Source: Phycisphaeraceae bacterium (GTDB lineage: Bacteria; Planctomycetota; Phycisphaerae; Phycisphaerales; UBA1924). From it: a stretch of DNA of 64,000 nucleotides. Positions 1-64,000 of the stretch are shown here, piece by piece. Numbering within the stretch: position 1 is the first letter of the stretch; every line of letters starts with the position of its first letter. A program made the position numbers and the translations under genes. Where the stretch lies: positions 62,001 through 126,000 of the forward strand of contig JAHBXE010000010.1 of NCBI GenBank assembly GCA_019636625.1. The letters are read 5' to 3'. The notes under the pieces were generated by a model. That model saw only the letters and a list, made by a program, of their open reading frames with translations, made no database searches and was not told the origin of the DNA.

Positions 1-202
1 GACGCAGGTAACTCTCGACGACCCGCTCCCCCACCATGCCGATGCCCAGCCCGACCAGATGGCACGCGACCATGCACACCAAGGCCGCCCCCAGCACGCG
101 GCTGGCCGGGTTCTCCGACGCCAATCCCGAAACGATTGCCACCGCGAACCCGGCGAGCCCCAGGCACGAGGCGATCAGACGTGACGTTGTCCCGGAACTC
201 AC
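1..202 (-). CDS. Small membrane protein, 3' end beyond the window
   Basis: Reading frame open to the left edge, 67 codons visible. I chose the GTG at 202 because a GGAGGG lies eight bases upstream of it and no in-frame ATG lies nearby. The visible protein has a hydrophobic segment at about residues 9-24 (LIASCLGLAGFAVAIVSGLA) and a second at about 33-50, separated by a short polar loop, so it is probably a small inner-membrane protein. It lies 134 bases downstream of flhG on the same strand, where many genomes have fliA or a motility gene, but no sigma-factor motif is seen. Function unknown. Confidence 0.5.
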   Translation of the reverse strand, partial: MSSGTTSRLIASCLGLAGFAVAIVSGLASENPASRVLGAALVCMVACHLVGLGIGMVGERVVESYLR

Positions 203-336
203 GAACGCATCCCTCCGGTCCGCGGCGCACCGACAGCCGTGCGGGCTTTATCGTCGCACGTGGCGGGCCAATCGACGTTCTGTTGACAATTTCACGCACA
301 AATTCACGATCGCTGAGATCGCTCCCGTACAAACGT

Positions 337-1296
337 TCAACTTCCGCGCAAAGTCAGACGCGACCAGAGACCTGACAGGCCCGAGAGCCTGCCCGCCGCC
401 CGCGGGTCCGAAGCGTGACGAAGTTCGAGATTCTCCACAAGCACGCAAGCCAACCTACGAAGATCCCGGCTCGCCGGACAGCGGGGTTCGTCGAGTATCA
501 GGGGTGTCCGCCTCCGGACCGCCGCCCCAACCTGCGAATCCTGCGCGATCCAACCCAAACAGGGGAGCCGATAATGCAGGAACCTCGCGCACACCGCCGC
601 CATCCTCGCGTGCACCGATTCCGCCTCCTTCTTGCTCGACACCTGGTTCACAACCAGGGCCACCCGCGAGGGCCGCGGCGTGCCGACGAGCGAGCACTTG
701 ATCAGGGCGTAGGCGTCGGCGATGGAGGTCGGCTCGGGCGTGGCGATCACCAGGGCGAGGTCCGCGGACTGCATGAACGCCAGCACCTCGCGCCCCAGGC
801 CGGCGCCGGTATCCACGATCAGGAGCTCCGTGCCGTCCTCCACCTGGTCCAGGGCGCTCATGAGGCGGGCCCGCTCGTGCCCGGCCAGTTCCGCCATCCT
901 CGCTACGCCGACCGAGCCGGGGATGAGGCGGAACCCTCCCGGAGCGTCCACCGCGATCTCCCGAAGGTCGGCCCGGATGCTCCCCCGGCCCAACCCGGCT
1001 TGATCCTGCACGCCCACGAACTGCTCGAGCCGACGCGTCGGGGACAACCCGCAGAGCACATCCGCGTTGGCCATTCCAAGGTCCGCGTCGAGCAGCGTGG
1101 TCTTCCAGCCGAGTTGCGTCATCGCGATGGCCAGGCTCACACACGCTGTCGTCTTCCCCACGCCGCCCTTGCCCGACGACACCGTCAACACCTTTGCACG
1201 CCGGGGCGATGGCGCCGCGGCCGCTGTCTCCACCATGGCGCGCAGCCTCGAGGCCTGGTCCAATGGAGAGGTCGGCGGGACGAGGGCCTGGCTCAC
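337..1296 (-). CDS. flhG: FlhG, MinD-like ATPase controlling flagellar number
   Basis: 319 residues, typical for FlhG/YlxH. A deviant Walker A KGGVGKTT lies at residues 43-50 and the switch I-like LLDADLGMANADV at about 68-80, both hallmarks of the MinD/ParA fold. Known family role: a membrane-cycling ATPase that partners the SRP-type GTPase FlhF and limits or positions flagellar basal bodies. The start overlaps the end of flhF by four bases, implying translational coupling. The tail is basic, and I did not identify a MinD-type amphipathic membrane-targeting helix with confidence. The flhF-flhG order matches the canonical arrangement. Confidence 0.93.
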   Translation of the reverse strand: MSQALVPPTSPLDQASRLRAMVETAAAAPSPRRAKVLTVSSGKGGVGKTTACVSLAIAMTQLGWKTTLLDADLGMANADVLCGLSPTRRLEQFVGVQDQAGLGRGSIRADLREIAVDAPGGFRLIPGSVGVARMAELAGHERARLMSALDQVEDGTELLIVDTGAGLGREVLAFMQSADLALVIATPEPTSIADAYALIKCSLVGTPRPSRVALVVNQVSSKKEAESVHARMAAVCARFLHYRLPCLGWIAQDSQVGAAVRRRTPLILDEPRCPASRDLRRLACVLVENLELRHASDPRAAGRLSGLSGLWSRLTLRGS

Positions 1297-2732
1297 GGCG
1301 CGGCCCCCTTCTCCGCGAGCAGCAGTTCGGCCAGCCGCTCCGGCCTTGAGGGTTCGATGTGGTCGGGGACTTCCTGCCCTGTGGTGATGTACGAAAGTCC
1401 CAGATCAATCTTGCGGGCGACGGAGAAGAGGGTGCCGTAGCTCACGGCCTCATCGAGCTTTGTGAAGATCAGTCGGTCGGGCCTGATCGGCATGAACCGG
1501 CCCGCCGCTTCCAGCATGACCGATCGGCTCGACACGCTGGAGAGCACGAGGTGCGTCTCGTGCGGCTCGGCCGCGGCGATGAATCGACGTAGCTCGTCCA
1601 GCCGCCCCGAATCGCGGGGCGAACGGCCGGCGGTATCCACCAGCACCACATCGCAATCGTCCAGCGATTGGCAGCACGAGGCCATGTCCGCCGGGCTCAT
1701 CGCGACCTTGAGCGGCAACCCGATGATCTCCGCGTAGGTCCGGAGCTGGTCCACCGCGGCGATACGGTACGTGTCGCAAGTGATCAGCCCCACGCGACGC
1801 CCCTGCCGAAGTTTGAACGTCGCGGCGAGCTTGGCGATGGTGGTGGTCTTGCCCACGCCGGTCGGACCGACGAGGGCGAGCGTCAACGGCCTGTTCTCCG
1901 GCGCGCGGGCCGAAGCGACATCCGCCGGGGATTCCACACGAATCAGTGTGCACAGGGCGCGGACGAGCGACGCACGGATCGTGGCGGCATCGGCGGTTTC
2001 CAGCTCCCGCGCCGGCAGTTCTTCGCGAACACGGGCTATGACCTCATCGGCCAGTTCCGCCTCCAGGTCGCTCTCCAGCATCTGGATGTAGGGCTGAAAC
2101 AGCGGATCGGGGAGCGTGGCGGGAGAGAAGCCCTGCCCGCCCTCGCGTGAAACCCGCACCGCCGTCTGCCGCGAGCACTGAAGGATCTGGCCCACCATCC
2201 GCTTGAGCGATGCGATCTCCTCCGTCAGGACGCGGTCCCCGACTGTGGAGGACGCGGGGGAAGGAGGTGAGTGCACCGCCACGGCCTGGGCCGACGTGGA
2301 AGCTCCGGATCGCAACTCCTGGGCTTCAACAGTCGCACCCGTGCGAACCACTGGCATCCGTTGCGGCACCGTCACCACCACCGGGGGTTCGGCCTCGACG
2401 GCATCCGTTGGCGCCGGGACCGGCATCGCGCGCTCGTTCCTGGCCGCGGCGTTCTGCGCCGCCCGATCGGGGTCCGGCTTGATCGCCCCGAGGTCCAGCG
2501 ATGGCTGAGCCGTGTACGCCCTGAGCGCGGCGATGTTGCCCGACTTTCGCCGCGGCGGCGTGTTGGCCCCATCCGAGGCGGTCACTTCCACCATCGGCTT
2601 GGCCCCGATGCCGAGAACCCCGCCGACCTTGTAGGTCCGCGTGTGCAGGATGACAGCGTCCTTGCCCAGGTCCTTCTTGACCTCGGCCAGGCAATCACCC
2701 ATCGTTCGAGCGCGGTACGTTCGAAGGTTCAT
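1293..2732 (-). CDS. flhF: FlhF, SRP-type GTPase for flagellar placement
   Basis: 479 residues. The N-terminal FlhF B domain (MNLRTYRARTMGDCLAEVKK, with VILHTRTYK following) is joined by a long Pro/Ala-rich linker to an N-domain helical bundle at about 165-270 and the G domain. The P-loop GPTGVGKT is at 289-296, followed by the DTYRIAAVDQL, DTAGRSPRD and TKLDE motifs. SRP-family GTPases of this type mark the site of flagellar assembly and recruit FliF. It lies downstream of flhA across a 165-base gap that contains a possible promoter. No strong Shine-Dalgarno sequence is visible before this ATG. Confidence 0.95.
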   Translation of the reverse strand: MNLRTYRARTMGDCLAEVKKDLGKDAVILHTRTYKVGGVLGIGAKPMVEVTASDGANTPPRRKSGNIAALRAYTAQPSLDLGAIKPDPDRAAQNAAARNERAMPVPAPTDAVEAEPPVVVTVPQRMPVVRTGATVEAQELRSGASTSAQAVAVHSPPSPASSTVGDRVLTEEIASLKRMVGQILQCSRQTAVRVSREGGQGFSPATLPDPLFQPYIQMLESDLEAELADEVIARVREELPARELETADAATIRASLVRALCTLIRVESPADVASARAPENRPLTLALVGPTGVGKTTTIAKLAATFKLRQGRRVGLITCDTYRIAAVDQLRTYAEIIGLPLKVAMSPADMASCCQSLDDCDVVLVDTAGRSPRDSGRLDELRRFIAAAEPHETHLVLSSVSSRSVMLEAAGRFMPIRPDRLIFTKLDEAVSYGTLFSVARKIDLGLSYITTGQEVPDHIEPSRPERLAELLLAEKGAAP

Positions 2733-2802
2733 TCAGCCATCCATGGCCTGCCAGTGTTCGCCGGGCATCCTGCCCTTGTGAACGTTCGATCAAGACGTGC
2801 AG

Positions 2803-2830
2803 AGGATACACATCTGAACGGCGGATGCAA
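2803..2830 (-). promoter_or_regulatory. Candidate sigma-70-type promoter before flhF-flhG
   Basis: In the 165-base gap between flhA and flhF, the minus strand reads TTGCAT (2830-2825), a 16-base spacer, then TATCCT (2808-2803). Each hexamer matches the consensus at four of six positions. The site is about 70 bases upstream of the flhF ATG and would give flhFG its own transcription. It is a weak match read by eye. Confidence 0.35.
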
Positions 2831-2897
2831 GTCGGCCCCCCGCTACGCGATGCGGCGGGCGCGCGATCCTCGGCACGGGCTGTGGCTTCGATCGGCT

Positions 2898-5126
2898 TCA
2901 CGCCGCCGCGACCACCTCCTTGGACTGCTCATCGGACACGAGAGCGAGCGATTCAACCTCGACGGTCGGGATGATCTCGTTGTACGAAAGTACTTGCACC
3001 ATCGGGAGTTGCGGCTCGAGAAGCTGCCGCACGACGGCCCGAACCTGGGGCGAGGTGATGACCACCGGCTGGTGCCCGGCGGCGGTGACCTGCTTCAGGG
3101 CGGCGATCACCAGTCGGGAGATATGGCTGGCGATGCGGGCGGGCATGGAGACGACCGTGCCCGCGTTCGTGCGGTCGATGAAACTGTTGATCTGGTCTTC
3201 CAGCGTCGGGTCGAGCGTGACGCAGACGATCCGCGGCTTGCCGCCCTCGAGCGAGGGAGAGGCCACGATCTGGCAGATGGTTCGCCGCAGCGCGTTGCGC
3301 ACGTACTCGGTCAGCACATCCAGGTCTTTGGTCTTGGTCCCCCAGTCCGCCAGCGTTTCGAGAATCGTCTCGAGGTCGCGGATGGGAACGCGTTCGCGAA
3401 GGAGGTTCTGCAGAATCTTCTGCAAGTCGCCGGGCTTGACCACGGCGGGCACCGTCTCCTCGACGAGCTTGGGGCTCTTGGCCTTGAGCTGCTCGAGAAG
3501 GTTGGCCACCTCCTCGCGTGTGAGCAGCTCCGCGGCATGCTGCTTGACCACTTCCGTCAGATGGGTCCCGAGCACGCTGGTTGCATCGACGACGGTGTAG
3601 TTCATCGTCTCGGCGCGGGCCTTCATCGTCGGCTCGATCCACCAGGCATCGAGCCCGAAAGCGGGCTCGCGGGTGCGTTCGCCGCCGTCGAGGGGGCCGC
3701 TGGCAAGGCCGGAGTCCATCGCGAGCAGCTTGCCCGGCCGGACCGAGCCGGCAGCGATCGGGTTGCCGCGGATCTTCACCCTGTACTCGCTGGCCGAGAG
3801 CTGGATGTTGTCGCGGATGCGGACCGGCGGCATGACCAGTCCCATCTCCTGGGCGAGTTGCCGGCGAATGGCGGAAATGCGGTCGAGCAGGTCTCCACCC
3901 TGGGCCGCATCCACCAGCGAAACGAGCTGGAAGCCCACTTCCAGTTCGAGGGTGTCGACCTTCAGCAGGGTCTCGACCGGCGGCGGTTCGTTTACGGCCG
4001 CGGCGGGCGCTGCGGCGCTCGCCTGTTCCGTCTTTCGCTTGGTCCGCATCATGATCCACGCCAAGGCGCCAAGCCCGAGCCCGGTCATGATGAGGGGGAT
4101 GGTGGGCAGAGGCGTGAACGAGAGCAGCACGAGGAACGACCCGGTGATGATGAGTCCCTGTGGCTGGCTGATGATCTGATCGGTCAGCTCGTTCCCGAGC
4201 TGGGCCTTGGAACCCGAACGCGTCACGATGAGGGCGGAGGCGATGGCGATGACGAAGGACGGGATCTGCGACGTCAGGCCGTCGCCGATCGTGAGCTTGG
4301 TGAAGACCTCCGCTGTCTGGGCGGGGTCCCAGCCGCGATCGATCATGCCGACGGCGAACCCACCGAGCACGTTGATGACGGTGATGATGATCCCCGCCAC
4401 GGCGTCGCCCCGCACGAACTTGGAGGCACCGTCCATGGCGCCGAAGAAGTCGGCCTCGCGCCGGATGAGGTCGCGCCGCTCCCGGGCCTCGGCCTCGGTG
4501 ATGATGCCCGCGTTCAGGTCGCTGTCGATGGCCATCTGCTTGCCGGGCATGGCATCGAGCGTGAACCTCGCCGCGACTTCGCTGATCCGGGTCGCACCCT
4601 TGGTGATGACCACGAACTGAACGATGACGAGGATCAGGAAAATGACGATCCCGACAAACAGCGACGAGCCGGCCACGAAGCTGCCGAACGCTTCGATGAC
4701 ATGACCCGCCGCGTAGGCCGCCTCCTCCGGCGTCGCCCCCTCCGCCGTGAGGATGAGCCGGGTGGAGCCGATGTTCAGCACAAGGCGGAGCAGCGTGGTG
4801 GCCAGGAGCAGCGAAGGGAAGACCGAGAAGTCCAGCGGGTGGTCCATGTAGACCGTCGTAAGCAGGATCACCACGGCGAGGCTGATGTTCGCGCAGATCA
4901 GGACGTCCATCAGCCACGGCGGGATGGGCACCAGCAGCACGATCAGCATCGAGATGAAGCCGATGGGAACGAGCAGGCCCCGGTACTGGCGGAGCTTCTG
5001 CGCCCACGGCGGCAGCAGGGACCGCTGGGCGGACAGGCCCCTGGTCGCCGGCTTGCCCGCGGGGCGGGGGGCGGACGGCGCCGGGGAGGCGGGTCGCGTG
5101 CCGGGTTTGGCGGGGATCTTGGCCAT
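2898..5126 (-). CDS. flhA: FlhA, flagellar type III export gate subunit
   Basis: 742 residues, slightly long because of a Pro/Ala-rich N-terminal extension of about 35 residues. Eight hydrophobic segments fall between roughly residues 50 and 360. The FHIPEP signature is clear around the loop MPGKQMAIDSDLNAG, preceded by TKGATRISEVAARFTLDA. The C-terminal half is the cytoplasmic domain (about 390-740) that docks chaperone-substrate complexes. FlhA forms the nonameric gate of the export apparatus with FlhB, FliP, FliQ and FliR, all encoded just upstream. The flhB stop is 43 bases before this start. Confidence 0.97.
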   Translation of the reverse strand: MAKIPAKPGTRPASPAPSAPRPAGKPATRGLSAQRSLLPPWAQKLRQYRGLLVPIGFISMLIVLLVPIPPWLMDVLICANISLAVVILLTTVYMDHPLDFSVFPSLLLATTLLRLVLNIGSTRLILTAEGATPEEAAYAAGHVIEAFGSFVAGSSLFVGIVIFLILVIVQFVVITKGATRISEVAARFTLDAMPGKQMAIDSDLNAGIITEAEARERRDLIRREADFFGAMDGASKFVRGDAVAGIIITVINVLGGFAVGMIDRGWDPAQTAEVFTKLTIGDGLTSQIPSFVIAIASALIVTRSGSKAQLGNELTDQIISQPQGLIITGSFLVLLSFTPLPTIPLIMTGLGLGALAWIMMRTKRKTEQASAAAPAAAVNEPPPVETLLKVDTLELEVGFQLVSLVDAAQGGDLLDRISAIRRQLAQEMGLVMPPVRIRDNIQLSASEYRVKIRGNPIAAGSVRPGKLLAMDSGLASGPLDGGERTREPAFGLDAWWIEPTMKARAETMNYTVVDATSVLGTHLTEVVKQHAAELLTREEVANLLEQLKAKSPKLVEETVPAVVKPGDLQKILQNLLRERVPIRDLETILETLADWGTKTKDLDVLTEYVRNALRRTICQIVASPSLEGGKPRIVCVTLDPTLEDQINSFIDRTNAGTVVSMPARIASHISRLVIAALKQVTAAGHQPVVITSPQVRAVVRQLLEPQLPMVQVLSYNEIIPTVEVESLALVSDEQSKEVVAAA

Positions 5127-5169
5127 GGGCTACGTCAAAGGAACGATCAGCGCCGCCGGGGCGCTTCGA

Positions 5170-6237
5170 TCAGGCTGCCTTCTCCTTGAGCCGGTACACG
5201 TACGCGAGAACCTCGGCAACGGCCTCGTAGAACTCGGGCTTGATCTCCTGCCCCACGCGAACGCCCCAGTACAAGCCTCGGGCCAGGGGCGGGCGCTCGA
5301 CCATGGGGATGCCGTTGGCAACGGCGAGCTGACGGATGCGGAACGCCATTTCATCGGCCCCCTTGGCGATGACCTTCGGGGCCCGCATGGCGTCCTGGTC
5401 GTACTGCAGCGCCACAGAAAAGTGCGTCGGGTTGGTGACTATCACGTCGGCCTTGGGGACGGCGTGCTGAAGCCTCTGCAGCGCGATGTCGCGGGCCATG
5501 CGGAGCCGGCGGGCCTTGACGTCCGGATCGCCGTCGACCGACCGGCGTTCATCCTTGACCTCCTGACGCGTCATGCGGATGTCGCGCGTGAACTGCCACC
5601 GCTGGTAGATCAGGTCGATGATGCCCAACACGAGCATGAGGATGAGCAGCCAGGCCGCCAGCTCCAGGCACACGAGCAGCGCCTTGAACAGCGCCGGGGC
5701 GGCCCCGAGCACGGGCAAGGCCGAGATCGTGCCCAGGTGCTTGCGGATCACCAGGCCGGCGACCAGACCGATCAGCACCAGCTTGACGCAGTTGAGCGCC
5801 GTCTTCACCAGGTTCCGCAGGTTCACGAACTTCTTGATCCCCGCCGCGGGGTTGAGCCTCGAGAACTTGGGCTTCAGCGGCTCGGCCGTGACATGCCAGC
5901 CGACCTGCACGTAGTGGCTCAACGCCGCGATGACGAACATCGCCAGCACGATCGGGCCGGTGACCGCCGCCGCATCCGCGATCGCCTGCACCACCAGCGG
6001 CTTGACGCTGTCGATGGTGACGGGGTCGCCCGGTGTCTGGTTCTCGAGCGCGCGACGGATAAGCACCCCGAGGCCGGACATGACAAACCCGCCAAGCGCC
6101 GCGAGCAGAATCACCGCGCCGATGAGCTCCACGCTCGCCGCGAACTCGCTGCTCTTGGCGACGCGCCCCTCATCGCGAGCCTCCTGCCGGCGGCGTGCCG
6201 TCGGGAGCTCCGTGCGTTCGCCGAGGTCCTCAGCCAT
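5170..6237 (-). CDS. flhB: FlhB, export substrate-specificity switch
   Basis: 355 residues. The N terminus is the conserved basic stretch AEDLGERTELPTARRRQEAR, followed by four hydrophobic segments (about 32-65, 85-115, 140-165 and 183-212). A charged linker leads to a cytoplasmic domain holding the autocleavage motif NPTH at 269-272, followed by FSVALQYD and the ERPPLARGLY block. FlhB controls the switch from rod/hook to filament export. Its start overlaps the end of fliR by eight bases. The protein is complete and the diagnostic residues are intact. Confidence 0.97.
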   Translation of the reverse strand: MAEDLGERTELPTARRRQEARDEGRVAKSSEFAASVELIGAVILLAALGGFVMSGLGVLIRRALENQTPGDPVTIDSVKPLVVQAIADAAAVTGPIVLAMFVIAALSHYVQVGWHVTAEPLKPKFSRLNPAAGIKKFVNLRNLVKTALNCVKLVLIGLVAGLVIRKHLGTISALPVLGAAPALFKALLVCLELAAWLLILMLVLGIIDLIYQRWQFTRDIRMTRQEVKDERRSVDGDPDVKARRLRMARDIALQRLQHAVPKADVIVTNPTHFSVALQYDQDAMRAPKVIAKGADEMAFRIRQLAVANGIPMVERPPLARGLYWGVRVGQEIKPEFYEAVAEVLAYVYRLKEKAA

Positions 6238-7057
6238 CGGTGCCCGCCTCCGCCGGGGTCATCGCCTGTCCCCAATGAACAATCAACCGCAACACCCGTT
6301 CGATCTCCTCACTGCTCACCTGCTGAATCGCGGCCATCGCGAGCGCGAGCACCGCCAGTCCCATGAACAGCTTGATGGTGAACCCCACGCTCATGATGTT
6401 GATCTGCGGCATGGTCTTGCCCAGCAGCCCGATCGCGATCATGACCACGAACACGCCGCACAGCACCGGCGCCGCGACCCGGAGGGCCAGCTCCGTTCCG
6501 CTCGTGAGGATCCCGATGATCGACTCGATCGGCGCCCCCGCGAGCGTGCCCTGCCCCGCGGCGCCCGACATCGCCCCGATCGGCACCCGCTCGAAGGTAA
6601 ACACCAGCGCCAGGAACACCGCGTCGAGCCCGCCCAGCGCCACGAACGTCGCCAGGCCGATGTACATCAGCACCTGCCCGATCGAGTCCGTGTCCTCGCC
6701 CAGGTCCGGGTTGTACACCCGACCGAGGCCCATGCCCATCTGGTGCCCAGCGATCACGCCGGCCATGTCGAGGCTGATGATCGGCAATCCCGCAATGAAC
6801 CCCATCACAACGCCGATGAGCGTCTCGGCCAGGAGCATCGGCCCAAGGTCCACCAGCGAAACCGGCGGGCTCTCGTGCATCCCGCCCGGGAGCGCGGGAT
6901 ACACCGCCGCCGCGAACATCACGGCCAGCAACGCCCGGAATCGTCGCGGCAGGGTCCGGTTGGCCAGAAGCGGCGTGAAGAAAAAGAGCCCGGCCAGCCG
7001 CGCGACGACCAGGGAGAAGGGAACAAGGTGCTGGGCGAAGGGCTCGAGGGAGAGCAT
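6230..7057 (-). CDS. fliR: FliR, flagellar export gate protein
   Basis: 275 residues with about six hydrophobic segments along its length and the family pattern ARLAGLFFFTPLL near the N terminus. Later segments PIISLDMAGVIAGHQMGMG and LALVFTFERVPIGA also fit FliR, which builds the inner-membrane export gate with FliP and FliQ. It sits between fliQ (35 bases upstream) and flhB (8-base overlap), the standard order. The short acidic tail (MTPAEAGTDG) is not conserved in the family as far as I know. Confidence 0.95.
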   Translation of the reverse strand: MLSLEPFAQHLVPFSLVVARLAGLFFFTPLLANRTLPRRFRALLAVMFAAAVYPALPGGMHESPPVSLVDLGPMLLAETLIGVVMGFIAGLPIISLDMAGVIAGHQMGMGLGRVYNPDLGEDTDSIGQVLMYIGLATFVALGGLDAVFLALVFTFERVPIGAMSGAAGQGTLAGAPIESIIGILTSGTELALRVAAPVLCGVFVVMIAIGLLGKTMPQINIMSVGFTIKLFMGLAVLALAMAAIQQVSSEEIERVLRLIVHWGQAMTPAEAGTDG

Positions 7058-7092
7058 GGTTCATCCGTGCACACCGGGAAAGCGGACGGGGA

Positions 7093-7359
7093 TCACTGGC
7101 TGGACACCAGCCAGAGCAGATCCGACGCGTAATCCACAAGCTTGGCGACAATCCAGGGGAGCAGCACGGCCGCGGCGAGGATCATCACGACGATCTTCGG
7201 TACAAACGTGAGCGTCTGATCCTGGATGGAGGTGACCGCCTGAACGATGCTGACGACCAGACCGACGATGACCCCCGCCGCGAGAATCGGCGCCGCGATC
7301 TTCAGCGCGATCAGGAGCATGTCGCGGGCCATCATCACCGCCGTCTCGTCGTACTGCAT
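7093..7359 (-). CDS. fliQ: FliQ, flagellar export gate protein
   Basis: 88 residues, the usual size. Two hydrophobic helices at about 14-37 and 51-72 flank the conserved motif AVTSIQDQTLTFVPKI, which is diagnostic for FliQ/EscS-type proteins. FliQ copies surround FliP in the helical export gate. It starts 10 bases after fliP ends and lies 35 bases before fliR. Confidence 0.95.
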   Translation of the reverse strand: MQYDETAVMMARDMLLIALKIAAPILAAGVIVGLVVSIVQAVTSIQDQTLTFVPKIVVMILAAAVLLPWIVAKLVDYASDLLWLVSSQ

Positions 7360-7369
7360 CCGGCGACTC

Positions 7370-8305
7370 CTAGGTGATGTACGGGCTCAATCCTTGAAGA
7401 ATTGACGACACTGCCGGCGCGGCGGGCTGCACGAAGCTCGTCATCAGGCTGCCGACGACCAGTTGCCAGCCGTCGACAAGAACGAAAAGCAGGAGCTTGA
7501 ACGGAAGGCTGACCAGCACGGGCGGGAGCATCATCATGCTCATGGAGATGAGCATGGTTGAAATCACCATGTCGATCACAAGGAAGGGCAGGTAGATGCG
7601 GAAGCCCATCAGGAACGCGGTCTTGAGCTCGCTGAGCATGTAGGCGGGGATCAGCGAGACCATGTCAACATCGGCCCGGGTCAGCATTTCGGGCTTGCTG
7701 GTGTCCACGCCGCGGTAGTTCAGGACCATGTAGAGGCTGGACCAGTTGCCGGAGGCCTCGATCTGCGCGAACATGAAGTCACGCATCGGCTGCTTGGCAC
7801 GGTCCCAGAGCTGGTCGTAGCTCTCCACCTGACCTTGGTTGTACGGGACGATCGCCTCCTTGTAGATGCGCTCCCCCGTCGGGGCCATCACGAGGATTGT
7901 CATGAACAGCGCCAGGCCCATGGTCACCTGCGGCGGCGGGAGCGACTGCGTGCCCAGCGCCTGCCGCAGCAGCGTCAGCACAATCAGGATCCGCACGAAG
8001 CACGTCGTCATCAGGATGATCGACGGCGCCAGCGCGATCACCGTCAGAAGCAGCATGATGTTCAGGACGGTCGAGAGCCCCCGCGGACGGTCCGACTCAC
8101 CCTGGCTTCCCTTCCCCGGTAGCGCCTGCGCCGCGCTGGCCATCAGATCGATCGGGTTGAGCGAGCCCGGCCCCGAGATCGCCGGCGGCTCCACGCTGAG
8201 GGTCGGCAGTTCCGGCGTTGGCGCGGGGAGAGCAGTGCCCTGCCCGAGCGCCGGAGCAATCACCATCAGCAGCGCCACCACGATGGCCCGCCACATCGCC
8301 CTCAT
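7370..8305 (-). CDS. fliP: FliP, core export gate protein
   Basis: 311 residues. An N-terminal signal-type hydrophobic helix (about 3-21) precedes a Pro/Leu-rich linker that makes the protein longer than E. coli FliP. The conserved core starts near residue 80 (NIMLLLTVIALAPSIILMTT) and continues with CFVRILIVLTLLRQALGTQS and the C-terminal block VLVSLPFKLLLFVLVDGW. FliP is the main channel component of the flagellar type III gate. Its ATG overlaps the fliO stop in an ATGA junction. Confidence 0.96.
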   Translation of the reverse strand: MRAMWRAIVVALLMVIAPALGQGTALPAPTPELPTLSVEPPAISGPGSLNPIDLMASAAQALPGKGSQGESDRPRGLSTVLNIMLLLTVIALAPSIILMTTCFVRILIVLTLLRQALGTQSLPPPQVTMGLALFMTILVMAPTGERIYKEAIVPYNQGQVESYDQLWDRAKQPMRDFMFAQIEASGNWSSLYMVLNYRGVDTSKPEMLTRADVDMVSLIPAYMLSELKTAFLMGFRIYLPFLVIDMVISTMLISMSMMMLPPVLVSLPFKLLLFVLVDGWQLVVGSLMTSFVQPAAPAVSSILQGLSPYIT

Positions 8306-8976
8306 GCGACCACCCCGGTCCTTGCCTTCGCAAGCCGGGCCTTGAGGGGCCCGGTCGCCCGCGGCTCACGCTTGGTCAGATCAATGATGGGAATCTTGTT
8401 CCGGCCCCCCTCCGCCGCGGGCGGCTCCATCTGCCGGTCGAACCGGTGGAGCATCGAACGGAACCGCTCCGCCAGCGAGTCCCCCTCGGCGTCCCTCGAC
8501 TTGATCAGGATCGAGGCCACTTCTTCCGGATCCGTGATCTCGGCCAGCGTGGCGAACCCCGCTCCCGCGCCGAAGCGCCCTCCGGCCGTCTGCGACAGTA
8601 GCAGGATCCGCGTGTCCATCTTCAGCAGGACCAGCGTTGCCCCCCGGCTCACGGGGTATCGCCCGATGACCTCGAGAATCCCCGACGGTGCACGCCCGCC
8701 CGCCCCGATCGCCGATCGCAACGAACCCGACCGCCTCGCCGCGGAGCGGATCAGCCTGCCCCCCACCACCGCCAACCCCAGCACCCCCGCCAGCGGGAGA
8801 ATCGTTGAGCCAATGAGATTCGACGGCTTCGCGGGCTCGGTCGCCGCCTCGATGGACCCGCGTCGAACGGCAACCGGCATTCCCAGCGACTTCGATTCCG
8901 CGCCGGGCGATTGCGCCATCGCGGACGACAGCGCCGCCGCGCACGCCAGCAGGCCGCACCAGATTGTCCGCTTCAT
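8302..8976 (-). CDS. fliO: FliO-like export gate assembly protein
   Basis: I chose the ATG at 8976 (224 residues) because it opens with a good signal peptide (MKRTIWCGLLACAAALSSAM, then AQ). A transmembrane segment follows at about residues 60-80. The FliO-like region has the pattern GILEVIGRYPVSRGATLVLL, then VLLL-type strands and the FATLAEI block. FliO assists FliP assembly and is poorly conserved, so position (upstream of fliP, 4-base overlap; downstream of fliN) carries much of the assignment. The tail holds a basic KARLAKAR segment. Confidence 0.82.
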   Translation of the reverse strand: MKRTIWCGLLACAAALSSAMAQSPGAESKSLGMPVAVRRGSIEAATEPAKPSNLIGSTILPLAGVLGLAVVGGRLIRSAARRSGSLRSAIGAGGRAPSGILEVIGRYPVSRGATLVLLKMDTRILLLSQTAGGRFGAGAGFATLAEITDPEEVASILIKSRDAEGDSLAERFRSMLHRFDRQMEPPAAEGGRNKIPIIDLTKREPRATGPLKARLAKARTGVVA

Positions 8977-9037
8977 CCTCGGCACACCACCGGCCCTCCT
9001 GGCCGCGTACTCCGGGCTCCGCCCGGAACGAACCGCA

Positions 9038-9499
9038 CTACACCGACCGGCCCTCCGCATCCCCGACTTGGTTGATGATCTCGTTGATCCGCACGCAGAA
9101 GTTGTCGTTGAGCACAAGCACCTCGCCCCGCGCGATGTGCCGGTCGTTGACGTACACATCCACCGGGTCGCCCGCGAGCTTGTCGAGTTCCACCACGGCG
9201 CCCTCGTTGAGCTTCAGAACATCTTCGACGAGCATCCGCGTCCGCCCGAGCTCGATCTTGACGTTGAGATTGACGTCGGAGAGGAGGTCGATCCCCTTGG
9301 CCGGCGCGTCGGCCGAATCAGGCTTTGTCAACGGCGCCGGCTCGAACGGCTGCACGCCGCCCGCCGCCGATCCGGCCACTCCGGCCTCCTGACCGAGCGA
9401 CGTCACGGCCTGCTGCGCGGCGTTGAGCGCCGCCTCGGCGAGCGACTCCGGCGCCTGTGGCGTCGGCGATGAAGCGGGTTGAGGGGCGGGATCGGCCAT
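9038..9499 (-). CDS. fliN: FliN, flagellar motor switch C-ring protein
   Basis: Start taken at the ATG at 9499 ([10 protein letters not shown]), giving 153 residues; upstream codons in this frame look non-coding. The first 65-70 residues are low-complexity Ala/Pro. The C-terminal SpoA/FliN domain is intact: [19 protein letters not shown], then [15 protein letters not shown]-type sequence, [14 protein letters not shown] and INEIINQV. FliN is the lower ring of the switch complex. FliM, which usually lies next to FliN, is absent here: fliL is directly upstream and fliO downstream. Confidence 0.93.
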
Positions 9500-9619
9500 C
9501 CTGGCGCTCCGGACTTCCTCGGTGCCGCGACGGACTCCCCGCGCGGCGTGGTTCGTCCATCGGACAACACGCCGCCATGGCGACACTTTTGCGGATGCCC
9601 GGCGCAGGAACTGCCCGAC

Positions 9620-10159
9620 CTAGCGTTCGACGTCCACGCCCCGGCATTTCGGGATCAGGATTCGCTCGACGCGGCTGTTGCCCTTGGCGTCATGCCCGAA
9701 GACCTTGTCGGCGTAGGCCGAGATCTGCCGGCTGATCGTGACCAGGTCCGGCTCCTTCAAGTGGCTGTGCTGCGCCCGGCGCACGATTTGCGCGATGCCT
9801 TCCTGGATCTCCGAGGCACGCTTCTCGAGCTGCTCGTTGATGTGCTCCTCGTTCTTCCGGGCCGTCTTCAGCACGATGCGCATGTCCCACAACCACACCC
9901 GCCCGGTCTGCATGTTCTGGAACTTGTCGTCGATCAGCTCGATCTCGACCGTTTCCTTGGCCGCCGCCTCATCCTGTCCGTGCAGCTCTGTCTCCGCGAC
10001 GACCGGCTTGGGGCTGGTCATCCCGATCAGCATGTACACGCCCGCCGCTTCCGCCACCATGATCCCCGCGATCAGCCCGATCGTCTTGACCGGCGGCTTC
10101 TTCTTCGCGGGCGCGGCGTCTTTCTGCTGTTCCGGTGCTGCCTTGCGTTCCTCGGCCAT
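9620..10159 (-). CDS. fliL: FliL-like stator-associated protein
   Basis: Start set at the ATG at 10159 (MAEERKAAPEQQ), giving 179 residues. A Lys/Ala/Pro-rich cytoplasmic tail of about 25 residues is followed by a transmembrane helix (TIGLIAGIMVAEAAGVYML) and a periplasmic domain with the FliL-like pattern WLWDMRIVLKTA...INEQLEKRASEIQEGI...ISAYADKVFG...VERILIPK. FliL stabilises the stator around the motor. It sits downstream of a MotA-like gene and upstream of fliN, consistent with a stator/switch subcluster. Sequence divergence is high. Confidence 0.78.
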   Translation of the reverse strand: MAEERKAAPEQQKDAAPAKKKPPVKTIGLIAGIMVAEAAGVYMLIGMTSPKPVVAETELHGQDEAAAKETVEIELIDDKFQNMQTGRVWLWDMRIVLKTARKNEEHINEQLEKRASEIQEGIAQIVRRAQHSHLKEPDLVTISRQISAYADKVFGHDAKGNSRVERILIPKCRGVDVER

Positions 10160-10327
10160 GACAATGCCCCCTGATTCGCGGAATGCCCCCGGCGGTGTAG
10201 ACCGGGTCCGCATTCCAAACTTCCAATTCAGGGCTCGCCACGTCGAGCCAGCTCGGCAGATGTCGCCCCGGGCCGGACGCTACATCCCGCAAGGTCTTCC
10301 TCACTCGGGTTATGGGGTGGGATACGT

Positions 10328-11002
10328 CTACGCCGCGGCGGCCGCGGGAACGCCTTCCCGCCGTGGCAGCATGGCGTTCAAGGCAGCGCGGACGGCGCTC
10401 CCATCCCGCGAGGCGCCGATCATGCACACGGCCTCAATCACGAGAAGGCCGTGAAAGGTCCGCGCCGCGATCGCCTCGGCCCGACGTCCGAAGACAAGAT
10501 TGGCACCGATAAGCACGATCCCCGCCGGAACGGCGGCCGCGCTGAGCACCATGGGCACCGTCGCCGCTTCCACGCTGGCCACCATCCACCACGCCGCTCC
10601 GCAGGCAGCGCCAAGACCGAGCAGCCCGACCGTCCCGACGAGCAGGGTCATCAGCAGGGCCGAGCCAGCCCCTGACCCACCCGGACCATGGTCGACTTCG
10701 GTCAGCAGCGTGTCGCGGACTTCATGAACCGCACGCCCCGAGGCCAGCAGCTCGACCCCGCGGGCCAGGCCCGGAAGACTCGATGTGGCGGCCTCCCTCT
10801 CAATGCTGAGAAGCCCTCGACGCAGCGCGGCATCCGCCAGCGCGGCCAGTTGTTCAACCACCTCGCCCGAATCCCCCGGCGATCCTGCCCGCCACAGGCG
10901 GTCAACCCCGAGCCAGCGGGCGAGAAGGATCGAAGCCCCGCACAGCCCGGCGGAGACGACGAGCATCGCGAGCAGGAAGGGTGTGTCCGAGGCGTGGATC
11001 AT
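10328..11002 (-). CDS. MotA-like stator subunit, divergent
   Basis: 224 residues. Two hydrophobic segments at the N terminus are followed by a cytoplasmic stretch with the MotA/TolQ-type pattern QLAALADAALRRGLLSIE...LPGLARGVELLASGRAVHEVRDTL. Two more membrane helices lie at about 105-165, then VFGRRAEAIAARTFHGLLVIEA, as in MotA. The usual proline-containing PxxGxxGT motif of the third helix reads LMTLLVGTVGLLG here, so the key proline seems missing. It lies 9 bases after flgE. motB, normally the partner, is not in the window. It may be a diverged stator or a MotA-like structural relative. Confidence 0.62.
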   Translation of the reverse strand: MIHASDTPFLLAMLVVSAGLCGASILLARWLGVDRLWRAGSPGDSGEVVEQLAALADAALRRGLLSIEREAATSSLPGLARGVELLASGRAVHEVRDTLLTEVDHGPGGSGAGSALLMTLLVGTVGLLGLGAACGAAWWMVASVEAATVPMVLSAAAVPAGIVLIGANLVFGRRAEAIAARTFHGLLVIEAVCMIGASRDGSAVRAALNAMLPRREGVPAAAAA

Positions 11003-11011
11003 CCGGAGTCA

Positions 11012-12763
11012 TTATCGGCCGAGAACGAGGAGCTGTTGAAGGAGTTCGTCCGCCGTCCGGACGATGCGGGACGCCGCGGAATAGCCGGTGGATGTCTGGA
11101 TCATCTCGATGAACTCGGTCCCGAGGTCAACGTTCGATTGCTCGAGCGCCCCCCCGATGATCCGGCCGGTCCCGAGACTGCCGGGCTCGGCGATGACCGG
11201 GGAGCCGCTGTTGAGCCCGACGCGGAACAGGTTGTCGCCCACATCCTCGAGCCCTTCGATGTTGTTGAACGTGGCCAGCGCCACCTGCCCGAGCGTGCGA
11301 GAGAGGCCATTGGTGAACGCGCCGATGATCAGGCCGTTCTCCTCCACGCCGAAGGCCGCGAGCGTGCCGAGCGGGTAGCCGTCCTGATAGGTTGAGGCGA
11401 TGGCGGACTGCGTCGCGGACAACGCCGTGATCCGGTCCGCGCCTTCCGACAGCAGCAGGTTGAACGTGAGCGGCGTCGCCGCGCCCGTGTTCGCCCGATC
11501 GATGCCCACCGTGATCGGCGTGGTGGACTGCAACTGACCGAGCGTGTCGAACCGAACCAGGCCCGTCGCGAGATTGGAAGACAGATCGGTGTCGTCGGGC
11601 GAGTCGGCGAAGTACCGCCATGTCGTCCCGTTCGAATCCTTGCCCTCGAGCACGAAGCTCATGTCGAGCGTGATGGGCGTCCCCAGCGAGTCGTAGACCA
11701 CGGTCGAGGTCCGCACCGATTCCCCGGTCGCCGTGCCCGCCGTCGTCGTCACGAACGGGTTGCGCACGAACTGCCCGCCGCTGTCCAGCACGCGGATATC
11801 CGTCGTTTCGATCTCCAGGCTGTTCACGGTTCCGACATTGCCCGTGATGGTCAGCAACCCGGTCAGCGAGTCCAGCGTCACACCCGCCGGCAGCGCGCCC
11901 GTCGGAGGGTCCGCCGCGGCGTTGAGCCCCAGCGCCTGGCCGAGGAACGTCATCAGATCCGCGACGGTCGAGGTGCCGAGAATCGGGAACCTCGCTTCCG
12001 GGATGACCCGCGTGCCCCGCTCCGCCCCTCTCACTTCGATGACCTGCCCCGGGCTGAAGAGCGGCACGGACGGCGCCAGCGGATCGGCCACTTCGAGCAG
12101 GAAGCTCGTCGGTTCGATCACATTCGGCGCCGTCGGCGGGAACAGCGCCCCCGGGATGACCGAGAGCCCCGTCGAAGTCGTGCCCCCCAGCGTTGTCGTC
12201 GAGCCCGTCGTGGCCACGGCGCCCGAGGCGTTGAGATTCCCCGCGAACCTCGCGTTCCGCGTCGCCTGCGCCACGCTCAGGCTCCCCACCGGGATGTTCA
12301 GCGGCGAGAGGGCCCCGGTCTGGACCTGGAAGTCCCCATCCACGCCAAAGCCCATCAGCACGTTGCCGTTGATATCCACAAGATTGTTATCCCGGTCCTG
12401 GCGGAACGCCCCGGCCCGCGTGTAGAACTGGTCCACGCCCCGCCGGACAACGAACAGCCCCTTGCCGTCGATCGCCATGTCTCGCGCATCGCCGGTGGGG
12501 GAGATCACGCCATTGCCGAAGTTCCGCTGCGTCCCCGCCACCTCCACCCCCATCCCGATCTGGAACGGGTTGGTCCCACCCGTGTCGGTCGTCGGCGCCG
12601 TCCCGTCTCGCGGCGTCAGGCTGAACTGCGTCTGGAACATCATCCGGCTCGCCTTGAACGCGGTGGTGTTCGCGTTGGCAATGTTGTTGCCGATCACGTC
12701 CAGCTTGCGGGCGTTCGCGTTCAGCCCCGTAAGCCCCGTCATCAATGCCGTCAGACTCGCCAT
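11012..12763 (-). CDS. flgE: FlgE, flagellar hook protein
   Basis: 583 residues, longer than the 400-residue enteric protein, as is common where the central variable domains are expanded. The N-terminal axial motif is clear (LTALMTGLTGLNANARKLDV, then GNNIANANTTAFKASR), as is the C-terminal heptad motif NVDLGTEFIEMIQTSTGYSA with adjoining SRIVRTADELLQQL. The first ~30 residues serve as the export signal. It lies downstream of flgD and the TIGR02530 protein, the order also seen in Firmicutes. Confidence 0.95.
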   Translation of the reverse strand: MASLTALMTGLTGLNANARKLDVIGNNIANANTTAFKASRMMFQTQFSLTPRDGTAPTTDTGGTNPFQIGMGVEVAGTQRNFGNGVISPTGDARDMAIDGKGLFVVRRGVDQFYTRAGAFRQDRDNNLVDINGNVLMGFGVDGDFQVQTGALSPLNIPVGSLSVAQATRNARFAGNLNASGAVATTGSTTTLGGTTSTGLSVIPGALFPPTAPNVIEPTSFLLEVADPLAPSVPLFSPGQVIEVRGAERGTRVIPEARFPILGTSTVADLMTFLGQALGLNAAADPPTGALPAGVTLDSLTGLLTITGNVGTVNSLEIETTDIRVLDSGGQFVRNPFVTTTAGTATGESVRTSTVVYDSLGTPITLDMSFVLEGKDSNGTTWRYFADSPDDTDLSSNLATGLVRFDTLGQLQSTTPITVGIDRANTGAATPLTFNLLLSEGADRITALSATQSAIASTYQDGYPLGTLAAFGVEENGLIIGAFTNGLSRTLGQVALATFNNIEGLEDVGDNLFRVGLNSGSPVIAEPGSLGTGRIIGGALEQSNVDLGTEFIEMIQTSTGYSAASRIVRTADELLQQLLVLGR

Positions 12764-12798
12764 CGCTGATGCTCCGAAACAAAGGAGACACCCACGCC

Positions 12799-13275
12799 TC
12801 AGGCGCGGGCCACGCCCTTCGACCCCAGCGCCTTGAGCAGCGTCTGGCCGCCGACTTCCGCCGCGCCACCCACCCCCGCCGTTCCCGTGGCGACCGGCGG
12901 CACCTCGACCACCGCATCAATCCCGGTGATCACGCCCACTTTCGACAGATCCACCACGCCCGTCACTTCCCGCATCGCCACGTCAAGCCGGATCGCCATC
13001 CCGTCCATCTTCACCAGCGCCCGCGTGGCGCCCTGCGACTCGGCCAGGTCCGCCGCCGCCGACAACCGCTTGATCTGGTCCTCGGAAAAGTTCACACCGG
13101 CGCCGCGTGCCACTTTCACCTCGCGCCCGCTCGCCAACTGCCCGGATCTCGCCATGTGGAGCAGCTTCGAAAAGTCCAGCGCCCCCGCGGCCGCCGCCCG
13201 CTCCGGCGCCGCCGCGACACCGGGCGTCGCCTGCGACGAGAGAACCTTCAGCAGATCCGCGCTGGACGAGGTCAT
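12799..13275 (-). CDS. Flagellar operon protein, TIGR02530 family
   Basis: 158 residues. After an Ala-rich N terminus with FSKLL, the conserved core runs from about residue 60: VNFSEDQIKRLSAAADLAES, then ALVKMDGMAIRLDVAMREVTGVVD and VITGIDAVV. This matches the small protein conserved between flgD and flgE in Firmicutes and other phyla, from memory of the family. Its role is not well defined; a hook-assembly accessory is likely from position. The ATG overlaps the flgD stop by four bases. Confidence 0.82.
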   Translation of the reverse strand: MTSSSADLLKVLSSQATPGVAAAPERAAAAGALDFSKLLHMARSGQLASGREVKVARGAGVNFSEDQIKRLSAAADLAESQGATRALVKMDGMAIRLDVAMREVTGVVDLSKVGVITGIDAVVEVPPVATGTAGVGGAAEVGGQTLLKALGSKGVARA

Positions 13276-13709
13276 GCCGCCGCCCCCGTGGTGGCCGCCG
13301 GCGCCCCCAGGACTTCATCCATCAGTTGCACGGGCACGCGCGCCCCGGACTCCAGGTTCAACACCGCGCCATAGTCGGTACGCGACACGCTCTTGACCGT
13401 CCCCTCCACGCGCATCAGGTTCTCGCTCAGCCCGCTCACCCGCTTGCCGATCAGCCCCGCGGCGGATGTCCACTCCTGCTGCCCGACCAGTTGCTGCAGC
13501 TTGTCCGTCAGGTCGATGCTCGACTGAATCGAACGGATCGTGGAGATCTGCTCCAGCAGCGCCTTGGAGTCGCTGGGCGCCAGCGGGTCCTGGTTGGTGA
13601 GTTCCGTGAAGATGATCTTCACGAACTGCGAGCTGTCGAGCGCGCCGAACGCGTTCGACGCCGACGTCAGCGGCTTCTGGGCCGCCGACAGCGCATCCAT
13701 TCCCGCCAT
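13272..13709 (-). CDS. flgD: FlgD, hook-capping scaffold protein
   Basis: 145 residues, a short FlgD. I chose the ATG at 13709 because GGAGG lies eight bases upstream; the ATG at 13724 would place this ribosome site inside the gene. The N-terminal domain has the family pattern FVKIIFTELTNQDPLAPSDS, followed by LLEQISTIRSIQSSIDL. A small C-terminal beta region (LIGKRVSGLSENLMRVEGTV) replaces the larger Ig/TUDOR domains of enteric FlgD. FlgD caps the growing hook. It lies 37 bases after fliK. Confidence 0.92.
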   Translation of the reverse strand: MAGMDALSAAQKPLTSASNAFGALDSSQFVKIIFTELTNQDPLAPSDSKALLEQISTIRSIQSSIDLTDKLQQLVGQQEWTSAAGLIGKRVSGLSENLMRVEGTVKSVSRTDYGAVLNLESGARVPVQLMDEVLGAPAATTGAAA

Positions 13710-13746
13710 GGCGGAGTCCTCCATGGATCAGCGCGATACCCGACCG

Positions 13747-15009
13747 CTACGCGATCGCATCTATCGCAAGACGAACCACCCGGGCTCCGCCCGACATTTC
13801 GGCCCCGGCTCCAGCCGTGGACCACGACAAGTCTTCGCTCCGCGAGTGGATGCCGGCCTTCTCGGGCGTGGCGTCCGTGCCCCGCCCATCGGCGTCGTGC
13901 CTCTGGCCGCGTGCATCCTCGCCGACGGCTCCACCGCCGGGGTTCTGGGCTCCGCCCTGCTGCCAGGTCTCCGCCTGGTCCTCGGCCTTCGCGTCCTGCG
14001 TCGGCCGTTGGCTCACCTCAACGGTGAGCGAGTCCACGTTCAGGCCCCGGGCTTCCAGCGCGGAGCGCAGCGCGGACAACCTCGAACCAAGCAACTGCTG
14101 TGCCTGATCACTCTCCACCTCGAACGCCGCGGCGACCTGGCCCGGCTTCAAGTCCATCCGGATCGTCAGCTCACCCAGCGCCTCGGGCTGAAGCCGCATC
14201 GTCAGCGAGCCGCCATTTTGCCGCAATACCGCGGCGAATCCCCGTTCGAGCTGCTCCGCAAACTCCACATCCCGGTCCCGGGCTGCTTGGGCGGGCGCCC
14301 GTTGCGAAACACTCGAACCGGACGGCTTTGATGCCGCCGCGGGCGCAGAAACGACTCGCAGGTTCGTGCGCAGCGGCGCGGGTTGTGCCCGTTCCAACCC
14401 TGCCACCGGACCGGCCTTTCCCATCCGCCCCACCACCGACGAGGCAACCGCCACGGGCGGCAACGACGCACTCTGCAACGGCCTGGCGGGTGGAATCGTC
14501 GGTCCAGGAGCCGACGCGGCGATCGGCGCGGCGACCGTGGCGCGGCCCGCACTGCTCGCATTCGCAGGCCTTGCCGTATTCTCCGCCCCCGCCTGGACTT
14601 CACGCGATTCCCGCCGATCAGCCGGCCGCGAATCAGACGGCGTCTCGCCGCCGGGCGCTCGGGATGTTCGCGAAGGTACCGATGGCTCTCCCATGCGACT
14701 CGGATTCGTCAGATCCTGCGTCGCCGCGGCGACGGTCTCCTTCGGCTGCCCGCGCGAGCCAAGCTCGGCGACAGCGACCTGCGTTGGGTCCGCCGAAGCG
14801 CCAGGGCGCTTCGCGATGCGCTTGCGATCTTCCGTGCCACCCCGCCCCAGGTCCACGGCCCGGCCCGACCCGGACGGCGATGGGGCTTCGGCTGCGCCCA
14901 AGGATCCGATCAGGGAAGCGAACGGCTGCGCTTCTTGGCGCAAGTCCGGCGGGCCAAACGTGCCGGGGCGTGGGGCTTGTCCGTCGGAAACAACTTCAAG
15001 GGCTGGCAT
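13747..15009 (-). CDS. fliK: FliK, hook-length control protein
   Basis: 420 residues. The long, low-complexity N-terminal region rich in Pro, Ala, Ser and Arg is typical of a secreted molecular ruler. The C-terminal Flg_hook domain lies at about 270-345, with the pattern LTMRLQPEALGELTIRMDLK followed by VAAAFEVESDQAQQLL and L..LRSALEARGLNVDSLTVEV. FliK senses hook length and triggers the FlhB switch. Its ATG directly follows the stop of the upstream YlxF-like gene (TGAATG). The last ~60 residues are polar and variable. Confidence 0.9.
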   Translation of the reverse strand: MPALEVVSDGQAPRPGTFGPPDLRQEAQPFASLIGSLGAAEAPSPSGSGRAVDLGRGGTEDRKRIAKRPGASADPTQVAVAELGSRGQPKETVAAATQDLTNPSRMGEPSVPSRTSRAPGGETPSDSRPADRRESREVQAGAENTARPANASSAGRATVAAPIAASAPGPTIPPARPLQSASLPPVAVASSVVGRMGKAGPVAGLERAQPAPLRTNLRVVSAPAAASKPSGSSVSQRAPAQAARDRDVEFAEQLERGFAAVLRQNGGSLTMRLQPEALGELTIRMDLKPGQVAAAFEVESDQAQQLLGSRLSALRSALEARGLNVDSLTVEVSQRPTQDAKAEDQAETWQQGGAQNPGGGAVGEDARGQRHDADGRGTDATPEKAGIHSRSEDLSWSTAGAGAEMSGGARVVRLAIDAIA

Positions 15010-15702
15010 TCAGGGCGAACCTCCGAGACCCGCGACAGAAACGCCGCGGGTCCGGAGTCGCTCCAGCAAGTCGGCTGCCACCTTGGGATCGGCCTTGACG
15101 AACTCATCCATCACTTTCGTGCGCGTCCGCTCCTGCATGGCGTCGAGGTACGACACCACCTGGTCCACCTGCTGCTGATCGATCAGCGTCTGCAGCGTGG
15201 CCTTGGCCTTGTCTGCTTTCAGGCCCTCGATCGTCGCGAGGGCCTTGCGGAACTGCTCATCGCTCTCGGTCTTGATGACAACTTCGCGGGCCTGCTGGAA
15301 GTCCTTGCGCTCCTTCTCGAACGCCGACTTCTGCTCATCCAGCGCCGACCGCTCGCGCCGCAGCGTATCCCGCAGCGTTTCGACATCCCGCCGCATCATC
15401 TCCAGGCGTGCCATGTCGATCTGGCTCTGCTCCTGTTTGAGCAGCAACGCATCGGCGCCGGTGACGGGCGGCGTGCCCACCTTCGCCTGCTCCTGCGCGA
15501 CTTTGGCCTCCCGCTCCGCCTGTTCCTTCGCCAGCGCCGCCTTCGTCGCCCGCTGCCCCGCCGTCTCGCTCAGCAGCACGCGGATCTCCCGCATCCGCTC
15601 CGCATCCAGACGCCCCGTCGAGTTCAGGTACAGCACAATGCCGACCAGCGCCAGCAGATTCGCCACCGCCGCCACCGACAACACCGACCAGATCGTCTTC
15701 AT
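15010..15702 (-). CDS. YlxF/MotE-like membrane coiled-coil protein
   Basis: 230 residues. An N-terminal membrane anchor (about 6-27) is followed by a long charged coiled coil (about 40-165) and a C-terminal MgtE-N-like helical bundle (LATIEGLKADKAKATLQTLI, then VSYLDAMQERTRTKVMDEF and AADLLERLR). This domain resembles the FliG middle region and is found in YlxF and MotE, which are encoded beside fliJ in many bacteria and act at the motor or export apparatus. ATGA overlap with fliJ upstream; fliK follows directly. Confidence 0.72.
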   Translation of the reverse strand: MKTIWSVLSVAAVANLLALVGIVLYLNSTGRLDAERMREIRVLLSETAGQRATKAALAKEQAEREAKVAQEQAKVGTPPVTGADALLLKQEQSQIDMARLEMMRRDVETLRDTLRRERSALDEQKSAFEKERKDFQQAREVVIKTESDEQFRKALATIEGLKADKAKATLQTLIDQQQVDQVVSYLDAMQERTRTKVMDEFVKADPKVAADLLERLRTRGVSVAGLGGSP

Positions 15703-16169
15703 GCCGCTTCACCTCCGGCCGGCCCGAAGCCGACCTCCACGCCCGCTCGCATCACCGCCAGCTCATCCAGCGCGGCGGCCTCGGCCTTGTCCTGCGCGTG
15801 CTTCCATTCCTCGTACCGCCGCTCGCGGAGCAGTTCCACGGCTTTCCGCTGCCGCGATGCCTCCAGAAGCGCCGCCCGGGCCGCCTCCAGCCGCTTGTGG
15901 ACGCCCGCCAACTCCAGCACCGCCCGCTGCGCCCGCGAGGTGAGCCGCCCGGCGACGGCGTACTGCTGCCGCGCTGCCCGCAGGTCCGAACCCTCCAGCA
16001 TCGCCCGGAGCGTCGCCCGCTCCTGCACCAGGCTCTCCTGGCACTGCCGGATGACATCCTCCAGCGCCACGCGCTGCGCCTCCAGCTCCGCCACCACGAT
16101 CTGCCGGTCGCGCTCCACCCGTTCCCGGAGGTCCAGCACGGCCTGCAACTCGAACCGAAACCGGGCCAC
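15699..16169 (-). CDS. fliJ: FliJ, export chaperone and ATPase stalk
   Basis: 156 residues, almost entirely helical and charged. It begins MARFRFELQAVLDLRERVER, the standard FliJ opening (F.F.L..VL..R). The rest is a two-helix coiled coil rich in Glu, Arg and Ala. FliJ forms the central stalk of the FliI ATPase ring and ferries export chaperones. It starts three bases after fliI ends and overlaps the next gene by four, so it is firmly embedded in the operon. Confidence 0.9.
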   Translation of the reverse strand: MARFRFELQAVLDLRERVERDRQIVVAELEAQRVALEDVIRQCQESLVQERATLRAMLEGSDLRAARQQYAVAGRLTSRAQRAVLELAGVHKRLEAARAALLEASRQRKAVELLRERRYEEWKHAQDKAEAAALDELAVMRAGVEVGFGPAGGEAA

Positions 16170-16172
16170 GCG

Positions 16173-17570
16173 CTACCTCCTTCCCGCCGGCTTGGCGGCC
16201 AGCCGCCGGCGCAGCGATTCGCCGGACTCCATCGCGATCTTCACCATCTCGTCCCGCGCCTGCGCAAAGGGTGTGGACTCGCCCTTGCCCTGCCGGAGAA
16301 GGTCAAGCACGCGCGGGCGGAACTCGATCGCCACATCCACCTCGGGGTTGCTCCCCGCCGCGTACGCCCCGATCTGGATCAGGTCCTCCGCATCGCGGTA
16401 CGCCGCCAGCAGCCGCATGACCTGCTGCCTCGCGGCGATGTGCGTCTTGTCGCACACATCGTCCGCGACTCGGCTGATCGAGTCGAGCACATCCACCGCC
16501 GGGAAGTGGGCTCGCTGCGCCAACTTCCGCGACAGGATGATGTGCCCGTCGAGCACGCCCCGGGCCGCATCCGCGATCGGCTCGGTCATGTCGTCCCCCT
16601 CGACCAGCACCGTGTACAGCCCCGTGATCGACCCCCCGGCGCCGCCGCGCTCCACCGCCCCCGCCCGCTCGAGCAGCGCAGGCAGCATCGCGAACACGCT
16701 CGGCGTGTACCCCTTGGTCGCCGGCGGCTCGCCGATCGAAAGCCCAACCTGCCGCTGCGCGTGCGCAAACCGCGTGACCGAATCCATCATCAGAAGCACG
16801 TTCCGACCCGCATCCCGGAAACGCTCCGCCACGGTGCACGCCAGCAACGCCGCGCGGATCCGCAGCAGCGGCGATTCATCGCTGGTCGCCACCACCACGA
16901 CGGACTTGGCCCGCCCATCCGGCCCCAGCGTGTGCTCCAGAAAGTCCTTCACCTCACGCCCACGCTCACCGATCAGGGCAATCACGTTCACATCCGCCGA
17001 ACTCGATCGCGCAATCGTTCCCAGCAGCGTCGACTTGCCCACGCCGGGGCCAGAGAAGATCCCCACCCGCTGCCCGCGCCCCAGCGTCGTCATCAGGTCG
17101 ATCGCCCGAACCCCGGAATACAGCGGCTCCGAGATCCTCCGCCGCTCCATCGCCGAGATCGGCGCCGGAATCAACGGCCGAGCCTCCGTCTCGCGGATCG
17201 GACCAAGGCCGTCCAGCGGCGTGCCCAGCCCGTTCACCACCCGCCCCAGCATCCTCGCCCCCACCGGCGCCGCCATCCCGCCCCGCCCCATCGGCTCCCC
17301 CACCACCTCATCCCCCACCCGCAGGCCGAGCGACGACCCCAGCAGCATCACAATTGTGTGCCGGCTGTCAAACCCGACCACCTCGCCCCACACCCGTCCC
17401 GCTTCCTTCCCCGCTCCCCCCCCTTGCCCGCGAATGCTCACCAGCGCCCCCGCCGGCAGCGGGAGCGACTCCACCATCACCGACAGTCCCTTCAAGGCCG
17501 CGATCCGGCCCGAGATCCGCATCGGCTCCAGACACGCCAGCGTCCCAAGCTCCGGCGCGAGCACGCTCAC
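16173..17570 (-). CDS. fliI: FliI, flagellar export ATPase
   Basis: 465 residues. P-loop SGPGVGKST at 173-181, with the family motifs VRAIDLMTTLGRGQRVGIFS, the Walker B-like VLLMMDSVTRFAHAQRQVGL and the catalytic/assembly region GEPPATKGYTPSVFAMLPALLER. FliI resembles F1-ATPase beta subunits and energises substrate unfolding at the FlhA/FlhB gate. It overlaps fliH by four bases upstream, and FliH is its known negative regulator and tether. Full length with no missing motif. Confidence 0.97.
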   Translation of the reverse strand: MSVLAPELGTLACLEPMRISGRIAALKGLSVMVESLPLPAGALVSIRGQGGGAGKEAGRVWGEVVGFDSRHTIVMLLGSSLGLRVGDEVVGEPMGRGGMAAPVGARMLGRVVNGLGTPLDGLGPIRETEARPLIPAPISAMERRRISEPLYSGVRAIDLMTTLGRGQRVGIFSGPGVGKSTLLGTIARSSSADVNVIALIGERGREVKDFLEHTLGPDGRAKSVVVVATSDESPLLRIRAALLACTVAERFRDAGRNVLLMMDSVTRFAHAQRQVGLSIGEPPATKGYTPSVFAMLPALLERAGAVERGGAGGSITGLYTVLVEGDDMTEPIADAARGVLDGHIILSRKLAQRAHFPAVDVLDSISRVADDVCDKTHIAARQQVMRLLAAYRDAEDLIQIGAYAAGSNPEVDVAIEFRPRVLDLLRQGKGESTPFAQARDEMVKIAMESGESLRRRLAAKPAGRR

Positions 17571-18295
17571 GGCGACCCCTCGCCCCCGTCCGCCGGGATC
17601 AACGCTTCGATGATCCGCTCCAGTTGCGTGCCGATCGAGGCGTCAACCTCCGCCGGCCCCGCCGTTCCCTGCATCGTCGCCACCACCGATCCCCGCTCCA
17701 GCCCGCTCGACTCGACGACTTCGATATGCCGCGACTGGCCGAACCGCTTGACCACTTCCGGCACGATCCGATCCACGATGGCACGGTCCTCCGGGTGCAC
17801 GCGAACCTCGACCCGTGTCGCCGCCGCGGTCCGCTCCAGCACGGCGCGGAGCTGATCCCCCACAACCTCCGGGTTCACCTCGATCACCCGCCGCGTGACG
17901 ATCCGTCCCATCTCAACCGCGAGACGCAGGACGTCTTCCTTCGCCTTCAGGTACATCGCATCCCGTTCGGCCTCCAACCGCCGCAACCCATCCAACCACG
18001 CCCCTTCGAGTCGCGCCAGCCGCTCGCGAAACTCCGCCAGCGCCGCCTCCTTCCCCGCGGCCTCTCCTTCAATCCTTCCTTCCTGCAGGCCCCGTCCGTA
18101 CCCTTCCGCGCGCCCGACTTCCCGCGCATCCGACAGCAGCCTCTCCCGCTCCGCCTTCGCCTCGGCCACGAGGCGCGCGGCCTCCTCCCGGGCGCGGGCC
18201 TTGATCGCCTCGCCCTGGCGCGACAGATCGCCAAGATCGAGGACAATCGCCTCGCGCATCGACCGTGCCGCGTTCGCCTGCCGGATGAGCGCCAC
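17567..18295 (-). CDS. fliH: FliH, negative regulator and tether of FliI
   Basis: 242 residues beginning with GTG immediately after the fliG stop (TAA then GTG). A central coiled coil rich in Glu/Ala/Arg (about 40-120) is followed by a FliH/V-ATPase E-like C-terminal domain with LAVEMGRIVTRRVIEVNPEVV, then VRVHPEDRAIVDRIVPEV. FliH links FliI to the C-ring through FliN. An alternative start at Met-13 (18259) is possible. The last residues are Gly/Asp/Glu-rich. Confidence 0.9.
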   Translation of the reverse strand: MALIRQANAARSMREAIVLDLGDLSRQGEAIKARAREEAARLVAEAKAERERLLSDAREVGRAEGYGRGLQEGRIEGEAAGKEAALAEFRERLARLEGAWLDGLRRLEAERDAMYLKAKEDVLRLAVEMGRIVTRRVIEVNPEVVGDQLRAVLERTAAATRVEVRVHPEDRAIVDRIVPEVVKRFGQSRHIEVVESSGLERGSVVATMQGTAGPAEVDASIGTQLERIIEALIPADGGEGSP

Positions 18296-19336
18296 TTACA
18301 CCACCAGTTCCGCGTCCCCGCCCCGACCCTGGATGACCACCTCGCCCGACTCCTCGAGCCGGCGCACGATGTCCACGATCCGCTGCTGCGCCGCCTCGAC
18401 GTCGCTGATCCGGACCGGGCCCATGTACTGCATGTCCTCCTTGATGAGCGCCGCCGCTCGCTCCGACATGTTGCCGAAGATCTTCGCCTTGAGTTCCTCC
18501 GAAGCCGTCTTGAGCGCCACGGCCAGCTCGTCGTTGTCCACTTCCTTGAGGACCGCCTGGATGCCCTTGTCGTTGACCTGCAGAATGTCCTCGAACACGA
18601 ACATGAGTCGGCGGATCTGCTCCACCAGGTCCGGGTCCTCCGCCTCCAGCCCCTCCATGATCGTCTTCTCCGTCGCCCGGTCCGCCAGGTTCAGGATTTC
18701 CGCCACCGTCGGCACGCCCCCCGCCTTCTCCATGCTCTGCGTCAGCATGTTGGCCAGGCGGCTCTCCAGCCCCTTCTCCACTTCCTTGATCACGTCCGGG
18801 TTCGTCTGCTCCATGTTCGCCACGCGCTTGATCACCTCGATCTGCTTCTGCATGGGAAGCCCGACGAGAATCTCCGCCGCCTTGTGGTGCGGCAGGTGGC
18901 ACACGATCAGCGCGATCGTCTGCGGGTGTTCATCCTGGATGAACGTCAGCAGGTTCTCGCTCTCCGCACGCTGCAGAAAGCTGAACGGCTTCTTCTGCAC
19001 CTGCGTCTGGATCTGCTGCAGCACACGCTCCGCCTGCTTGGGATCGAGCGAGTTCTGCAGGATCGACTTCGCGTACTCCAGGTTGCCCTCGTTGGCGTGC
19101 TGGCTCGCGATCGTCATGCTGTAAAACTCTTCCACCACCGCCGCCGACAGCGCCGTCGGGATCCGCCCGAGGCTCGCCAGCTCCCGCGTGACCAGCTCCA
19201 CCATTTCCGGCGCCAGTTGCTTGAGCAGAACGCCCGCCCCCTCCGGCCCCAGAGACAGCAGCAGAATCGCCGCCTTGGTCACACCGTCAAGGTCCGCCGG
19301 GTTGCTCGGGAGCTTGTCTGTCGGCCGCCGCGGCAT
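18296..19336 (-). CDS. fliG: FliG, flagellar motor switch and torque protein
   Basis: 346 residues, close to the usual 330-345. FliG landmarks are visible: TKAAILLLSLGPEGAGVLLK near the N terminus, the EHPQTIALIVCHLP middle-domain motif at about 122-135, and the C-terminal torque helix region GNMSERAAALIKEDMQYMGP-type sequence with VRISDVEAAQQRIVDIVRRL. FliG couples the MS ring (FliF) to stator torque. It lies 12 bases downstream of fliF and touches fliH. Confidence 0.96.
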   Translation of the reverse strand: MPRRPTDKLPSNPADLDGVTKAAILLLSLGPEGAGVLLKQLAPEMVELVTRELASLGRIPTALSAAVVEEFYSMTIASQHANEGNLEYAKSILQNSLDPKQAERVLQQIQTQVQKKPFSFLQRAESENLLTFIQDEHPQTIALIVCHLPHHKAAEILVGLPMQKQIEVIKRVANMEQTNPDVIKEVEKGLESRLANMLTQSMEKAGGVPTVAEILNLADRATEKTIMEGLEAEDPDLVEQIRRLMFVFEDILQVNDKGIQAVLKEVDNDELAVALKTASEELKAKIFGNMSERAAALIKEDMQYMGPVRISDVEAAQQRIVDIVRRLEESGEVVIQGRGGDAELVV

Positions 19337-19348
19337 CTGTTCCCTCCA

Positions 19349-21055
19349 TCATTCCTCGACCGAGATCCACCGGTTGAGCACCTTCGCCGCCACCTCGGGC
19401 GACGCCTTGACCAGGTCGCCGACCTGCTCGCGGATCTTGTCCGCACGGATCTCCTCTTCGCCCAGCTCGATGCCCGTGATCGCCGTCTCGGATTCGTCCG
19501 CCTCGCCGACCAGCCCTTCATCCGCCCGCAGCTTCGGCGGCGCCCCGACCAGTTCCTCCACCGTGGGAACCTGATCCGCCAGCCGCTTCCCGGCCTTGCG
19601 GACCATCAGGAACATCATCGCCACCGACATCAGCGCCAACAGCCCGAGCACGCCCTTCTCAATCAGCCCCGACCCCAGCAACCCAAGGCCCAGGCCGCCC
19701 GCTCCACCCCCGCCCGCCAGGCTCGCCGCCATCCCGCCCCCACGCAGGCTCCCCTCCCCCGAAACCATCGTCACCACCACCTCCCCCTCCACGATCTGCC
19801 CGTTGGGCGCCCGCGTCTTCACGTGCGGCTCCAAGGCCTTGCGAATCCGGCCTTCCTCTTCCGTGAACCGCGCCGCGATCTTCTCCGGCTCCGGCACCGC
19901 CGGCTTCTCCGCCCCCTCCGCCGGCGCCGGCAGCTCCGCCAGGAGCATCGAAATGATCGCGTTCCGCGGCACGTTCACCGTCGCCACCAGCCGCGTCGGC
20001 ATCCCGCCCGGATCGTCAACGTGCTTGCTCTCCGTGCCGATCCCGACCGCAAACTCCGTGTCGTCCTGCTTCGTCTCGTTCTTCGATCCCTGCGACGACC
20101 CGACCGCGATGTTCGCCTGCGTGTTCGAGCGAACACCCGGCTCCGCCCCCTCGCCGATCTCCGCCTGCATCGTGGTGTTCGAGGTCTCCTTCTTCGGGAC
20201 CGCCACCGTCCCCTGCCCCATCGGCAGGTTCTTCTGCAGCGTCGAACGCGACCGCGTCACATCCACCGTCGCCGTCACTTCCACCACCACGCCGTCAATG
20301 TGCCGCACCAGGTTGTAGATCTTCTCCCGGAACTGCCGCTCCATCGCCGCCGCCGTCTCGCGGTACCCGTTCCCCGCCAGCTCCGAATCGTCCGTCACCT
20401 TCCGAGGCATCCCCGCCCCATCCGCCACGCTCACACGCGACAGCTCCAGCCCCGCCACCGACCCCGCCACGATCCTCGCCGCGGCATCGACGGTCGCCTG
20501 GCTCAGCGGCTTGCCCGGTTTGGCAAAGATCGTGATGGACGCCTTGGGAGGCCGCGCCGCCTGCCCGATCCCGACCGCCTCCGGTGCATCGACAAACACC
20601 TTGGCCGATTGAACGCCATCGAACCGACCAACCACTTCCGAGAGGAAGTTGTCCAGCATCACCTTGTAAATCTGCCGGTTCTGTTCCTTCGAGTTGATCC
20701 AGTTCTGGTTCTTCAGGATGTTCTGGAAGACGACCGCGGTATTGCTCGGCTGCTGGCCGGACTGCGACAGCAGGGCGATCGCCTCCATCTGCCTCGCCTG
20801 AGGGATGAAGATCTGCCCGCCCCGGTTCTCGTACTTGATCCGGTTGGCTTCGAGTATCGGGATCGCCCGCTGCTGTTCCTCCGCCGTCGCCCCCGGCAGC
20901 GCCGGCACAAGAACCGGCTTGCCGCTGTACAGCGCGACCATCAGCAGAACCATCACGACAATGACACCCAGCGCCCCGACAAGCAGCCACTGCTCGGGCT
21001 TCATGCCCCCGAGGTTCTTCCGGATCGTCTCGATGACTCGTCGAAGCGGTTCCAC
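19349..21055 (-). CDS. fliF: FliF, flagellar MS-ring protein
   Basis: I place the start at the GTG at 21055 (568 residues), since GGAGG precedes it by five bases; a longer frame to 21115 is unlikely. N-terminal transmembrane helix at about 22-45 (LLVGALGVIVVMVLLMVALY), the YscJ/FliF ring-building domain with KVMLDNFLSEVVGRFDGVQS and SAKVFVDAPE, and a C-terminal transmembrane helix near 470-490, followed by an acidic FliG-binding tail ending LVKASPEVAAKVLNRWISVE. FliF is the first-assembled basal-body ring. A hairpin-forming gap separates it from fliE upstream. Confidence 0.95.
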   Translation of the reverse strand: MEPLRRVIETIRKNLGGMKPEQWLLVGALGVIVVMVLLMVALYSGKPVLVPALPGATAEEQQRAIPILEANRIKYENRGGQIFIPQARQMEAIALLSQSGQQPSNTAVVFQNILKNQNWINSKEQNRQIYKVMLDNFLSEVVGRFDGVQSAKVFVDAPEAVGIGQAARPPKASITIFAKPGKPLSQATVDAAARIVAGSVAGLELSRVSVADGAGMPRKVTDDSELAGNGYRETAAAMERQFREKIYNLVRHIDGVVVEVTATVDVTRSRSTLQKNLPMGQGTVAVPKKETSNTTMQAEIGEGAEPGVRSNTQANIAVGSSQGSKNETKQDDTEFAVGIGTESKHVDDPGGMPTRLVATVNVPRNAIISMLLAELPAPAEGAEKPAVPEPEKIAARFTEEEGRIRKALEPHVKTRAPNGQIVEGEVVVTMVSGEGSLRGGGMAASLAGGGGAGGLGLGLLGSGLIEKGVLGLLALMSVAMMFLMVRKAGKRLADQVPTVEELVGAPPKLRADEGLVGEADESETAITGIELGEEEIRADKIREQVGDLVKASPEVAAKVLNRWISVEE

Positions 21056-21125
21056 GCGTGCCTCCGGCTCGGGTTCTCGACGCGATCCTCGCGCTCCCCG
21101 GCGTTCCGGGCGCAACCGCCCGCTC

Positions 21126-21145
21126 GCGTCCCTTCTTTCGGACGC
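21126..21145 (-). other. Hairpin in the fliE-fliF gap
   Basis: The 173-base gap between fliE and fliF holds a simple hairpin: arms GCGTCC and GGACGC with a loop of eight bases. There is no T-run, so it does not look like a Rho-independent terminator. It could mark an mRNA processing or stability element that separates rod genes from MS-ring genes. Short GC-rich hairpins arise by chance in such DNA. Confidence 0.25.
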
Positions 21146-21228
21146 GGCGCACCGCTTGCTTGAAACTCATGCGCACCAGCGGCACATTCTGCGCGACGGC
21201 CGCGGTTTGGCTCTCCCCCCGATCGGCG

Positions 21229-21537
21229 TCACACCCTCATCTGCTGGATGTCCTCGTACGCCCGCATCATCTGGTTCCGCACCCCCTGGAGCATCTTGAA
21301 CGCCAGGTCTGCCTTGCTCTGCGCCAGCATCACGCCCTCGAGATCGTTCCGCTTGCCCGAGGCCAGGTCCTCGATCGCCGCCGCCGCATCCTGCTGCAGC
21401 TTGTTCACCTCGTCGATGTTCTTGAGCAGCAGGTCCTTGAAGCTCGGCGCGTTCGGGTCTGCCGCGGGACGCGCCATGTCCGGCCGCCCAACGCCGCCCA
21501 GTTGCCCACCGCCGATCAGTCCCAGTGGATCCGTCAT
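21229..21537 (-). CDS. fliE: FliE, MS ring-rod junction protein
   Basis: 102 residues, the normal size. After a Gly-rich N terminus, the family pattern is present: SFKDLLLKNIDEVNKLQQDA, DLASGKRNDLEGVMLAQSKA and the C-terminal LAFKMLQGVRNQMMRAYEDI with adjoining QQM. FliE joins the MS ring to the proximal rod and is the first rod substrate exported. It lies 28 bases downstream of flgC, in the classical flgB-flgC-fliE order. Confidence 0.95.
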   Translation of the reverse strand: MTDPLGLIGGGQLGGVGRPDMARPAADPNAPSFKDLLLKNIDEVNKLQQDAAAAIEDLASGKRNDLEGVMLAQSKADLAFKMLQGVRNQMMRAYEDIQQMRV

Positions 21538-21565
21538 CGCATCACACCCTCAAAGCCCAGGTCGC

Positions 21566-21994
21566 TCATGCGATCAATCGCAACGCCTGTGCCATCATCG
21601 ACTTGGTCGCCTCCGCCACCATCGCGTTCGCCTCGTACGCCCGTTCCGCATCCCGCCCGTTCATCACCTCCAGGATCGTGTTGATGTCCGGGTGCGGCAC
21701 ATACCCCTCCCACTGCCCGCTCTTGATCGCGTACGGGCTCGAAGGATCGTACACGTACCGCGGCGGCCCCTGGTTTACATCGATCTGCGCCACGTGCACG
21801 CCATAATCCCGCCCGCCCGCCGACAGCGCCCCCGGGTTTCCGGGAGCAAACATCACCCGCCGGGCCCGATACGGGTTCACATTGCCCGACGAGTCGAGGA
21901 TCGCTTCCTTGTTCGCAATATTCGCCGCGGCGACATCCAACCGCGTTCGCTGGGCGATCATGCCGCTCGTCGAGATGTCGAGGATTCCGTACAT
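21566..21994 (-). CDS. flgC: FlgC, proximal rod protein
   Basis: 142 residues. The N-terminal rod motif reads GILDISTSGMIAQRTRLDVA followed by AANIANKEAI, and the C-terminal motif NTILEVMNGRDAERAYEANA is followed by MVAEATKSMMAQALRL. The middle has the usual FlgC block PGNPGALSAGGRDYGVHV. It polymerises with FlgB, FlgF and FliE to form the rod. It begins 42 bases after flgB. Confidence 0.95.
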   Translation of the reverse strand: MYGILDISTSGMIAQRTRLDVAAANIANKEAILDSSGNVNPYRARRVMFAPGNPGALSAGGRDYGVHVAQIDVNQGPPRYVYDPSSPYAIKSGQWEGYVPHPDINTILEVMNGRDAERAYEANAMVAEATKSMMAQALRLIA

Positions 21995-22036
21995 GCCGCT
22001 CCATCAGGCCCCATCACGCCGGGGCCGCACCCGCGT

Positions 22037-22507
22037 TTACACCCGCTCCGCGATCACATCCCGCATGAACTGCATCCGGCTCCGCATGAGCTCCGATGCG
22101 ATCCGGAACACACCCGCGTTCTCGGCGTGGTCCTGCATCAACCGCTCGATGCTCCGGTTGTTCCGATCGTGCGACATCACACCGCCCGTGGGCGTGGTCG
22201 GATTGAGCACCAGCGCCCCCCCATCCCCGACCTCCACCTCTTCCGACGATTCGAGGTTGAGCGGGCCCATCATGCCCCCCGTCTCCGCCCGCCTGGCCTC
22301 GATCGCCTTGCCCAGCATCGCCTGAAAGTCCCGTACCGACACATCCTTCTGAACGAAGTTCGGCGTTGAGATATTGGCGATGTTGTGCGCGATGATGCGG
22401 TGGCGTGCCCCGGAGAACCGCATCAGCGTCTCGAGGGTCGGCAGGGCACCGGAACTGGTCACATCGGCGATCACGCCGCTCCCTTTCCGCAAACCGCGGG
22501 CCAACAC
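22037..22507 (-). CDS. flgB: FlgB, proximal rod protein
   Basis: 156 residues if started at the GTG at 22507; a second GTG at 22474, eleven codons in, is preceded by AGGGAG at four bases and is also plausible. The axial motif is RHRIIAHNIANISTPNFVQK, and the C-terminal part NRSIERLMQDHAENAGVFRI is followed by ASELMRSRMQFMRDVIAERV. It begins 12 bases after the response regulator gene ends, which ties rod-gene expression to that operon. Confidence 0.92.
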   Translation of the reverse strand: MLARGLRKGSGVIADVTSSGALPTLETLMRFSGARHRIIAHNIANISTPNFVQKDVSVRDFQAMLGKAIEARRAETGGMMGPLNLESSEEVEVGDGGALVLNPTTPTGGVMSHDRNNRSIERLMQDHAENAGVFRIASELMRSRMQFMRDVIAERV

Positions 22508-22519
22508 CCGCCCATCCCC

Positions 22520-24013
22520 CTACAGCGTCTCCGAAACCAGCTTCTCCTGCTTCCACTTCTTCAGCTTGAGCCCCAGCGTCCGCACGCCGATCCCCAGCGC
22601 CGTCGCCGTCTTCTGCCGGTGCCCGTTGAAACGCCGCAGCGCAAAGACGATCGCATCGCGCTCCAGGTCCTCGAGCGGGCGAACCGCGATCACCGGCGCC
22701 TCGCTCACCAGCGGTTTGGCCTCCATCATCCCGATCGGACGTGACTCGCTCGCCGCCGGCGCGTGCCCGGTCTGCGCCGGCATCAGCCACGGCTCGATCA
22801 CCTCGCGCGAGATTGGCTTGGGCGCCGCCAGCGCCTTCCCGTTCGACGACGGCCGCAGCGTGTTGAGCACCACCGCCCGCTCGCAGATGTTCTGCAGCTC
22901 CCGCACGTTGCCCGGCCAGTGGTACGACTGCAGGAGCGAGATCGCCGCGGGGTCAAACCGCAGCGGCGGCCTCCCCTCCCGGCGGCAGAAGTGCCCGATG
23001 AAGTGCTCCACCAGCAGCGGCACATCCTCCGCCCGATCGCGCAGCGGCGGAACGTGAATCGGCAGCACGTTGAGCCGGAAGAACAGGTCCTGCCGGAACT
23101 CCGACCTCGCCACCGAGCTCGGAAGGTCCCGGTTCGATGTCGCCACCACCCGCACATCCACCCCGATGCTCGTGCTCGACCCCACCCGCTCAAACGACCG
23201 CTCCTGCAGCACGCGCAGCAGCTTCGACTGGATCTGCGGCGAAATCTCGCTCACCTCATCCAGCAGCAGCGTTCCGCCGTCGGAAAGCTCAAACCGCCCT
23301 TTCCGCAGCTTGTCCGCGCCGGTAAACGCCCCTCGCTCATGCCCGAACAGCTCGCTCTCCAGCAGCGATTCCGAGAGCGCGGCACAGTTCACGGCCAGGA
23401 ACGGCATCCCCTTGCGCTGGCTGTGCTCGTGAATCGCCCGGGCGATCACTTCCTTGCCGGCGCCGGACTCGCCGCAGATCATCACCGTGCCGTGCGACTC
23501 CGCCACGGCCATCACCTGCTCCTTCACCCGCTTCATCGCCGGCGAGGACCCGACAATCCGGTCAATCCCGCTCACGCCCGGCGCGGCCCCCGCCGCAACG
23601 CCCATGGGCGACGCCGCGCCCGCCTTCAGCACCGCGTTCTCCCGCAGCACCTGCGCGTGCGCCATGGCCCGCTTGACCGCGATGACCAGCTCATCCCCCT
23701 GGAACGGCTTGGTGATGTAATCGAACGCGCCAAGCTTCATCGCCTCGACCGCCGTCGAGACCTCCGCGAACGCCGTCATCAGGATGACGGGCAGTTCATC
23801 GTCGAACTCCCGCACCTTCGCCAGCAGCTCCGTCCCGGTCATCCCCGGCATCTTCAGGTCGCTCACGATCGCATCCGGCCGCTTGCCGGCGATCGTCGCC
23901 AGCGCCGCCGCGCCGCCATCCGCCGTGATCACCGTGAACCCCGCCCGCTGCAGGGTCGCCCCCACGCTGTCACGCATCATTTCCTTGTCGTCAACAACCA
24001 GAACGGTGTTCAT
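22520..24013 (-). CDS. NtrC-family sigma-54 response regulator (FlrC/FlgR-like)
   Basis: 497 residues. The receiver domain (1-120) has phospho-acceptor Asp-52 in VSDLKMPGMTG, DD at 8-9 and the conserved Lys in ITKPF. The AAA+ domain carries Walker A GESGAGKE (181-188), the sigma-54 contact loop GAFTGA (228-233) and Walker B LLLDEVSEI. A Fis-type HTH closes the protein (IVFALRRFNGHRQKTATALG). The four-base overlap with the upstream kinase and the position directly before flgB suggest it activates flagellar genes, like FlrC/FlgR. Targets are inferred, not shown. Confidence 0.92.
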   Translation of the reverse strand: MNTVLVVDDKEMMRDSVGATLQRAGFTVITADGGAAALATIAGKRPDAIVSDLKMPGMTGTELLAKVREFDDELPVILMTAFAEVSTAVEAMKLGAFDYITKPFQGDELVIAVKRAMAHAQVLRENAVLKAGAASPMGVAAGAAPGVSGIDRIVGSSPAMKRVKEQVMAVAESHGTVMICGESGAGKEVIARAIHEHSQRKGMPFLAVNCAALSESLLESELFGHERGAFTGADKLRKGRFELSDGGTLLLDEVSEISPQIQSKLLRVLQERSFERVGSSTSIGVDVRVVATSNRDLPSSVARSEFRQDLFFRLNVLPIHVPPLRDRAEDVPLLVEHFIGHFCRREGRPPLRFDPAAISLLQSYHWPGNVRELQNICERAVVLNTLRPSSNGKALAAPKPISREVIEPWLMPAQTGHAPAASESRPIGMMEAKPLVSEAPVIAVRPLEDLERDAIVFALRRFNGHRQKTATALGIGVRTLGLKLKKWKQEKLVSETL

Positions 24014-25008
24014 CGGCTCAACTCCTGCACGCGGCGTTCCCGCGCTTCCTTGCCCGCCACTTCAACCCGGGCCGCACGGCGATTGCCGCCGCGGGCCGGA
24101 ATCACAACTTCAAACGTCGCCCCCCGCATCCCCTCCAGCCCCGGCGCCCGGTCCGCGTTGTTCCACACCACGATCCGGCCCCCGTGCGCATCCACGATCC
24201 GGTGCACGATCGCCAGCCCAAGCCCCGTCCCCGACTTGCGCGTCGTAAAGAACGGATTGAACATCCGGTCGATCACCTCGCGGCTCACGCCCGGGCCCGT
24301 GTCGCCAACCGTTAGCACCGTCGCCGGCTTCCCGTCGTGCCCCACCGCCTCGGCCGCATCAAGCACCAGCGCCTGCTCGCCGCCTGTTTCCCTCGACTCC
24401 TCCATCGCCTCGATCGCATTGCGAACGATGTTCACCAGCACCTGGTGCATCAGCGAACTGTCGCACCACGTCTCCACCCCCGCGCCCTCCACCGCCCCGC
24501 CCCGACGGACAACACGCAGCCACGCCGGCACCGGTCCGCACGACCGCAGCGCCCGCTCCAGCAGTTCGTCCGAGTCCACCGCCTCCGGCGTCACCCGGAC
24601 ATCGCGAGCAAAGCTCAGCACGTCCCCCACCACCTCGTTCAGCCCCGAGACCGCCGCGGCGATCTTCCCCGCGATCGCCCGCTGCTCCGGCCGATCCCCC
24701 AGGTCCTGCTCCAGCATCCTCGCGTACAACCCGATCGACCCGAGCGGGTTCCGGACCTCGTGCGCAATGCCCGCCGCCATCTCGCCCAGCGCCGCCAGCC
24801 GACGCCCCCGCTGCAACTGCTCGTTGGCCTCCGCCAGCTCCGCCCGCAGACGCGCCACCTCGCGGTTCAGCGCCTCGTGCGTCCGGTGCAGCCGCGTCGT
24901 CACCTCGTTGAACGTCGACATCAGTTCCGCAAGATCAGAAGGGGCCACCCCCGCGCTCGCCGCGGCGGAAACCGGCCCCTCAACTCGCGAAACCGCGACC
25001 GTCATCAC
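24010..25008 (-). CDS. Soluble histidine kinase (FlrB/FlgS-like)
   Basis: 332 residues with no transmembrane segment. An N-terminal coiled coil (about 35-70) leads to the H-box with phospho-accepting His-83 in GEMAAGIAHEVRNPLGSIGL, then N-box NIVRNAIEAM, G1 DTGPGV and G2 GTGLGLAI. The F-box NPFFTTRKSG is intact. A cytoplasmic NtrB-type kinase next to a sigma-54 activator and rod genes is the FlrB/FlgS arrangement, where the kinase is thought to monitor export-gate or basal-body assembly. The start overlaps the FlgN-like gene by four bases. Confidence 0.9.
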   Translation of the reverse strand: MMTVAVSRVEGPVSAAASAGVAPSDLAELMSTFNEVTTRLHRTHEALNREVARLRAELAEANEQLQRGRRLAALGEMAAGIAHEVRNPLGSIGLYARMLEQDLGDRPEQRAIAGKIAAAVSGLNEVVGDVLSFARDVRVTPEAVDSDELLERALRSCGPVPAWLRVVRRGGAVEGAGVETWCDSSLMHQVLVNIVRNAIEAMEESRETGGEQALVLDAAEAVGHDGKPATVLTVGDTGPGVSREVIDRMFNPFFTTRKSGTGLGLAIVHRIVDAHGGRIVVWNNADRAPGLEGMRGATFEVVIPARGGNRRAARVEVAGKEARERRVQELSR

Positions 25009-25484
25009 GCCTCCCGATCCTGGAACCTGGCCGAAGGTGAGTCCTTGGCGGGCCCGTACGCCGCCACGGCCCCCCGCCCCGTGGCCACTCTCGAAAGCTC
25101 CATGGCCATCGCATCCCGGCGGGTCTGCAACTCGCGCCGGTCCGCCTCATCCCGCTGGGCGATCACCCCCGCCAACTGCGCGACCGCATCCAGCCGCACC
25201 TTGACCCGCTCCCTCCGATCCGCCGGAAGCTCCCCGAGAAAGGCGTCCCATCGCCCGCGGTACGGCTCGAGTTCCGAGTTCGTCCGTGCGATCTGATCGA
25301 TGATGTCCTGACGCTCGTTCAGCAGGCGCAGCAGCCGGTCCGTCTCATCGCTCGCGATGAGCTGCGACTGCTTCTGGCTCAGCGAGTCCAGCCGACCGAA
25401 CAACTCGTGCTGGCGCGTCAGAAGGGTCTCGACGCATGCGCCGCCGTCGCCCTCGTCGATTGTGTGAACCCTGCTGCGGACCAT
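25005..25484 (-). CDS. FlgN-like export chaperone (putative)
   Basis: 159 residues, mostly helical. ATG at 25484 with GGAGGG six bases upstream. It contains LLTRQHELFGRLDSLSQKQS, then LLRLLNERQDIIDQIARTNS, the pattern of FlgN-type chaperones (an L..L..KQ..L....I..L....ER..LI..I core). FlgN protects hook-associated proteins before export. No FlgK or FlgL gene is in the window. Position at the head of the regulator-rod operon supports a flagellar role, but FlgN proteins are very divergent and an unrelated coiled coil cannot be excluded. Confidence 0.6.
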   Translation of the reverse strand: MVRSRVHTIDEGDGGACVETLLTRQHELFGRLDSLSQKQSQLIASDETDRLLRLLNERQDIIDQIARTNSELEPYRGRWDAFLGELPADRRERVKVRLDAVAQLAGVIAQRDEADRRELQTRRDAMAMELSRVATGRGAVAAYGPAKDSPSARFQDREA

Positions 25485-25518
25485 CCATGGCCCTCCATAT
25501 CCGGAATCCCCGGAACTT

Positions 25519-28116
25519 CTAATGCCCGCCGCCCCCCGTCCCGGATACCCCGGCCTGGGCCGCGCCAGCCTCTTTGATCGGCTTGAGCGCGTTGATGGAC
25601 TTCAACCATCCCTCCCATTCTTTCTGCCCCATGGGTAGTCCCGGGTCCTGCCACGCCGTGACCGGCAGGCTCTCGTAGAACCGCTTGGCCCGTTCCTGGG
25701 CCGTCGCCGCACGCTTCATGTCCCCCATCTCGACGTACGCATTGACGATCTGGATCATCGCCACCAGCGACGCCGGATCCGACGAGTACTTCTCCCGGGC
25801 CGCGTCGTACTGCCGGATCGCCGACTCGTAGTTCCCCAGTTCAAACTCGCAGTCCGCCCGCAGGAACCAGCTGTTCCTCAGGTACAGCCGCTCCAGTTCC
25901 GTCAGCCCACCGCCCCGTCCGGGCTCCTTCCCCCTCGCCTCCAGCGCCTTCTTGACGTCCTCGTACAACTCCCCCGCCCTCGCCAGCCGCTCGCGCCTGG
26001 CCGCGACCAGCGATTGCCGCCTCGATTCCGGCATCGCCTCCGTCAGCGTGCGGTCGATCGCCTTCGCGTCCTGCCTCATCGCTTCCGCGAGTTCAAACCG
26101 CAAACGCACCGCCACATCGCCTTCCGCCGTCGCGCCCCCTTCCGAAGCGGGGCTCCCATTCCCCATCCGCATCGCGGCCTCGTTCAGCAAACCGATGGCC
26201 CCGGCAAAGTCCCCCTTTCCATACCGCAACCGCCCCAGCTCGCGCAGCGCCTCGGTGAACTGCACCGACTCCGGCCCGCCCACCGCCCCGCTGACCACCC
26301 GCTCCAGCAGCGATTCCGCCTCCGCATCGTTCGATGGGTCCCCGTCCGCCAGGTAGCACTGCGCCAGCGGCACGAAGCTCGCATCCCCGTACGGCCCCGC
26401 CGACCCGCTCCGCCCCGTCTGCACAACTTCCTCGATCAGGCCCCGGTACAGGTCCGCCGCCGTCGCGTAGTCACCCCGCGCCTGGTGCGCCTGGCCAAGA
26501 CGGAACCTCGCCTCCGGCTGCTGCCGCTCACCCCGGAATGACCTGGCATACTCCGCGTACAGCGGGATCGCCTGCTCCCGATCCCCCGCCAGGTCGTAGC
26601 AGTCCGCCGCCATCCACAGCGACCGCCCGAACCCCGCATTGTCGTGGATCCCCACGGCGTCCGCGTGCTTCTTGAAGTACCGACCCGCCGCGATCAGCCG
26701 CTGCCGAACCTGTTCGCGTGTCGCGGGGTCAAGCCGCGACAGCTCGAGCAGCCGCGCACGCTGATCTCCCACACCCGCACCGCCCACCAACTGCTCCGCC
26801 GCGGCACGCTGCGCCCTGGCAATCGCGATCAAGACGCCCGGGGGTGTCGAGTCCGGCGTTTCGGACGCGTACAAACGCTCCGCCAGCATCGCGTAATCCA
26901 GCGCCCGATCGAACTCTCCCGAGTCGTACTGCCGCTCGACGCACGCCATCAGGCTCCGCGTGACCACATCCGCCGTCACATCCCGGTGCTTTTTCTTGGC
27001 CCCCATCTCCTGAACCAGCGCGCGGTACGCCCCCAGCGAGGCCTCCACGTTCCCCAGCGATGACTCCACTTCCCCCAGCCCGAGCAAGGCCGGCAGCGCC
27101 ATCGGCCCGCCTTCGAACCGTTCCGCGATATCCGCAAACTTCGCCTTCGCCTGGGCCCGCCCCTCTTCCGGCGGATCACCCGCTTGCTCATCGATCCTCG
27201 CCAGAAGCAGCATCGCCTCCGCGTGCCGCACATCCGACGGCAGCAGCAGCGAAGCCCCCAGCTGGAGCTGCCTCGACGCCTCCGACAGCGCATCGCTCTC
27301 GAAGTACGCCCGGCCAAGCAGGATGTACAACTCGCCCATCTGCTCCCGACCAAGCTCGCTCATCAGGCTGGGCATCGTCTGGAGCACCTTCATCACGGCC
27401 GAGCTCACCAGTCCCTGCCGGAGCAGCAGCTCCGTCTGCCGGGCCAGCGCCCAGCCCCGGTCGTCCACCGTCAACTCCCGCTGCCCAAGGAAGTCCGCCA
27501 GCAGCTTCAGCGTCAGGTCCGAATCCAGGTTCGGCGCCGCCAGCAAACCCTCCACCACCCGCTTGATCACCCTCCCCCGCTGCACCCGCAGCTCGGGCGG
27601 AAGCCCGTTGGCCAGGTCAATCGCGGGCGTGTACTTCCCGAGCGTCGCATTGGCCTGCGCGAGGTAGTACTGGTCCAGCGGCTCAAAGTCCGCCCGCCCG
27701 GCCAGCTCCTCCGCTTTCTCGTACGCGGCGACCACGTTCGTTGCGTTCTCAGGGATCGCGATCCCCTTGGCCTGTTCCGCGAGATAAATCGCCCGGCCGC
27801 GAAGCACGTGGAACTGCCTCATCTGTTCCCGACCCAGGCGCCCTTCCTGGTACGCCTTGATGGCCTTGGTATTGAGCAACTCCAGCGCCGCCTCGTACTT
27901 CTCCGCCGCCACCAGGTGCTCCACATCCTCGAGCACCCGCACCTCGCCGGCCTTGGGCTTGGTCACCACCGCCGTCACGATCCCCGCCGAGAGCAGCAGC
28001 ACCCCCAGCAGCAGCGCCGGCAACTGCCAGTTCGCGCGCAGCCACGCCCGCAGCGTCACCGCCTCCGTCCCCGGAACCTCCGTTGCGTCGTGCTCGTCCG
28101 GCATCCACGGTTCCAT
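25519..28116 (-). CDS. Membrane-anchored TPR-repeat protein
   Basis: About 865 residues from the ATG at 28116; an earlier TTG at 28155 and an ATG at 28104 are alternatives without clear ribosome sites. A short cytoplasmic N terminus precedes one transmembrane helix (LPALLLGVLLLSAGIVTAVV), after which the whole protein is repeated helical pairs with TPR spacing, for example QARGDYATAADLYRGLIEEV, FELGNYESAIRQYDAAREKY and SLGNVEASLGAYRALVQEMG. The repeats should face the periplasm. It ends 34 bases before the flagellar operon. A scaffold or assembly role is possible; no enzymatic motif was seen. Confidence 0.75.
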   Translation of the reverse strand: MEPWMPDEHDATEVPGTEAVTLRAWLRANWQLPALLLGVLLLSAGIVTAVVTKPKAGEVRVLEDVEHLVAAEKYEAALELLNTKAIKAYQEGRLGREQMRQFHVLRGRAIYLAEQAKGIAIPENATNVVAAYEKAEELAGRADFEPLDQYYLAQANATLGKYTPAIDLANGLPPELRVQRGRVIKRVVEGLLAAPNLDSDLTLKLLADFLGQRELTVDDRGWALARQTELLLRQGLVSSAVMKVLQTMPSLMSELGREQMGELYILLGRAYFESDALSEASRQLQLGASLLLPSDVRHAEAMLLLARIDEQAGDPPEEGRAQAKAKFADIAERFEGGPMALPALLGLGEVESSLGNVEASLGAYRALVQEMGAKKKHRDVTADVVTRSLMACVERQYDSGEFDRALDYAMLAERLYASETPDSTPPGVLIAIARAQRAAAEQLVGGAGVGDQRARLLELSRLDPATREQVRQRLIAAGRYFKKHADAVGIHDNAGFGRSLWMAADCYDLAGDREQAIPLYAEYARSFRGERQQPEARFRLGQAHQARGDYATAADLYRGLIEEVVQTGRSGSAGPYGDASFVPLAQCYLADGDPSNDAEAESLLERVVSGAVGGPESVQFTEALRELGRLRYGKGDFAGAIGLLNEAAMRMGNGSPASEGGATAEGDVAVRLRFELAEAMRQDAKAIDRTLTEAMPESRRQSLVAARRERLARAGELYEDVKKALEARGKEPGRGGGLTELERLYLRNSWFLRADCEFELGNYESAIRQYDAAREKYSSDPASLVAMIQIVNAYVEMGDMKRAATAQERAKRFYESLPVTAWQDPGLPMGQKEWEGWLKSINALKPIKEAGAAQAGVSGTGGGGH

Positions 28117-28235
28117 CCGCCCCGCCGGCGCGCCGCAATCCCTGCGCCCGAACAAGGCACCGTGTTATCGGGAATCCCTCACCCCCACCTTCACCGCTGA
28201 TGCGCAAGCTTCGCCGATGCGTCGTTCCTGCGCGT

Positions 28236-29870
28236 TCAGGGCCGCGCCGTCCGCACGATCACCACCGTCCCCGCCGCCAGGTCCCCCCGATGCCGCCGCT
28301 CCGGTGTCCCCAGCCCCGACATCGCCACCGGGGGCAACACCCACTTCACGATGTTCCGCGCCAGCGCCCCCATCAGCCTCACCCGCATCAACACCACCCG
28401 CACCTCCCCCTCCGGAGTCCTCCCCAGCACCGACCGCACCGTCTCCGCGCCCGTCAGCGCCTTCCCCACCGTCCTTCCAAACGCCCACTCGCACAACACG
28501 CCCAGGCCAAGCCCGATCCCCACCGTCGTCAGGTACAGCGTCACCACCTCCGGCTGCGTCATCAACGCCCGAACATCCATCAACTCGCCCACCCCGATCC
28601 CCGTCACCCTCGTCGCCAGCACCAGGGCCACCATCGCGTCGATCGCCCCCGCGAGCATCCGCCGCCCGGGTTCCGCCAGCGCCGTTCCCTCCGGCAGGGA
28701 CAGCGGCGCCTTCGACCCCTCCGGCCTCAGCACGAACACCACGATCGCCAGCATCACCAGCACCATGAACATCGCCAGCAGCCGGAGCTCCGCCGCCGAA
28801 AACGGCCGGCGTGGTTCCGCTTCCCCGCGGTACAGAAGTTGCCCCGTCAGCACCGACAGCTCCCCGATCATCAACCGCTCGGCAGGCTTCCGACCCTCAC
28901 CCGCTGCGCCTTCACTCTCCACGCCCTCGCGCCACACCACCGCCACGCGACCCGATTGATCCAACACCGCCAGCGCGTACCCGCGCGACACCCCCGGCAC
29001 CACCCCGATCGCCCGCGACCCCGACGCGCCAACCGCCCGGACCTCGACATTCCCGTCCACCCGGCGGCTGTACACCAGCATCCCCCGCACCCACGCAATC
29101 CCCGACTCCGGCGCGACGTCCTGCCCGGACTGCACATCCACAAAACTCAGCGGCTTCCACCCCCACTCCCCATCGCTGGCCGACTTTCCCTCGATCCTCC
29201 GCTCCCAGGCGCCGCTCTCCCGCCCTCCCACGACAACCAGCGCCGCCCCGCTTCCCGTCCCCACCAGCACCACCCGCTTTCCCGTCAGTCCTTCGGGCAA
29301 CCCCACGTTCTGCCACCCATCCTCCATCAGCCTCAGCAGCTCAAGCCGCCCCGCATCCCCTTCCAGCAACGCCAGCAACCCGCCCGGAGACCCCGCAAAC
29401 CCCACCAACTCCCCATCACCCGGCAGCGCCGCCACCGTCGGCAGCCGCCCCTCGCTCGACTCCCCCACCCAGTCCCCATCCACCGACCGCCGCTGCGCCT
29501 CGATCACCAGCACCGGCCGCCGCGCCGCCCCATGCTCCGACCCGGCCCGTGCCGGAAACACCATGTACAACCTATTGCCCATCGCCGCCAGCGCCGACGG
29601 CATCTGCATCAGCGTCGTCGCCAAACGGACCGACCCATCCTCCACCCCCCGCCGCCCCTCCGCATCCGTTCCCCGCGGCGGAATGTGCTGCACCGCCGCG
29701 CCCCCGCTCGCCCCCCCGCTCACCCCACGCAGCGGGAGCACCACCCACCCGTGACTCTCCCCCGTCGCCGCGTTCGTAACGCTCCCCGCCCCCACCGCCT
29801 CCGGCCCCGCCAGCACCGGCCCCGCCGCGAGCAACACACACATCCAAATGGTCGCCAGGATCCATCGCAT
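28236..29870 (-). CDS. RDD-family membrane protein with large extracytoplasmic domain
   Basis: 544 residues from the ATG at 29870, which opens with a signal peptide (MRWILATIWMCVLLAAGPVL). A GTG at 29912 that overlaps the upstream stop is an alternative. Residues up to about 360 form an extracytoplasmic region with repeated short beta strands (RPVLVIEAQRR, GLLALLEGD, YALAVLDQSGRVAVVW) that looks propeller-like. A membrane segment near 375-395 and an RDD domain follow (RMLAGAIDAMVALVLATRVT, then GRTVGKALTGAETV and LARNIVKWVLPP). Function unknown; RDD proteins are often transporters. Confidence 0.7.
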   Translation of the reverse strand: MRWILATIWMCVLLAAGPVLAGPEAVGAGSVTNAATGESHGWVVLPLRGVSGGASGGAAVQHIPPRGTDAEGRRGVEDGSVRLATTLMQMPSALAAMGNRLYMVFPARAGSEHGAARRPVLVIEAQRRSVDGDWVGESSEGRLPTVAALPGDGELVGFAGSPGGLLALLEGDAGRLELLRLMEDGWQNVGLPEGLTGKRVVLVGTGSGAALVVVGGRESGAWERRIEGKSASDGEWGWKPLSFVDVQSGQDVAPESGIAWVRGMLVYSRRVDGNVEVRAVGASGSRAIGVVPGVSRGYALAVLDQSGRVAVVWREGVESEGAAGEGRKPAERLMIGELSVLTGQLLYRGEAEPRRPFSAAELRLLAMFMVLVMLAIVVFVLRPEGSKAPLSLPEGTALAEPGRRMLAGAIDAMVALVLATRVTGIGVGELMDVRALMTQPEVVTLYLTTVGIGLGLGVLCEWAFGRTVGKALTGAETVRSVLGRTPEGEVRVVLMRVRLMGALARNIVKWVLPPVAMSGLGTPERRHRGDLAAGTVVIVRTARP

Positions 29871-29908
29871 CGCGCGGATCGTAGCCCCCACCCCCCTCGT
29901 TCCCATGG

Positions 29909-30793
29909 TCACTCGGGCCGCCGATCCAGGTCGATGACCTCTTCCACCCCATAGCCCTCCACGAGCTTCTCAAAGTCGAACACCCGCGCCCGAAGCCGCG
30001 ACGGATCGTCCTGCGGCTGATCCAGGTTCAGCATCACCTGCGTCGACCCGCCATCCACATCCAGCGTCACCTTCAGCGGCACCCGGGGCCGAGGCGTGTC
30101 CGGCCCAGCCCCACGCACCGACACCCGTGCGAAGTCGGAAAGCATCGACGATGCGAGCACCCGCCCAGCCCCATCCAGCACCTCGATCCGAACCGGGTCC
30201 CACGTCTTCGGGTCAAGCACCAGCCGCCGGACACCGCTCCCGTCCCGCCCCGCCACCTTTACTTCCAGGCCCGATCCATCCGCCGCCCACGCCGTCTCAC
30301 CGCCCGCCGCGGGCAGCGCCGTCAACCCGAGCAGATCCACAAAATCAAGCGGGTGGACCTTCAGCCCGGTGGCCTCGATCCGCTCCGCCGTCGCATGCTC
30401 GTGCCGCCCCACGTACGCCCGGTACGGCCGGTTCTGAACGTCAATCCACCAGTACCGCTGCTCGTCCGACCCCAGCAACATCCCCACCTGCCCGTACTTC
30501 CGCAGCGTCACCAGCACCATGCTCGGCCGCACATACTGGCACACCCCGTCCCCCTGCTCCTCCCGCCGCTCACCCTCCCGGTCCACGTACCGCAGCTTCG
30601 ACCCGTTGATCAGCACCCACAGCCGCTCCAGCGGCGCCACCCGCGCGTTGTACCCCGCCGCCGCCTCCGCATACCCCGGCGCCGGCCCGCGTTCCACAGG
30701 CTGCATCGGCCGAACCACCGGCTGCGCCTGCCGGCAGCCCAGCACTCCCATCAGCGCCGCGGCCACCGCCACCCATGCCGGCCACGCCCTCAT
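29909..30793 (-). CDS. Putative lipoprotein
   Basis: 294 residues. The N terminus MRAWPAWVAVAAALMGVLGC is a signal peptide with lipobox VLGC (Cys-20). The mature part shows a LolA/outer-membrane lipoprotein-like beta pattern: LWVLINGSKLRYVDREGERR, VLVTLRKYGQVGMLLGSDEQ, RRLVLDPKTWDPVRIEVLDG. I do not recognise a named family, though a LolA/LppX-like fold would fit. It overlaps the upstream gene by four bases and the RDD gene is next downstream, so the three genes probably share one transcript. Confidence 0.65.
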   Translation of the reverse strand: MRAWPAWVAVAAALMGVLGCRQAQPVVRPMQPVERGPAPGYAEAAAGYNARVAPLERLWVLINGSKLRYVDREGERREEQGDGVCQYVRPSMVLVTLRKYGQVGMLLGSDEQRYWWIDVQNRPYRAYVGRHEHATAERIEATGLKVHPLDFVDLLGLTALPAAGGETAWAADGSGLEVKVAGRDGSGVRRLVLDPKTWDPVRIEVLDGAGRVLASSMLSDFARVSVRGAGPDTPRPRVPLKVTLDVDGGSTQVMLNLDQPQDDPSRLRARVFDFEKLVEGYGVEEVIDLDRRPE

Positions 30794-31401
30794 CCCCCCT
30801 TGCCCCCGCTTCCCCCGTTTCCTCCCGCCGATCCCCCTTCGCCCGCGCCGCCCCCGGCGGGCGCCAGCACCGAACCGATCTGCTCGATCGCATCCGCGAT
30901 CGCCTGCTCATCCATCCCCGGATCGATCACTTCGATCAGCGGCGCGGGCGGCTCATCGACCCGCGTCGCCCGGCGGACCAGCATCACCAGCCCCTTGGGT
31001 GAATCCGGCCGGTCACGCCGCGTCCCCTCATACTTGAGCACCTTCCGCCGAAGCAGCAGCAGCGCGAGCACGTACCGGAAACTGATCCGCGCCGGCTCGG
31101 TCGCCTCCCCCAGCTGCTCGAGCAGGTCCATCAGCGACTCATCATCCACCAGCGTCCGACGCGACTCGTTCGGCGCCGGCATCACCGCCTTCCACGCGCC
31201 GAACATCCGCGACGCCGGCCCCGGGCGCGTCCCCGCCCGCCACGCATCCAGCGAATAGTCCCGCCGCTCCAGGCTCGTCCCATCCTCGCTCTCGAAAAGC
31301 GCCGCGATGTACTCCTCCCCCGTCGCGATCGCCTGCCCCGTCACGGCGCACACCCCCGTCGCACGCACCACCTCGAACCCCGGCTCGCCAAGTCTCGTCA
31401 T
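30790..31401 (-). CDS. Uncharacterised soluble protein with Gly-rich tail
   Basis: 203 residues. The N-terminal third has a beta-rich pattern with two cysteines and an acidic motif (ATGVCAVTGQAIATGEEYIA), suggesting a small zinc-binding or cradle fold. The middle is helical (LMDLLEQLGEATEPARISFR, VLALLLLRRKVLKYEG). The tail of about 25 residues is Gly/Ser/Ala-only and probably disordered. Not recognised as a named family. It starts 21 bases after the zinc-ribbon gene and overlaps the lipoprotein gene by four bases. Confidence 0.6.
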   Translation of the reverse strand: MTRLGEPGFEVVRATGVCAVTGQAIATGEEYIAALFESEDGTSLERRDYSLDAWRAGTRPGPASRMFGAWKAVMPAPNESRRTLVDDESLMDLLEQLGEATEPARISFRYVLALLLLRRKVLKYEGTRRDRPDSPKGLVMLVRRATRVDEPPAPLIEVIDPGMDEQAIADAIEQIGSVLAPAGGGAGEGGSAGGNGGSGGKGG

Positions 31402-31422
31402 GCCGCCAGTGTAGCGTCCGCC

Positions 31423-31650
31423 TCATCGCGCGCAATCGACTTCAAAGAACCGCGCCGAAGTTCCCCCCTGCCCCACGCGAAACACCACAGACTTCCCGCA
31501 CCTCGGGCACCGCGCCTGGTACTTCGATCCATCCACGCTCCGGTACACACGCACGTACGCCCCGCTGCACGTGAACCGCAGCCCAAGCCAAGGCCGACCC
31601 GTACCACCCCGACCCTCCCCCTCCCGCTCGTACACATCCAGCGTCTCCAT
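31423..31650 (-). CDS. Small zinc-ribbon protein
   Basis: 75 residues from the ATG at 31650 (METLDVYEREGE). One cysteine lies in the strand LRFTCSGAYVRVYRSVDGSK, a C-x2-C pair lies in YQARCPRCGKSVVFRV, and a last Cys lies near the end (FFEVDCAR), giving four possible metal ligands. Such small ribbons often bind nucleic acid or protein. It is the first gene of the long minus-strand run and shares a 148-base divergent spacer with lpxI. No clear Shine-Dalgarno precedes this ATG. Confidence 0.55.
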   Translation of the reverse strand: METLDVYEREGEGRGGTGRPWLGLRFTCSGAYVRVYRSVDGSKYQARCPRCGKSVVFRVGQGGTSARFFEVDCAR

Positions 31651-31729
31651 GCCACGTACTATCGGCTCACCCTCAGGAATCCCGGTGGAACGCCGGCGGT
31701 TCTGGCGCATCCATTGAAGATCGATTTGC

Positions 31730-31747
31730 AGGAACAACGATGTTCCT
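31730..31747. promoter_or_regulatory. Operator-like dyad between zinc-ribbon gene and lpxI
   Basis: Perfect inverted repeat AGGAACA-ACGA-TGTTCCT, seven-base arms with a four-base centre, in the divergent spacer. On the plus strand it lies between a TTGCAG (31727) and a TAATCT (31749) that could be a weak -35/-10 pair for lpxI with 16-base spacing. A dimeric regulator binding here would affect one or both divergent genes. Confidence 0.4.
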
Positions 31748-31798
31748 CTAATCTAAAGGTGCTGATAGGGTAAAGTTAGCATCCACAAGCAAACCCCC

Positions 31799-32701
31799 GT
31801 GCCTCGCCCCATCACCATCCTCCCCGACCCTCCCCCGCCCCCGACAGCCATCGGTCTTATCGCCGGCGGCGGCCGCCTTCCCATCATTGTCGCCCAGGGT
31901 CTTCGCGAGGCCGGACACCCCGTGCACGGCCTGGGTTTCAGCCGCGAGTACGACGCCGAACTTCCCTCCCTCTGCTCCACTTTCCAGGAAGTGGGCCTCC
32001 TCCGGCTGGGCAGTTGGATCCGCGCGTTTACGCGCCTGGGCGTCCGCCACGCCATCATGGTCGGGCGGGTCGACAAGGCCCGGGTCTTCCACGACCCGTG
32101 GCGCATCCTCCGCTTCGTCCCCGATCTCCGCACGGTGCTCGCGTGGTATCGTTCCAAGCACCTTTCGCACGACCGGCGCTCACACGTCCTGCTCTCGGTC
32201 GTCGCCGATGAGCTCGACCGTTCAGGGGTTCAACTCTTGGACTCAACCATCCCCATTCCCGACCAGCTCGCCACCGCCGGGGTCATGACCCAGCGTCAAC
32301 CCACCCCCGCCCAGCGAGCCGACATCGACTTCGTCTGGCCCCTGCTCACCCAGATCCTCGCCCTGGACATCGGCCAGGCCATCGCCGTCCGCGAGAAGGA
32401 CGTCATCGCCGTCGAAGCCGTCGAGGGCACCGACCGCATGATCCAGCGGGCCGGCGAAATCTGCCGCGCCACCGGGTGGACCCTCGTCAAGGGCGCACGC
32501 GCCGGCCACGACCGCCGCAGCGATGTCCCCACCATCGGCGTCAACACGATCAAGAACCTCCACGCCAGCGGCGGCCGCTGCCTCGCCCTCGCGGCGGGCG
32601 ACGTCATCATGATCGACCGCCCCGAAGTGCTCGAACTCGCCGACCGACTCGGCATCGCCATCGTCGGCGTCACCCCGGGCCATACCCCGGCCTCGCCGTG
32701 A
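31799..32701 (+). CDS. lpxI: LpxI-family UDP-2,3-diacylglucosamine hydrolase
   Basis: 300 residues starting with GTG. LpxI features are visible: IGLIAGGGRLPIIVAQGLRE at the start of the Rossmann-like N-terminal domain, GHPVHGLGF, VRHAIMVGRVDK, and in the C-terminal domain EAVEGTDRMIQRAGEI followed by LVKGARAGHDRRSDVPTIG. LpxI cleaves UDP-2,3-diacyl-GlcN to lipid X and UMP in the cytoplasm, an early lipid A step, used where LpxH is missing. This supports an outer membrane containing lipid A. The stop overlaps the start of the next gene. Confidence 0.92.
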   Translation: MPRPITILPDPPPPPTAIGLIAGGGRLPIIVAQGLREAGHPVHGLGFSREYDAELPSLCSTFQEVGLLRLGSWIRAFTRLGVRHAIMVGRVDKARVFHDPWRILRFVPDLRTVLAWYRSKHLSHDRRSHVLLSVVADELDRSGVQLLDSTIPIPDQLATAGVMTQRQPTPAQRADIDFVWPLLTQILALDIGQAIAVREKDVIAVEAVEGTDRMIQRAGEICRATGWTLVKGARAGHDRRSDVPTIGVNTIKNLHASGGRCLALAAGDVIMIDRPEVLELADRLGIAIVGVTPGHTPASP

Positions 32702-33339
32702 ACTTCGTCGGTCGCGGCGGCCAGAAACTGGCCCACGCCCTCTCCACCTTCTCCATCTCCCCCGCGGGCCTCACCTGCGCCGACCTCGGCTGCAACGTCG
32801 GCGGTTTCTCCGACTGCCTCCTCCAGCACGGCGCCGCCCGCGTCTACGCCGTCGACACCGGCTACGGCGCGCTGGCCTGGAAGCTCCGCAACGACCCCCG
32901 CATCGTCGTCATGGAGCGGACCAACGCCCTCCACGCCGCGCCGCCCGAACCCGTCGACCTCGTCGTCATCGACCTCGGCTGGACCCCCCAGCGCCACGCC
33001 ATCCCCGCCGCCCTCACCTGGCTCAAACCCTCCGGCCGCATCATCTCCCTCATCAAACCCCACTACGAAATCCATAAATCAGAGTCTGCCACCCTCCTCC
33101 ACGCCGGCGTCCTCGCCGATCCCGACGCCCAGCGCATCGTCGACCGGGTGGTCGCCGAACTCCCCTCCCTCGGCGTCGAGGTCCGGGGCCTCACCCGCTC
33201 CCCCATCGCGGGCGGCGCCTCCAAGGGAAACAAGAAGGGCAACGCCGAGTGGCTCGTCCATCTTCAGCCACTTCCCCCTCCCCCGACACCCAGCCCAACT
33301 CTCCCCCATCCCACCACCTCCAACTCCCCCAGCCCCTGA
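32698..33339 (+). CDS. TlyA-like FtsJ-fold methyltransferase lacking an S4 domain
   Basis: 213 residues from the GTG at 32698, which overlaps the lpxI stop (GTGA). It begins with NFVGRGGQKLAHAL, the SRGG.KL motif that follows the S4 domain in TlyA, then the SAM-binding motif CADLGCNVGGFSDCLLQHGA, VYAVDTGYGALAWKLRNDPR and LVVIDLGW. A full TlyA (about 270 residues) starts with an S4 RNA-binding domain, which is absent here. The last ~22 residues are Pro/Ser/Thr-rich and the stop codon lies inside the first hairpin of the adjoining repeat array. Probable 2'-O rRNA methyltransferase or relative. Confidence 0.75.
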   Translation: MNFVGRGGQKLAHALSTFSISPAGLTCADLGCNVGGFSDCLLQHGAARVYAVDTGYGALAWKLRNDPRIVVMERTNALHAAPPEPVDLVVIDLGWTPQRHAIPAALTWLKPSGRIISLIKPHYEIHKSESATLLHAGVLADPDAQRIVDRVVAELPSLGVEVRGLTRSPIAGGASKGNKKGNAEWLVHLQPLPPPPTPSPTLPHPTTSNSPSP

Positions 33340-33580
33340 AAGGGGCTCGCGATGGTTGCCAGTGGTGGCTCTGCACCACTTGTCACCACCTCCCCAACTG
33401 CCCCGTACCCCTGAAAGGGGTACGCGATGGTTGCCATTGGTGGCTCCGCACCACTGGTCAGCACCCGCCTCAACATCCCAGCCCCTGAAAGGGGCTCGCG
33501 ATGGTTGCCAGTGGTGGCTTTGCACCACTGGTCAACACCTCCCCAACTCCCCCGTACCCCTGAAAGGGGTACGCGAAGCC
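33331..33580 (+). repeat. REP-like hairpin array 1, 3' side of the RAYT gene
   Basis: Two alternating hairpins, H1-H2-H1-H2-H1-H2-H1. H1 copies lie at 33331-33347, 33404-33424, 33480-33496 and 33553-33573: arms AGCCCCT/AGGGGCT or CGTACCCCT/AGGGGTACG around a GAA loop. H2 copies lie at 33359-33382, 33434-33457 and 33508-33531: arms CCAGTGGTG/CACCACTGG with a six-base loop and few mismatches. Each H1 is joined to H2 by CGCGATGGTTG, while the last H1 is followed by CGAAGCC instead. The arms change in a compensating way between copies, so folding seems to be maintained. The array overlaps the 3' end of the methyltransferase gene. Confidence 0.9.
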
Positions 33581-33581
33581 C

Positions 33582-34028
33582 TCATTCCAAGAACTCCGCC
33601 CGAAACTCCACCCCATGCCTCCTCAACAACTCCTTGAACTCATCGAGCGATCCAAACTTCCGGTGGTGCTCCTTCTGGTTCCTGATGTAGGCCGCCACTT
33701 CATCGCACGCGGAACTGCTCACGGTAAACCCGCCATACCCCTGCTGCCAGGCAAACTCCCGCAGCCCAATGCTCTCATGAATCCACTCCGACGACCGCTT
33801 CTTCACATGCCGCAGCATGTCCGCCGGCGCCAGGTCCGCCGGAAACCTCGCCAGAAAGTGAAGATGATCCTCCATCCCGTTGATCGCGATAGGCACGCAC
33901 CGCAAGTCCTTCAGCACTCCACCGACAAACGGATAAAGCCTCTCCTGCAACTCAGCGTCGATCCACGAAGAACGCAACTTCGTGCTGAACACCGCATGGT
34001 ACAGATTCTGCGTCCATGAACTGGGCAT
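33582..34028 (-). CDS. RAYT: REP-associated tyrosine transposase (Y1 family)
   Basis: 148 residues from the ATG at 34028 (MPSSWTQNLYHAVFSTK). The Y1_Tnp/IS200-like fold is recognisable: the HUH motif is HLH at 55-57 in NGMEDHLHFLARF, and the catalytic Tyr is probably Tyr-114 in DEVAAYIRNQKEHH. Upstream FAWQQGYGGFTVS is the usual WQ.GYG.F.V block. These single-copy domesticated transposases process REP hairpins. Here hairpin arrays flank the gene on both sides in opposite orientations, the expected RAYT-REP arrangement. The gene ends two bases from array 1 and starts 18 bases from array 2. Confidence 0.9.
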   Translation of the reverse strand: MPSSWTQNLYHAVFSTKLRSSWIDAELQERLYPFVGGVLKDLRCVPIAINGMEDHLHFLARFPADLAPADMLRHVKKRSSEWIHESIGLREFAWQQGYGGFTVSSSACDEVAAYIRNQKEHHRKFGSLDEFKELLRRHGVEFRAEFLE

Positions 34029-34045
34029 GGCGCGAGTGTACGATC

Positions 34046-34146
34046 TTTCGCAGACCCCTTTCAGGGGTGTGCGCCCCAGACCCACGCCCGATTCCAGGCA
34101 TGCCAAGCCATGCCTGGCAACCACCGCCAGACCCTTTCAGGGGCTC
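34046..34146 (-). repeat. REP-like hairpin array 2, 5' side of the RAYT gene
   Basis: Inverted relative to array 1. Read on the minus strand: H1 at 34144-34129 (AGCCCCT/AGGGTCT, one mismatch), a linker ending GGTTG, H2 at 34117-34094 with arms CCAGGCATG/CATGCCTGG, then a closing H1 at 34068-34054 (ACCCCT/AGGGGT) followed by CTGCGAA. The H2 arms differ from array 1 at three neighbouring positions and both sides changed together. The closing H1 lies within 30 bases of the RAYT start codon and would be in its mRNA leader if transcription begins upstream. Confidence 0.85.
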
Positions 34147-34218
34147 CGATCTGAGAGACGGCGAAACATCACTTCGCGAGGGGGCCCGGAAGGGACCAGT
34201 TCCAACGCCAGTTCCCCT

Positions 34219-35274
34219 TCACCCGCCCCCGACCCCCACCGGCTTCCACCCCTCCACCTTCCCCTCCACCGGGTGCAACATCCCCCACAGCCGCTCCAGC
34301 AGGTCCTTCATCCCCTGCCGCGCCGCCCCGCTGATCGCCAGCACCGGCTCCCGATGCCCCAGCTTCAGCTTCCGGCACACCTCGTCCACCTTCGCCTTCC
34401 GCTCCGCTTCATCCGGCACCAGGTCCATCTTGTTCAGCGCGATCACTTCCTGCTTCTCCGCCAGCAGCGGCGAATACCCCGCCAGCTCCGCCCGGATCTT
34501 CCGGTAGTTCTCCACCGGGTCCGATCCGTCCACCGGCGCGATATCCAGCAGGTGCACCAGCACCTTCGTCCGCTCCACGTGCCGCAGAAACTCGTGCCCC
34601 AGCCCCGCCCCGTGCGATGCCCCCTCGATCAGCCCAGGGATGTCCGCCAGCACGATCCGCCGCGTCTGGTCCAGCTCCGCGATCCCGAGCTGCGGCGACA
34701 GAGTCGTAAACGGGTAATCCGCAATCTTGGGTGTCGCCCGCGTCAGCGCCGACAGCAGCGTGCTCTTCCCCGCGTTGGGAAGCCCGATGATCCCCACGTC
34801 CGCGATCAGCTTCAACTCCAGCCTCAGGCGGACCCGCGGCCCCGGTTCTCCCGGCTCGGCCTGCCGCGGCGTCTGGTTCGTGCTCCGCTTGAAGTGCTCA
34901 TTCCCGAACCCGCCTCGCCCGCCCTTGGCGATCACCACCCGGTCCCCGGGCTTGAGGTCGCACAGCAACGCCCCGCTCTCCGCCTCGTACACCATCGTCC
35001 CCGGAGGCATCCGGATGATGCAGTCCTTCCCCGCCAACCCCGACTGCTGCTTGGCCCGCCCCGGCTCCCCATCCTGCGCCGACCAGTGGTGCTGCCCGCG
35101 AAAGTCGAACAGCGTGTTCACGTTCTCATCCGCCGCCAGGACCACCGACCCGCCGTCTCCCCCGTTCCCCCCATCGGGCCCCCCCTTGGGAACGTACTTC
35201 TCGCGCCGGAACGACACAGCGCCCCGCCCGCCGTTCCCCGCCTTCACCTCAATCTCAGCTTGATCGACAAACAC
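34219..35274 (-). CDS. obg: Obg/CgtA ribosome-associated GTPase
   Basis: 351 residues. The glycine-rich Obg fold occupies residues 1-158 (AGNGGRGAVSFRREKYVPKG, GGPDGGNGGDGGSV, KGGRGGFGNEHFK). The G domain follows with G1 GLPNAGKST (164-172), G3 ADIPGLIEGAS and G4 NKMDL; the latter part ends soon after the G domain, so the variable OCT domain is missing, as in several phyla. Obg is essential for 50S maturation and stress signalling. It lies 35 bases downstream of the PilZ gene. Confidence 0.96.
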   Translation of the reverse strand: MFVDQAEIEVKAGNGGRGAVSFRREKYVPKGGPDGGNGGDGGSVVLAADENVNTLFDFRGQHHWSAQDGEPGRAKQQSGLAGKDCIIRMPPGTMVYEAESGALLCDLKPGDRVVIAKGGRGGFGNEHFKRSTNQTPRQAEPGEPGPRVRLRLELKLIADVGIIGLPNAGKSTLLSALTRATPKIADYPFTTLSPQLGIAELDQTRRIVLADIPGLIEGASHGAGLGHEFLRHVERTKVLVHLLDIAPVDGSDPVENYRKIRAELAGYSPLLAEKQEVIALNKMDLVPDEAERKAKVDEVCRKLKLGHREPVLAISGAARQGMKDLLERLWGMLHPVEGKVEGWKPVGVGGG

Positions 35275-35309
35275 GACGGGAGGATAGCGCCCTCACCACC
35301 CGCCCCGCT

Positions 35310-35669
35310 TCACGCCGCCCGCGCCAGCCGGCCGCTCGACAGGTGCCGCAACAGCGACTCCCGATCCGCCGCCTGCTCAAACGCCGTAAACGCCGCGGCC
35401 ATCCGCGTCGGCCCCGGTTCATCCGGATCGACGCTCGCCCACACCACGTTCCCCCTCGCCCGGATCGCCCCGCCGCTCCCGGGCAGCCCGATTTCCAGGC
35501 TCACCGGCGTCCCCGGCGCCACGGGTTCATCCAGCTCAAACCTCACGCCGCCTTCCGACACATCGTACACGTGCCCGCTGTACTCCCTTCCGCCCGCGCA
35601 CACGCTGATGCGTGTGTACATCGGAAGCACGGAGAACCGCTCAAAGCGCCGGCGATTGAACCTGTTCAT
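35310..35669 (-). CDS. PilZ-domain protein
   Basis: 119 residues from the ATG at 35669. A basic N-terminal RxxxR-type motif (NRRRFERFSVLPMYTRI) and the strand motif VYDVSEGGVRFEL (the D/NxSxxG pattern) place it in the PilZ family of cyclic-di-GMP receptors. The rest (VSLEIGLPGSGGAIRARGNV, then VVW) completes the beta barrel. No partner domain is fused. Given the flagellar cluster elsewhere in the window it could affect motility, but it is next to obg and there is no direct evidence. Confidence 0.78.
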   Translation of the reverse strand: MNRFNRRRFERFSVLPMYTRISVCAGGREYSGHVYDVSEGGVRFELDEPVAPGTPVSLEIGLPGSGGAIRARGNVVWASVDPDEPGPTRMAAAFTAFEQAADRESLLRHLSSGRLARAA

Positions 35670-35860
35670 GCCGTAGTTATCGACCCAATCCGCACCCGTA
35701 TTGATCCTTCGCCGCGATTCCACATTCACCCGCAAACATTGCGCACGAGTCGCCCCGCCGCGCCCCCGATACGGAGGGACCATGGGCCGATCGACCAAGC
35801 CTGACTTGTTCCTTCTCCGGCAGCGCCTCCAGCAGGTCCGCCGCCAAGGCGCCCCGTCCC

Positions 35861-36316
35861 CTACCGCTCAACCTTCGCTTCCGGCGCCGCCACCACCTGC
35901 ACCGTCAACCCTCCCACGCGAACGCCCATCCGCCGTTCGAGGTCTTCAACCGCCGACGGCGGTATCGCCTCCAGCAGCTTCTGGCTCAGGTCCTCCGGCA
36001 CGTCACGGATCTGCCCATCCGGCATCGAGAGATGCACATGGTCGCTCGTGTCCGCATCGAACCGGCACGGCCCCGTCCCTTTCGCGCACGCCAGCCGCCG
36101 CACAAGCCCGACCTCGCTGAACGCCTCCAGCGTGTTGTACACCGTCGCGAGGCTCAGGCCCTCATCGCGTGACTTCACCATTTGGAACAACTCGTCCGCC
36201 GTCGGGTGCAGCTTCGTCGCCGCCAGCGCTTCATACAGCACCTGACGTTGCCGCGTGCAACGCAAGCCGTGCCGCTCAAACAGCGCCCGGATGTGACTGG
36301 CAACTCCGTCGTTCAC
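35861..36316 (-). CDS. Fur-family metalloregulator (PerR/Zur/Fur type)
   Basis: 151 residues. The winged-helix DNA-binding part reads IRALFERHGLRCTRQRQVLY, then HPTADELFQMV and LSLATVYNTLEAFSEVGLVR, which is typical. The metal-binding C-terminal half contains HVHLSMPDGQI. The paired CxxC motifs of structural-zinc Fur proteins are absent; two separated cysteines (LACAKGTGPC) are present instead. Which metal or peroxide it senses cannot be told. It is 38 bases downstream of the GNAT gene on the same strand. Confidence 0.85.
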   Translation of the reverse strand: MNDGVASHIRALFERHGLRCTRQRQVLYEALAATKLHPTADELFQMVKSRDEGLSLATVYNTLEAFSEVGLVRRLACAKGTGPCRFDADTSDHVHLSMPDGQIRDVPEDLSQKLLEAIPPSAVEDLERRMGVRVGGLTVQVVAAPEAKVER

Positions 36317-36354
36317 GCCGAATTATGGCATCGTTCCCCCCGAAAGCCACACCC

Positions 36355-36837
36355 CTACGCCGCTTCTTCCTCGCTCGGGCACCGGATCACCGCCCGCCGA
36401 TGCGGCACCCCCGCCTCCTGGAACACCTCGGGCTCCATCACCCACCCGATGCTCTCAAAGAACGGCACCGCGGTTACCGGAGCATGGCACACCAACTCCC
36501 GCAGCCCAAGTTCCCCGAACGCCCGGCTCTCCACCGCCACCACCAGCCGCCGTCCGATCCCCTCCCCCTGCCGCTGCAGGTTCACCGCCATCTGCGTGAT
36601 CCGTCCCGCCCCCGCTGCCGGTTCCCCGGGAATCAACGCCGCGCACCCGACGACCCGCTCCGCCGCGTGGTGGTTGAGCACCGCGACAAAGTGCTCCATC
36701 CGCTCCTCAAGCCCCGGAAACTCACGCTTGAACCGCTCCATGTCGTACCCGATCGGCCGCAGGAGCACATCCTCCCGCAGCGCGCACTCCTGAACGTACA
36801 GCGGGTCCTTGCTCGTGATGCGCCGGATCTTCACCAC
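36355..36837 (-). CDS. GNAT-family N-acetyltransferase
   Basis: About 160 residues from the GTG at 36837, preceded by GAGGA at a slightly long distance; an upstream GTG at 36876 is an alternative. GNAT features: the VGCAALIPGE strand, RITQMAVNLQRQGEGIGRRL with the Q/R-x-x-G-x-G/A acetyl-CoA loop (RQGEGIG), then VCHAPVTAVPFFESIGWVME. The opening KIRRITSKDPLYVQECALRE resembles the ElaA-type or YjcF-type subgroup. Substrate unknown. Confidence 0.8.
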   Translation of the reverse strand: MVKIRRITSKDPLYVQECALREDVLLRPIGYDMERFKREFPGLEERMEHFVAVLNHHAAERVVGCAALIPGEPAAGAGRITQMAVNLQRQGEGIGRRLVVAVESRAFGELGLRELVCHAPVTAVPFFESIGWVMEPEVFQEAGVPHRRAVIRCPSEEEAA

Positions 36838-36942
36838 ACCGATCGTCCTCGTGCTGCCAAACCGCCACCAGTTCACACACGCCGCGACAACGGGCCCAAG
36901 GATATCCGCAACACCATCCCCCTGTCACGCGGATCTTCTCTC

Positions 36943-37734
36943 GTGGGCCACATCCCTCCCGCCTCCACGCTCCTCTGCGAATCCTGCGGCTACGAAATCG
37001 CCGGCCTCCCCGCCAGCGCTCCATGCCCCGAGTGCGCCCGCCCCGCGCGCGACTCCCACCCCGACCGCCGCACCGGCTCGCCTTGGCAGCAACACCCCTC
37101 CCTCCGCGCCTGGGTCCTCACCAACTTTCTCATGCTCCGCCACCCGCGTCGAACCTTCGACCTCATCCAAATGGACTCCCGCGGCCGCTTTTCCCTCCTC
37201 CTCATCAACCTCCTCCTCGCCGGCCTCCTGTGCACGCTTCCCTGGATCGGCACCCTCATCGGCGACCCCGCCCGCAACGCCCGCGACGCCGCCCCACTCC
37301 TCCGCTACGCGCTCTTCTTCCGCTCCACCGCCCTCGGCACAATCGCCATCACCTTCATCCTCTTCGGTCTCACCGCCATCGAGGCCTACGGCATCATGTT
37401 CTTCGGCCGCCGCCGCGCCTGGCGAATCACGCCCGACATCGCCTGGCAAGTCTGCGCCCACGCCTCCATCGGCTGGATCCTCGCCGCGCTGTTCACGCTT
37501 CTCTCACTCGCGATCTACCTGAATCTCTCTTCCTTCGGCCTCTCCCGCTGGTTCGACAGCCTCAGCCGCACCTCGGCGTTCATCCTCGCCTCGGTGCCAC
37601 TCGCCGGCTTCTTCGCCGGCATGCTCATATTCGAAACCCTCGTCTACACCGGCATGCGCCGCTGCCGCTTCGCCAACGCCCCCATCACCGCCTCACCTGT
37701 TCCAACTTCAACACCCGTTCCAACCGCGCAATAA
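36943..37734 (+). CDS. Multi-pass membrane protein with N-terminal zinc ribbon
   Basis: 263 residues from the GTG at 36943. Residues about 11-35 hold a zinc ribbon (LLCESCGYEIAGLPASAPCP, then ECARPA) of the C-x2-C-G...C-P-E-C type. Four or five hydrophobic helices follow (for example LLLINLLLAGLLCTLPWIGT, ALGTIAITFILFGLTAIEAY, SAFILASVPLAGFFAGMLIF). The protein ends in a short SPVPTSTPVPTAQ repeat. The same repeat type continues after the stop in another frame, suggesting a recent frameshift. Function unknown; the ribbon may bind metal at the cytoplasmic face. Confidence 0.65.
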   Translation: MGHIPPASTLLCESCGYEIAGLPASAPCPECARPARDSHPDRRTGSPWQQHPSLRAWVLTNFLMLRHPRRTFDLIQMDSRGRFSLLLINLLLAGLLCTLPWIGTLIGDPARNARDAAPLLRYALFFRSTALGTIAITFILFGLTAIEAYGIMFFGRRRAWRITPDIAWQVCAHASIGWILAALFTLLSLAIYLNLSSFGLSRWFDSLSRTSAFILASVPLAGFFAGMLIFETLVYTGMRRCRFANAPITASPVPTSTPVPTAQ

Positions 37735-37890
37735 ACCCCAACCGCCCCCCAGCCTCCGCCGCACCCTCAGTCCAGACTGCACCTCAGTTCCCCACCGCCA
37801 CCCAGGTCTCGACTGCAACCCCGGTCTCGACCGCAAACCAAGTCTCGACTGCACGCCCGGTCCCAACCGCGCCCCCACCAACCTGAAGCG
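37735..37890 (+). repeat. Decayed ~24-bp tandem repeat after the zinc-ribbon membrane gene
   Basis: Units of about 24 bases such as CAGGTCTCGACTGCAACCCC and GTCTCGACCGCAAACCAA recur four to five times, each encoding P/Q-V-S/P-T-A-x-P/N. The repeats begin inside the preceding gene (its last ~13 residues) and continue past its stop in the +2 frame as TQVSTATPVSTANQVSTA and similar. The remainder of the 378-base gap to the MFS gene holds hairpin array 3 and a short actgcgtcactccgtc-type tandem at about 38044-38090. Confidence 0.65.
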
Positions 37891-37909
37891 CACCTCGGCC
37901 CCACTGCTC

Positions 37910-38005
37910 GCCCCTGAAAGGGGCTCGCCAAGGTTGCCAGTGGTGGCTCTGCACCACTGGCCCGCCCCACTCCTTCGTGCCACACCCCTGAAAGGGGTTA
38001 GCGAA
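37910..38005 (+). repeat. REP-like hairpin array 3, remote from the RAYT gene
   Basis: Same architecture as the RAYT-flanking arrays, 3.9 kb away: H1 at 37910-37924 (GCCCCT/AGGGGC), linker TCGCCAAGGTTG, H2 at 37937-37960 (CCAGTGGTG/CACCACTGG, perfect), spacer, closing H1 at 37984-37998 (ACCCCT/AGGGGT) followed by TAGCGAACGCC. The H1-H2-H1 order and the GCGAA after the closing H1 match arrays 1 and 2, so the mobile or selected unit is probably the whole H1-H2-H1 cassette. Confidence 0.88.
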
Positions 38006-38112
38006 CGCCCCGCAAGCAGCCCCCCAACCCACCCATCCCCCACTCACTGCGTCACTCCGTCACTGCATCACTCCGTCACTGCCCCTACCATCCCTCTCAC
38101 CCCGGAGCCCTC

Positions 38113-39663
38113 GTGTCCCCGCCCCCCTCGACGCTCGAACCCGCCGCTGAACCCAGCGCCCCCGAGCCAGCCCCTCGCCCGCCTTCCTCTTCCCCCTGGT
38201 CCGTCCTCCGCATCCGCCACTACCGCAACGTCTGGATCGGCTCCATCGGTTCCAACATCGGCGGCTGGATGGAGGGCACCGGCATCCGCTGGATCGTCGG
38301 CTCCACCACCGGCTCCGCCCTCATGCTCGGCTACCTCTCCACCGCGCAGACCGCACCCATGCTCCTGCTCGGGCTCATCGGCGGCGTCGCCGCCGACCGC
38401 TTCAACCGCAAAAAACTCCTCCTCATCACCCAGTTCACCATGATGCTCATCGCCGCGTTCCTCGCCGTGAGCAGCTACTTCAACTTCTTCAACCTCAACG
38501 TCGCCTGGGTCCTCATCGGCGTCTCCGTCGGCCAGGGGATCGCCGTCGCCTTCAACATCCCCGCGTGGCAGGTCCTCACCCCCCGCCTCGTCCCGCGCCA
38601 CCAGCTCACGCACGCCATCATGCTCAACGGCCTCCAGTTCAACTTCGGGCGCGTCGTCGGCCCCGCGCTCACCGGACCCATCCTCATCGCCTCACCCACC
38701 TACGGCGCCACCATCCTCTTCCTCGTCAACACCCTCTCCTTCGCTGGCGTCCTCATCGCCATCGCCGGCACGCCCGACGCCCCGCCCCCGCCACGCTCAC
38801 CCGACTCGCTGTGGGAGCAGACTTCTGAGGCCCTCTCCTTCGTCTTCCACAACCGTGGCCCGCGCGCCGTCTTCCTCGCCATGACCATCTTCGCCATGCT
38901 CGGCGCGCCCCTCCTCACCCTCATGCCCCTCGTCGTCACCAAGGTCTACCAGCTCCACGCCGACACCTTCAGCACGCTCATGGCCGTCTTCGGCGCTGGC
39001 GCCGTCGCCGGCGTTCTCGCCATCCGCTACATCCCCCCCTGGTACCCCAAGCACCACTTCATCCCCTTCGCCATCACCGCAGGCGGCGTCTCCATCCTTG
39101 CCTTCGCCCTCTCCCCCACGTTCCTCCTCGGCTCCATCAGCACCTTCTTCGCCGGCGCCTTCTGGCTCTGGAGCTTCAACTCCACCTTCGCCGCCATGCA
39201 GATGCTCGTCCACGATGCAATCCGCGGCCGCGTCATGGCCGTCTGCAACACCGCCGTCTTCGGCATCACCCCCGTCGGCGGCCTCTTCGCCGGACTTGTC
39301 GGCATGCTCGCCACCGGCGACGGCGAATCAGCCCGCGGCGTCCAGATCGGCATCGCCACCGGCGCCGCCCTCCTCATCGGCGCCGGACTCATCATGCTCA
39401 CCTGGCGAACCCCCGAAGTCGACGGCCTCGAACCCGGTGACCCCGCCTACACCCGCGACCCCTCTCTCCTCCACGGCCTCACCGGCGCCCGCCACCGCTA
39501 CCTCTCCTCCGGCGACCGCTGCATCGAATGCGGCCACTCCCTCCGAGACATCCCCGCCTCCCAGACCGTCGTCACCTGCCCCGAGTGCGGCCACGTCAAC
39601 GAACTGCGAAACCTCCACGCGCTGCATGTGAGCAGCGAACAAGGCGCCGTGCCCGACGCATAA
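38113..39663 (+). CDS. MFS transporter with C-terminal zinc ribbon
   Basis: 516 residues from the GTG at 38113, with CGGAG upstream. After a Pro-rich cytoplasmic N terminus of about 28 residues, the protein has 10-12 hydrophobic helices of the MFS_3/EntS-type exporter (IGSNIGGWMEGTGIRWIVGS, GGVAADRFNRKKLLL between helices 2 and 3, MAVFGAGAVAGVLAI). It ends with a soluble extension of about 70 residues carrying a zinc ribbon: CIECGHSLRDIPASQTVVTC, then PECGHVNE. This fusion is unusual for MFS proteins. Substrate unknown. ispG follows after 9 bases. Confidence 0.85.
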   Translation: MSPPPSTLEPAAEPSAPEPAPRPPSSSPWSVLRIRHYRNVWIGSIGSNIGGWMEGTGIRWIVGSTTGSALMLGYLSTAQTAPMLLLGLIGGVAADRFNRKKLLLITQFTMMLIAAFLAVSSYFNFFNLNVAWVLIGVSVGQGIAVAFNIPAWQVLTPRLVPRHQLTHAIMLNGLQFNFGRVVGPALTGPILIASPTYGATILFLVNTLSFAGVLIAIAGTPDAPPPPRSPDSLWEQTSEALSFVFHNRGPRAVFLAMTIFAMLGAPLLTLMPLVVTKVYQLHADTFSTLMAVFGAGAVAGVLAIRYIPPWYPKHHFIPFAITAGGVSILAFALSPTFLLGSISTFFAGAFWLWSFNSTFAAMQMLVHDAIRGRVMAVCNTAVFGITPVGGLFAGLVGMLATGDGESARGVQIGIATGAALLIGAGLIMLTWRTPEVDGLEPGDPAYTRDPSLLHGLTGARHRYLSSGDRCIECGHSLRDIPASQTVVTCPECGHVNELRNLHALHVSSEQGAVPDA

Positions 39664-39672
39664 GATTTCTCA

Positions 39673-40971
39673 ATGCTCCCACGACGTCCAACGCGACAAG
39701 TCTCCATCGGCGACGCCCGAACGGGTATTGTCCGCATCGGCGGCGGTCTTCCCGATGCCCACGGCAACGCCTCAACCCCCGCCCCCGTCTCGGTCCAGAC
39801 CATGACCGCCGGGTACACCCACGATGTGGACGCCTGTGTCCGGGAGATTCACAAGCTGCACGCCGCGGGCGCCGACATCGTTCGCGTCGCCGTCCCGGAG
39901 AAGAAAGACACCGAGGCGCTGAAGGAGATCCTGAAGCAGACGAACGTGCCGATCGTCGCCGATGTCCACTTCCACTTCCAACGGGCGCTCGAAGCGGTCG
40001 AGGCCGGCGTCCACAAGATCCGCCTCAACCCCGGCAACATCACCGACCGCGCCCAGGTCCACGCCGTGATCGACGCCTGCAAGGCCGCGAAGATCCCCAT
40101 CCGCGTCGGCGTCAACGAGGGCTCGATCATCGAGCGCAAGGACAAGCAGAAGCGGATGAAGGAACTCGGCGCCGTCTTCAGCGAGCACAAACACGGCTAC
40201 CTGCTGGCCATCATGATCGCCAAGCTCGAGGAGTACCTCGACATCTTCTACGAACGCGACTTCCGCGACATCTGCATCTCCGCCAAGAGCATGGATGCCG
40301 CGCTGGTCATCGATGCCTACACCGAGATCTCCAAGCGCTTCGACCACCCCCTCCACCTCGGCGTCACGCACGCGGGCCCGAAGGAGACCGGCTGCATCCG
40401 GTCCATCGCCGCGCTCTCGGCCCTCCTGTGCAACGGAATCGGCGACACGATCCGCATCAGTTATGCCAGCGACCCGGTGTACGAGGTGCAGGACGGCCTC
40501 GAACTGCTCTGGTCGCTCGGGCTCCGGCCACGGCAGGGAGTCGACCTCATCGCCTGCCCGACCTGCGGGCGCATCCAGGTCGATCTCTTCACGCTCGTCC
40601 AGGATGTCCGCAAGGCGCTCGCGGAGAAAGTCACGGTCCCGATGAAGGTCGCGGTCATGGGCTGCATCGTCAACGGGCCCGGCGAGGCGGAGGGCGCCGA
40701 TGTCGCCGTCTTCGCCGGCGACCGCCGCGGCATCATCTATGTGCAGGGCCAGAAGACCGCCAACGTTCCCGAGGACCAGATCCTGCCGACACTGCTGGCC
40801 GAGTGCCTGAAGTTCCAGGACGAGGTCAAGGCCGGTCGGGCGAAGCTGGGCGAGAAGAAGGTCGAGATCATCCCGCCGGATCCGCTGGGCGAACTCGGGT
40901 CGGGCTGGGAAAAGATCGCGGCGGGGTCTGTGGAGCAGAGGACGGTACCTCTCACGGTCGATCGTCGCTGA
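39673..40971 (+). CDS. ispG: IspG (GcpE), HMBPP synthase
   Basis: 432 residues. IspG reduces MEcPP to HMBPP in the non-mevalonate isoprenoid pathway using a 4Fe-4S cluster. Cluster ligands are visible: Cys-295 and Cys-298 in ACPTCGR, Cys-331 and Glu-338 in GCIVNGPGEAE, equivalent to the three Cys and one Glu of the E. coli enzyme. The TIM-barrel part has VRVAVPEKKDTEALKEI, IVADVHFHFQRALEA and IRLNPGNI. It lacks the large extra domain found in plant/Chlamydia-type enzymes. Flavodoxin or ferredoxin would be the electron donor. Confidence 0.96.
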   Translation: MLPRRPTRQVSIGDARTGIVRIGGGLPDAHGNASTPAPVSVQTMTAGYTHDVDACVREIHKLHAAGADIVRVAVPEKKDTEALKEILKQTNVPIVADVHFHFQRALEAVEAGVHKIRLNPGNITDRAQVHAVIDACKAAKIPIRVGVNEGSIIERKDKQKRMKELGAVFSEHKHGYLLAIMIAKLEEYLDIFYERDFRDICISAKSMDAALVIDAYTEISKRFDHPLHLGVTHAGPKETGCIRSIAALSALLCNGIGDTIRISYASDPVYEVQDGLELLWSLGLRPRQGVDLIACPTCGRIQVDLFTLVQDVRKALAEKVTVPMKVAVMGCIVNGPGEAEGADVAVFAGDRRGIIYVQGQKTANVPEDQILPTLLAECLKFQDEVKAGRAKLGEKKVEIIPPDPLGELGSGWEKIAAGSVEQRTVPLTVDRR

Positions 40972-41026
40972 TCCCTGTTGCCTCATCCTTATCCCCCTGC
41001 CTCCGCCTTGCGTCTCGCTCGCTGTC

Positions 41027-42280
41027 CTACTTGGCTCGCTTGACCTGCGCCTCGACCATTCGGCTGACCATGTCGCGGGTGGCCTTGAAGCGGGCCTCGG
41101 TGAGGCCGGCGTCCTGGGCGCTGGCACGCATGGCGGTGAACCAAGTGTCGCCGGCGGGCTGGTAGCCGAGGGCGAGGATGCCGGCTTCGAGGCCAGGGAG
41201 GTGGCCGGCGCCGTAGATGATGCCGATGGTGCGGATGTCCTTCTCGGTCTCGATGATCCGCTTGAGGTCGGCGAGGACGACCTGGTTGCGGTCCTCGAGG
41301 ATGACTTCCATGAGTTTGCCCATGCCGCCCGGGGCCTGCTTGATGAGTTCGCCCGCGTGGCCGAGCATTTCGATGAGCATGAGGCGGAGCATCGCCTTGC
41401 CCTCGGGGTTGGAGCCGATGAAGCCGAGGAGCGCCGAGCCGATGCGGGACATGAAGGATGACCCGTCGAGCATGGAGAACAGGGCGCCGGCATCGGCGCC
41501 GGACTTGTCGAGGCGTTCCTGGACCTGATCGATGGAGAGGTCGCTGTTGCGCCAGTTGGGGCCGTCGTGGTGCATGGCGTTCAACTGGAAGACGAGGCCG
41601 GTGGCTTCGGCCATCTTGGCCTGGATTCCGCCGCTGCGGTCGCCGCGCTCCGACTTGGAGAGGGCGGGCTGGTCCCGGAACCGGATGTCGGCGGCGGGGC
41701 CTTCACCGCCGGGTTGGCCGTCGGCGCCGAGGCTGACGATGTCGAAGCCGAGTTCGCCGTCTTCCTGCTCGATCGTGGTGAGTTGCAGGTCGCGGTCCCA
41801 GCCGTCGCGGTGGGCGCCGTGGAGGAGCGTGGCGATGCGGCCCTTGGTGCCTTCTTCCAGTTGCTCGAAGGACGTGGGGAGTTTCTTGTGCTCGGCCCGG
41901 TACCGGTCGATGGCCATGGCGATGAAACGGATGCGGCGCTTGGTGACATCGATGCGCTGGGCATCGGAGCGATCGGCGGCGTCGTGCTCGGCGGCGCCGG
42001 CGCCGGGGGGCTTGACGCCTTCGAAGAGGACGATGTCCTGCTTGTCGAGGAACTGCTGAAGTTGCTTGTAGAAGTCTTCTTCACCGATGTGGACGGCGGC
42101 GGCGAGGTAGATCTTCGGGCCGTTGCCTTCCTTCGGGGCGTACTCGCGGACGGCCATTTCGAGCTTGATCGAGGTGCCATCCTCGACCACGCGGGCGAAG
42201 CCGTCGGGCCGGGCGATCGCGGTCGCGGTTGTCAGGGCCCAGAAGCAGATGGTGGTCAGAACGTGTACGCAAGACTTCAT
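41027..42280 (-). CDS. Secreted TraB/GumN-like protein with inserted GspG-like domain
   Basis: 417 residues with a signal peptide (about 1-23). The first beta-strand block has AAAVHIGEEDFYKQLQQFL (His-64) and IVLFEGVK (Glu-87), the TraB/GumN/ChaN-type motifs; the matching C-terminal block is IGIIYGAGHLPGLEAGIL. Between them, residues about 115-199 match the globular domain of the type II secretion pseudopilin GspG: IAMAIDRYRAEHKKLPTSFE, then DGWDRDLQL and the closing signature SLGADGQPGGEGPAADI. TraB/GumN-like proteins are suspected metalloproteases. The insert is unusual and its role is unknown. Confidence 0.72.
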   Translation of the reverse strand: MKSCVHVLTTICFWALTTATAIARPDGFARVVEDGTSIKLEMAVREYAPKEGNGPKIYLAAAVHIGEEDFYKQLQQFLDKQDIVLFEGVKPPGAGAAEHDAADRSDAQRIDVTKRRIRFIAMAIDRYRAEHKKLPTSFEQLEEGTKGRIATLLHGAHRDGWDRDLQLTTIEQEDGELGFDIVSLGADGQPGGEGPAADIRFRDQPALSKSERGDRSGGIQAKMAEATGLVFQLNAMHHDGPNWRNSDLSIDQVQERLDKSGADAGALFSMLDGSSFMSRIGSALLGFIGSNPEGKAMLRLMLIEMLGHAGELIKQAPGGMGKLMEVILEDRNQVVLADLKRIIETEKDIRTIGIIYGAGHLPGLEAGILALGYQPAGDTWFTAMRASAQDAGLTEARFKATRDMVSRMVEAQVKRAK

Positions 42281-42367
42281 CGGTGACTCCCAACAACACG
42301 GGATCGGGGCGCGGCGGTGGTGCTTGGCGGCCCCGAGCCGTACGCTGCTGCTGTCGATCCTACGTCC

Positions 42368-43105
42368 ATGGGCACGATGCGTTACCAGAACCCGGACTTT
42401 CCGATACCGCCGGGCGGCCTTCGTGCGGAAGTCGTCCGCATGATGGACCTACCCCGGGACGCCCCGCGGCCGATCATCAGTTTGAGCGGGTGGCGAGCGC
42501 TGCGATTCCCCGCGCAGCTCCTGGCTTCTCGGTTGCGGCGGCTGGTCGGGAACGCGGAGACCTTGGCTGTCTCGTTCACCACGGTCGGGAGCGTCGAGGC
42601 CGCCGCGGCGAGGGTTGTTGACCGGGTTTCCCGAAGGTTCCCCGGCGGGAACGGGGGGGACACGATCGAAGTCGACGTGGTCGGGACTTCCATGGGTGGG
42701 CTGGTCGCCCGGCTCGCGGCCATTCCCGAGGATGGACGGCCCCGGTTGCGGATCGCGCGGTTGTTCACGCTCGGGACGCCGCACCGGGGCGCGGCCATCG
42801 CTCAGCGGATCGCTGTCGATGCATCGTCCCGGTCGATGCGGGGCGGTTCCGAGTTGTTGCGGCGGCTGGACGCCGCACTCCCCGGGGCGGACTTCAAGTT
42901 GATCTGTTACGCGCGGCTGCGGGACAGTTGGGTCGATGCCCGGAACACCGCGCCGGTCGGGCGGGAGCCGTTCTGGGTTCCCGGGCCGTTGCTGCTGTCG
43001 CACCACACCATCACGAACGATCGGTTGATCGTGTGCGACATCGCGAGGCGGATCCGTGGGGAGGCGCCGCTTGCGACGCGAGCGACGCCGCCGCCGCGGT
43101 GGTGA
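42368..43105 (+). CDS. Alpha/beta hydrolase, lipase-like
   Basis: 245 residues from the ATG at 42368; a GTG at 42317 is an alternative start. The nucleophile elbow is GTSMGG with Ser-108, preceded by the strand IEVDVV and followed by LVARLAAIP. The oxyanion-side strand RPIISLSGW is at about 35-42. A C-terminal HHTITNDRLIVCDIA could supply the catalytic His. LFTLGTPHRGAAIAQRIAV is the lipase/PGAP1-type block. No signal peptide, so probably cytoplasmic. A long antisense reading frame overlaps it (see the next entry). Confidence 0.78.
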   Translation: MGTMRYQNPDFPIPPGGLRAEVVRMMDLPRDAPRPIISLSGWRALRFPAQLLASRLRRLVGNAETLAVSFTTVGSVEAAAARVVDRVSRRFPGGNGGDTIEVDVVGTSMGGLVARLAAIPEDGRPRLRIARLFTLGTPHRGAAIAQRIAVDASSRSMRGGSELLRRLDAALPGADFKLICYARLRDSWVDARNTAPVGREPFWVPGPLLLSHHTITNDRLIVCDIARRIRGEAPLATRATPPPRW

Positions 43106-43717
43106 GGGGTCGTTTGCTTCCGGAGTAAATCGGGGGTGGGACGGCTCCGACGTTGGTGGCACGTTGTTGTGGTGGCCGTTCTGGTGATGGCCGCTGGAGG
43201 TCTGAGGACTGAGTGCTGAGGGCTGAGGGGGATGGCCGTTGGGAGGGTGGTTGAAGACGTCGGGGGGGAGGCGGGGACCATTGCGGAAGGCGCCGCTGTT
43301 GCCTGGGTACCGGCCCCGGCGATGGGGCTGGGGGGAAGGCGAGCCGACGGCCCGAAGCAGGGCGCGTGCGGCGCGGCTGGCAAGGTCGCGGTCGCGGGGG
43401 CTTTCGCAGAGGGTCTGGCAGTGTTCGGTGAGGACAGTGAGGGCGAGGTGGCGGGATTGGGCGGCGGTGTGGGAGGCGCGGCGTTTGGCGAGTTCATCGG
43501 CCGCGCCGAGGAGTTCGCGGATAGGGGGCTGAGCGGCCCAGATGATGAGCTGGCGGAGGGTGATTTTGTGGGTGGTGGCGATGTCGATGAGTGGCTGGTC
43601 GCTTTGGAGGAGGTCGGTGAGGACGGCGGAGATGTTGAGGGTGGTGTCGTCGATCCTGGGGTCGATGGGCTGGGAGAGGATGTCGTGTGAGGAGGAGAGC
43701 ATGCCGTGAACATACAC
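42449..43717 (-). CDS. Putative HTH-type protein whose frame runs on through the opposite gene
   Basis: Up to 422 residues. The first ~140 look coding: TLNISAVLTDLLQSDQPLID, IATTHKITLRQLIIWAAQPP, then ELLGAADELAKRRAS and LALTVLTEHCQ, a helical pattern with a possible helix-turn-helix (similar proteins occur in planctomycetes, from memory). From about 43210 downwards the composition turns to Pro/Arg/Gln-rich and the frame runs antisense through most of the hydrolase gene. I think the natural stop was lost, perhaps through a frameshift in the repetitive stretch near 43200, and that the C-terminal half is not meaningful. The start could also be the later Met-6. Confidence 0.42.
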   Translation of the reverse strand: MYVHGMLSSSHDILSQPIDPRIDDTTLNISAVLTDLLQSDQPLIDIATTHKITLRQLIIWAAQPPIRELLGAADELAKRRASHTAAQSRHLALTVLTEHCQTLCESPRDRDLASRAARALLRAVGSPSPQPHRRGRYPGNSGAFRNGPRLPPDVFNHPPNGHPPQPSALSPQTSSGHHQNGHHNNVPPTSEPSHPRFTPEANDPSPPRRRRRSRRKRRLPTDPPRDVAHDQPIVRDGVVRQQQRPGNPERLPPDRRGVPGIDPTVPQPRVTDQLEVRPGECGVQPPQQLGTAPHRPGRCIDSDPLSDGRAPVRRPEREQPRDPQPGPSILGNGREPGDQPTHGSPDHVDFDRVPPVPAGEPSGNPVNNPRRGGLDAPDRGERDSQGLRVPDQPPQPRSQELRGESQRSPPAQTDDRPRGVPG

Positions 43718-43756
43718 GGCGGTGGCGGGGGTTCAAGGAGGGGTGCGGATTCGGAG

Positions 43757-43805
43757 TGACATGACGTTGTCACTCGTTAGGGTTCAGAGTGACAACGTCA
43801 TGTCA
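43757..43805. repeat. Long inverted repeat in divergent spacer
   Basis: Perfect 19-base arms TGACATGACGTTGTCACTC (43757-43775) and GAGTGACAACGTCATGTCA (43787-43805) around an 11-base loop. There is no T-run, so it is not a typical terminator, and it lies between two divergent genes. It could be an operator for a multimeric regulator, a cruciform element, or the remnant of a small transposable element. Confidence 0.75.
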
Positions 43806-43849
43806 GTGGTGCGGGCTCATTTGGGGCTGATCGCTTGAATTGCCGGGTG

Positions 43850-43878
43850 TTGCTGGGGGCGGCTCTGACCGATATAAT
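43850..43878 (+). promoter_or_regulatory. Candidate sigma-70 promoter for the DUF488 pair
   Basis: TTGCTG at 43850-43855, a 17-base spacer, then a perfect TATAAT at 43873-43878. A perfect -10 box is rare in this GC-rich sequence. It lies about 135 bases upstream of the start of the first gene and 45 bases downstream of the long inverted repeat, so the repeat could serve as its upstream control site. Confidence 0.5.
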
Positions 43879-44014
43879 CAAGTGAAGCCTGCCCGTCCGA
43901 AGCTGTACGCGCCGCGTAGGGTACCAGTAGGACCGGGTGGGCTTTTCCTTTGGCTAAGCAATCTGCAATTGTGCCGACATCCATCGGCCGGTAGTCATGG
44001 TACCCTGACCAGGT

Positions 44015-44767
44015 ATGGAAACTGAACGCATACTCATTACTGTGCGTACGTACCCTAACCTCAGCACGAAGCACATTGAGACCGTGTGCACGGGTGGGAT
44101 CAACGACAAGGGCGAGTGGAGGCGCCTTTATCCAGTCTCGTTCAGGTTGCTGGATGAGGGCAAGCAGTATCGCACGTTTGACGTGATCAAGGTGAAGCTG
44201 GGATCGAATCCCGATGGGCGGCCTGAGAGCCGTAAGCCCGACGCCGCGACGATCGAAGTAATTGAATCGGTGAACGGCTGGGATGCTCGCCGACAGTGGA
44301 TTGAGCCCACCGCTGTGACCTCAATGAAGCAACTGGTCGGGAGCGGTAGAACGTTGGCGCCGGTATTGGTTCGGGAGGTCCTCGAGTTCGTTGCAAACCC
44401 CGAGTCGCCTGATTGGTCGGCGAAACAGAAGGAACTGCTTCGACAACAGGGGTTGTTTGAGGGACCGTCGCCGTTGGAGAAACTACCCTTTGACTTCAGG
44501 CTCAGGTGGAGGGATGGAGATGGAGACGAACATGACTCGAAGTTCATCGCTTGGGAAGTTGGTCAAGCATGGCGGAACTACCGGCACAAGTACGCCGACC
44601 CCATTGGCGCGATGAGGCAAAAGTGGATGGAGGACTTGTTCGGACAGCGAAGGGATATCTGGTTTTTCATGGGAAACTTTGCCGAACACCGACATCGTTT
44701 TGGCGTATGCGGTACATTCACACCCCCGAAGGAAGTGCAGTCAAGTGGCAGTCTCTTCAAAAGCTGA
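44015..44767 (+). CDS. Uncharacterised partner of the DUF488 protein
   Basis: 250 residues starting METERILITVRTYPNLSTKH. The N-terminal ~75 residues look beta-rich with conserved-looking charged turns (TVCTGGINDKGEWRRLYPVS, then FRLLDEGKQYRTFDVIKVKL), possibly an OB-like barrel. A middle helical part is followed by a second beta region (FDFRLRWRDGDGDEHDSKFI) and a C-terminal segment with IWFFMGNFAEHRHRFGVCGT. No catalytic motif recognised. It overlaps the DUF488 gene by 23 bases, a sign of coupled translation. As I recall, similar pairs occur elsewhere, which I cannot verify here. Less GC-biased than neighbouring genes. Confidence 0.7.
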   Translation: METERILITVRTYPNLSTKHIETVCTGGINDKGEWRRLYPVSFRLLDEGKQYRTFDVIKVKLGSNPDGRPESRKPDAATIEVIESVNGWDARRQWIEPTAVTSMKQLVGSGRTLAPVLVREVLEFVANPESPDWSAKQKELLRQQGLFEGPSPLEKLPFDFRLRWRDGDGDEHDSKFIAWEVGQAWRNYRHKYADPIGAMRQKWMEDLFGQRRDIWFFMGNFAEHRHRFGVCGTFTPPKEVQSSGSLFKS

Positions 44768-45305
44768 TCAGCGTCGAGCGAACAATGCCAAAGGGCTTAG
44801 CGCATTCGGCGCGCCGATCGAAGCCGGGGTGAAAGGCAACCTGTTCCGAGTTATCCGTGAAGGGGACCGCATCACCGTCTTCACGGTGGGTTACGAGCGG
44901 CGAGACGGAGAATCGTTGATAGCGGCCTTGCGCGATGCGGGCGTTGAACACCTTGCCGACATTCGAGAGAACCCGGTCTCACGAAAGCCAGACTTTCGAG
45001 CGAGGGCGCTGAAAGCACTCTGCGAAGATGCAGGGATTGAGTACGGGGCGTGGCCCGACTTGGGGTCTACCGAGTCGCAACGCGATGCACTGCACGAGAC
45101 GGGGGATTTTTCGGCATTTCGCAAGAACTTCCGGGCTCATGCCCAGAGACGAATGAGCGAGCCGATTGAACGCCTTTGTGTTGTCGCCCGCAAGAAGACG
45201 GTCGCGCTCTTGTGCTACGAGCGCAGTCACGAAGAGTGCCATCGCAGCATCATTGCCGAACTTATGGCCGATCGGCTGGATGCGGGCATCACGGCCCTGT
45301 TGTGA
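44745..45305 (+). CDS. DUF488 family protein
   Basis: 186 residues from the GTG at 44745, with GGAAG nine bases upstream; the frame could be extended to 44679. DUF488 motifs are clear: VFTVGYERRDGESLIAALRD, VEHLADIRENPVSRKPDFRA, LCEDAGIEYGAWPDLGS and the closing VALLCYERSHEECHRSIIAE, with the conserved Cys/His cluster. The family is of unknown biochemical function and is often found near mobile or defence genes. Here it precedes a broken restriction-modification gene on the other strand. Confidence 0.82.
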   Translation: MAVSSKADQRRANNAKGLSAFGAPIEAGVKGNLFRVIREGDRITVFTVGYERRDGESLIAALRDAGVEHLADIRENPVSRKPDFRARALKALCEDAGIEYGAWPDLGSTESQRDALHETGDFSAFRKNFRAHAQRRMSEPIERLCVVARKKTVALLCYERSHEECHRSIIAELMADRLDAGITALL

Positions 45306-45328
45306 CTAGGTGACACACGCGTCCGAGG

Positions 45329-45925
45329 TCACTTTGCCTTGCTTCGTGCGCCCTTGGACTTGCTTGTCTGCTTTCCGCTGCGTTCGAGATTCAGCTTCAG
45401 CAGTGCTGCGAGGATCTTGGCATCGACTGCTTGGCGGGCTTCTTTGGCCGCGGCTTTCTTGACGGCGGCTTCGGGCGTGCCCTTGTTCTTGCCGGTGGTC
45501 TTGATTGTGATCTCGCCGGCGCCGAAAGGTTCGTAAACCTTGGCCCACGCGGGGTCCCAGTTGCCCTTGGGGTCGGTGGCGCGGTAGGCGGCGAGGACGG
45601 CGCGGACGGACTCGGTGATCCGCTCGGCAAGTTTCTTGTCGGCGGCGGTCGTGGGGAGCTTGATGGGGACTTGCTCGATGAACTGTTTGTTGTGCGCGAA
45701 CCACCCGCTGTGGAATGGCGTGGTGATTTGCTGGAGGTACCAGTCGAGGAGTGTGCTGTTCAAGAGACCCAAGACGTACTCGTACAGAGCGGGATCGCGG
45801 AGAAGTATTCCGTAGCCGCCGCCACCGCCCCCGCCGCTACCGACGAAGAACTGATCGCCCTTCGGATCAAAGCAATACTCCGCCCGCTGCCCCAACGATG
45901 GCGTGAGCAGCTTCCGCTTGCTCAA
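45329..45925 (-). pseudogene. C-terminal remnant of a Type II/BREX-like DNA methyltransferase (specificity region)
   Basis: 198 codons from a TTG. The sequence matches the end of Eco57I/PglX-type enzymes: YCFDPKGDQFFVGSGGGGGG, then YGILLRDPALYEYVLGLLNS, TLLDWYLQQITTPFHSGWFA, HNKQFIEQVPIKLP. In such proteins this is the TaqI-like specificity domain after a long methyltransferase domain, which is absent here. The 5' side runs straight into a 113-bp dispersed repeat (from 45938), and the frame stays open into that repeat, so the gene was probably cut off by an insertion or deletion at the repeat. Lys-rich tail. Confidence 0.72.
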
Positions 45926-45937
45926 CCCTACACGTGT

Positions 45938-46050
45938 GCGGCACGAGCGGTCTTTCAGACTGCTGTGGGATGGGGTTGTCGCTCTCGGGGGTGTCGCTCG
46001 CCGGGCCTCGCTTCACGCCCCGGCTATTGACGATCAGACCTTCGGTCTGA
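45938..46050 (+). repeat. 113-bp two-hairpin dispersed repeat, copy A
   Basis: Begins GCGGCACGAGC, then hairpin CGGTCT-TTC-AGACTG, a variable 23-base stretch, the conserved block GGGGGTGTCGCTCGCCG plus GCCTCGCT and CACGCCCCGGCTA, and ends with the perfect hairpin TCAGACC-TTC-GGTCTGA. Copy B at 63147-63259 has the same length and the same conserved blocks. It abuts the truncated methyltransferase. The CTTTCAG core of its first hairpin resembles the H1 hairpins of the RAYT-linked arrays. Confidence 0.85.
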
Positions 46051-46097
46051 GGAACTTGCTCAGAAACGTTTGGATGGAATAGCGTGCACTGGCGCTG

Positions 46098-46481
46098 TTA
46101 CACACCTGGTGAAGCGGCGCGGGCCTTGCGGCGGACGTTGACGATCAGCGGGTCGTCGCCGGCCAAGGACGACTCGCACAGGAGCACGGCGACGGGTTCG
46201 GCCTTGTCTCCGGCGAGTTCCTCGACCTTGCGGCGCTCGGCCCGGGTCAGGCCGGCTCGGGCGGCGGCGTGGGCGAAGGCCTTGCGGAGGGGGTCTCGCC
46301 CGGAGAGCCGCCACCAGATGAGCAGGGCGTTGATGGCGAGGACGGCGGCGACGATGGCGGGGATCCACCAGTTTGTGGATGAGGCTGCCGTTTCGGATGG
46401 GGCGGTGTTCGGGGATGTGGCGCCGCCGGGGAGGACGAGTTGGACGACCTGCACATCGTTGGTCGGCGGGGCTTGCATCAT
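46098..46481 (-). CDS. Small single-pass membrane protein
   Basis: 127 residues from the ATG at 46481 (MMQAPPTNDV). A polar, Thr/Ser/Ala-rich N terminus precedes one transmembrane helix (NWWIPAIVAAVLAINALLIW), then a basic/helical cytoplasmic part (FAHAAARAGLTRAERRKVEE) ending in a small domain. No family recognised. It overlaps the upstream HEAT-repeat gene by four bases and is probably co-expressed with it. Confidence 0.6.
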   Translation of the reverse strand: MMQAPPTNDVQVVQLVLPGGATSPNTAPSETAASSTNWWIPAIVAAVLAINALLIWWRLSGRDPLRKAFAHAAARAGLTRAERRKVEELAGDKAEPVAVLLCESSLAGDDPLIVNVRRKARAASPGV

Positions 46482-48511
46482 CGGGAGAGCTCCGGGATGG
46501 AGGGGCCGGCGTCTCGGGACAGCAGTCGGCGGGCGCACCAGACGGCGCGGCGCTGGACGGCATCGTCGGGGTCCTCGGCGGCGAGGTGGGCCACGCGGGA
46601 GGCGAGCTGGTCCCAGCGGCGGCGGATGGATTCGCCTTCGCCCGCGTGCTCGGCGGCCCAGAGGCCGGCGAGGCGGTGCATGGGGCGGTCGTCTTCGAGC
46701 ATTTTCAGGAGTTCATCCGCCGCGGCGGGCTCGAAGCCGGTTCCGCCCCATTCCGGGCAGGCGGCGCGGAGCATGGCGCGGATGGCGGAGGCGCGGACGC
46801 GGTGGCTGGGATCGGACTTCATCTCGATAAGGGAGTCGTAGAGACGGGGCGATTGGGCGGCGAGGTCGCCGCGGCCGAGGGAACGCTTGACCAGGCTCTC
46901 GGCGGCGTTGGAGCGGATGCGGGGGAGGGCGTGGGAGAGGCAGAGTTCGACGGCTTCGGCGGAGGAGTTGGAGCCGGCCTCGCCCAGGGCGGAGACGGCG
47001 CTGGCGAGGACGGCTTCGGAGTCGGCCGCGGCGCTGAGGATGGAGAGGAGTTCGAGTTCGATCGAACGCTGAAGGCCGAGGCGGCGGGCGTGCTGGATGG
47101 CGCGAAGGCGGTCTTCGCCGGAAGTGGTTCGGATCGCGGCGCGGAGCAAATCGAGGTTCGCGGCGGCGTCGCGTCGGGAGTGCTGGAGGAACGCGCTGCC
47201 GAGGCGGCGGACGGAGGGATGTGGCGATCGAGTCAGGTTGGCGGCGACGCGGGAACGCTCCTGCCCGCTTACCCCCCCCACCCCCAACCACCATCGAACG
47301 GCGGCGAAGCGGGCGATGGGTTCGCTCGGATCGAAGCAGAAGTCGAGCACGGATGTGCAGGGGAGCGCCGCGGCGGCACCGAGTCGGGCCGCATCGTCCG
47401 GATCGGGAAGGAGCGCGAGCAGTTCGGGCTCATCCACGCCGGGCATGCGCGGCACGCCGCGTCGGGCGGAAGGGGAAAGCGGTGCGACAGCGTCGAGCGC
47501 GGGGAGGAGCGGGATGCGCCGTCGCTGGCGGAGCCCATCGAGGCGGGCGGCTCGCCGCGGGTTTTCGAGGAGATGGCTGCGTTCGAGAACGGCCGCGAAC
47601 TCATCGGGTGAGTCCGCGCGGCCGAGTCGCTCCTCCACGGCGGTGGCGAGGGCGGGGCGTGTGAGCCACTCCCAGGCGCGGGCACGCGAGAGAGGGCCCG
47701 TGCCGCGGCGGAGCATCGAGCGGAGGGCGGGGTGGCTCCCCGCGGCCTCGTCGAGGAACCACCGACCGAGGGGATCACCTCCAAAGGCGATGGAGGCGGA
47801 ACCGAGGAGAGATACGGCGGCGGCGAGGACGCCCTTGCGGCGGTGGTCAGGAAAGGTGATGCAGAGGTCGGCGAGCTGAGCGCGGAGGGCAGCGAGGGAT
47901 TCCACGGAAATGGATTTCGGAGCGACCTCGAGGTACTCGAAGCTGGAGGGTGAGGGGAAGTCGTGAGAAGCGGGGCACGGCGCCAGGGTTTGCGATACGT
48001 GAACGAGGGATTCCTCCGCCGCGGATGCCGCCCGGGGATCGGCATCGGAGATGATGGGGAGGAGGGCCGTGAGCAGGGTCGGATCACCGGAATCGCCAAT
48101 GAATCGGGCGATGGACTCGGAGGCGGCAGCCTGGCGAAGCGCGGCCGCAAGTACCTGATGGACGCGACCTTGCAGAAGATGCATCGCCCGACGCCGATGT
48201 GGCGCGGAGAGGTGGCGCCAGGCGTTGATCAGGGCGGGGTCGCACGTGCGCCGTGCGATGTACAAGTGCTTGCGGGATCGTCGGTTACGAAGCGCGGCGA
48301 TCCAGGAATGGTTGTCCTTGGATGGGACCGGCCAGGCTTCGAGCTGGCGGATCAGGGCATCGGCGAGGGTGTCCGCCTCGGATTCGTGTGCGATTCGCAG
48401 TGCCGCGGCGAAGGCAAGTGCAGATTCCAATGGCCCCAAACCGGCCAAAAGACGGGGTTTCACAGAATTCACGCCGTGGAGCGCAAGAAAAGGGCTTGAG
48501 TTATGGGCCAT
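46478..48511 (-). CDS. HEAT-repeat protein
   Basis: 677 residues, almost wholly alpha-helical. Many two-helix units of about 30-35 residues are visible, such as SEAVLASAVSALGEAGSNSS, ALPRIRSNAAESLVKRSLGR, DPSHRVRASAIRAMLRAACP and DDRPMHRLAGLWAAEHAGEG. Such solenoids act as protein-binding scaffolds. There is no signal peptide or membrane helix, so it is likely cytoplasmic, possibly bound to the small membrane protein encoded downstream. No enzymatic motif. Confidence 0.72.
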   Translation of the reverse strand: MAHNSSPFLALHGVNSVKPRLLAGLGPLESALAFAAALRIAHESEADTLADALIRQLEAWPVPSKDNHSWIAALRNRRSRKHLYIARRTCDPALINAWRHLSAPHRRRAMHLLQGRVHQVLAAALRQAAASESIARFIGDSGDPTLLTALLPIISDADPRAASAAEESLVHVSQTLAPCPASHDFPSPSSFEYLEVAPKSISVESLAALRAQLADLCITFPDHRRKGVLAAAVSLLGSASIAFGGDPLGRWFLDEAAGSHPALRSMLRRGTGPLSRARAWEWLTRPALATAVEERLGRADSPDEFAAVLERSHLLENPRRAARLDGLRQRRRIPLLPALDAVAPLSPSARRGVPRMPGVDEPELLALLPDPDDAARLGAAAALPCTSVLDFCFDPSEPIARFAAVRWWLGVGGVSGQERSRVAANLTRSPHPSVRRLGSAFLQHSRRDAAANLDLLRAAIRTTSGEDRLRAIQHARRLGLQRSIELELLSILSAAADSEAVLASAVSALGEAGSNSSAEAVELCLSHALPRIRSNAAESLVKRSLGRGDLAAQSPRLYDSLIEMKSDPSHRVRASAIRAMLRAACPEWGGTGFEPAAADELLKMLEDDRPMHRLAGLWAAEHAGEGESIRRRWDQLASRVAHLAAEDPDDAVQRRAVWCARRLLSRDAGPSIPELSR

Positions 48512-48722
48512 TCCTGATACTCTTTGCTCTCAGAGCCAAGGTTGTACCCCAACATCTTGTGGGTGGAGTCTCGTGGGACCCTGCCTTATTGGGGTGTAAC
48601 GCCCGGAAAGGGATTGGACTTCGCCGCGACCTGGGTTGGGCGCGAGCGAGGGTCCTCGGGTATCGAGCGGATTCGAGGCTGATCGAGGAACGGACTCCAT
48701 GACCTCTCAGCAAGGAACGCCC

Positions 48723-49274
48723 ATGAGCACCTCCGGCAAGTCCCCTGTCATGTTGTCGTATCACATTCTGCTGTACAACCGGGCCCTTCACCCGGAGCAC
48801 TTTCCCATCAAGGGAAGGCGGGTGGAGAGGCAGCAGGGTGCGTTTGAGCTTGAGGCGTGGGTGATGTCGGGGGCGCACCAGCTTCGGTTTGAGGGCCGCG
48901 GGTTGTGCGCTTGCGAGCTTGTGAGCGAGGAGATGGAGGGGCGTTTTCCGAGGGAGGGCGTGGTGTCGTCGGCGCCATGCCTCGGGGAGCGGGAGTACGA
49001 GCACCTGTTCGAGCGCGATCGGATTCAGTACATCAACACCGCGCAGACGGAAACGCTTTCCGAGAATCTGTTCATCGCGACGTACGAGGAGTTGCTCGGT
49101 GTTGCGAAGCGTCACAACTCGCTGATCCACCGGTGGAACGATGAGGCCGGGGCGTGCCTCTCGATGATCGACATCGAGCAGCGGCCGCGGGAGGTGCAGG
49201 TGGATGCGTACCACCTGATCGCCTCGGGCGGGTTTGTTCTGCGGACGGAAACGATCTTCCAGATGAACAAGTGA
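48723..49274 (+). CDS. Uncharacterised protein (conserved look, unknown family)
   Basis: 183 residues from the ATG at 48723, which has AAGGA six bases upstream; ATG 48699 is an alternative. Compact alpha/beta composition with charged, well-ordered segments: VMLSYHILLYNRALHPEHFP, GAFELEAWVMSGAHQLRFEG, QYINTAQTETLSENLFIATY, EELLGVAKRHNSLIHRWNDE, VQVDAYHLIASGGFVLRTET. Even codon use supports a real gene. I do not recognise the family. The 330 bases between it and ileS hold no gene or clear structural element that I can see. Confidence 0.7.
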   Translation: MSTSGKSPVMLSYHILLYNRALHPEHFPIKGRRVERQQGAFELEAWVMSGAHQLRFEGRGLCACELVSEEMEGRFPREGVVSSAPCLGEREYEHLFERDRIQYINTAQTETLSENLFIATYEELLGVAKRHNSLIHRWNDEAGACLSMIDIEQRPREVQVDAYHLIASGGFVLRTETIFQMNK

Positions 49275-49605
49275 GGCGGGGGCGGCGCACGGGCGGACGG
49301 GGGGCGGGGTGTGGCTGCGCGCCGGGTCCCCGATCAAAGCGAAAGGGGCGATCGGTCGATAGCAGGATTGACCGTTGGCAGCAGCTGGATACTCTTTGCC
49401 CATGCTCAGCACCCACGCCATATCGGCGAATCTCCGGCTTTCCGGCCGAATTACCCTGCCCTTCTGAGGGCTGGGTCACGGTGCGAACATTTATGAACGC
49501 GACCGTCTGATCAAGCCCTCGGCAGGGCCGTCACCGTGTTCACGCGTTCGCCCCCGTTTCCCCTAACATCTGCCCCAAGCCCGAACCATCGGGAAGAGAG
49601 CCGCC

Positions 49606-52722
<3,117 letters not shown>

Positions 52723-52755
52723 AGCTGGCAGAGCGCGGCTGGCTCTTCACTGACA

Positions 52756-54309
52756 TCAGTTGCCTTCAGCATCGCCCCGAGTCAGCTCTGCCTCGATTGC
52801 TTGCGAGAGCGTTCGCCAACCCTGCATCGGAGTATCCAACGTGACTGTTCGCGATCGGAGCACTGTTCCCCGAACCTCAAACTGGCCGGGCCCCCGGCCT
52901 TCGACGTTGAGGCCTGCCCCGCCCATGAGCACCGGGTACTGCAACATCGACATCAATCCACCGCGCGTTGGGATGTACTTGATACGACCGTACAAGACAG
53001 CGTGCACCTTGTGAGGACTCTCTCGTCGCTCCACAGGGATCCACTCCCACGCGTAGGCGAGCCGATTGGCGTCTTCGGGCGAATGGTTCGCCGCGATGCG
53101 CAAAGTCCCGGAACTTGCCTCCAGCTCGAGCCCCGAACCGGGAGGTACCGTGACCACGGGAAACCGGGTTCGGCGTGCCATGCACTCGAGATTCCAAGGG
53201 CTTGGTTGAAACACCGCCCATCGCCACAACCCCTGCGGTACCAGGGTCGCATCGATGGGGAACATGGACGCGTGTACGCATCCGGCGATGCCGACCGTCA
53301 GCAAGACACCAAGTCTGACCACGGTGTGAGCGCGAGTCGCCTTCCGCTTCGGCAAGCGCGGCTTCCACGGCAAGCCGCATTCGGGGCAGTCGGACATGCC
53401 GCCCATCGGGTATCCACACGATGGGCACACTCGCTGGGAACAATGGCCTGCGGCGTGCAACTCTCGTGCCAACCTTCTGACGCTACGCCTTGTGACCATA
53501 TACGACGCGATTGCGGCGAGAATGAGACATAGCCCAAGACTTGACGAAGTTGGAACGAAACTGTCGCTCGGCCATTGCTGAAGCACATTCGAGACAATAT
53601 CGATCCAAGGCTGAATCGCTGCGTACACCGGGTCACCGCTCTGGTGACTAAGCCGATCAACGTCAAGCCACACGCCCGTACCCAATACGTCGAACGGGGA
53701 ATAACCGCGCCGGGTCCCGATCCACCACGAAGCGAGTCCCAACACGGGACAAGCCACCGACACCAGTCGCGCACACCTGTACCGGATGTCCTCTTCGCGG
53801 CGCTGCCACAGCGCCGGAGCAAATCCTCGGCAGCACTTCCTGCCGGATCGAGCTCCCAGCATGGAGCCGACAGAAACGAGTGCCGCGACAACCAGAGTCC
53901 ATACGAGCCAACGCCGCACAACTCGAACATCGAACGGCGACACCCACATCGGAGCTCGGACGGGACCGACCGCGACAACCTTGTAAAGGACGTCATCCGA
54001 TTCCGGAAGCCCAAAGAATGAGCCGCTGCCGCGGCGGTAGACGCGGGGAAACGTCGCGAGCTCGTCGCTCCCCGGATAGCCCGCGAGAACGCCCGTGCTG
54101 TCCATGGCAGAGTGCATCCGATCCACCCACGACGAGTTGAGCGTGCAGTGCGTCACGAGCCACAGCGGCAAGCTCCACAATGCGGCGATGCACGTGAGAA
54201 CAACCCAGACGCGAAGGCGTGTCGGATGCCGAATGGCCCGAATCTCGCTGGTTTCAGTGTTCAAGTCCAGGGGGAGTTGTTGACTCAACTTCAAAAACCG
54301 CCGACACAA
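52756..54309 (-). CDS. Membrane protein with internal zinc ribbon (atypical composition)
   Basis: 517 residues if started at the TTG at 54309, immediately after the upstream stop (TGA then TTG); the true start may be a later codon. Hydrophobic helices lie near 33-52, 133-155, 185-200 and 265-285. A zinc ribbon follows at about 300-320 (VCPSCGYPMGGMSDCPECGL), then another helix (VVRLGVLLTVGIAGCVHASM) and a soluble C-terminal part. Function unknown. It belongs to the same ribbon-carrying group as two other proteins in the window. It sits in the segment bracketed by the ileS-end repeats. Confidence 0.6.
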   Translation of the reverse strand: MCRRFLKLSQQLPLDLNTETSEIRAIRHPTRLRVWVVLTCIAALWSLPLWLVTHCTLNSSWVDRMHSAMDSTGVLAGYPGSDELATFPRVYRRGSGSFFGLPESDDVLYKVVAVGPVRAPMWVSPFDVRVVRRWLVWTLVVAALVSVGSMLGARSGRKCCRGFAPALWQRREEDIRYRCARLVSVACPVLGLASWWIGTRRGYSPFDVLGTGVWLDVDRLSHQSGDPVYAAIQPWIDIVSNVLQQWPSDSFVPTSSSLGLCLILAAIASYMVTRRSVRRLARELHAAGHCSQRVCPSCGYPMGGMSDCPECGLPWKPRLPKRKATRAHTVVRLGVLLTVGIAGCVHASMFPIDATLVPQGLWRWAVFQPSPWNLECMARRTRFPVVTVPPGSGLELEASSGTLRIAANHSPEDANRLAYAWEWIPVERRESPHKVHAVLYGRIKYIPTRGGLMSMLQYPVLMGGAGLNVEGRGPGQFEVRGTVLRSRTVTLDTPMQGWRTLSQAIEAELTRGDAEGN

Positions 54310-55725
54310 TCAGTACCAATACTCCTTGCTTGGCGTACATCCAATGTTCGGGAGGTTGTAGCTTCCATCCTTGCAGTTCATCGATCCTGGCGGGCAAGTC
54401 CATGTTGTGCGGGTAGGGATCGGCCTCCCCGGCGGTCCCGGCGGCACAACTTGTTCCCGCCCTGACGTTCGGTAAACGCATCGCCCATCGGACAACTGCT
54501 GACAGTAGGCCAATGTGCTTGGCCAACCGGGCAAGTTCGGGTTCGCAGGCGGAAAGCACGGGCGCGGAGAACCCGGCACAGGTGGCGGTCCAACCGTGGG
54601 ATTCGTTGTACACCCCCCAGGATCCGGCAGCGGAGATGGGACATGCGGGCACGGACCCGTAACTGGATCCGGGCAGCCGCCCCTCGGTGGACGTGGAGTC
54701 AATGTTCCAGGAGGTGGCGCTGGGTTCCAAGCACCTGCTTTGGGCGATTCGTACAGGCACTCATCACTCCAACTGGCAACAACCTGAACCGGACTGCCGG
54801 GAATGTACGCTTCGGGGTGCGACACCAACAATGACTCAGCATCGATCGCCGTACCAGACACGTAAGGACCGCGAGTGGATCCGGTCACCGCGTCAACGAG
54901 CAGAAACCCGCGTTCATATGTCACCACAACGATCGGCAGGTCACCATACGCGCCAAAGAGAGCGTGCACGGTGTAAGCGTAGACGCCGCCTTGGACCGCC
55001 ACATTTTCAATGGTCTCCGCCAATCCGGCGAGCATTGCCTGTCCAGGGCTTTGTCCCCCGGCAATTGGCGATCTGGCGAGCGAGAGATGATCAAAGCCAT
55101 CTGCAATCGCTGCTGCCGAAGCAGCAACCGCCGCGATCCAAGGTATGTCTTGTGGGTCTATCGCAGTTGTTTGCGGGACACTCGTGTTGCTTGAGGCGAC
55201 CGCTACAACCGGCAGGTCACTGGCGATCAGGTTCTGCCCATTCAACTCCACCGTTGTGGCAAACCCGATGCTCACAGCTGCCACGACTGAGTCGGCGAGT
55301 CCCGCGGCCCTCGCATGCTCAGCAATGATGTCCGCACCGACCATGCTCCCCGTCAGATAGCTGCGCACTCGCGCCGCAGCGGACGAGTTTGCCACGTTTG
55401 CAGCAGAGAGGTTCTGTCCGACCACGCAACCCGTCGCTTCAAAGGCTTCTTTGGTCGCCGACAAGGCCGTACGGGCGGCCCCAACGACCGGGTTGAACAA
55501 TGGCGAGTTCATCGCGACGTTGGAAAACTCAAACGTTCCGGCATCGAAGGCGACCGTACCCGTATCCACTCGAAACACGTATCGCAAGCCCCAGCTTTGA
55601 AGCTCACTTCTTTCCTGCGGGCTTGGCTGGTCGTAGAAAGGGTTGCTCTGTGCGACTCCCGCACCCGCCGACAATGCGACGCCAACCAGTGCCGCTCGCC
55701 GTTGCTTCCTCATTCGTGTGCGCAT
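54310..55725 (-). CDS. Secreted protein with Pro/Cys-rich tail
   Basis: 471 residues from the ATG at 55725, where a twin-Arg-rich signal peptide begins (MRTRMRKQRRAALVGVALSA, then GAGVAQ). Residues up to about 330 are Ala/Val/Ser-rich with repeated helix-strand patterns (VADSVVAAVSIGFAT, AVAASAAAIADGFDHLSLAR, YGDLPIVVVTYERGFLLVDA). The last ~130 residues are Pro/Gly-rich with about a dozen cysteines (PDPVTGPCPHVPSPLPDPGG, CQQLSDGRCVYRT), probably disulfide-bonded outside the cytoplasm. No family recognised. The gene ends exactly where the next one begins. Confidence 0.62.
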   Translation of the reverse strand: MRTRMRKQRRAALVGVALSAGAGVAQSNPFYDQPSPQERSELQSWGLRYVFRVDTGTVAFDAGTFEFSNVAMNSPLFNPVVGAARTALSATKEAFEATGCVVGQNLSAANVANSSAAARVRSYLTGSMVGADIIAEHARAAGLADSVVAAVSIGFATTVELNGQNLIASDLPVVAVASSNTSVPQTTAIDPQDIPWIAAVAASAAAIADGFDHLSLARSPIAGGQSPGQAMLAGLAETIENVAVQGGVYAYTVHALFGAYGDLPIVVVTYERGFLLVDAVTGSTRGPYVSGTAIDAESLLVSHPEAYIPGSPVQVVASWSDECLYESPKAGAWNPAPPPGTLTPRPPRGGCPDPVTGPCPHVPSPLPDPGGCTTNPTVGPPPVPGSPRPCFPPANPNLPGWPSTLAYCQQLSDGRCVYRTSGREQVVPPGPPGRPIPTRTTWTCPPGSMNCKDGSYNLPNIGCTPSKEYWY

Positions 55726-56257
55726 GCTCTCGTTCCTTGTCACTGACCGTCTCCAGAACCCATCGCGCCTAGCGACGACGCGACACATTACTCTCGCTCC
55801 GCTCGCAATGTCACGCTACTTTGTGAAGCTACGCGTTTGTGTTGCTCGACTGGTACACCTTTTTGTGTACCTACTCGACTGTCACTCAGACATGTGCGAT
55901 TGGTTCGGCTTCTGTTATCTGCCCGCTGCCCAGCCGTTGGTGGCTGCCGTCGGCCACCTGTCGTGCTCGTATCAAGCGGCCGGCTCGCTGTCATTCGCGT
56001 CACGCGGCGCGAGACAGGCTCGTTACCCCGCATCAGACGGTGGCCGATTGCGGTCGAATCAGCTTGCCCGCAGCGGCATGTGATGCCACACTTCGATCGG
56101 CACAACCCACAAAGTCCTTGGATTCATCACTGCGTCGAGGCCGATGATCGCTGCGCGTAGATTCCTTGGCTGGCAAACCGGTCGACAGCACTCCCAATGG
56201 TCGCCGGTCACATGCCGATGCGACAGACAGAGTTCATCGAGAAGGGCCCGTCACAAT

Positions 56258-56347
56258 CGCTCGTGGCAGCGTGACGGGACGGTGAAGAAGCGGTCGGACG
56301 GCGGGATGCTGAGCGATCGGGATGCGGAGGCGGTGGGTGTCGTGTGA
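56258..56347 (+). repeat. 90-bp direct repeat, right copy (orphan ileS tail)
   Basis: Near-identical to the last 90 bases of ileS (three substitutions), with the frame preserved through 28 codons (tail DGTVKKRSDGGMLSDRDAEA...) and the TGA. It has no upstream coding context: the bases before 56258 do not continue ileS. It is therefore a duplicated fragment, either the original gene end displaced by an insertion or a copy created by it. Confidence 0.88.
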
Positions 56348-56533
56348 TCGGGGCGCATCGTGGGAAGCCCTGCGTGGTGAGGAATCTTCCCGTCGAACGC
56401 GGCGGCCGCGTTTCCCGTATGATGGTCAGACCGCAATCGCAGCACGGAACGCTCCCTGCCGCTTTTCCGGCAGACTTGTCGTGCGGACGTTGGTGAAACG
56501 CCGCGCGATCCGGTATGGATGCTTCGCGTGCAC

Positions 56534-57478
56534 ATGGACGATCCGACGTTTACAAACCCTGATGCCCCGGTCCCGACGCATGCGGATTCACCGCAACCGG
56601 TGTCGGTCGGTGCACGGATGGCCACGCTGGCCGTGGTGGTCTTCCCGTTCCTCGGCCTGATCGCGGCGATCATCCTGCTCTGGGGCATTGGCTTCAGTTG
56701 GGTTCACCTGGGCTTGATGCTGGGGATGTACCTTGTGACGACGGTGGGGATCACGGTGGGGTTTCACCGGCTCTTCACGCACAAGTCGTTCGAGACGGTC
56801 TGGCCGGTTCGTGCGGCGCTCGCCATCGCGGGCTCGCTGGCGATCGAGGGCTCGATCTTCAAGTGGGTCGCGATGCACCGACGGCATCACCAGCACAGCG
56901 ATCGGCACGATGATCCGCACTCGCCCCACAACCACAGCGGCGGTGTGTGGGCGTCGATCCGGGGCTTCTGGCGGTCGCACATCGGCTGGTTCTTCGAGCC
57001 TGATCCGGTCGATCTGAACCGGTACATCCCGGACCTGGCCAAGGACCGCACGGTGCGCGTGATCAGCAACCTGTTCCCGCTGTGGGTCGCGCTCAGCCTC
57101 GGGCTGCCGGCCCTGCTCGGCGGGCTCATCACGATGTCGTGGCTCGGTGCGTTGCTCGGGTTCATCTGGGGCGGCCTGGTCCGGATCCTCTTCGTGCACC
57201 ACATCACGTGGAGCATCAACTCCGTCTGCCACCTGTGGGGCACCAAGCCGTTCCGGTCGCACGATGAGAGCCGGAACAACGCGATCTTCGGGATCCTCGC
57301 GTTCGGCGAAGGGTGGCATAACAACCACCACGCGTTCCCCACGTCCGCCCGTCACGGGCTGCGGTGGTGGGAGATTGACCTGGCGTACCTCTTCATCCGC
57401 GCGCTCGAACTGGTCGGGCTGGCCCGGCGCGTCCGGGTGCCTTCGCCGCAGGCGATCGAGGCGCGGCGGGTTCGATAA
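56534..57478 (+). CDS. Membrane fatty-acid desaturase (acyl-CoA delta-9 type)
   Basis: 314 residues from the ATG at 56534 (MDDPTFTNPD); the ATG at 56519 is an alternative. The three histidine boxes of the di-iron desaturases are intact: HRLFTH at 78-83, HRRHH at 115-119 and HNNHH at 262-266, with NHSGG between the second and third boxes. Four hydrophobic stretches lie near 30-50, 55-77, 93-107 and 183-225. It introduces a double bond into acyl chains and would adjust membrane fluidity. The 186 bases before it, after the repeat, hold no gene. Confidence 0.93.
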   Translation: MDDPTFTNPDAPVPTHADSPQPVSVGARMATLAVVVFPFLGLIAAIILLWGIGFSWVHLGLMLGMYLVTTVGITVGFHRLFTHKSFETVWPVRAALAIAGSLAIEGSIFKWVAMHRRHHQHSDRHDDPHSPHNHSGGVWASIRGFWRSHIGWFFEPDPVDLNRYIPDLAKDRTVRVISNLFPLWVALSLGLPALLGGLITMSWLGALLGFIWGGLVRILFVHHITWSINSVCHLWGTKPFRSHDESRNNAIFGILAFGEGWHNNHHAFPTSARHGLRWWEIDLAYLFIRALELVGLARRVRVPSPQAIEARRVR

Positions 57479-57692
57479 CGCGACGGCCACGCCGTAGACC
57501 CATGCCGCGGCCGGTCGCACGCGCAACCGTCACACCCGTTGCAGACCTGCGTGCGCCGACGGGCAATTTCCTCGGGCCGTTGGTCTCTGTTGCGTTCGAA
57601 CAACATGTTTCCCCCATGCAACGCCGCCGCGGGTGAATCGCGGCAGCGTTTGACCGCTTCGCCGGGCGAGCGGGGACAGGGGGCGACACGCT

Positions 57693-58553
57693 GTGAGGCC
57701 AAACGACCACAATCCGCCGCGCCGCGCGATCCGCGTTTCCACTCGGCCACCGGGCGATGAACCCGAGGCCGCGGACAGTCCGTACGCCGTGGAGCGGCTG
57801 ACGGCGCTGTCGCACGATCTGGGGAACCTCCTGGATGGGTCGTTGCGGTGGGTGGTGATTGCGCGGCGGTCGCTGGAAACGGCCAAGTCCGATACCGAGC
57901 AGCTCGGCACGGTTTCGAAGCAGCTCGAAACGGTGCAGGGGGCGCTGGAGCGAATGGCTGACCTGATCACCGCGGCGATGAAGGCCTCGGCTTCGGTCGT
58001 GGGATCGCCGACGCTCTCGCACGGGATCACGCTGCGCGAGGCGATCGAGCACGCGGCGCAGGTGATCCTTCCGCAGGCGGATGAACGGAGCATCGGCGTC
58101 CGGGTGTCGATCGACGATGAGCTCAACGACATGCCCGCGGGGCCGATGTACTCGGTGATCCTCAACGGGCTGCGCAACGCCATCGAATCGGTGATGGAAG
58201 CGCAGGATGTCCAGCACATCCGCACCGGCGGCGAGATCGAACTGTGCGCGAGCCTGACGCACCCGATGGACACGAGGGGCCGGCGGCACACGCTGGTCGC
58301 CATCGAGATCAAGGACGATGGACGGGGCCTGACCAACGGCGAGGCGGCGGGCAAGGCGTTTGAGCTCGGGTACTCGAGCAAGCCGGGCGGGTTTGGGCTC
58401 GGGCTGGCGCTGTGCCGCGAGGTGATGCGGGAGATGGGCGGGGTGATCGAACTCTCGCGGCGGACGGACAAGCCGGCGTCGGGCCGGGCGGGGGCGGTGC
58501 TGCGGATCAGCTTCCCGCCGCTGAGCAGCAAGGGACGCGGAGGGGCCGCATGA
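57693..58553 (+). CDS. Soluble sensor histidine kinase
   Basis: 286 residues from a GTG. There is no membrane segment or PAS domain. The dimerisation/phospho-acceptor helix has His-41 in LTALSHDLGNLLDGSLRWVV, followed by a helical hairpin and the ATPase domain with N-box NGLRNAIESV, G1 DDGRGL and G2 GFGLGLALC. Its stop overlaps the ATG of the sigma-54 regulator (ATGA), and GGAGG for that start lies inside this gene, so the two products are made in step. The input signal is unknown. Confidence 0.88.
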   Translation: MRPNDHNPPRRAIRVSTRPPGDEPEAADSPYAVERLTALSHDLGNLLDGSLRWVVIARRSLETAKSDTEQLGTVSKQLETVQGALERMADLITAAMKASASVVGSPTLSHGITLREAIEHAAQVILPQADERSIGVRVSIDDELNDMPAGPMYSVILNGLRNAIESVMEAQDVQHIRTGGEIELCASLTHPMDTRGRRHTLVAIEIKDDGRGLTNGEAAGKAFELGYSSKPGGFGLGLALCREVMREMGGVIELSRRTDKPASGRAGAVLRISFPPLSSKGRGGAA

Positions 58554-59998
58554 CCATCCGCGTGCTGATTGTGGATGACGATGCGATCGTCGCGGACTCC
58601 CTGGCGGAGTTTGTGCGTGGGATGGGGCATGCGCCCTTCGTGGCGCACTCGAGCGCGGAGGCGATTGCCGCGCTGGACGGGGCGGAGCGCCGGGGCGAGC
58701 CGGTTCATCTCGTGCTGGCGGATGTTTCCCTGCCCGGGGGGGCGGGAGTTCCGGGTGGGGCGGGGGGACAGGCTGAAGACGGCTTCTCGCTGCTCAAGCG
58801 GATTGCCAAGGACCACCCGGCGACGGCGACGATCATCCTGACGGGGTATGGGACGATTGAGTCCGCCGTGAAGGCCCTGCGCCTCGGCGCGGCGGACTTT
58901 CTGACCAAGCCGGTGGTTGATGCCGAACTGCGGGCCTCCGTGCAGCGGGCGCTCTCGCAGCAGGCGCTGCTGGCGGAGACGCGGCAGCGACGCAAACCCG
59001 AGCAACGGGGTGCGGGGGCGTTGCAGGCGATTGTCGGCACGGACCACCGGATGCAGCGGGTCTTTGAGCTCATTCAGGCGGTCGCGCCCAGCCGGACGAC
59101 GGTGCTGATGACCGGGGAATCGGGCACGGGCAAGAGCCTGATCGCCCACGCGATCCACAAGGCCAGCCCGCGGCGGGAGAAGCCGTTTGTCGAGATCTCC
59201 TGCGGCTCGATCCCGGAGACGCTGCTGGAGAGCGAGCTGTTCGGGCACGTCAAGGGCGCGTTCACGGGCGCGCACGCGGACAAGACGGGCCGGTTCCTCG
59301 CCGCCAACCACGGAACGATCTTCCTGGATGAGATCAACTCCGCCTCGCCCGGGATGCAGCTCAAGCTGCTGCGCGTGATCCAGGAACGGCGGTTCGAGCC
59401 GGTCGGGTCGTCGCACACGGTCGAGGTTGATGTGCGCATCATCCTGGCGAGCAACCAGCCGCTGGAACAACTGGTCAGCGCCGGGACGTTCCGGCACGAC
59501 CTGTATTATCGGATCAACGTTGTCAGCATCGACTTGCCGCCGCTGCGCGAACGTATCAGCGACATCCCAGCGCTGGCGGAACACTTCCTGAAGTTGCAGG
59601 CAGCGGAGCTGGGCAAGCAACTGACGGGGTTTGCGCCGGAAGCGATGGCGGCCCTGAAGGCCTACCGCTACCCGGGCAACATCCGCGAGCTGCAGAACAT
59701 CGTGGAGCGGGCGGCGGTGCTCAGCCGGCGGCCCACGATCGGCGTGGAGGACCTGCCGGGGCACGTGGCGGCCCCCGCGGCGACGGCGCCCGTGGCCGTT
59801 GCCGAGGATGGCCCGTGGTCGCCGGTTCCGCTGGAGGATGCCCTGCGGGAGCCGGAAAAACGCATCATTCTGAAGGCGCTGCGCGCGAACCAGTGGAACC
59901 GCCAGAAGACGGCGGAGCAGCTCGGGATCAACCGCACGACGCTGTACAAGAAGATGAGGGCCCTGGGCATCGATCCGGGCGAAAGCGAGGCGGCGTGA
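58550..59998 (+). CDS. NtrC-family sigma-54 response regulator
   Basis: 482 residues. Receiver domain with DD at 10-11 and Asp-58 in VLADVSLPGG, but followed by an unusual Gly-rich insertion (GAGVPGGAGGQAED) where most receivers have a tight loop. AAA+ domain with Walker A GESGTGKS (189-196), GAFTGA (236-241) and Walker B-type IFLDEINSA. Fis-type HTH at the end (ILKALRANQWNRQKTAEQLG, then INRTTLYKKMRALG). It probably activates sigma-54 promoters nearby; the collagen-like gene starts 168 bases downstream. Confidence 0.92.
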   Translation: MTIRVLIVDDDAIVADSLAEFVRGMGHAPFVAHSSAEAIAALDGAERRGEPVHLVLADVSLPGGAGVPGGAGGQAEDGFSLLKRIAKDHPATATIILTGYGTIESAVKALRLGAADFLTKPVVDAELRASVQRALSQQALLAETRQRRKPEQRGAGALQAIVGTDHRMQRVFELIQAVAPSRTTVLMTGESGTGKSLIAHAIHKASPRREKPFVEISCGSIPETLLESELFGHVKGAFTGAHADKTGRFLAANHGTIFLDEINSASPGMQLKLLRVIQERRFEPVGSSHTVEVDVRIILASNQPLEQLVSAGTFRHDLYYRINVVSIDLPPLRERISDIPALAEHFLKLQAAELGKQLTGFAPEAMAALKAYRYPGNIRELQNIVERAAVLSRRPTIGVEDLPGHVAAPAATAPVAVAEDGPWSPVPLEDALREPEKRIILKALRANQWNRQKTAEQLGINRTTLYKKMRALGIDPGESEAA

Positions 59999-60036
59999 GT
60001 TATCGCCCCTCAGGTTATCGGAGTTTCGTTTCGTCT

Positions 60037-60088
60037 TGTAACACCATGTATCGTTACATGCGCGCACAAAAAATGTGGCTGCGCGCAG
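60037..60088 (+). promoter_or_regulatory. Cluster of dyads upstream of the collagen-like gene
   Basis: Three dyads in 52 bases: TGTAAC-N10-GTTACA (60037-60058) and two copies of the palindrome TGCGCGCA (60059-60066 and 60080-60087; the second extends to CTGCGCGCAG). The two palindromes are 21 bases apart, two helical turns, as expected for paired sites of a dimeric activator. They precede the collagen-like gene by about 80-130 bases and follow directly after a sigma-54 activator gene, so they are candidate enhancer sites. No canonical GG-N10-GC promoter was found downstream. Confidence 0.45.
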
Positions 60089-60166
60089 AAAACACTTGTA
60101 TGGCACCTTGCTCTGTGCATACTTGGGTCTGCTTCTTCCAACACGAGGAAGATGGGGAGAATACTC

Positions 60167-62182
60167 ATGCGCGTTAAGAACCGTTTCGCCCACCGTCTCT
60201 TTGGTGCCTGTGGCCTGGCTGTCGCCGCGATCGGCGGCTTTGCGGGGTCTGTTCATGCCCAGGCGCCCACCGACATCGCGTTCACGTACCAGGGGCAGCT
60301 GCGCCAGGGCAACACGCCGATCACCGGCAACACGGACTTCATCTTCACGCTGTGGGACGCCACCAGCGGCGGCAACCAGATCGGCCCGACGCTCGTGCTG
60401 GCGAACGTGAATCTGAACGCGCGTGGCCTGCTGACCACAGATCTGGACTTCGGCAACGGCGCCTTCAACGGGCAGGGCCGGTGGCTGCAGATCGCGGTGC
60501 GCAACCCCGCCGGGGCCGGCGCGTACACCACGCTGAACCCGCGGCAGCCGATCCTGCCCACGCCGTACGCGCTGTACGCGCTCAACGGCAATCCCGGCCC
60601 GACAGGCCCGGTGGGCCCGGTTGGCCCGCAGGGCATCCAGGGGCCGGCGGGGCCGATGGGCCCGGCTGGTCCCGTTGGACCGCAGGGGCTCCAGGGTGAA
60701 GTCGGTCCCGTGGGGCCGGCTGGTGCCCAGGGCGCGCAGGGTGAACAAGGCCCCGCTGGTCCGGCTGGTCCCCAAGGCGCATAGGGTGAACAGGGCCCGG
60801 CTGGTCCAGCCGGCCCGCAGGGTCTCCAAGGCGAAGTTGGTCCAATGGGCCCCGCTGGTCCACAGGGTCTCCAGGGTGAAGTCGGGCCGATGGGTCCGGC
60901 TGGTCCGCAGGGCGCGCAGGGTGAGCAGGGCCCGGCTGGTCCCGCTGGACCGCAGGGTCTCCAAGGCGAAGTCGGCCCCATGGGTCCTGCCGGTCCTCAG
61001 GGCGCTCAGGGTGAACAAGGTCCCGCTGGTCCTGCTGGCCCACAGGGTCTCCAAGGCGAAGTCGGTCCAATGGGCCCCGCTGGACCGCAAGGACTCCAGG
61101 GTGAAGTAGGCCCGATGGGTCCCGCTGGTCCGCAGGGCGCTCAGGGTGAACAGGGCCCGGCTGGTCCGGCTGGCCCGCAGGGTCTCCAAGGCGAGGTCGG
61201 TCCCATGGGCCCCGCGGGTCCGCAGGGTCTGCAGGGTGAAGTCGGCCCGATGGGTCCGGCTGGTCCTCAAGGGCTCCAAGGCGAAGTCGGCCCGATGGGT
61301 CCGCAGGGGCCGATCGGTCCGGAAGGTCCGGCTGGTCCCCAGGGTCCCGCTGGTCAGAACGGCGCTGAGGGCCCGGTGGGTCCGCAAGGCCCGATCGGTC
61401 CGGAAGGCCCGCAGGGTCCGGCTGGCCCGCAGGGCCTGCAGGGTGAAGTCGGCCCGATGGGTCCGGCTGGTCCTCAGGGCGCGCAGGGTGAGCAGGGTCC
61501 CGCTGGTCCTGCCGGTCCGCAAGGCGAGCAGGGTCCGCAGGGTCTCCAGGGCGAAGTTGGTCCCATGGGCCCCGCTGGTCCGCAGGGCGCGCAGGGTGAG
61601 CAGGGTCCGGCTGGTCCTCAAGGGGCGGTTGGTCCGACCGGGCCACAGGGCGCCCAAGGTGTTCAGGGCCCTGTCGGCCCGACAGGGAACACGGGTGCAC
61701 AGGGTCCGACGGGGCCGCAGGGTGAGACGGGGGCAGGGCACACGTTGATTCGCAAGACGGCAGCTCAGAATGTCACCAACAGCACCACGCAGACGAATGA
61801 CACACATCTGGTTCTTGCAGTCGGCGCTAACGAAGTGTGGGAGTTTGAGGCGGTGCTCTTCGTTCAGTCTGGCAACAACTCGCCAGACGTTAAAGTCGGA
61901 TTCACGGCTCCAGCTGGCGCAACGGTGACATGGACGGGCCTTGGTTTCCCGACTGGTGCAACTGGCAACATCACTGACGGCAACTTGGCGCTCGTCGGAA
62001 TCACTGGTACGGGCACCGCGTCCTTCGGCGTGATCAACGGGCCGTCTCCAGTCCGCATTCGAGGGTTTATTGCCACCTCCAGCACAGCAGGCAACCTCCA
62101 ACTTCAGTGGTCACAAAACGCCGCCAACAGCTCAGCTACGACAATCCAAGCCAACAGCTTCCTCAAGGCCGGCAAGTTCTGA
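60167..62182 (+). CDS. Collagen-like repeat surface protein interrupted by an in-frame TAG
   Basis: One continuous frame of 671 codons apart from a TAG at 60782-60784 (codon 206). ATG 60167 has GGGGAG seven bases upstream. Parts: signal peptide ([20 protein letters not shown], to about residue 34), an N-terminal beta domain ([20 protein letters not shown]), about 380 residues of uninterrupted Gly-X-Y triplets in 15-residue units ([30 protein letters not shown]), and a C-terminal beta domain starting [15 protein letters not shown]. The TAG replaces a CAG in the GAQGEQG unit, a single C-to-T change. Truncated product, readthrough or sequence error are all possible. Confidence 0.82.
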
Positions 62183-62196
62183 TCCAGTCACTCAAC

Positions 62197-62229
62197 CCCT
62201 CCGGGCCGGAAACGGCCCGGAGGGTCTTT
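62197..62229 (+). terminator. Rho-independent terminator of the collagen-like gene
   Basis: Perfect 12-base stem CCCTCCGGGCCG and CGGCCCGGAGGG with GAAA tetraloop, followed by TCTTT, starting 15 bases after the stop. The stem is long and GC-rich, the T-run short. The ~315 bases from here to the next gene hold no gene or repeat I can recognise. Confidence 0.85.
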
Positions 62230-62545
62230 CGGAAGGGATGGACAATGCGGTTGGCTGGGGCCTTGGGGCCTGGGATAGCTGTTGGAGCGGCGTAGCGGGG
62301 TCATTCTCGGACTTGGATCGTTGAAGGCATGGCACGCAGGTTTACCCAGATTCCGGGATCGGATTTCGCGGCAGGGATCGTCGGATTCGGGGGTTGCATG
62401 GGTGGACGAAGGGGCAGAGTCGTGACACACTTGGGCAGGTCCAGGGAGGGAGGGGCCTTGAGCCCCTGAGAGACACTCGCGTGCCGCGGCCGAAAGGCTC
62501 GTCCCGCGATTCGAGGCACAACTGAAGATGCTGAAGGAGAGAACA

Positions 62546-63028
62546 GTGAAGATTCGCATCATCATCGCGGCGTCGGGCGTCCTGGCTTCGGTGGCGTCGG
62601 CTCAAGAGGGCTCGTACCGGGCGCGGCCGATGTCGCCGGATGAACCCCGGCCGGTGATCCTTCCCGGCGCGCCCGATGGCCCCGGCTACGACATGGATTG
62701 GAACACGTTCGACGGCGGCGGCGGGCCGCTCGGTGGTGGCCTGTACAACCTCAACGGGACCGTCGGCCAGCCGGATGCCGGGCTTCTGACGGGCGGTGGG
62801 TTCGAGCTTGGCGGCGGGTTCTGGCACTTTGAGGCGATCTCGTGCTACGCCAACTGCGATGAGAGCACGGGCACGCCGCTGCTCACCGCCAACGACTTCC
62901 AGTGTTTCCTCAACAAGTTCGCGGCCAACGACCCGTACGCGAACTGCGACGGTTCGACGGGGACGCCGCTGCTCACGGCCAACGACTTCCAGTGCTTCCT
63001 CAACAAGTTCGCCGCGGGCTGCTCGTAA
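62546..63028 (+). CDS. Small secreted protein with duplicated dockerin-like repeats
   Basis: 160 residues from the GTG at 62546, chosen because GGAG lies seven bases upstream and the result is a clean signal peptide (KIRIIIAASGVLASVASAQ). The mature part has the Gly-rich block GGGGPLGGGLYNLNGTVGQP, then DAGLLTGGGFELGGGFW, a motif often seen in planctomycete secreted proteins. It ends with two near-identical 27-residue calcium-loop units (ANCDESTGTPLLTANDFQCF and ANCDGSTGTPLLTANDFQCF) closing in AAGCS. Dockerin-type units suggest binding to cohesins or cell-surface anchoring; no cohesin gene is visible here. Confidence 0.78.
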   Translation: MKIRIIIAASGVLASVASAQEGSYRARPMSPDEPRPVILPGAPDGPGYDMDWNTFDGGGGPLGGGLYNLNGTVGQPDAGLLTGGGFELGGGFWHFEAISCYANCDESTGTPLLTANDFQCFLNKFAANDPYANCDGSTGTPLLTANDFQCFLNKFAAGCS

Positions 63029-63056
63029 CGGGAAAGTGAAAATCAGCACCAGTGCG

Positions 63057-63088
63057 ACGCCGTGCCCCGGGTGGGTGCGGCGTTTTTT
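63057..63088 (+). terminator. Rho-independent terminator after the dockerin-like gene
   Basis: Outer stem ACGCCG/CGGCGT with an inner, partly mismatched GCCCC/GGGTGC stem, followed immediately by six T residues. It lies about 30 bases after the stop codon. Transcription of the dockerin-like gene should end here, before the 113-bp repeat copy B. Confidence 0.75.
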
Positions 63089-63146
63089 CTGGGTTCATCC
63101 GGGATGTGCCGGGGATGGTCGGCGGCGAGCGGCGCGAGCGGCACGA

Positions 63147-63259
63147 GCGGCACGAGCAGTCTTTCAGACTGCGGAGGGAAGGGGTCGCTTGTTCCGGGGG
63201 TGTCGCTCGCCGAGCCTCGCTCCACGCCCCGGCTACTTTCGGTCAGACCTTCGGTCTGA
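63147..63259 (+). repeat. 113-bp two-hairpin dispersed repeat, copy B
   Basis: Same length and order of parts as copy A: GCGGCACGAGC, perfect hairpin CAGTCT-TTC-AGACTG, a 23-base variable stretch, GGGGGTGTCGCTCGCCG, GCCTCGCT, CACGCCCCGGCTA, then perfect hairpin TCAGACC-TTC-GGTCTGA. Just before it, GAGCGGC(A/G)C is repeated in tandem (63127-63150). It lies between a terminator and the next gene, so it interrupts nothing obvious. Confidence 0.85.
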
Positions 63260-63416
63260 AACGCCGGGCAGATCTGTTCCTTGGCGGGCGTGTCGATGAA
63301 GTGCGCATTCCTCTTGGAGCGTGCTGGTTCGAGGAGCGTCTCTGGAAGAGAAAGGTCTCCGTTTGCGAGCCGCCTTGGTTGGCTGCGCGGACGAAACATG
63401 CTCAGGAGGATTGGCG

Positions 63417-64000
63417 ATGCGTAGAGGACCGATGTGTTGTTTCGGGGTGTTGTGTGCCGCGGGCGCGGCCGTCAGCGCTCGAGCCGACCTGACCGTCGTG
63501 GCGCAGTTCAATACCACGGCTTCGGTGGGATTGGCCTTTGACCATTCCACGGGCGAGGTATGGAGCTACCCGGACGCTGGGGCGGTGATTCGGCGGTATT
63601 CGGCGGCCGGCGTGTTGCTTGGCAGCGTGCCCCGGCCCGGCGAGGCGGCCAACGATGCGGATGTTGAGGTGACCGATGGGCCGCTCACGCTGGCGGGCGT
63701 CTTGTTGCCCGATGCGACACTGCTGTTCATCAATGGCGAGAGCGGCACGGCGGACATCTATGCGATCGACAAGCAGTCGGGTGCCGTGGTCGCGACGCTT
63801 GTGACCGCGTTCGGCGCGAGCCATGTGGTGGGCGGTGCGCATCACCGACAGCGCGGCACGATCTTCCTCATTCAGGATGCGGTGCCCGCGGGCACGAGCA
63901 ACGACAACCTGGTCGCCGAGATAAACCCGGCGACGGGTGCGGTCATTCAATCGTGGTACACGACGGTCGCTCTTCCCGGATTCACGGTTGATTTTGGCGA
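63417..64000 (+). CDS. Secreted protein, 3' end beyond the window (propeller-like)
   Basis: 194 codons visible and open to the right edge. ATG at 63417 has GGAGGA six bases upstream. Signal peptide MRRGPMCCFGVLCAAGAAVS, cleaved near ARA. The mature part shows repeated short blades: VGLAFDHSTGEVWSYPDAGA, VIRRYSAAGVLLGSV, TADIYAIDKQSGAVVATLV, LVAEINPATGAVIQSWYTTV, the pattern of NHL/YVTN-type beta propellers common in secreted planctomycete proteins. No C-terminal anchor can be judged. Confidence 0.75.
   Translation, partial: MRRGPMCCFGVLCAAGAAVSARADLTVVAQFNTTASVGLAFDHSTGEVWSYPDAGAVIRRYSAAGVLLGSVPRPGEAANDADVEVTDGPLTLAGVLLPDATLLFINGESGTADIYAIDKQSGAVVATLVTAFGASHVVGGAHHRQRGTIFLIQDAVPAGTSNDNLVAEINPATGAVIQSWYTTVALPGFTVDFG

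Follow-up and report, generated by a model that had tools for sequence, protein, structure and literature searches.

The window analysed here, a stretch of 64,000 nucleotides on contig C2 of a planctomycete genome of 3.7 Mb in 41 contigs, contains a small transposase gene with arrays of hairpins on both sides, and this arrangement raises the question of what the hairpins are to the enzyme: a substrate that it mobilises, the ends of an element that carries the gene along, or structures that serve in RNA or in other ways without any mobility.

The protein gave a Pfam Y1_Tnp match of 77.3 bits, and both the HUH motif and the catalytic tyrosine are present, with H55, H57 and Y114 kept in relatives. 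The HLH motif named in a first-pass annotation of this DNA is H55-L56-H57, and the Tyr-114 that it named is in place as well. The same annotation called the enzyme a RAYT, a label that had to be given up: the Y---NP motif of classical RAYTs (class 2 TnpAREP) is absent, YIRNQKEHH being found instead, and the NCBIfam model REP_Tyr_transpos gave 20.3 bits with a cut-off of 80. The model transpos_IS200 gave 55.5 bits, barely above its cut-off of 55, and the closest solved structures are those of class 1 enzymes (2f4f, IS608 TnpA; for the IS200/IS605 enzymes IS608 and ISDra2 the entries are 2a6m, 2vhg and 2xm3, with E about 1e-5). The motifs DHLH, WQ and YIRNQKEHH and the length of 148 aa are those of subclass 1.2 of Quentin et al. 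2018, whose survey describes enzymes of about 148 aa with DHxH, WQ and Y---Q--HH, low copy number and diverged paralogues, "no" REP and generally none of the typical IS200 terminal structures, found mostly in Cyanobacteria and Bacteroidetes (PMC6006769). Judged by these motifs and profile scores, the window transposase is a TnpA-Y1 of subclass 1.2 and not a classical RAYT. A defence system was considered too, and PADLOC gave no match.

Downstream of the gene, the stretch 33331-33572 (+) contains four H1 hairpins with three H2 hairpins between them, the pattern recurring every 74-75 nt, and upstream there is a single inverted H1-H2-H1 unit at 34145-34054 (-) (Table 1). At this locus H1 has a stem of 6-8 bp with the loop GAA, and H2 spans 24 nt, with GTTG immediately before its stem. 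The hairpins named in the first-pass annotation were all found in place, in arrays of opposite orientation, and they do form when folded as single-stranded DNA (z-scores of -5.8 to -2.1 compared with dinucleotide shuffles). What it called a "GGTTG linker" is more aptly a foot of four bases, GTTG, set directly against the H2 stem, and the repeating unit, which it took to have two hairpins, has three. Three further units that were absent from that annotation lie dispersed in the window (37910-37998, 63259-63156 and 46050-45947).

Table 1. Transposase gene, flanking hairpins and dispersed units in the window.
Feature	Position	Strand	Basis
H1 hairpin 1, downstream array, AGCCCCT-GAA-AGGGGCT	33331..33347	(+)	sequence, ssDNA fold
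Foot GTTG at H2 base (NTAG/GTTG feet across relatives)	33355..33358	(+)	
H2 hairpin 1	33359..33382	(+)	family alignment
H1 hairpin 2, GTACCCCT-GAA-AGGGGTAC, arms compensated	33405..33423	(+)	family alignment
Foot GTTG	33430..33433	(+)	
H2 hairpin 2	33434..33457	(+)	family alignment
H1 hairpin 3, H1a of the gene-proximal unit	33480..33496	(+)	ssDNA fold
Foot GTTG	33504..33507	(+)	
H2 hairpin 3	33508..33531	(+)	family alignment
H1 hairpin 4, H1b, adjoining the stop codon	33554..33572	(+)	ssDNA fold; model R1 match 33482-33569, E 5.6e-10
TnpA-Y1 gene, 148 aa, subclass 1.2 type; HUH (H55/H57), W94-Q95, Tyr-114, Y---Q--HH	33582..34028	(-)	Pfam, NCBIfam, motif, alignment
H1b of the upstream unit, ahead of the start codon	34054..34068	(-)	ssDNA fold
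H2 of the upstream unit, CCAGGCATG...CATGCCTGG, compensated	34094..34117	(-)	family alignment
Foot GTTG of the upstream unit	34118..34121	(-)	
H1a of the upstream inverted unit	34129..34145	(-)	ssDNA fold
Dispersed H1-GTTG-H2-H1 unit, same family as the arrays of the window gene	37910..37998	(+)	ssDNA fold, sequence
Second dispersed unit of the L001 family, foot ATAG	45947..46050	(-)	model match E 0.0026
Dispersed H1-GTAG-H2-H1 unit, family of the C23 paralogue L001	63156..63259	(-)	model match E 5e-8

Relatives of the gene were taken from a GTDB genome scan (80) and from matches in 88 of 392 Planctomycetota genomes, and about 110 of them, from Planctomycetota, Acidobacteriota, Verrucomicrobiota, Bacteroidota and Proteobacteria, were tested; Y---Q--HH was carried by 107 of the 110 loci examined. 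In the plan that they share, the gene stands between two mutually inverted units, each with H1b proximal to it, and the unit consists of H1a, a linker of 10-13 nt ending in the foot, H2, a spacer of about 22 nt (usually 19-24) and H1b. The feet counted across relatives were GTAG (48), ATAG (31), TTAG (28), GTTG (13) and AAAG (10), and on the foot strand 163 of 286 H1 loops were GNA triloops, a loop type known from very stable DNA mini-hairpins. When each upstream flank was compared with its own gene's downstream flank in reverse complement, 73 of 104 loci scored above the 99% mismatched-locus null, versus 27 loci when the test was made in direct orientation. H1-foot-H2-H1 parses scoring at least 18 were obtained for 62% of the flanks; on the wrong strand the figure was 23%, and for shuffled sequence 1.9%. 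Model R1, built from 20 units, was applied to 48 genes, and correctly oriented matches lay upstream (+) of 42 and downstream (-) of 37 of them, Bacteroidota included, in our own tally, in which five of the 48 loci had also supplied training rows. The inverted layout, which the first-pass annotation had regarded as a planctomycete version with two hairpin types per unit, is on these sequence comparisons general for TnpA-Y1 subclass 1.2 in several phyla.

The arms of the hairpins differ between copies and remain complementary. In an alignment of eight copies of the family from this genome, 93.8% of the stem cells pair, compared with 36-53% when partners were slid by 1-3 columns, and double changes are present in six pairs, a number reached by none of 500 shuffles. 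Double changes were found in 17 of 18 pairs of a 20-row alignment, the rows of which had been picked by the parser; in alignment A2 a few rows with a 19-nt H2 are off by one column. Given that the flank parser selects for pairing, covariation was judged on the independent flank: the structure derived from a gene's upstream flank was applied to its downstream flank, where 44 of the 89 cells that had changed (49%) were Watson-Crick double changes, versus 1-3% with slid partners. Hairpin structure is thus preserved by compensatory change, as the first-pass annotation had read from the arms.

A second regularity concerns the letters at +10 to +12 nt 3' of the H1 loop centre, which agree between H1a and H1b within units with values of 0.82/0.85/0.53 and between loci with lower values of 0.36/0.68/0.28. 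This trinucleotide is a candidate family-specific cleavage or joining site, and in that role it would account for the sharing of H1 hairpins in tandem arrays like that of the window. No simple rule leading from foot to trinucleotide was seen by eye, and the guide role of the foot is putative, proposed by analogy, with the foot giving no obvious prediction of the trinucleotide.

The description of the transposase as single-copy holds within the window but not in the genome, where nine Y1_Tnp matches were found. Four of these are of the Y---Q--HH type: the window gene, one gene on contig C37 and two on C23, of which one is frameshifted. Each Y---Q--HH paralogue is bracketed by its own inverted H1/H2 arrays, which differ in sequence and are alike in plan. 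The frameshifted gene (L004, G000:C23:151507-151710) lies about 2.3 kb from an intact paralogue, and the duplicated inverted units that flank it are 93-95% alike. Units were found well beyond the genes, as the mobile cassettes supposed in the first-pass annotation would have it: the covariance model of the unit gave 29 matches in this genome, and an exact pattern search located more H1-GTTG-H2-H1 units on contigs C18, C34 and C41 and one in the window, these pattern-found copies being solo and not paired. With two units of the C23 paralogue's family present in the window, units occur on a contig other than that of the cognate gene. The REP/RAYT-like view of function, drawn from compensated structure and copies elsewhere, is therefore retained and only the RAYT label is dropped.

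Comparison of relatives showed the same dispersal and also turnover. Genomes with the gene have 9-83 model matches, versus 0-18 (mostly 0) in relatives without it (one-sided Mann-Whitney, p = 1e-4), and the value of 18 belongs to a genome, G381, in which no subclass 1.2 gene was found at E <= 1e-12. Inverted pairs of about 200 nt that lack a gene and are arranged as around the gene are present in G205, G381 and G171, and as dispersed inverted pairs with a short centre they are of the REPIN type. The 200-nt pair of G205 is absent between the same two genes in its congeners G381, G327 and G333; the breakpoints are inexact, with about 75 nt of further length difference, in intergenic flanks too different between the congeners to show an exact insertion site or a target duplication. 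Beside near-identical genes, the downstream arrays of G217 and G358 measure 383 and 97 nt, respectively, a difference of 286 nt.

One could regard such a locus as an insertion sequence or a MITE source, in which the units would be terminal inverted repeats and the gene would move along with them, and the occurrence of paralogues within one genome and in distant phyla is what such an element would leave behind. The three intact Y---Q--HH paralogues are, however, only 36-56% identical, where an active insertion sequence is expected to have near-identical copies, each has its own repeat family, units far outnumber genes, and the ends of IS200/IS605 are not inverted around the gene. In genus g80, solo units lie within a larger element that has its own 17-nt terminal inverted repeats, which would also suit this explanation; some dispersal may thus have another transposase as its driver. 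For the locus as a whole we consider an insertion sequence or MITE source unlikely. At L218, L219 and L222 (G153), the elements around the solo units measure about 150 nt and their 17-nt terminal inverted repeats are AATGTCATTGAATTAAG, as if the units belonged to a second kind of mobile element.

Part of the unit is already catalogued as RNA. RF01687 (Acido-Lenti-1) is listed in Rfam as an sRNA gene with function unassigned, and was rated as probably RNA by Weinberg et al. 2010 (PMC2864571). Its 46-nt model corresponds to the reverse complement of the H1a-linker-foot-H2 half of a TAG-type unit, without H1b, and its gathering score of 37 bits was reached by flanks of several TAG-type relatives and by none of the units in the window, those with GTTG feet included. 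Among 392 Planctomycetota genomes, scored for presence or absence of RF01687 from at most 15 candidates per genome and with gene calls that depend on the threshold used, 77 had both, 11 the gene only, 22 RF01687 only and 282 neither (Fisher p = 7e-49, phylogeny uncorrected). In 128 kb around 20 genes, all nine RF01687 matches were within about 250 nt of the gene.

These units might therefore be structured RNAs, as the Rfam entry has it, or cis-regulatory RNA hairpins on the transposase mRNA, for which compensatory change would be equally expected; the downstream unit may also be co-transcribed with the gene. Against this, units occur on either side of the gene and in either orientation, and they form inverted pairs and solo intergenic copies far off; Rfam models the strand complementary to the one that bears the conserved foot, most H1 loops read on the foot strand are GNA triloops, and no promoter-like signal was found, so that an RNA function appears quite improbable. 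Most likely RF01687 is one half of a mobile DNA repeat, taken from its other strand, and not a dedicated RNA gene. Moving this orphan family from RNA to DNA elements would touch every genome annotation that calls an sRNA there.

A role without mobility would be that the units are TnpA targets or regulatory sites for housekeeping, e.g. in the processing of single-stranded DNA at replication forks, and the low gene copy number and long retention typical of subclass 1.2 would fit such a role; given that unit number and position differ between close relatives and that inverted pairs lie at unrelated loci, we consider it very unlikely. That the hairpins are bidirectional terminators or mRNA-stabilising palindromes accumulated around the gene is hardly credible: the inverted palindromic flanks are G+C-rich and lie 5-60 nt from the gene ends, and such effects are possible for known REPs, but no terminator-like site was found in 33200-34300, a fixed three-hairpin order, foot, set spacings and shared trinucleotide are not needed for termination, and the H1-foot-H2-H1 plan is missing around the class 2 Y1 genes of this genome, whose palindromes are of other kinds.

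The explanation that we consider probable is a REPtron-like single-stranded DNA system, in which the subclass 1.2 TnpA would recognise and mobilise the units. As the sequences show, the gene is flanked by inverted copies of a tripartite unit composed of H1a, a family trinucleotide, the foot (NTAG, here GTTG), H2, about 22 nt, H1b and the same trinucleotide. TnpA would bind the unit only as a single strand, as on the lagging-strand template, with H2 as the hairpin and the foot as the guide, on the pattern of IS200/IS605 and REP; Tyr-114 would cut at the trinucleotide that follows an H1 hairpin on its 3' side, the ends would be rejoined, and units or REPIN-like inverted pairs would thereby reach new sites in trans, by copying or by relocation, with the gene itself remaining in place. 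These steps of recognition, cleavage and joining are proposed here by analogy with TnpAREP, in which GTAG acts in recognition and in the choice of cleavage site. We also lean towards the wider view that subclass 1.2 TnpA is one half of a cross-phylum mobile system of single-stranded DNA, that its three-hairpin substrate would be cut at the trinucleotide after each H1, and that Acido-Lenti-1 would be a fragment of the DNA unit, not an RNA.

Several known systems resemble the locus in part. REPtrons with TnpAREP (RAYT) enzymes of class 2, subclasses 2.2-2.8 (PMC6006769, PMC8266576), likewise have a single Y1 HUH gene, inverted palindromes, a tetranucleotide foot (GTAG and variants), dispersed copies, inverted pairs (BIME/REPIN) and one repeat family per enzyme, and the RAYT trait of inverted hairpins with a GTAG-like foot and dispersed copies is found here with GTTG and in most relatives with GTAG, ATAG or TTAG. 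The enzyme differs, being class 1 by motif and NCBIfam score, and so does the repeat, since a REP is a single hairpin whereas the unit here has three and a shared trinucleotide 3' of each H1. The features of the enzyme are shared with subclass 1.2 of Quentin 2018, but inverted units were found here around most genes, and the subclass was common in Planctomycetota and Acidobacteriota. IS200/IS605 TnpA (IS608, ISDra2) has the same fold family and hairpins with a 5' guide tetranucleotide, but the left and right ends of those elements are on one strand; an insertion sequence of this kind (subclass 1.1) was rejected for the window gene because its paralogues are diverged and its flanks inverted, and neither near-identical gene copies nor same-strand end hairpins were found. 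No tnpB was seen in the flanking sequence read. Class 3 TnpA-Y1 is similar in its phyla (Planctomycetes, Acidobacteria), atypical flanking hairpins and dispersed copies, but has the motif YV[VI]xEQ and the foot CnGA; the window protein, with YIRNQKEHH and a GTTG foot, was excluded from this class by its motif. The TIRYT/TIRtrons (Di Nocera 2013 PMC3733652) also have inverted repeats that bracket a Y1 gene, some of them in dispersed families and a few being double palindromes, but their enzymes are mostly of subclass 2.1 with C-terminal HTH domains and their repeats share a motif of their own, GGGGWSAS. No earlier report of a system like that of the window was found in the open-access literature, which was the scope of the search. 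What is new is the three-hairpin unit and the new reading of the Rfam family; the working is REPtron-like and the enzyme class 1. A large TnpA-Y1 subclass without a prior substrate thereby gains a candidate substrate and a testable mechanism, and class 1 (IS-like) enzymes are linked to a REPtron-like way of life.

Foot type follows the enzyme. On the enzyme tree the foot types require 7 changes, versus 13.5 in shuffles, and GTTG feet are confined to one clade, which holds the window gene, the C37 paralogue and other Phycisphaerales. Residues that separate this clade from its TAG sister clade exist in the alignment, the candidates for reading the foot being N8, Y10, F34, C44, L66, G99 and G100, and the change of TAG into TTG that one enzyme clade underwent can serve as a natural experiment on the reading of the guide. 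The tree mixes the phyla, as would be expected from horizontal transfer, with the qualification that metagenome bins are numerous among the records and some of the organisms may be misnamed.

Three observations were made apart from the subclass 1.2 system. Within the leucyl-tRNA synthetase gene of this genome (L009, G000:C23:82744-82968, about 1191-1843) a Y1 domain of class 2 type (YIVFNP) lies in frame at the entry to the editing domain, between 21-nt perfect inverted repeats, and the reading frame stays open. Ahead of another class 2 type Y1 gene (L007, G000:C5:1027-1257; YIHHNP), nearly identical repeats (GTGGCACTGGCCACA...) form an array through which a repetitive reading frame stays open. 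In the window itself, 43883-43946 (+) matched the Rfam family DUF3800-VIII RNA with 42.6 bits (gathering score 40.2), just 5' of an ORF on the same strand.
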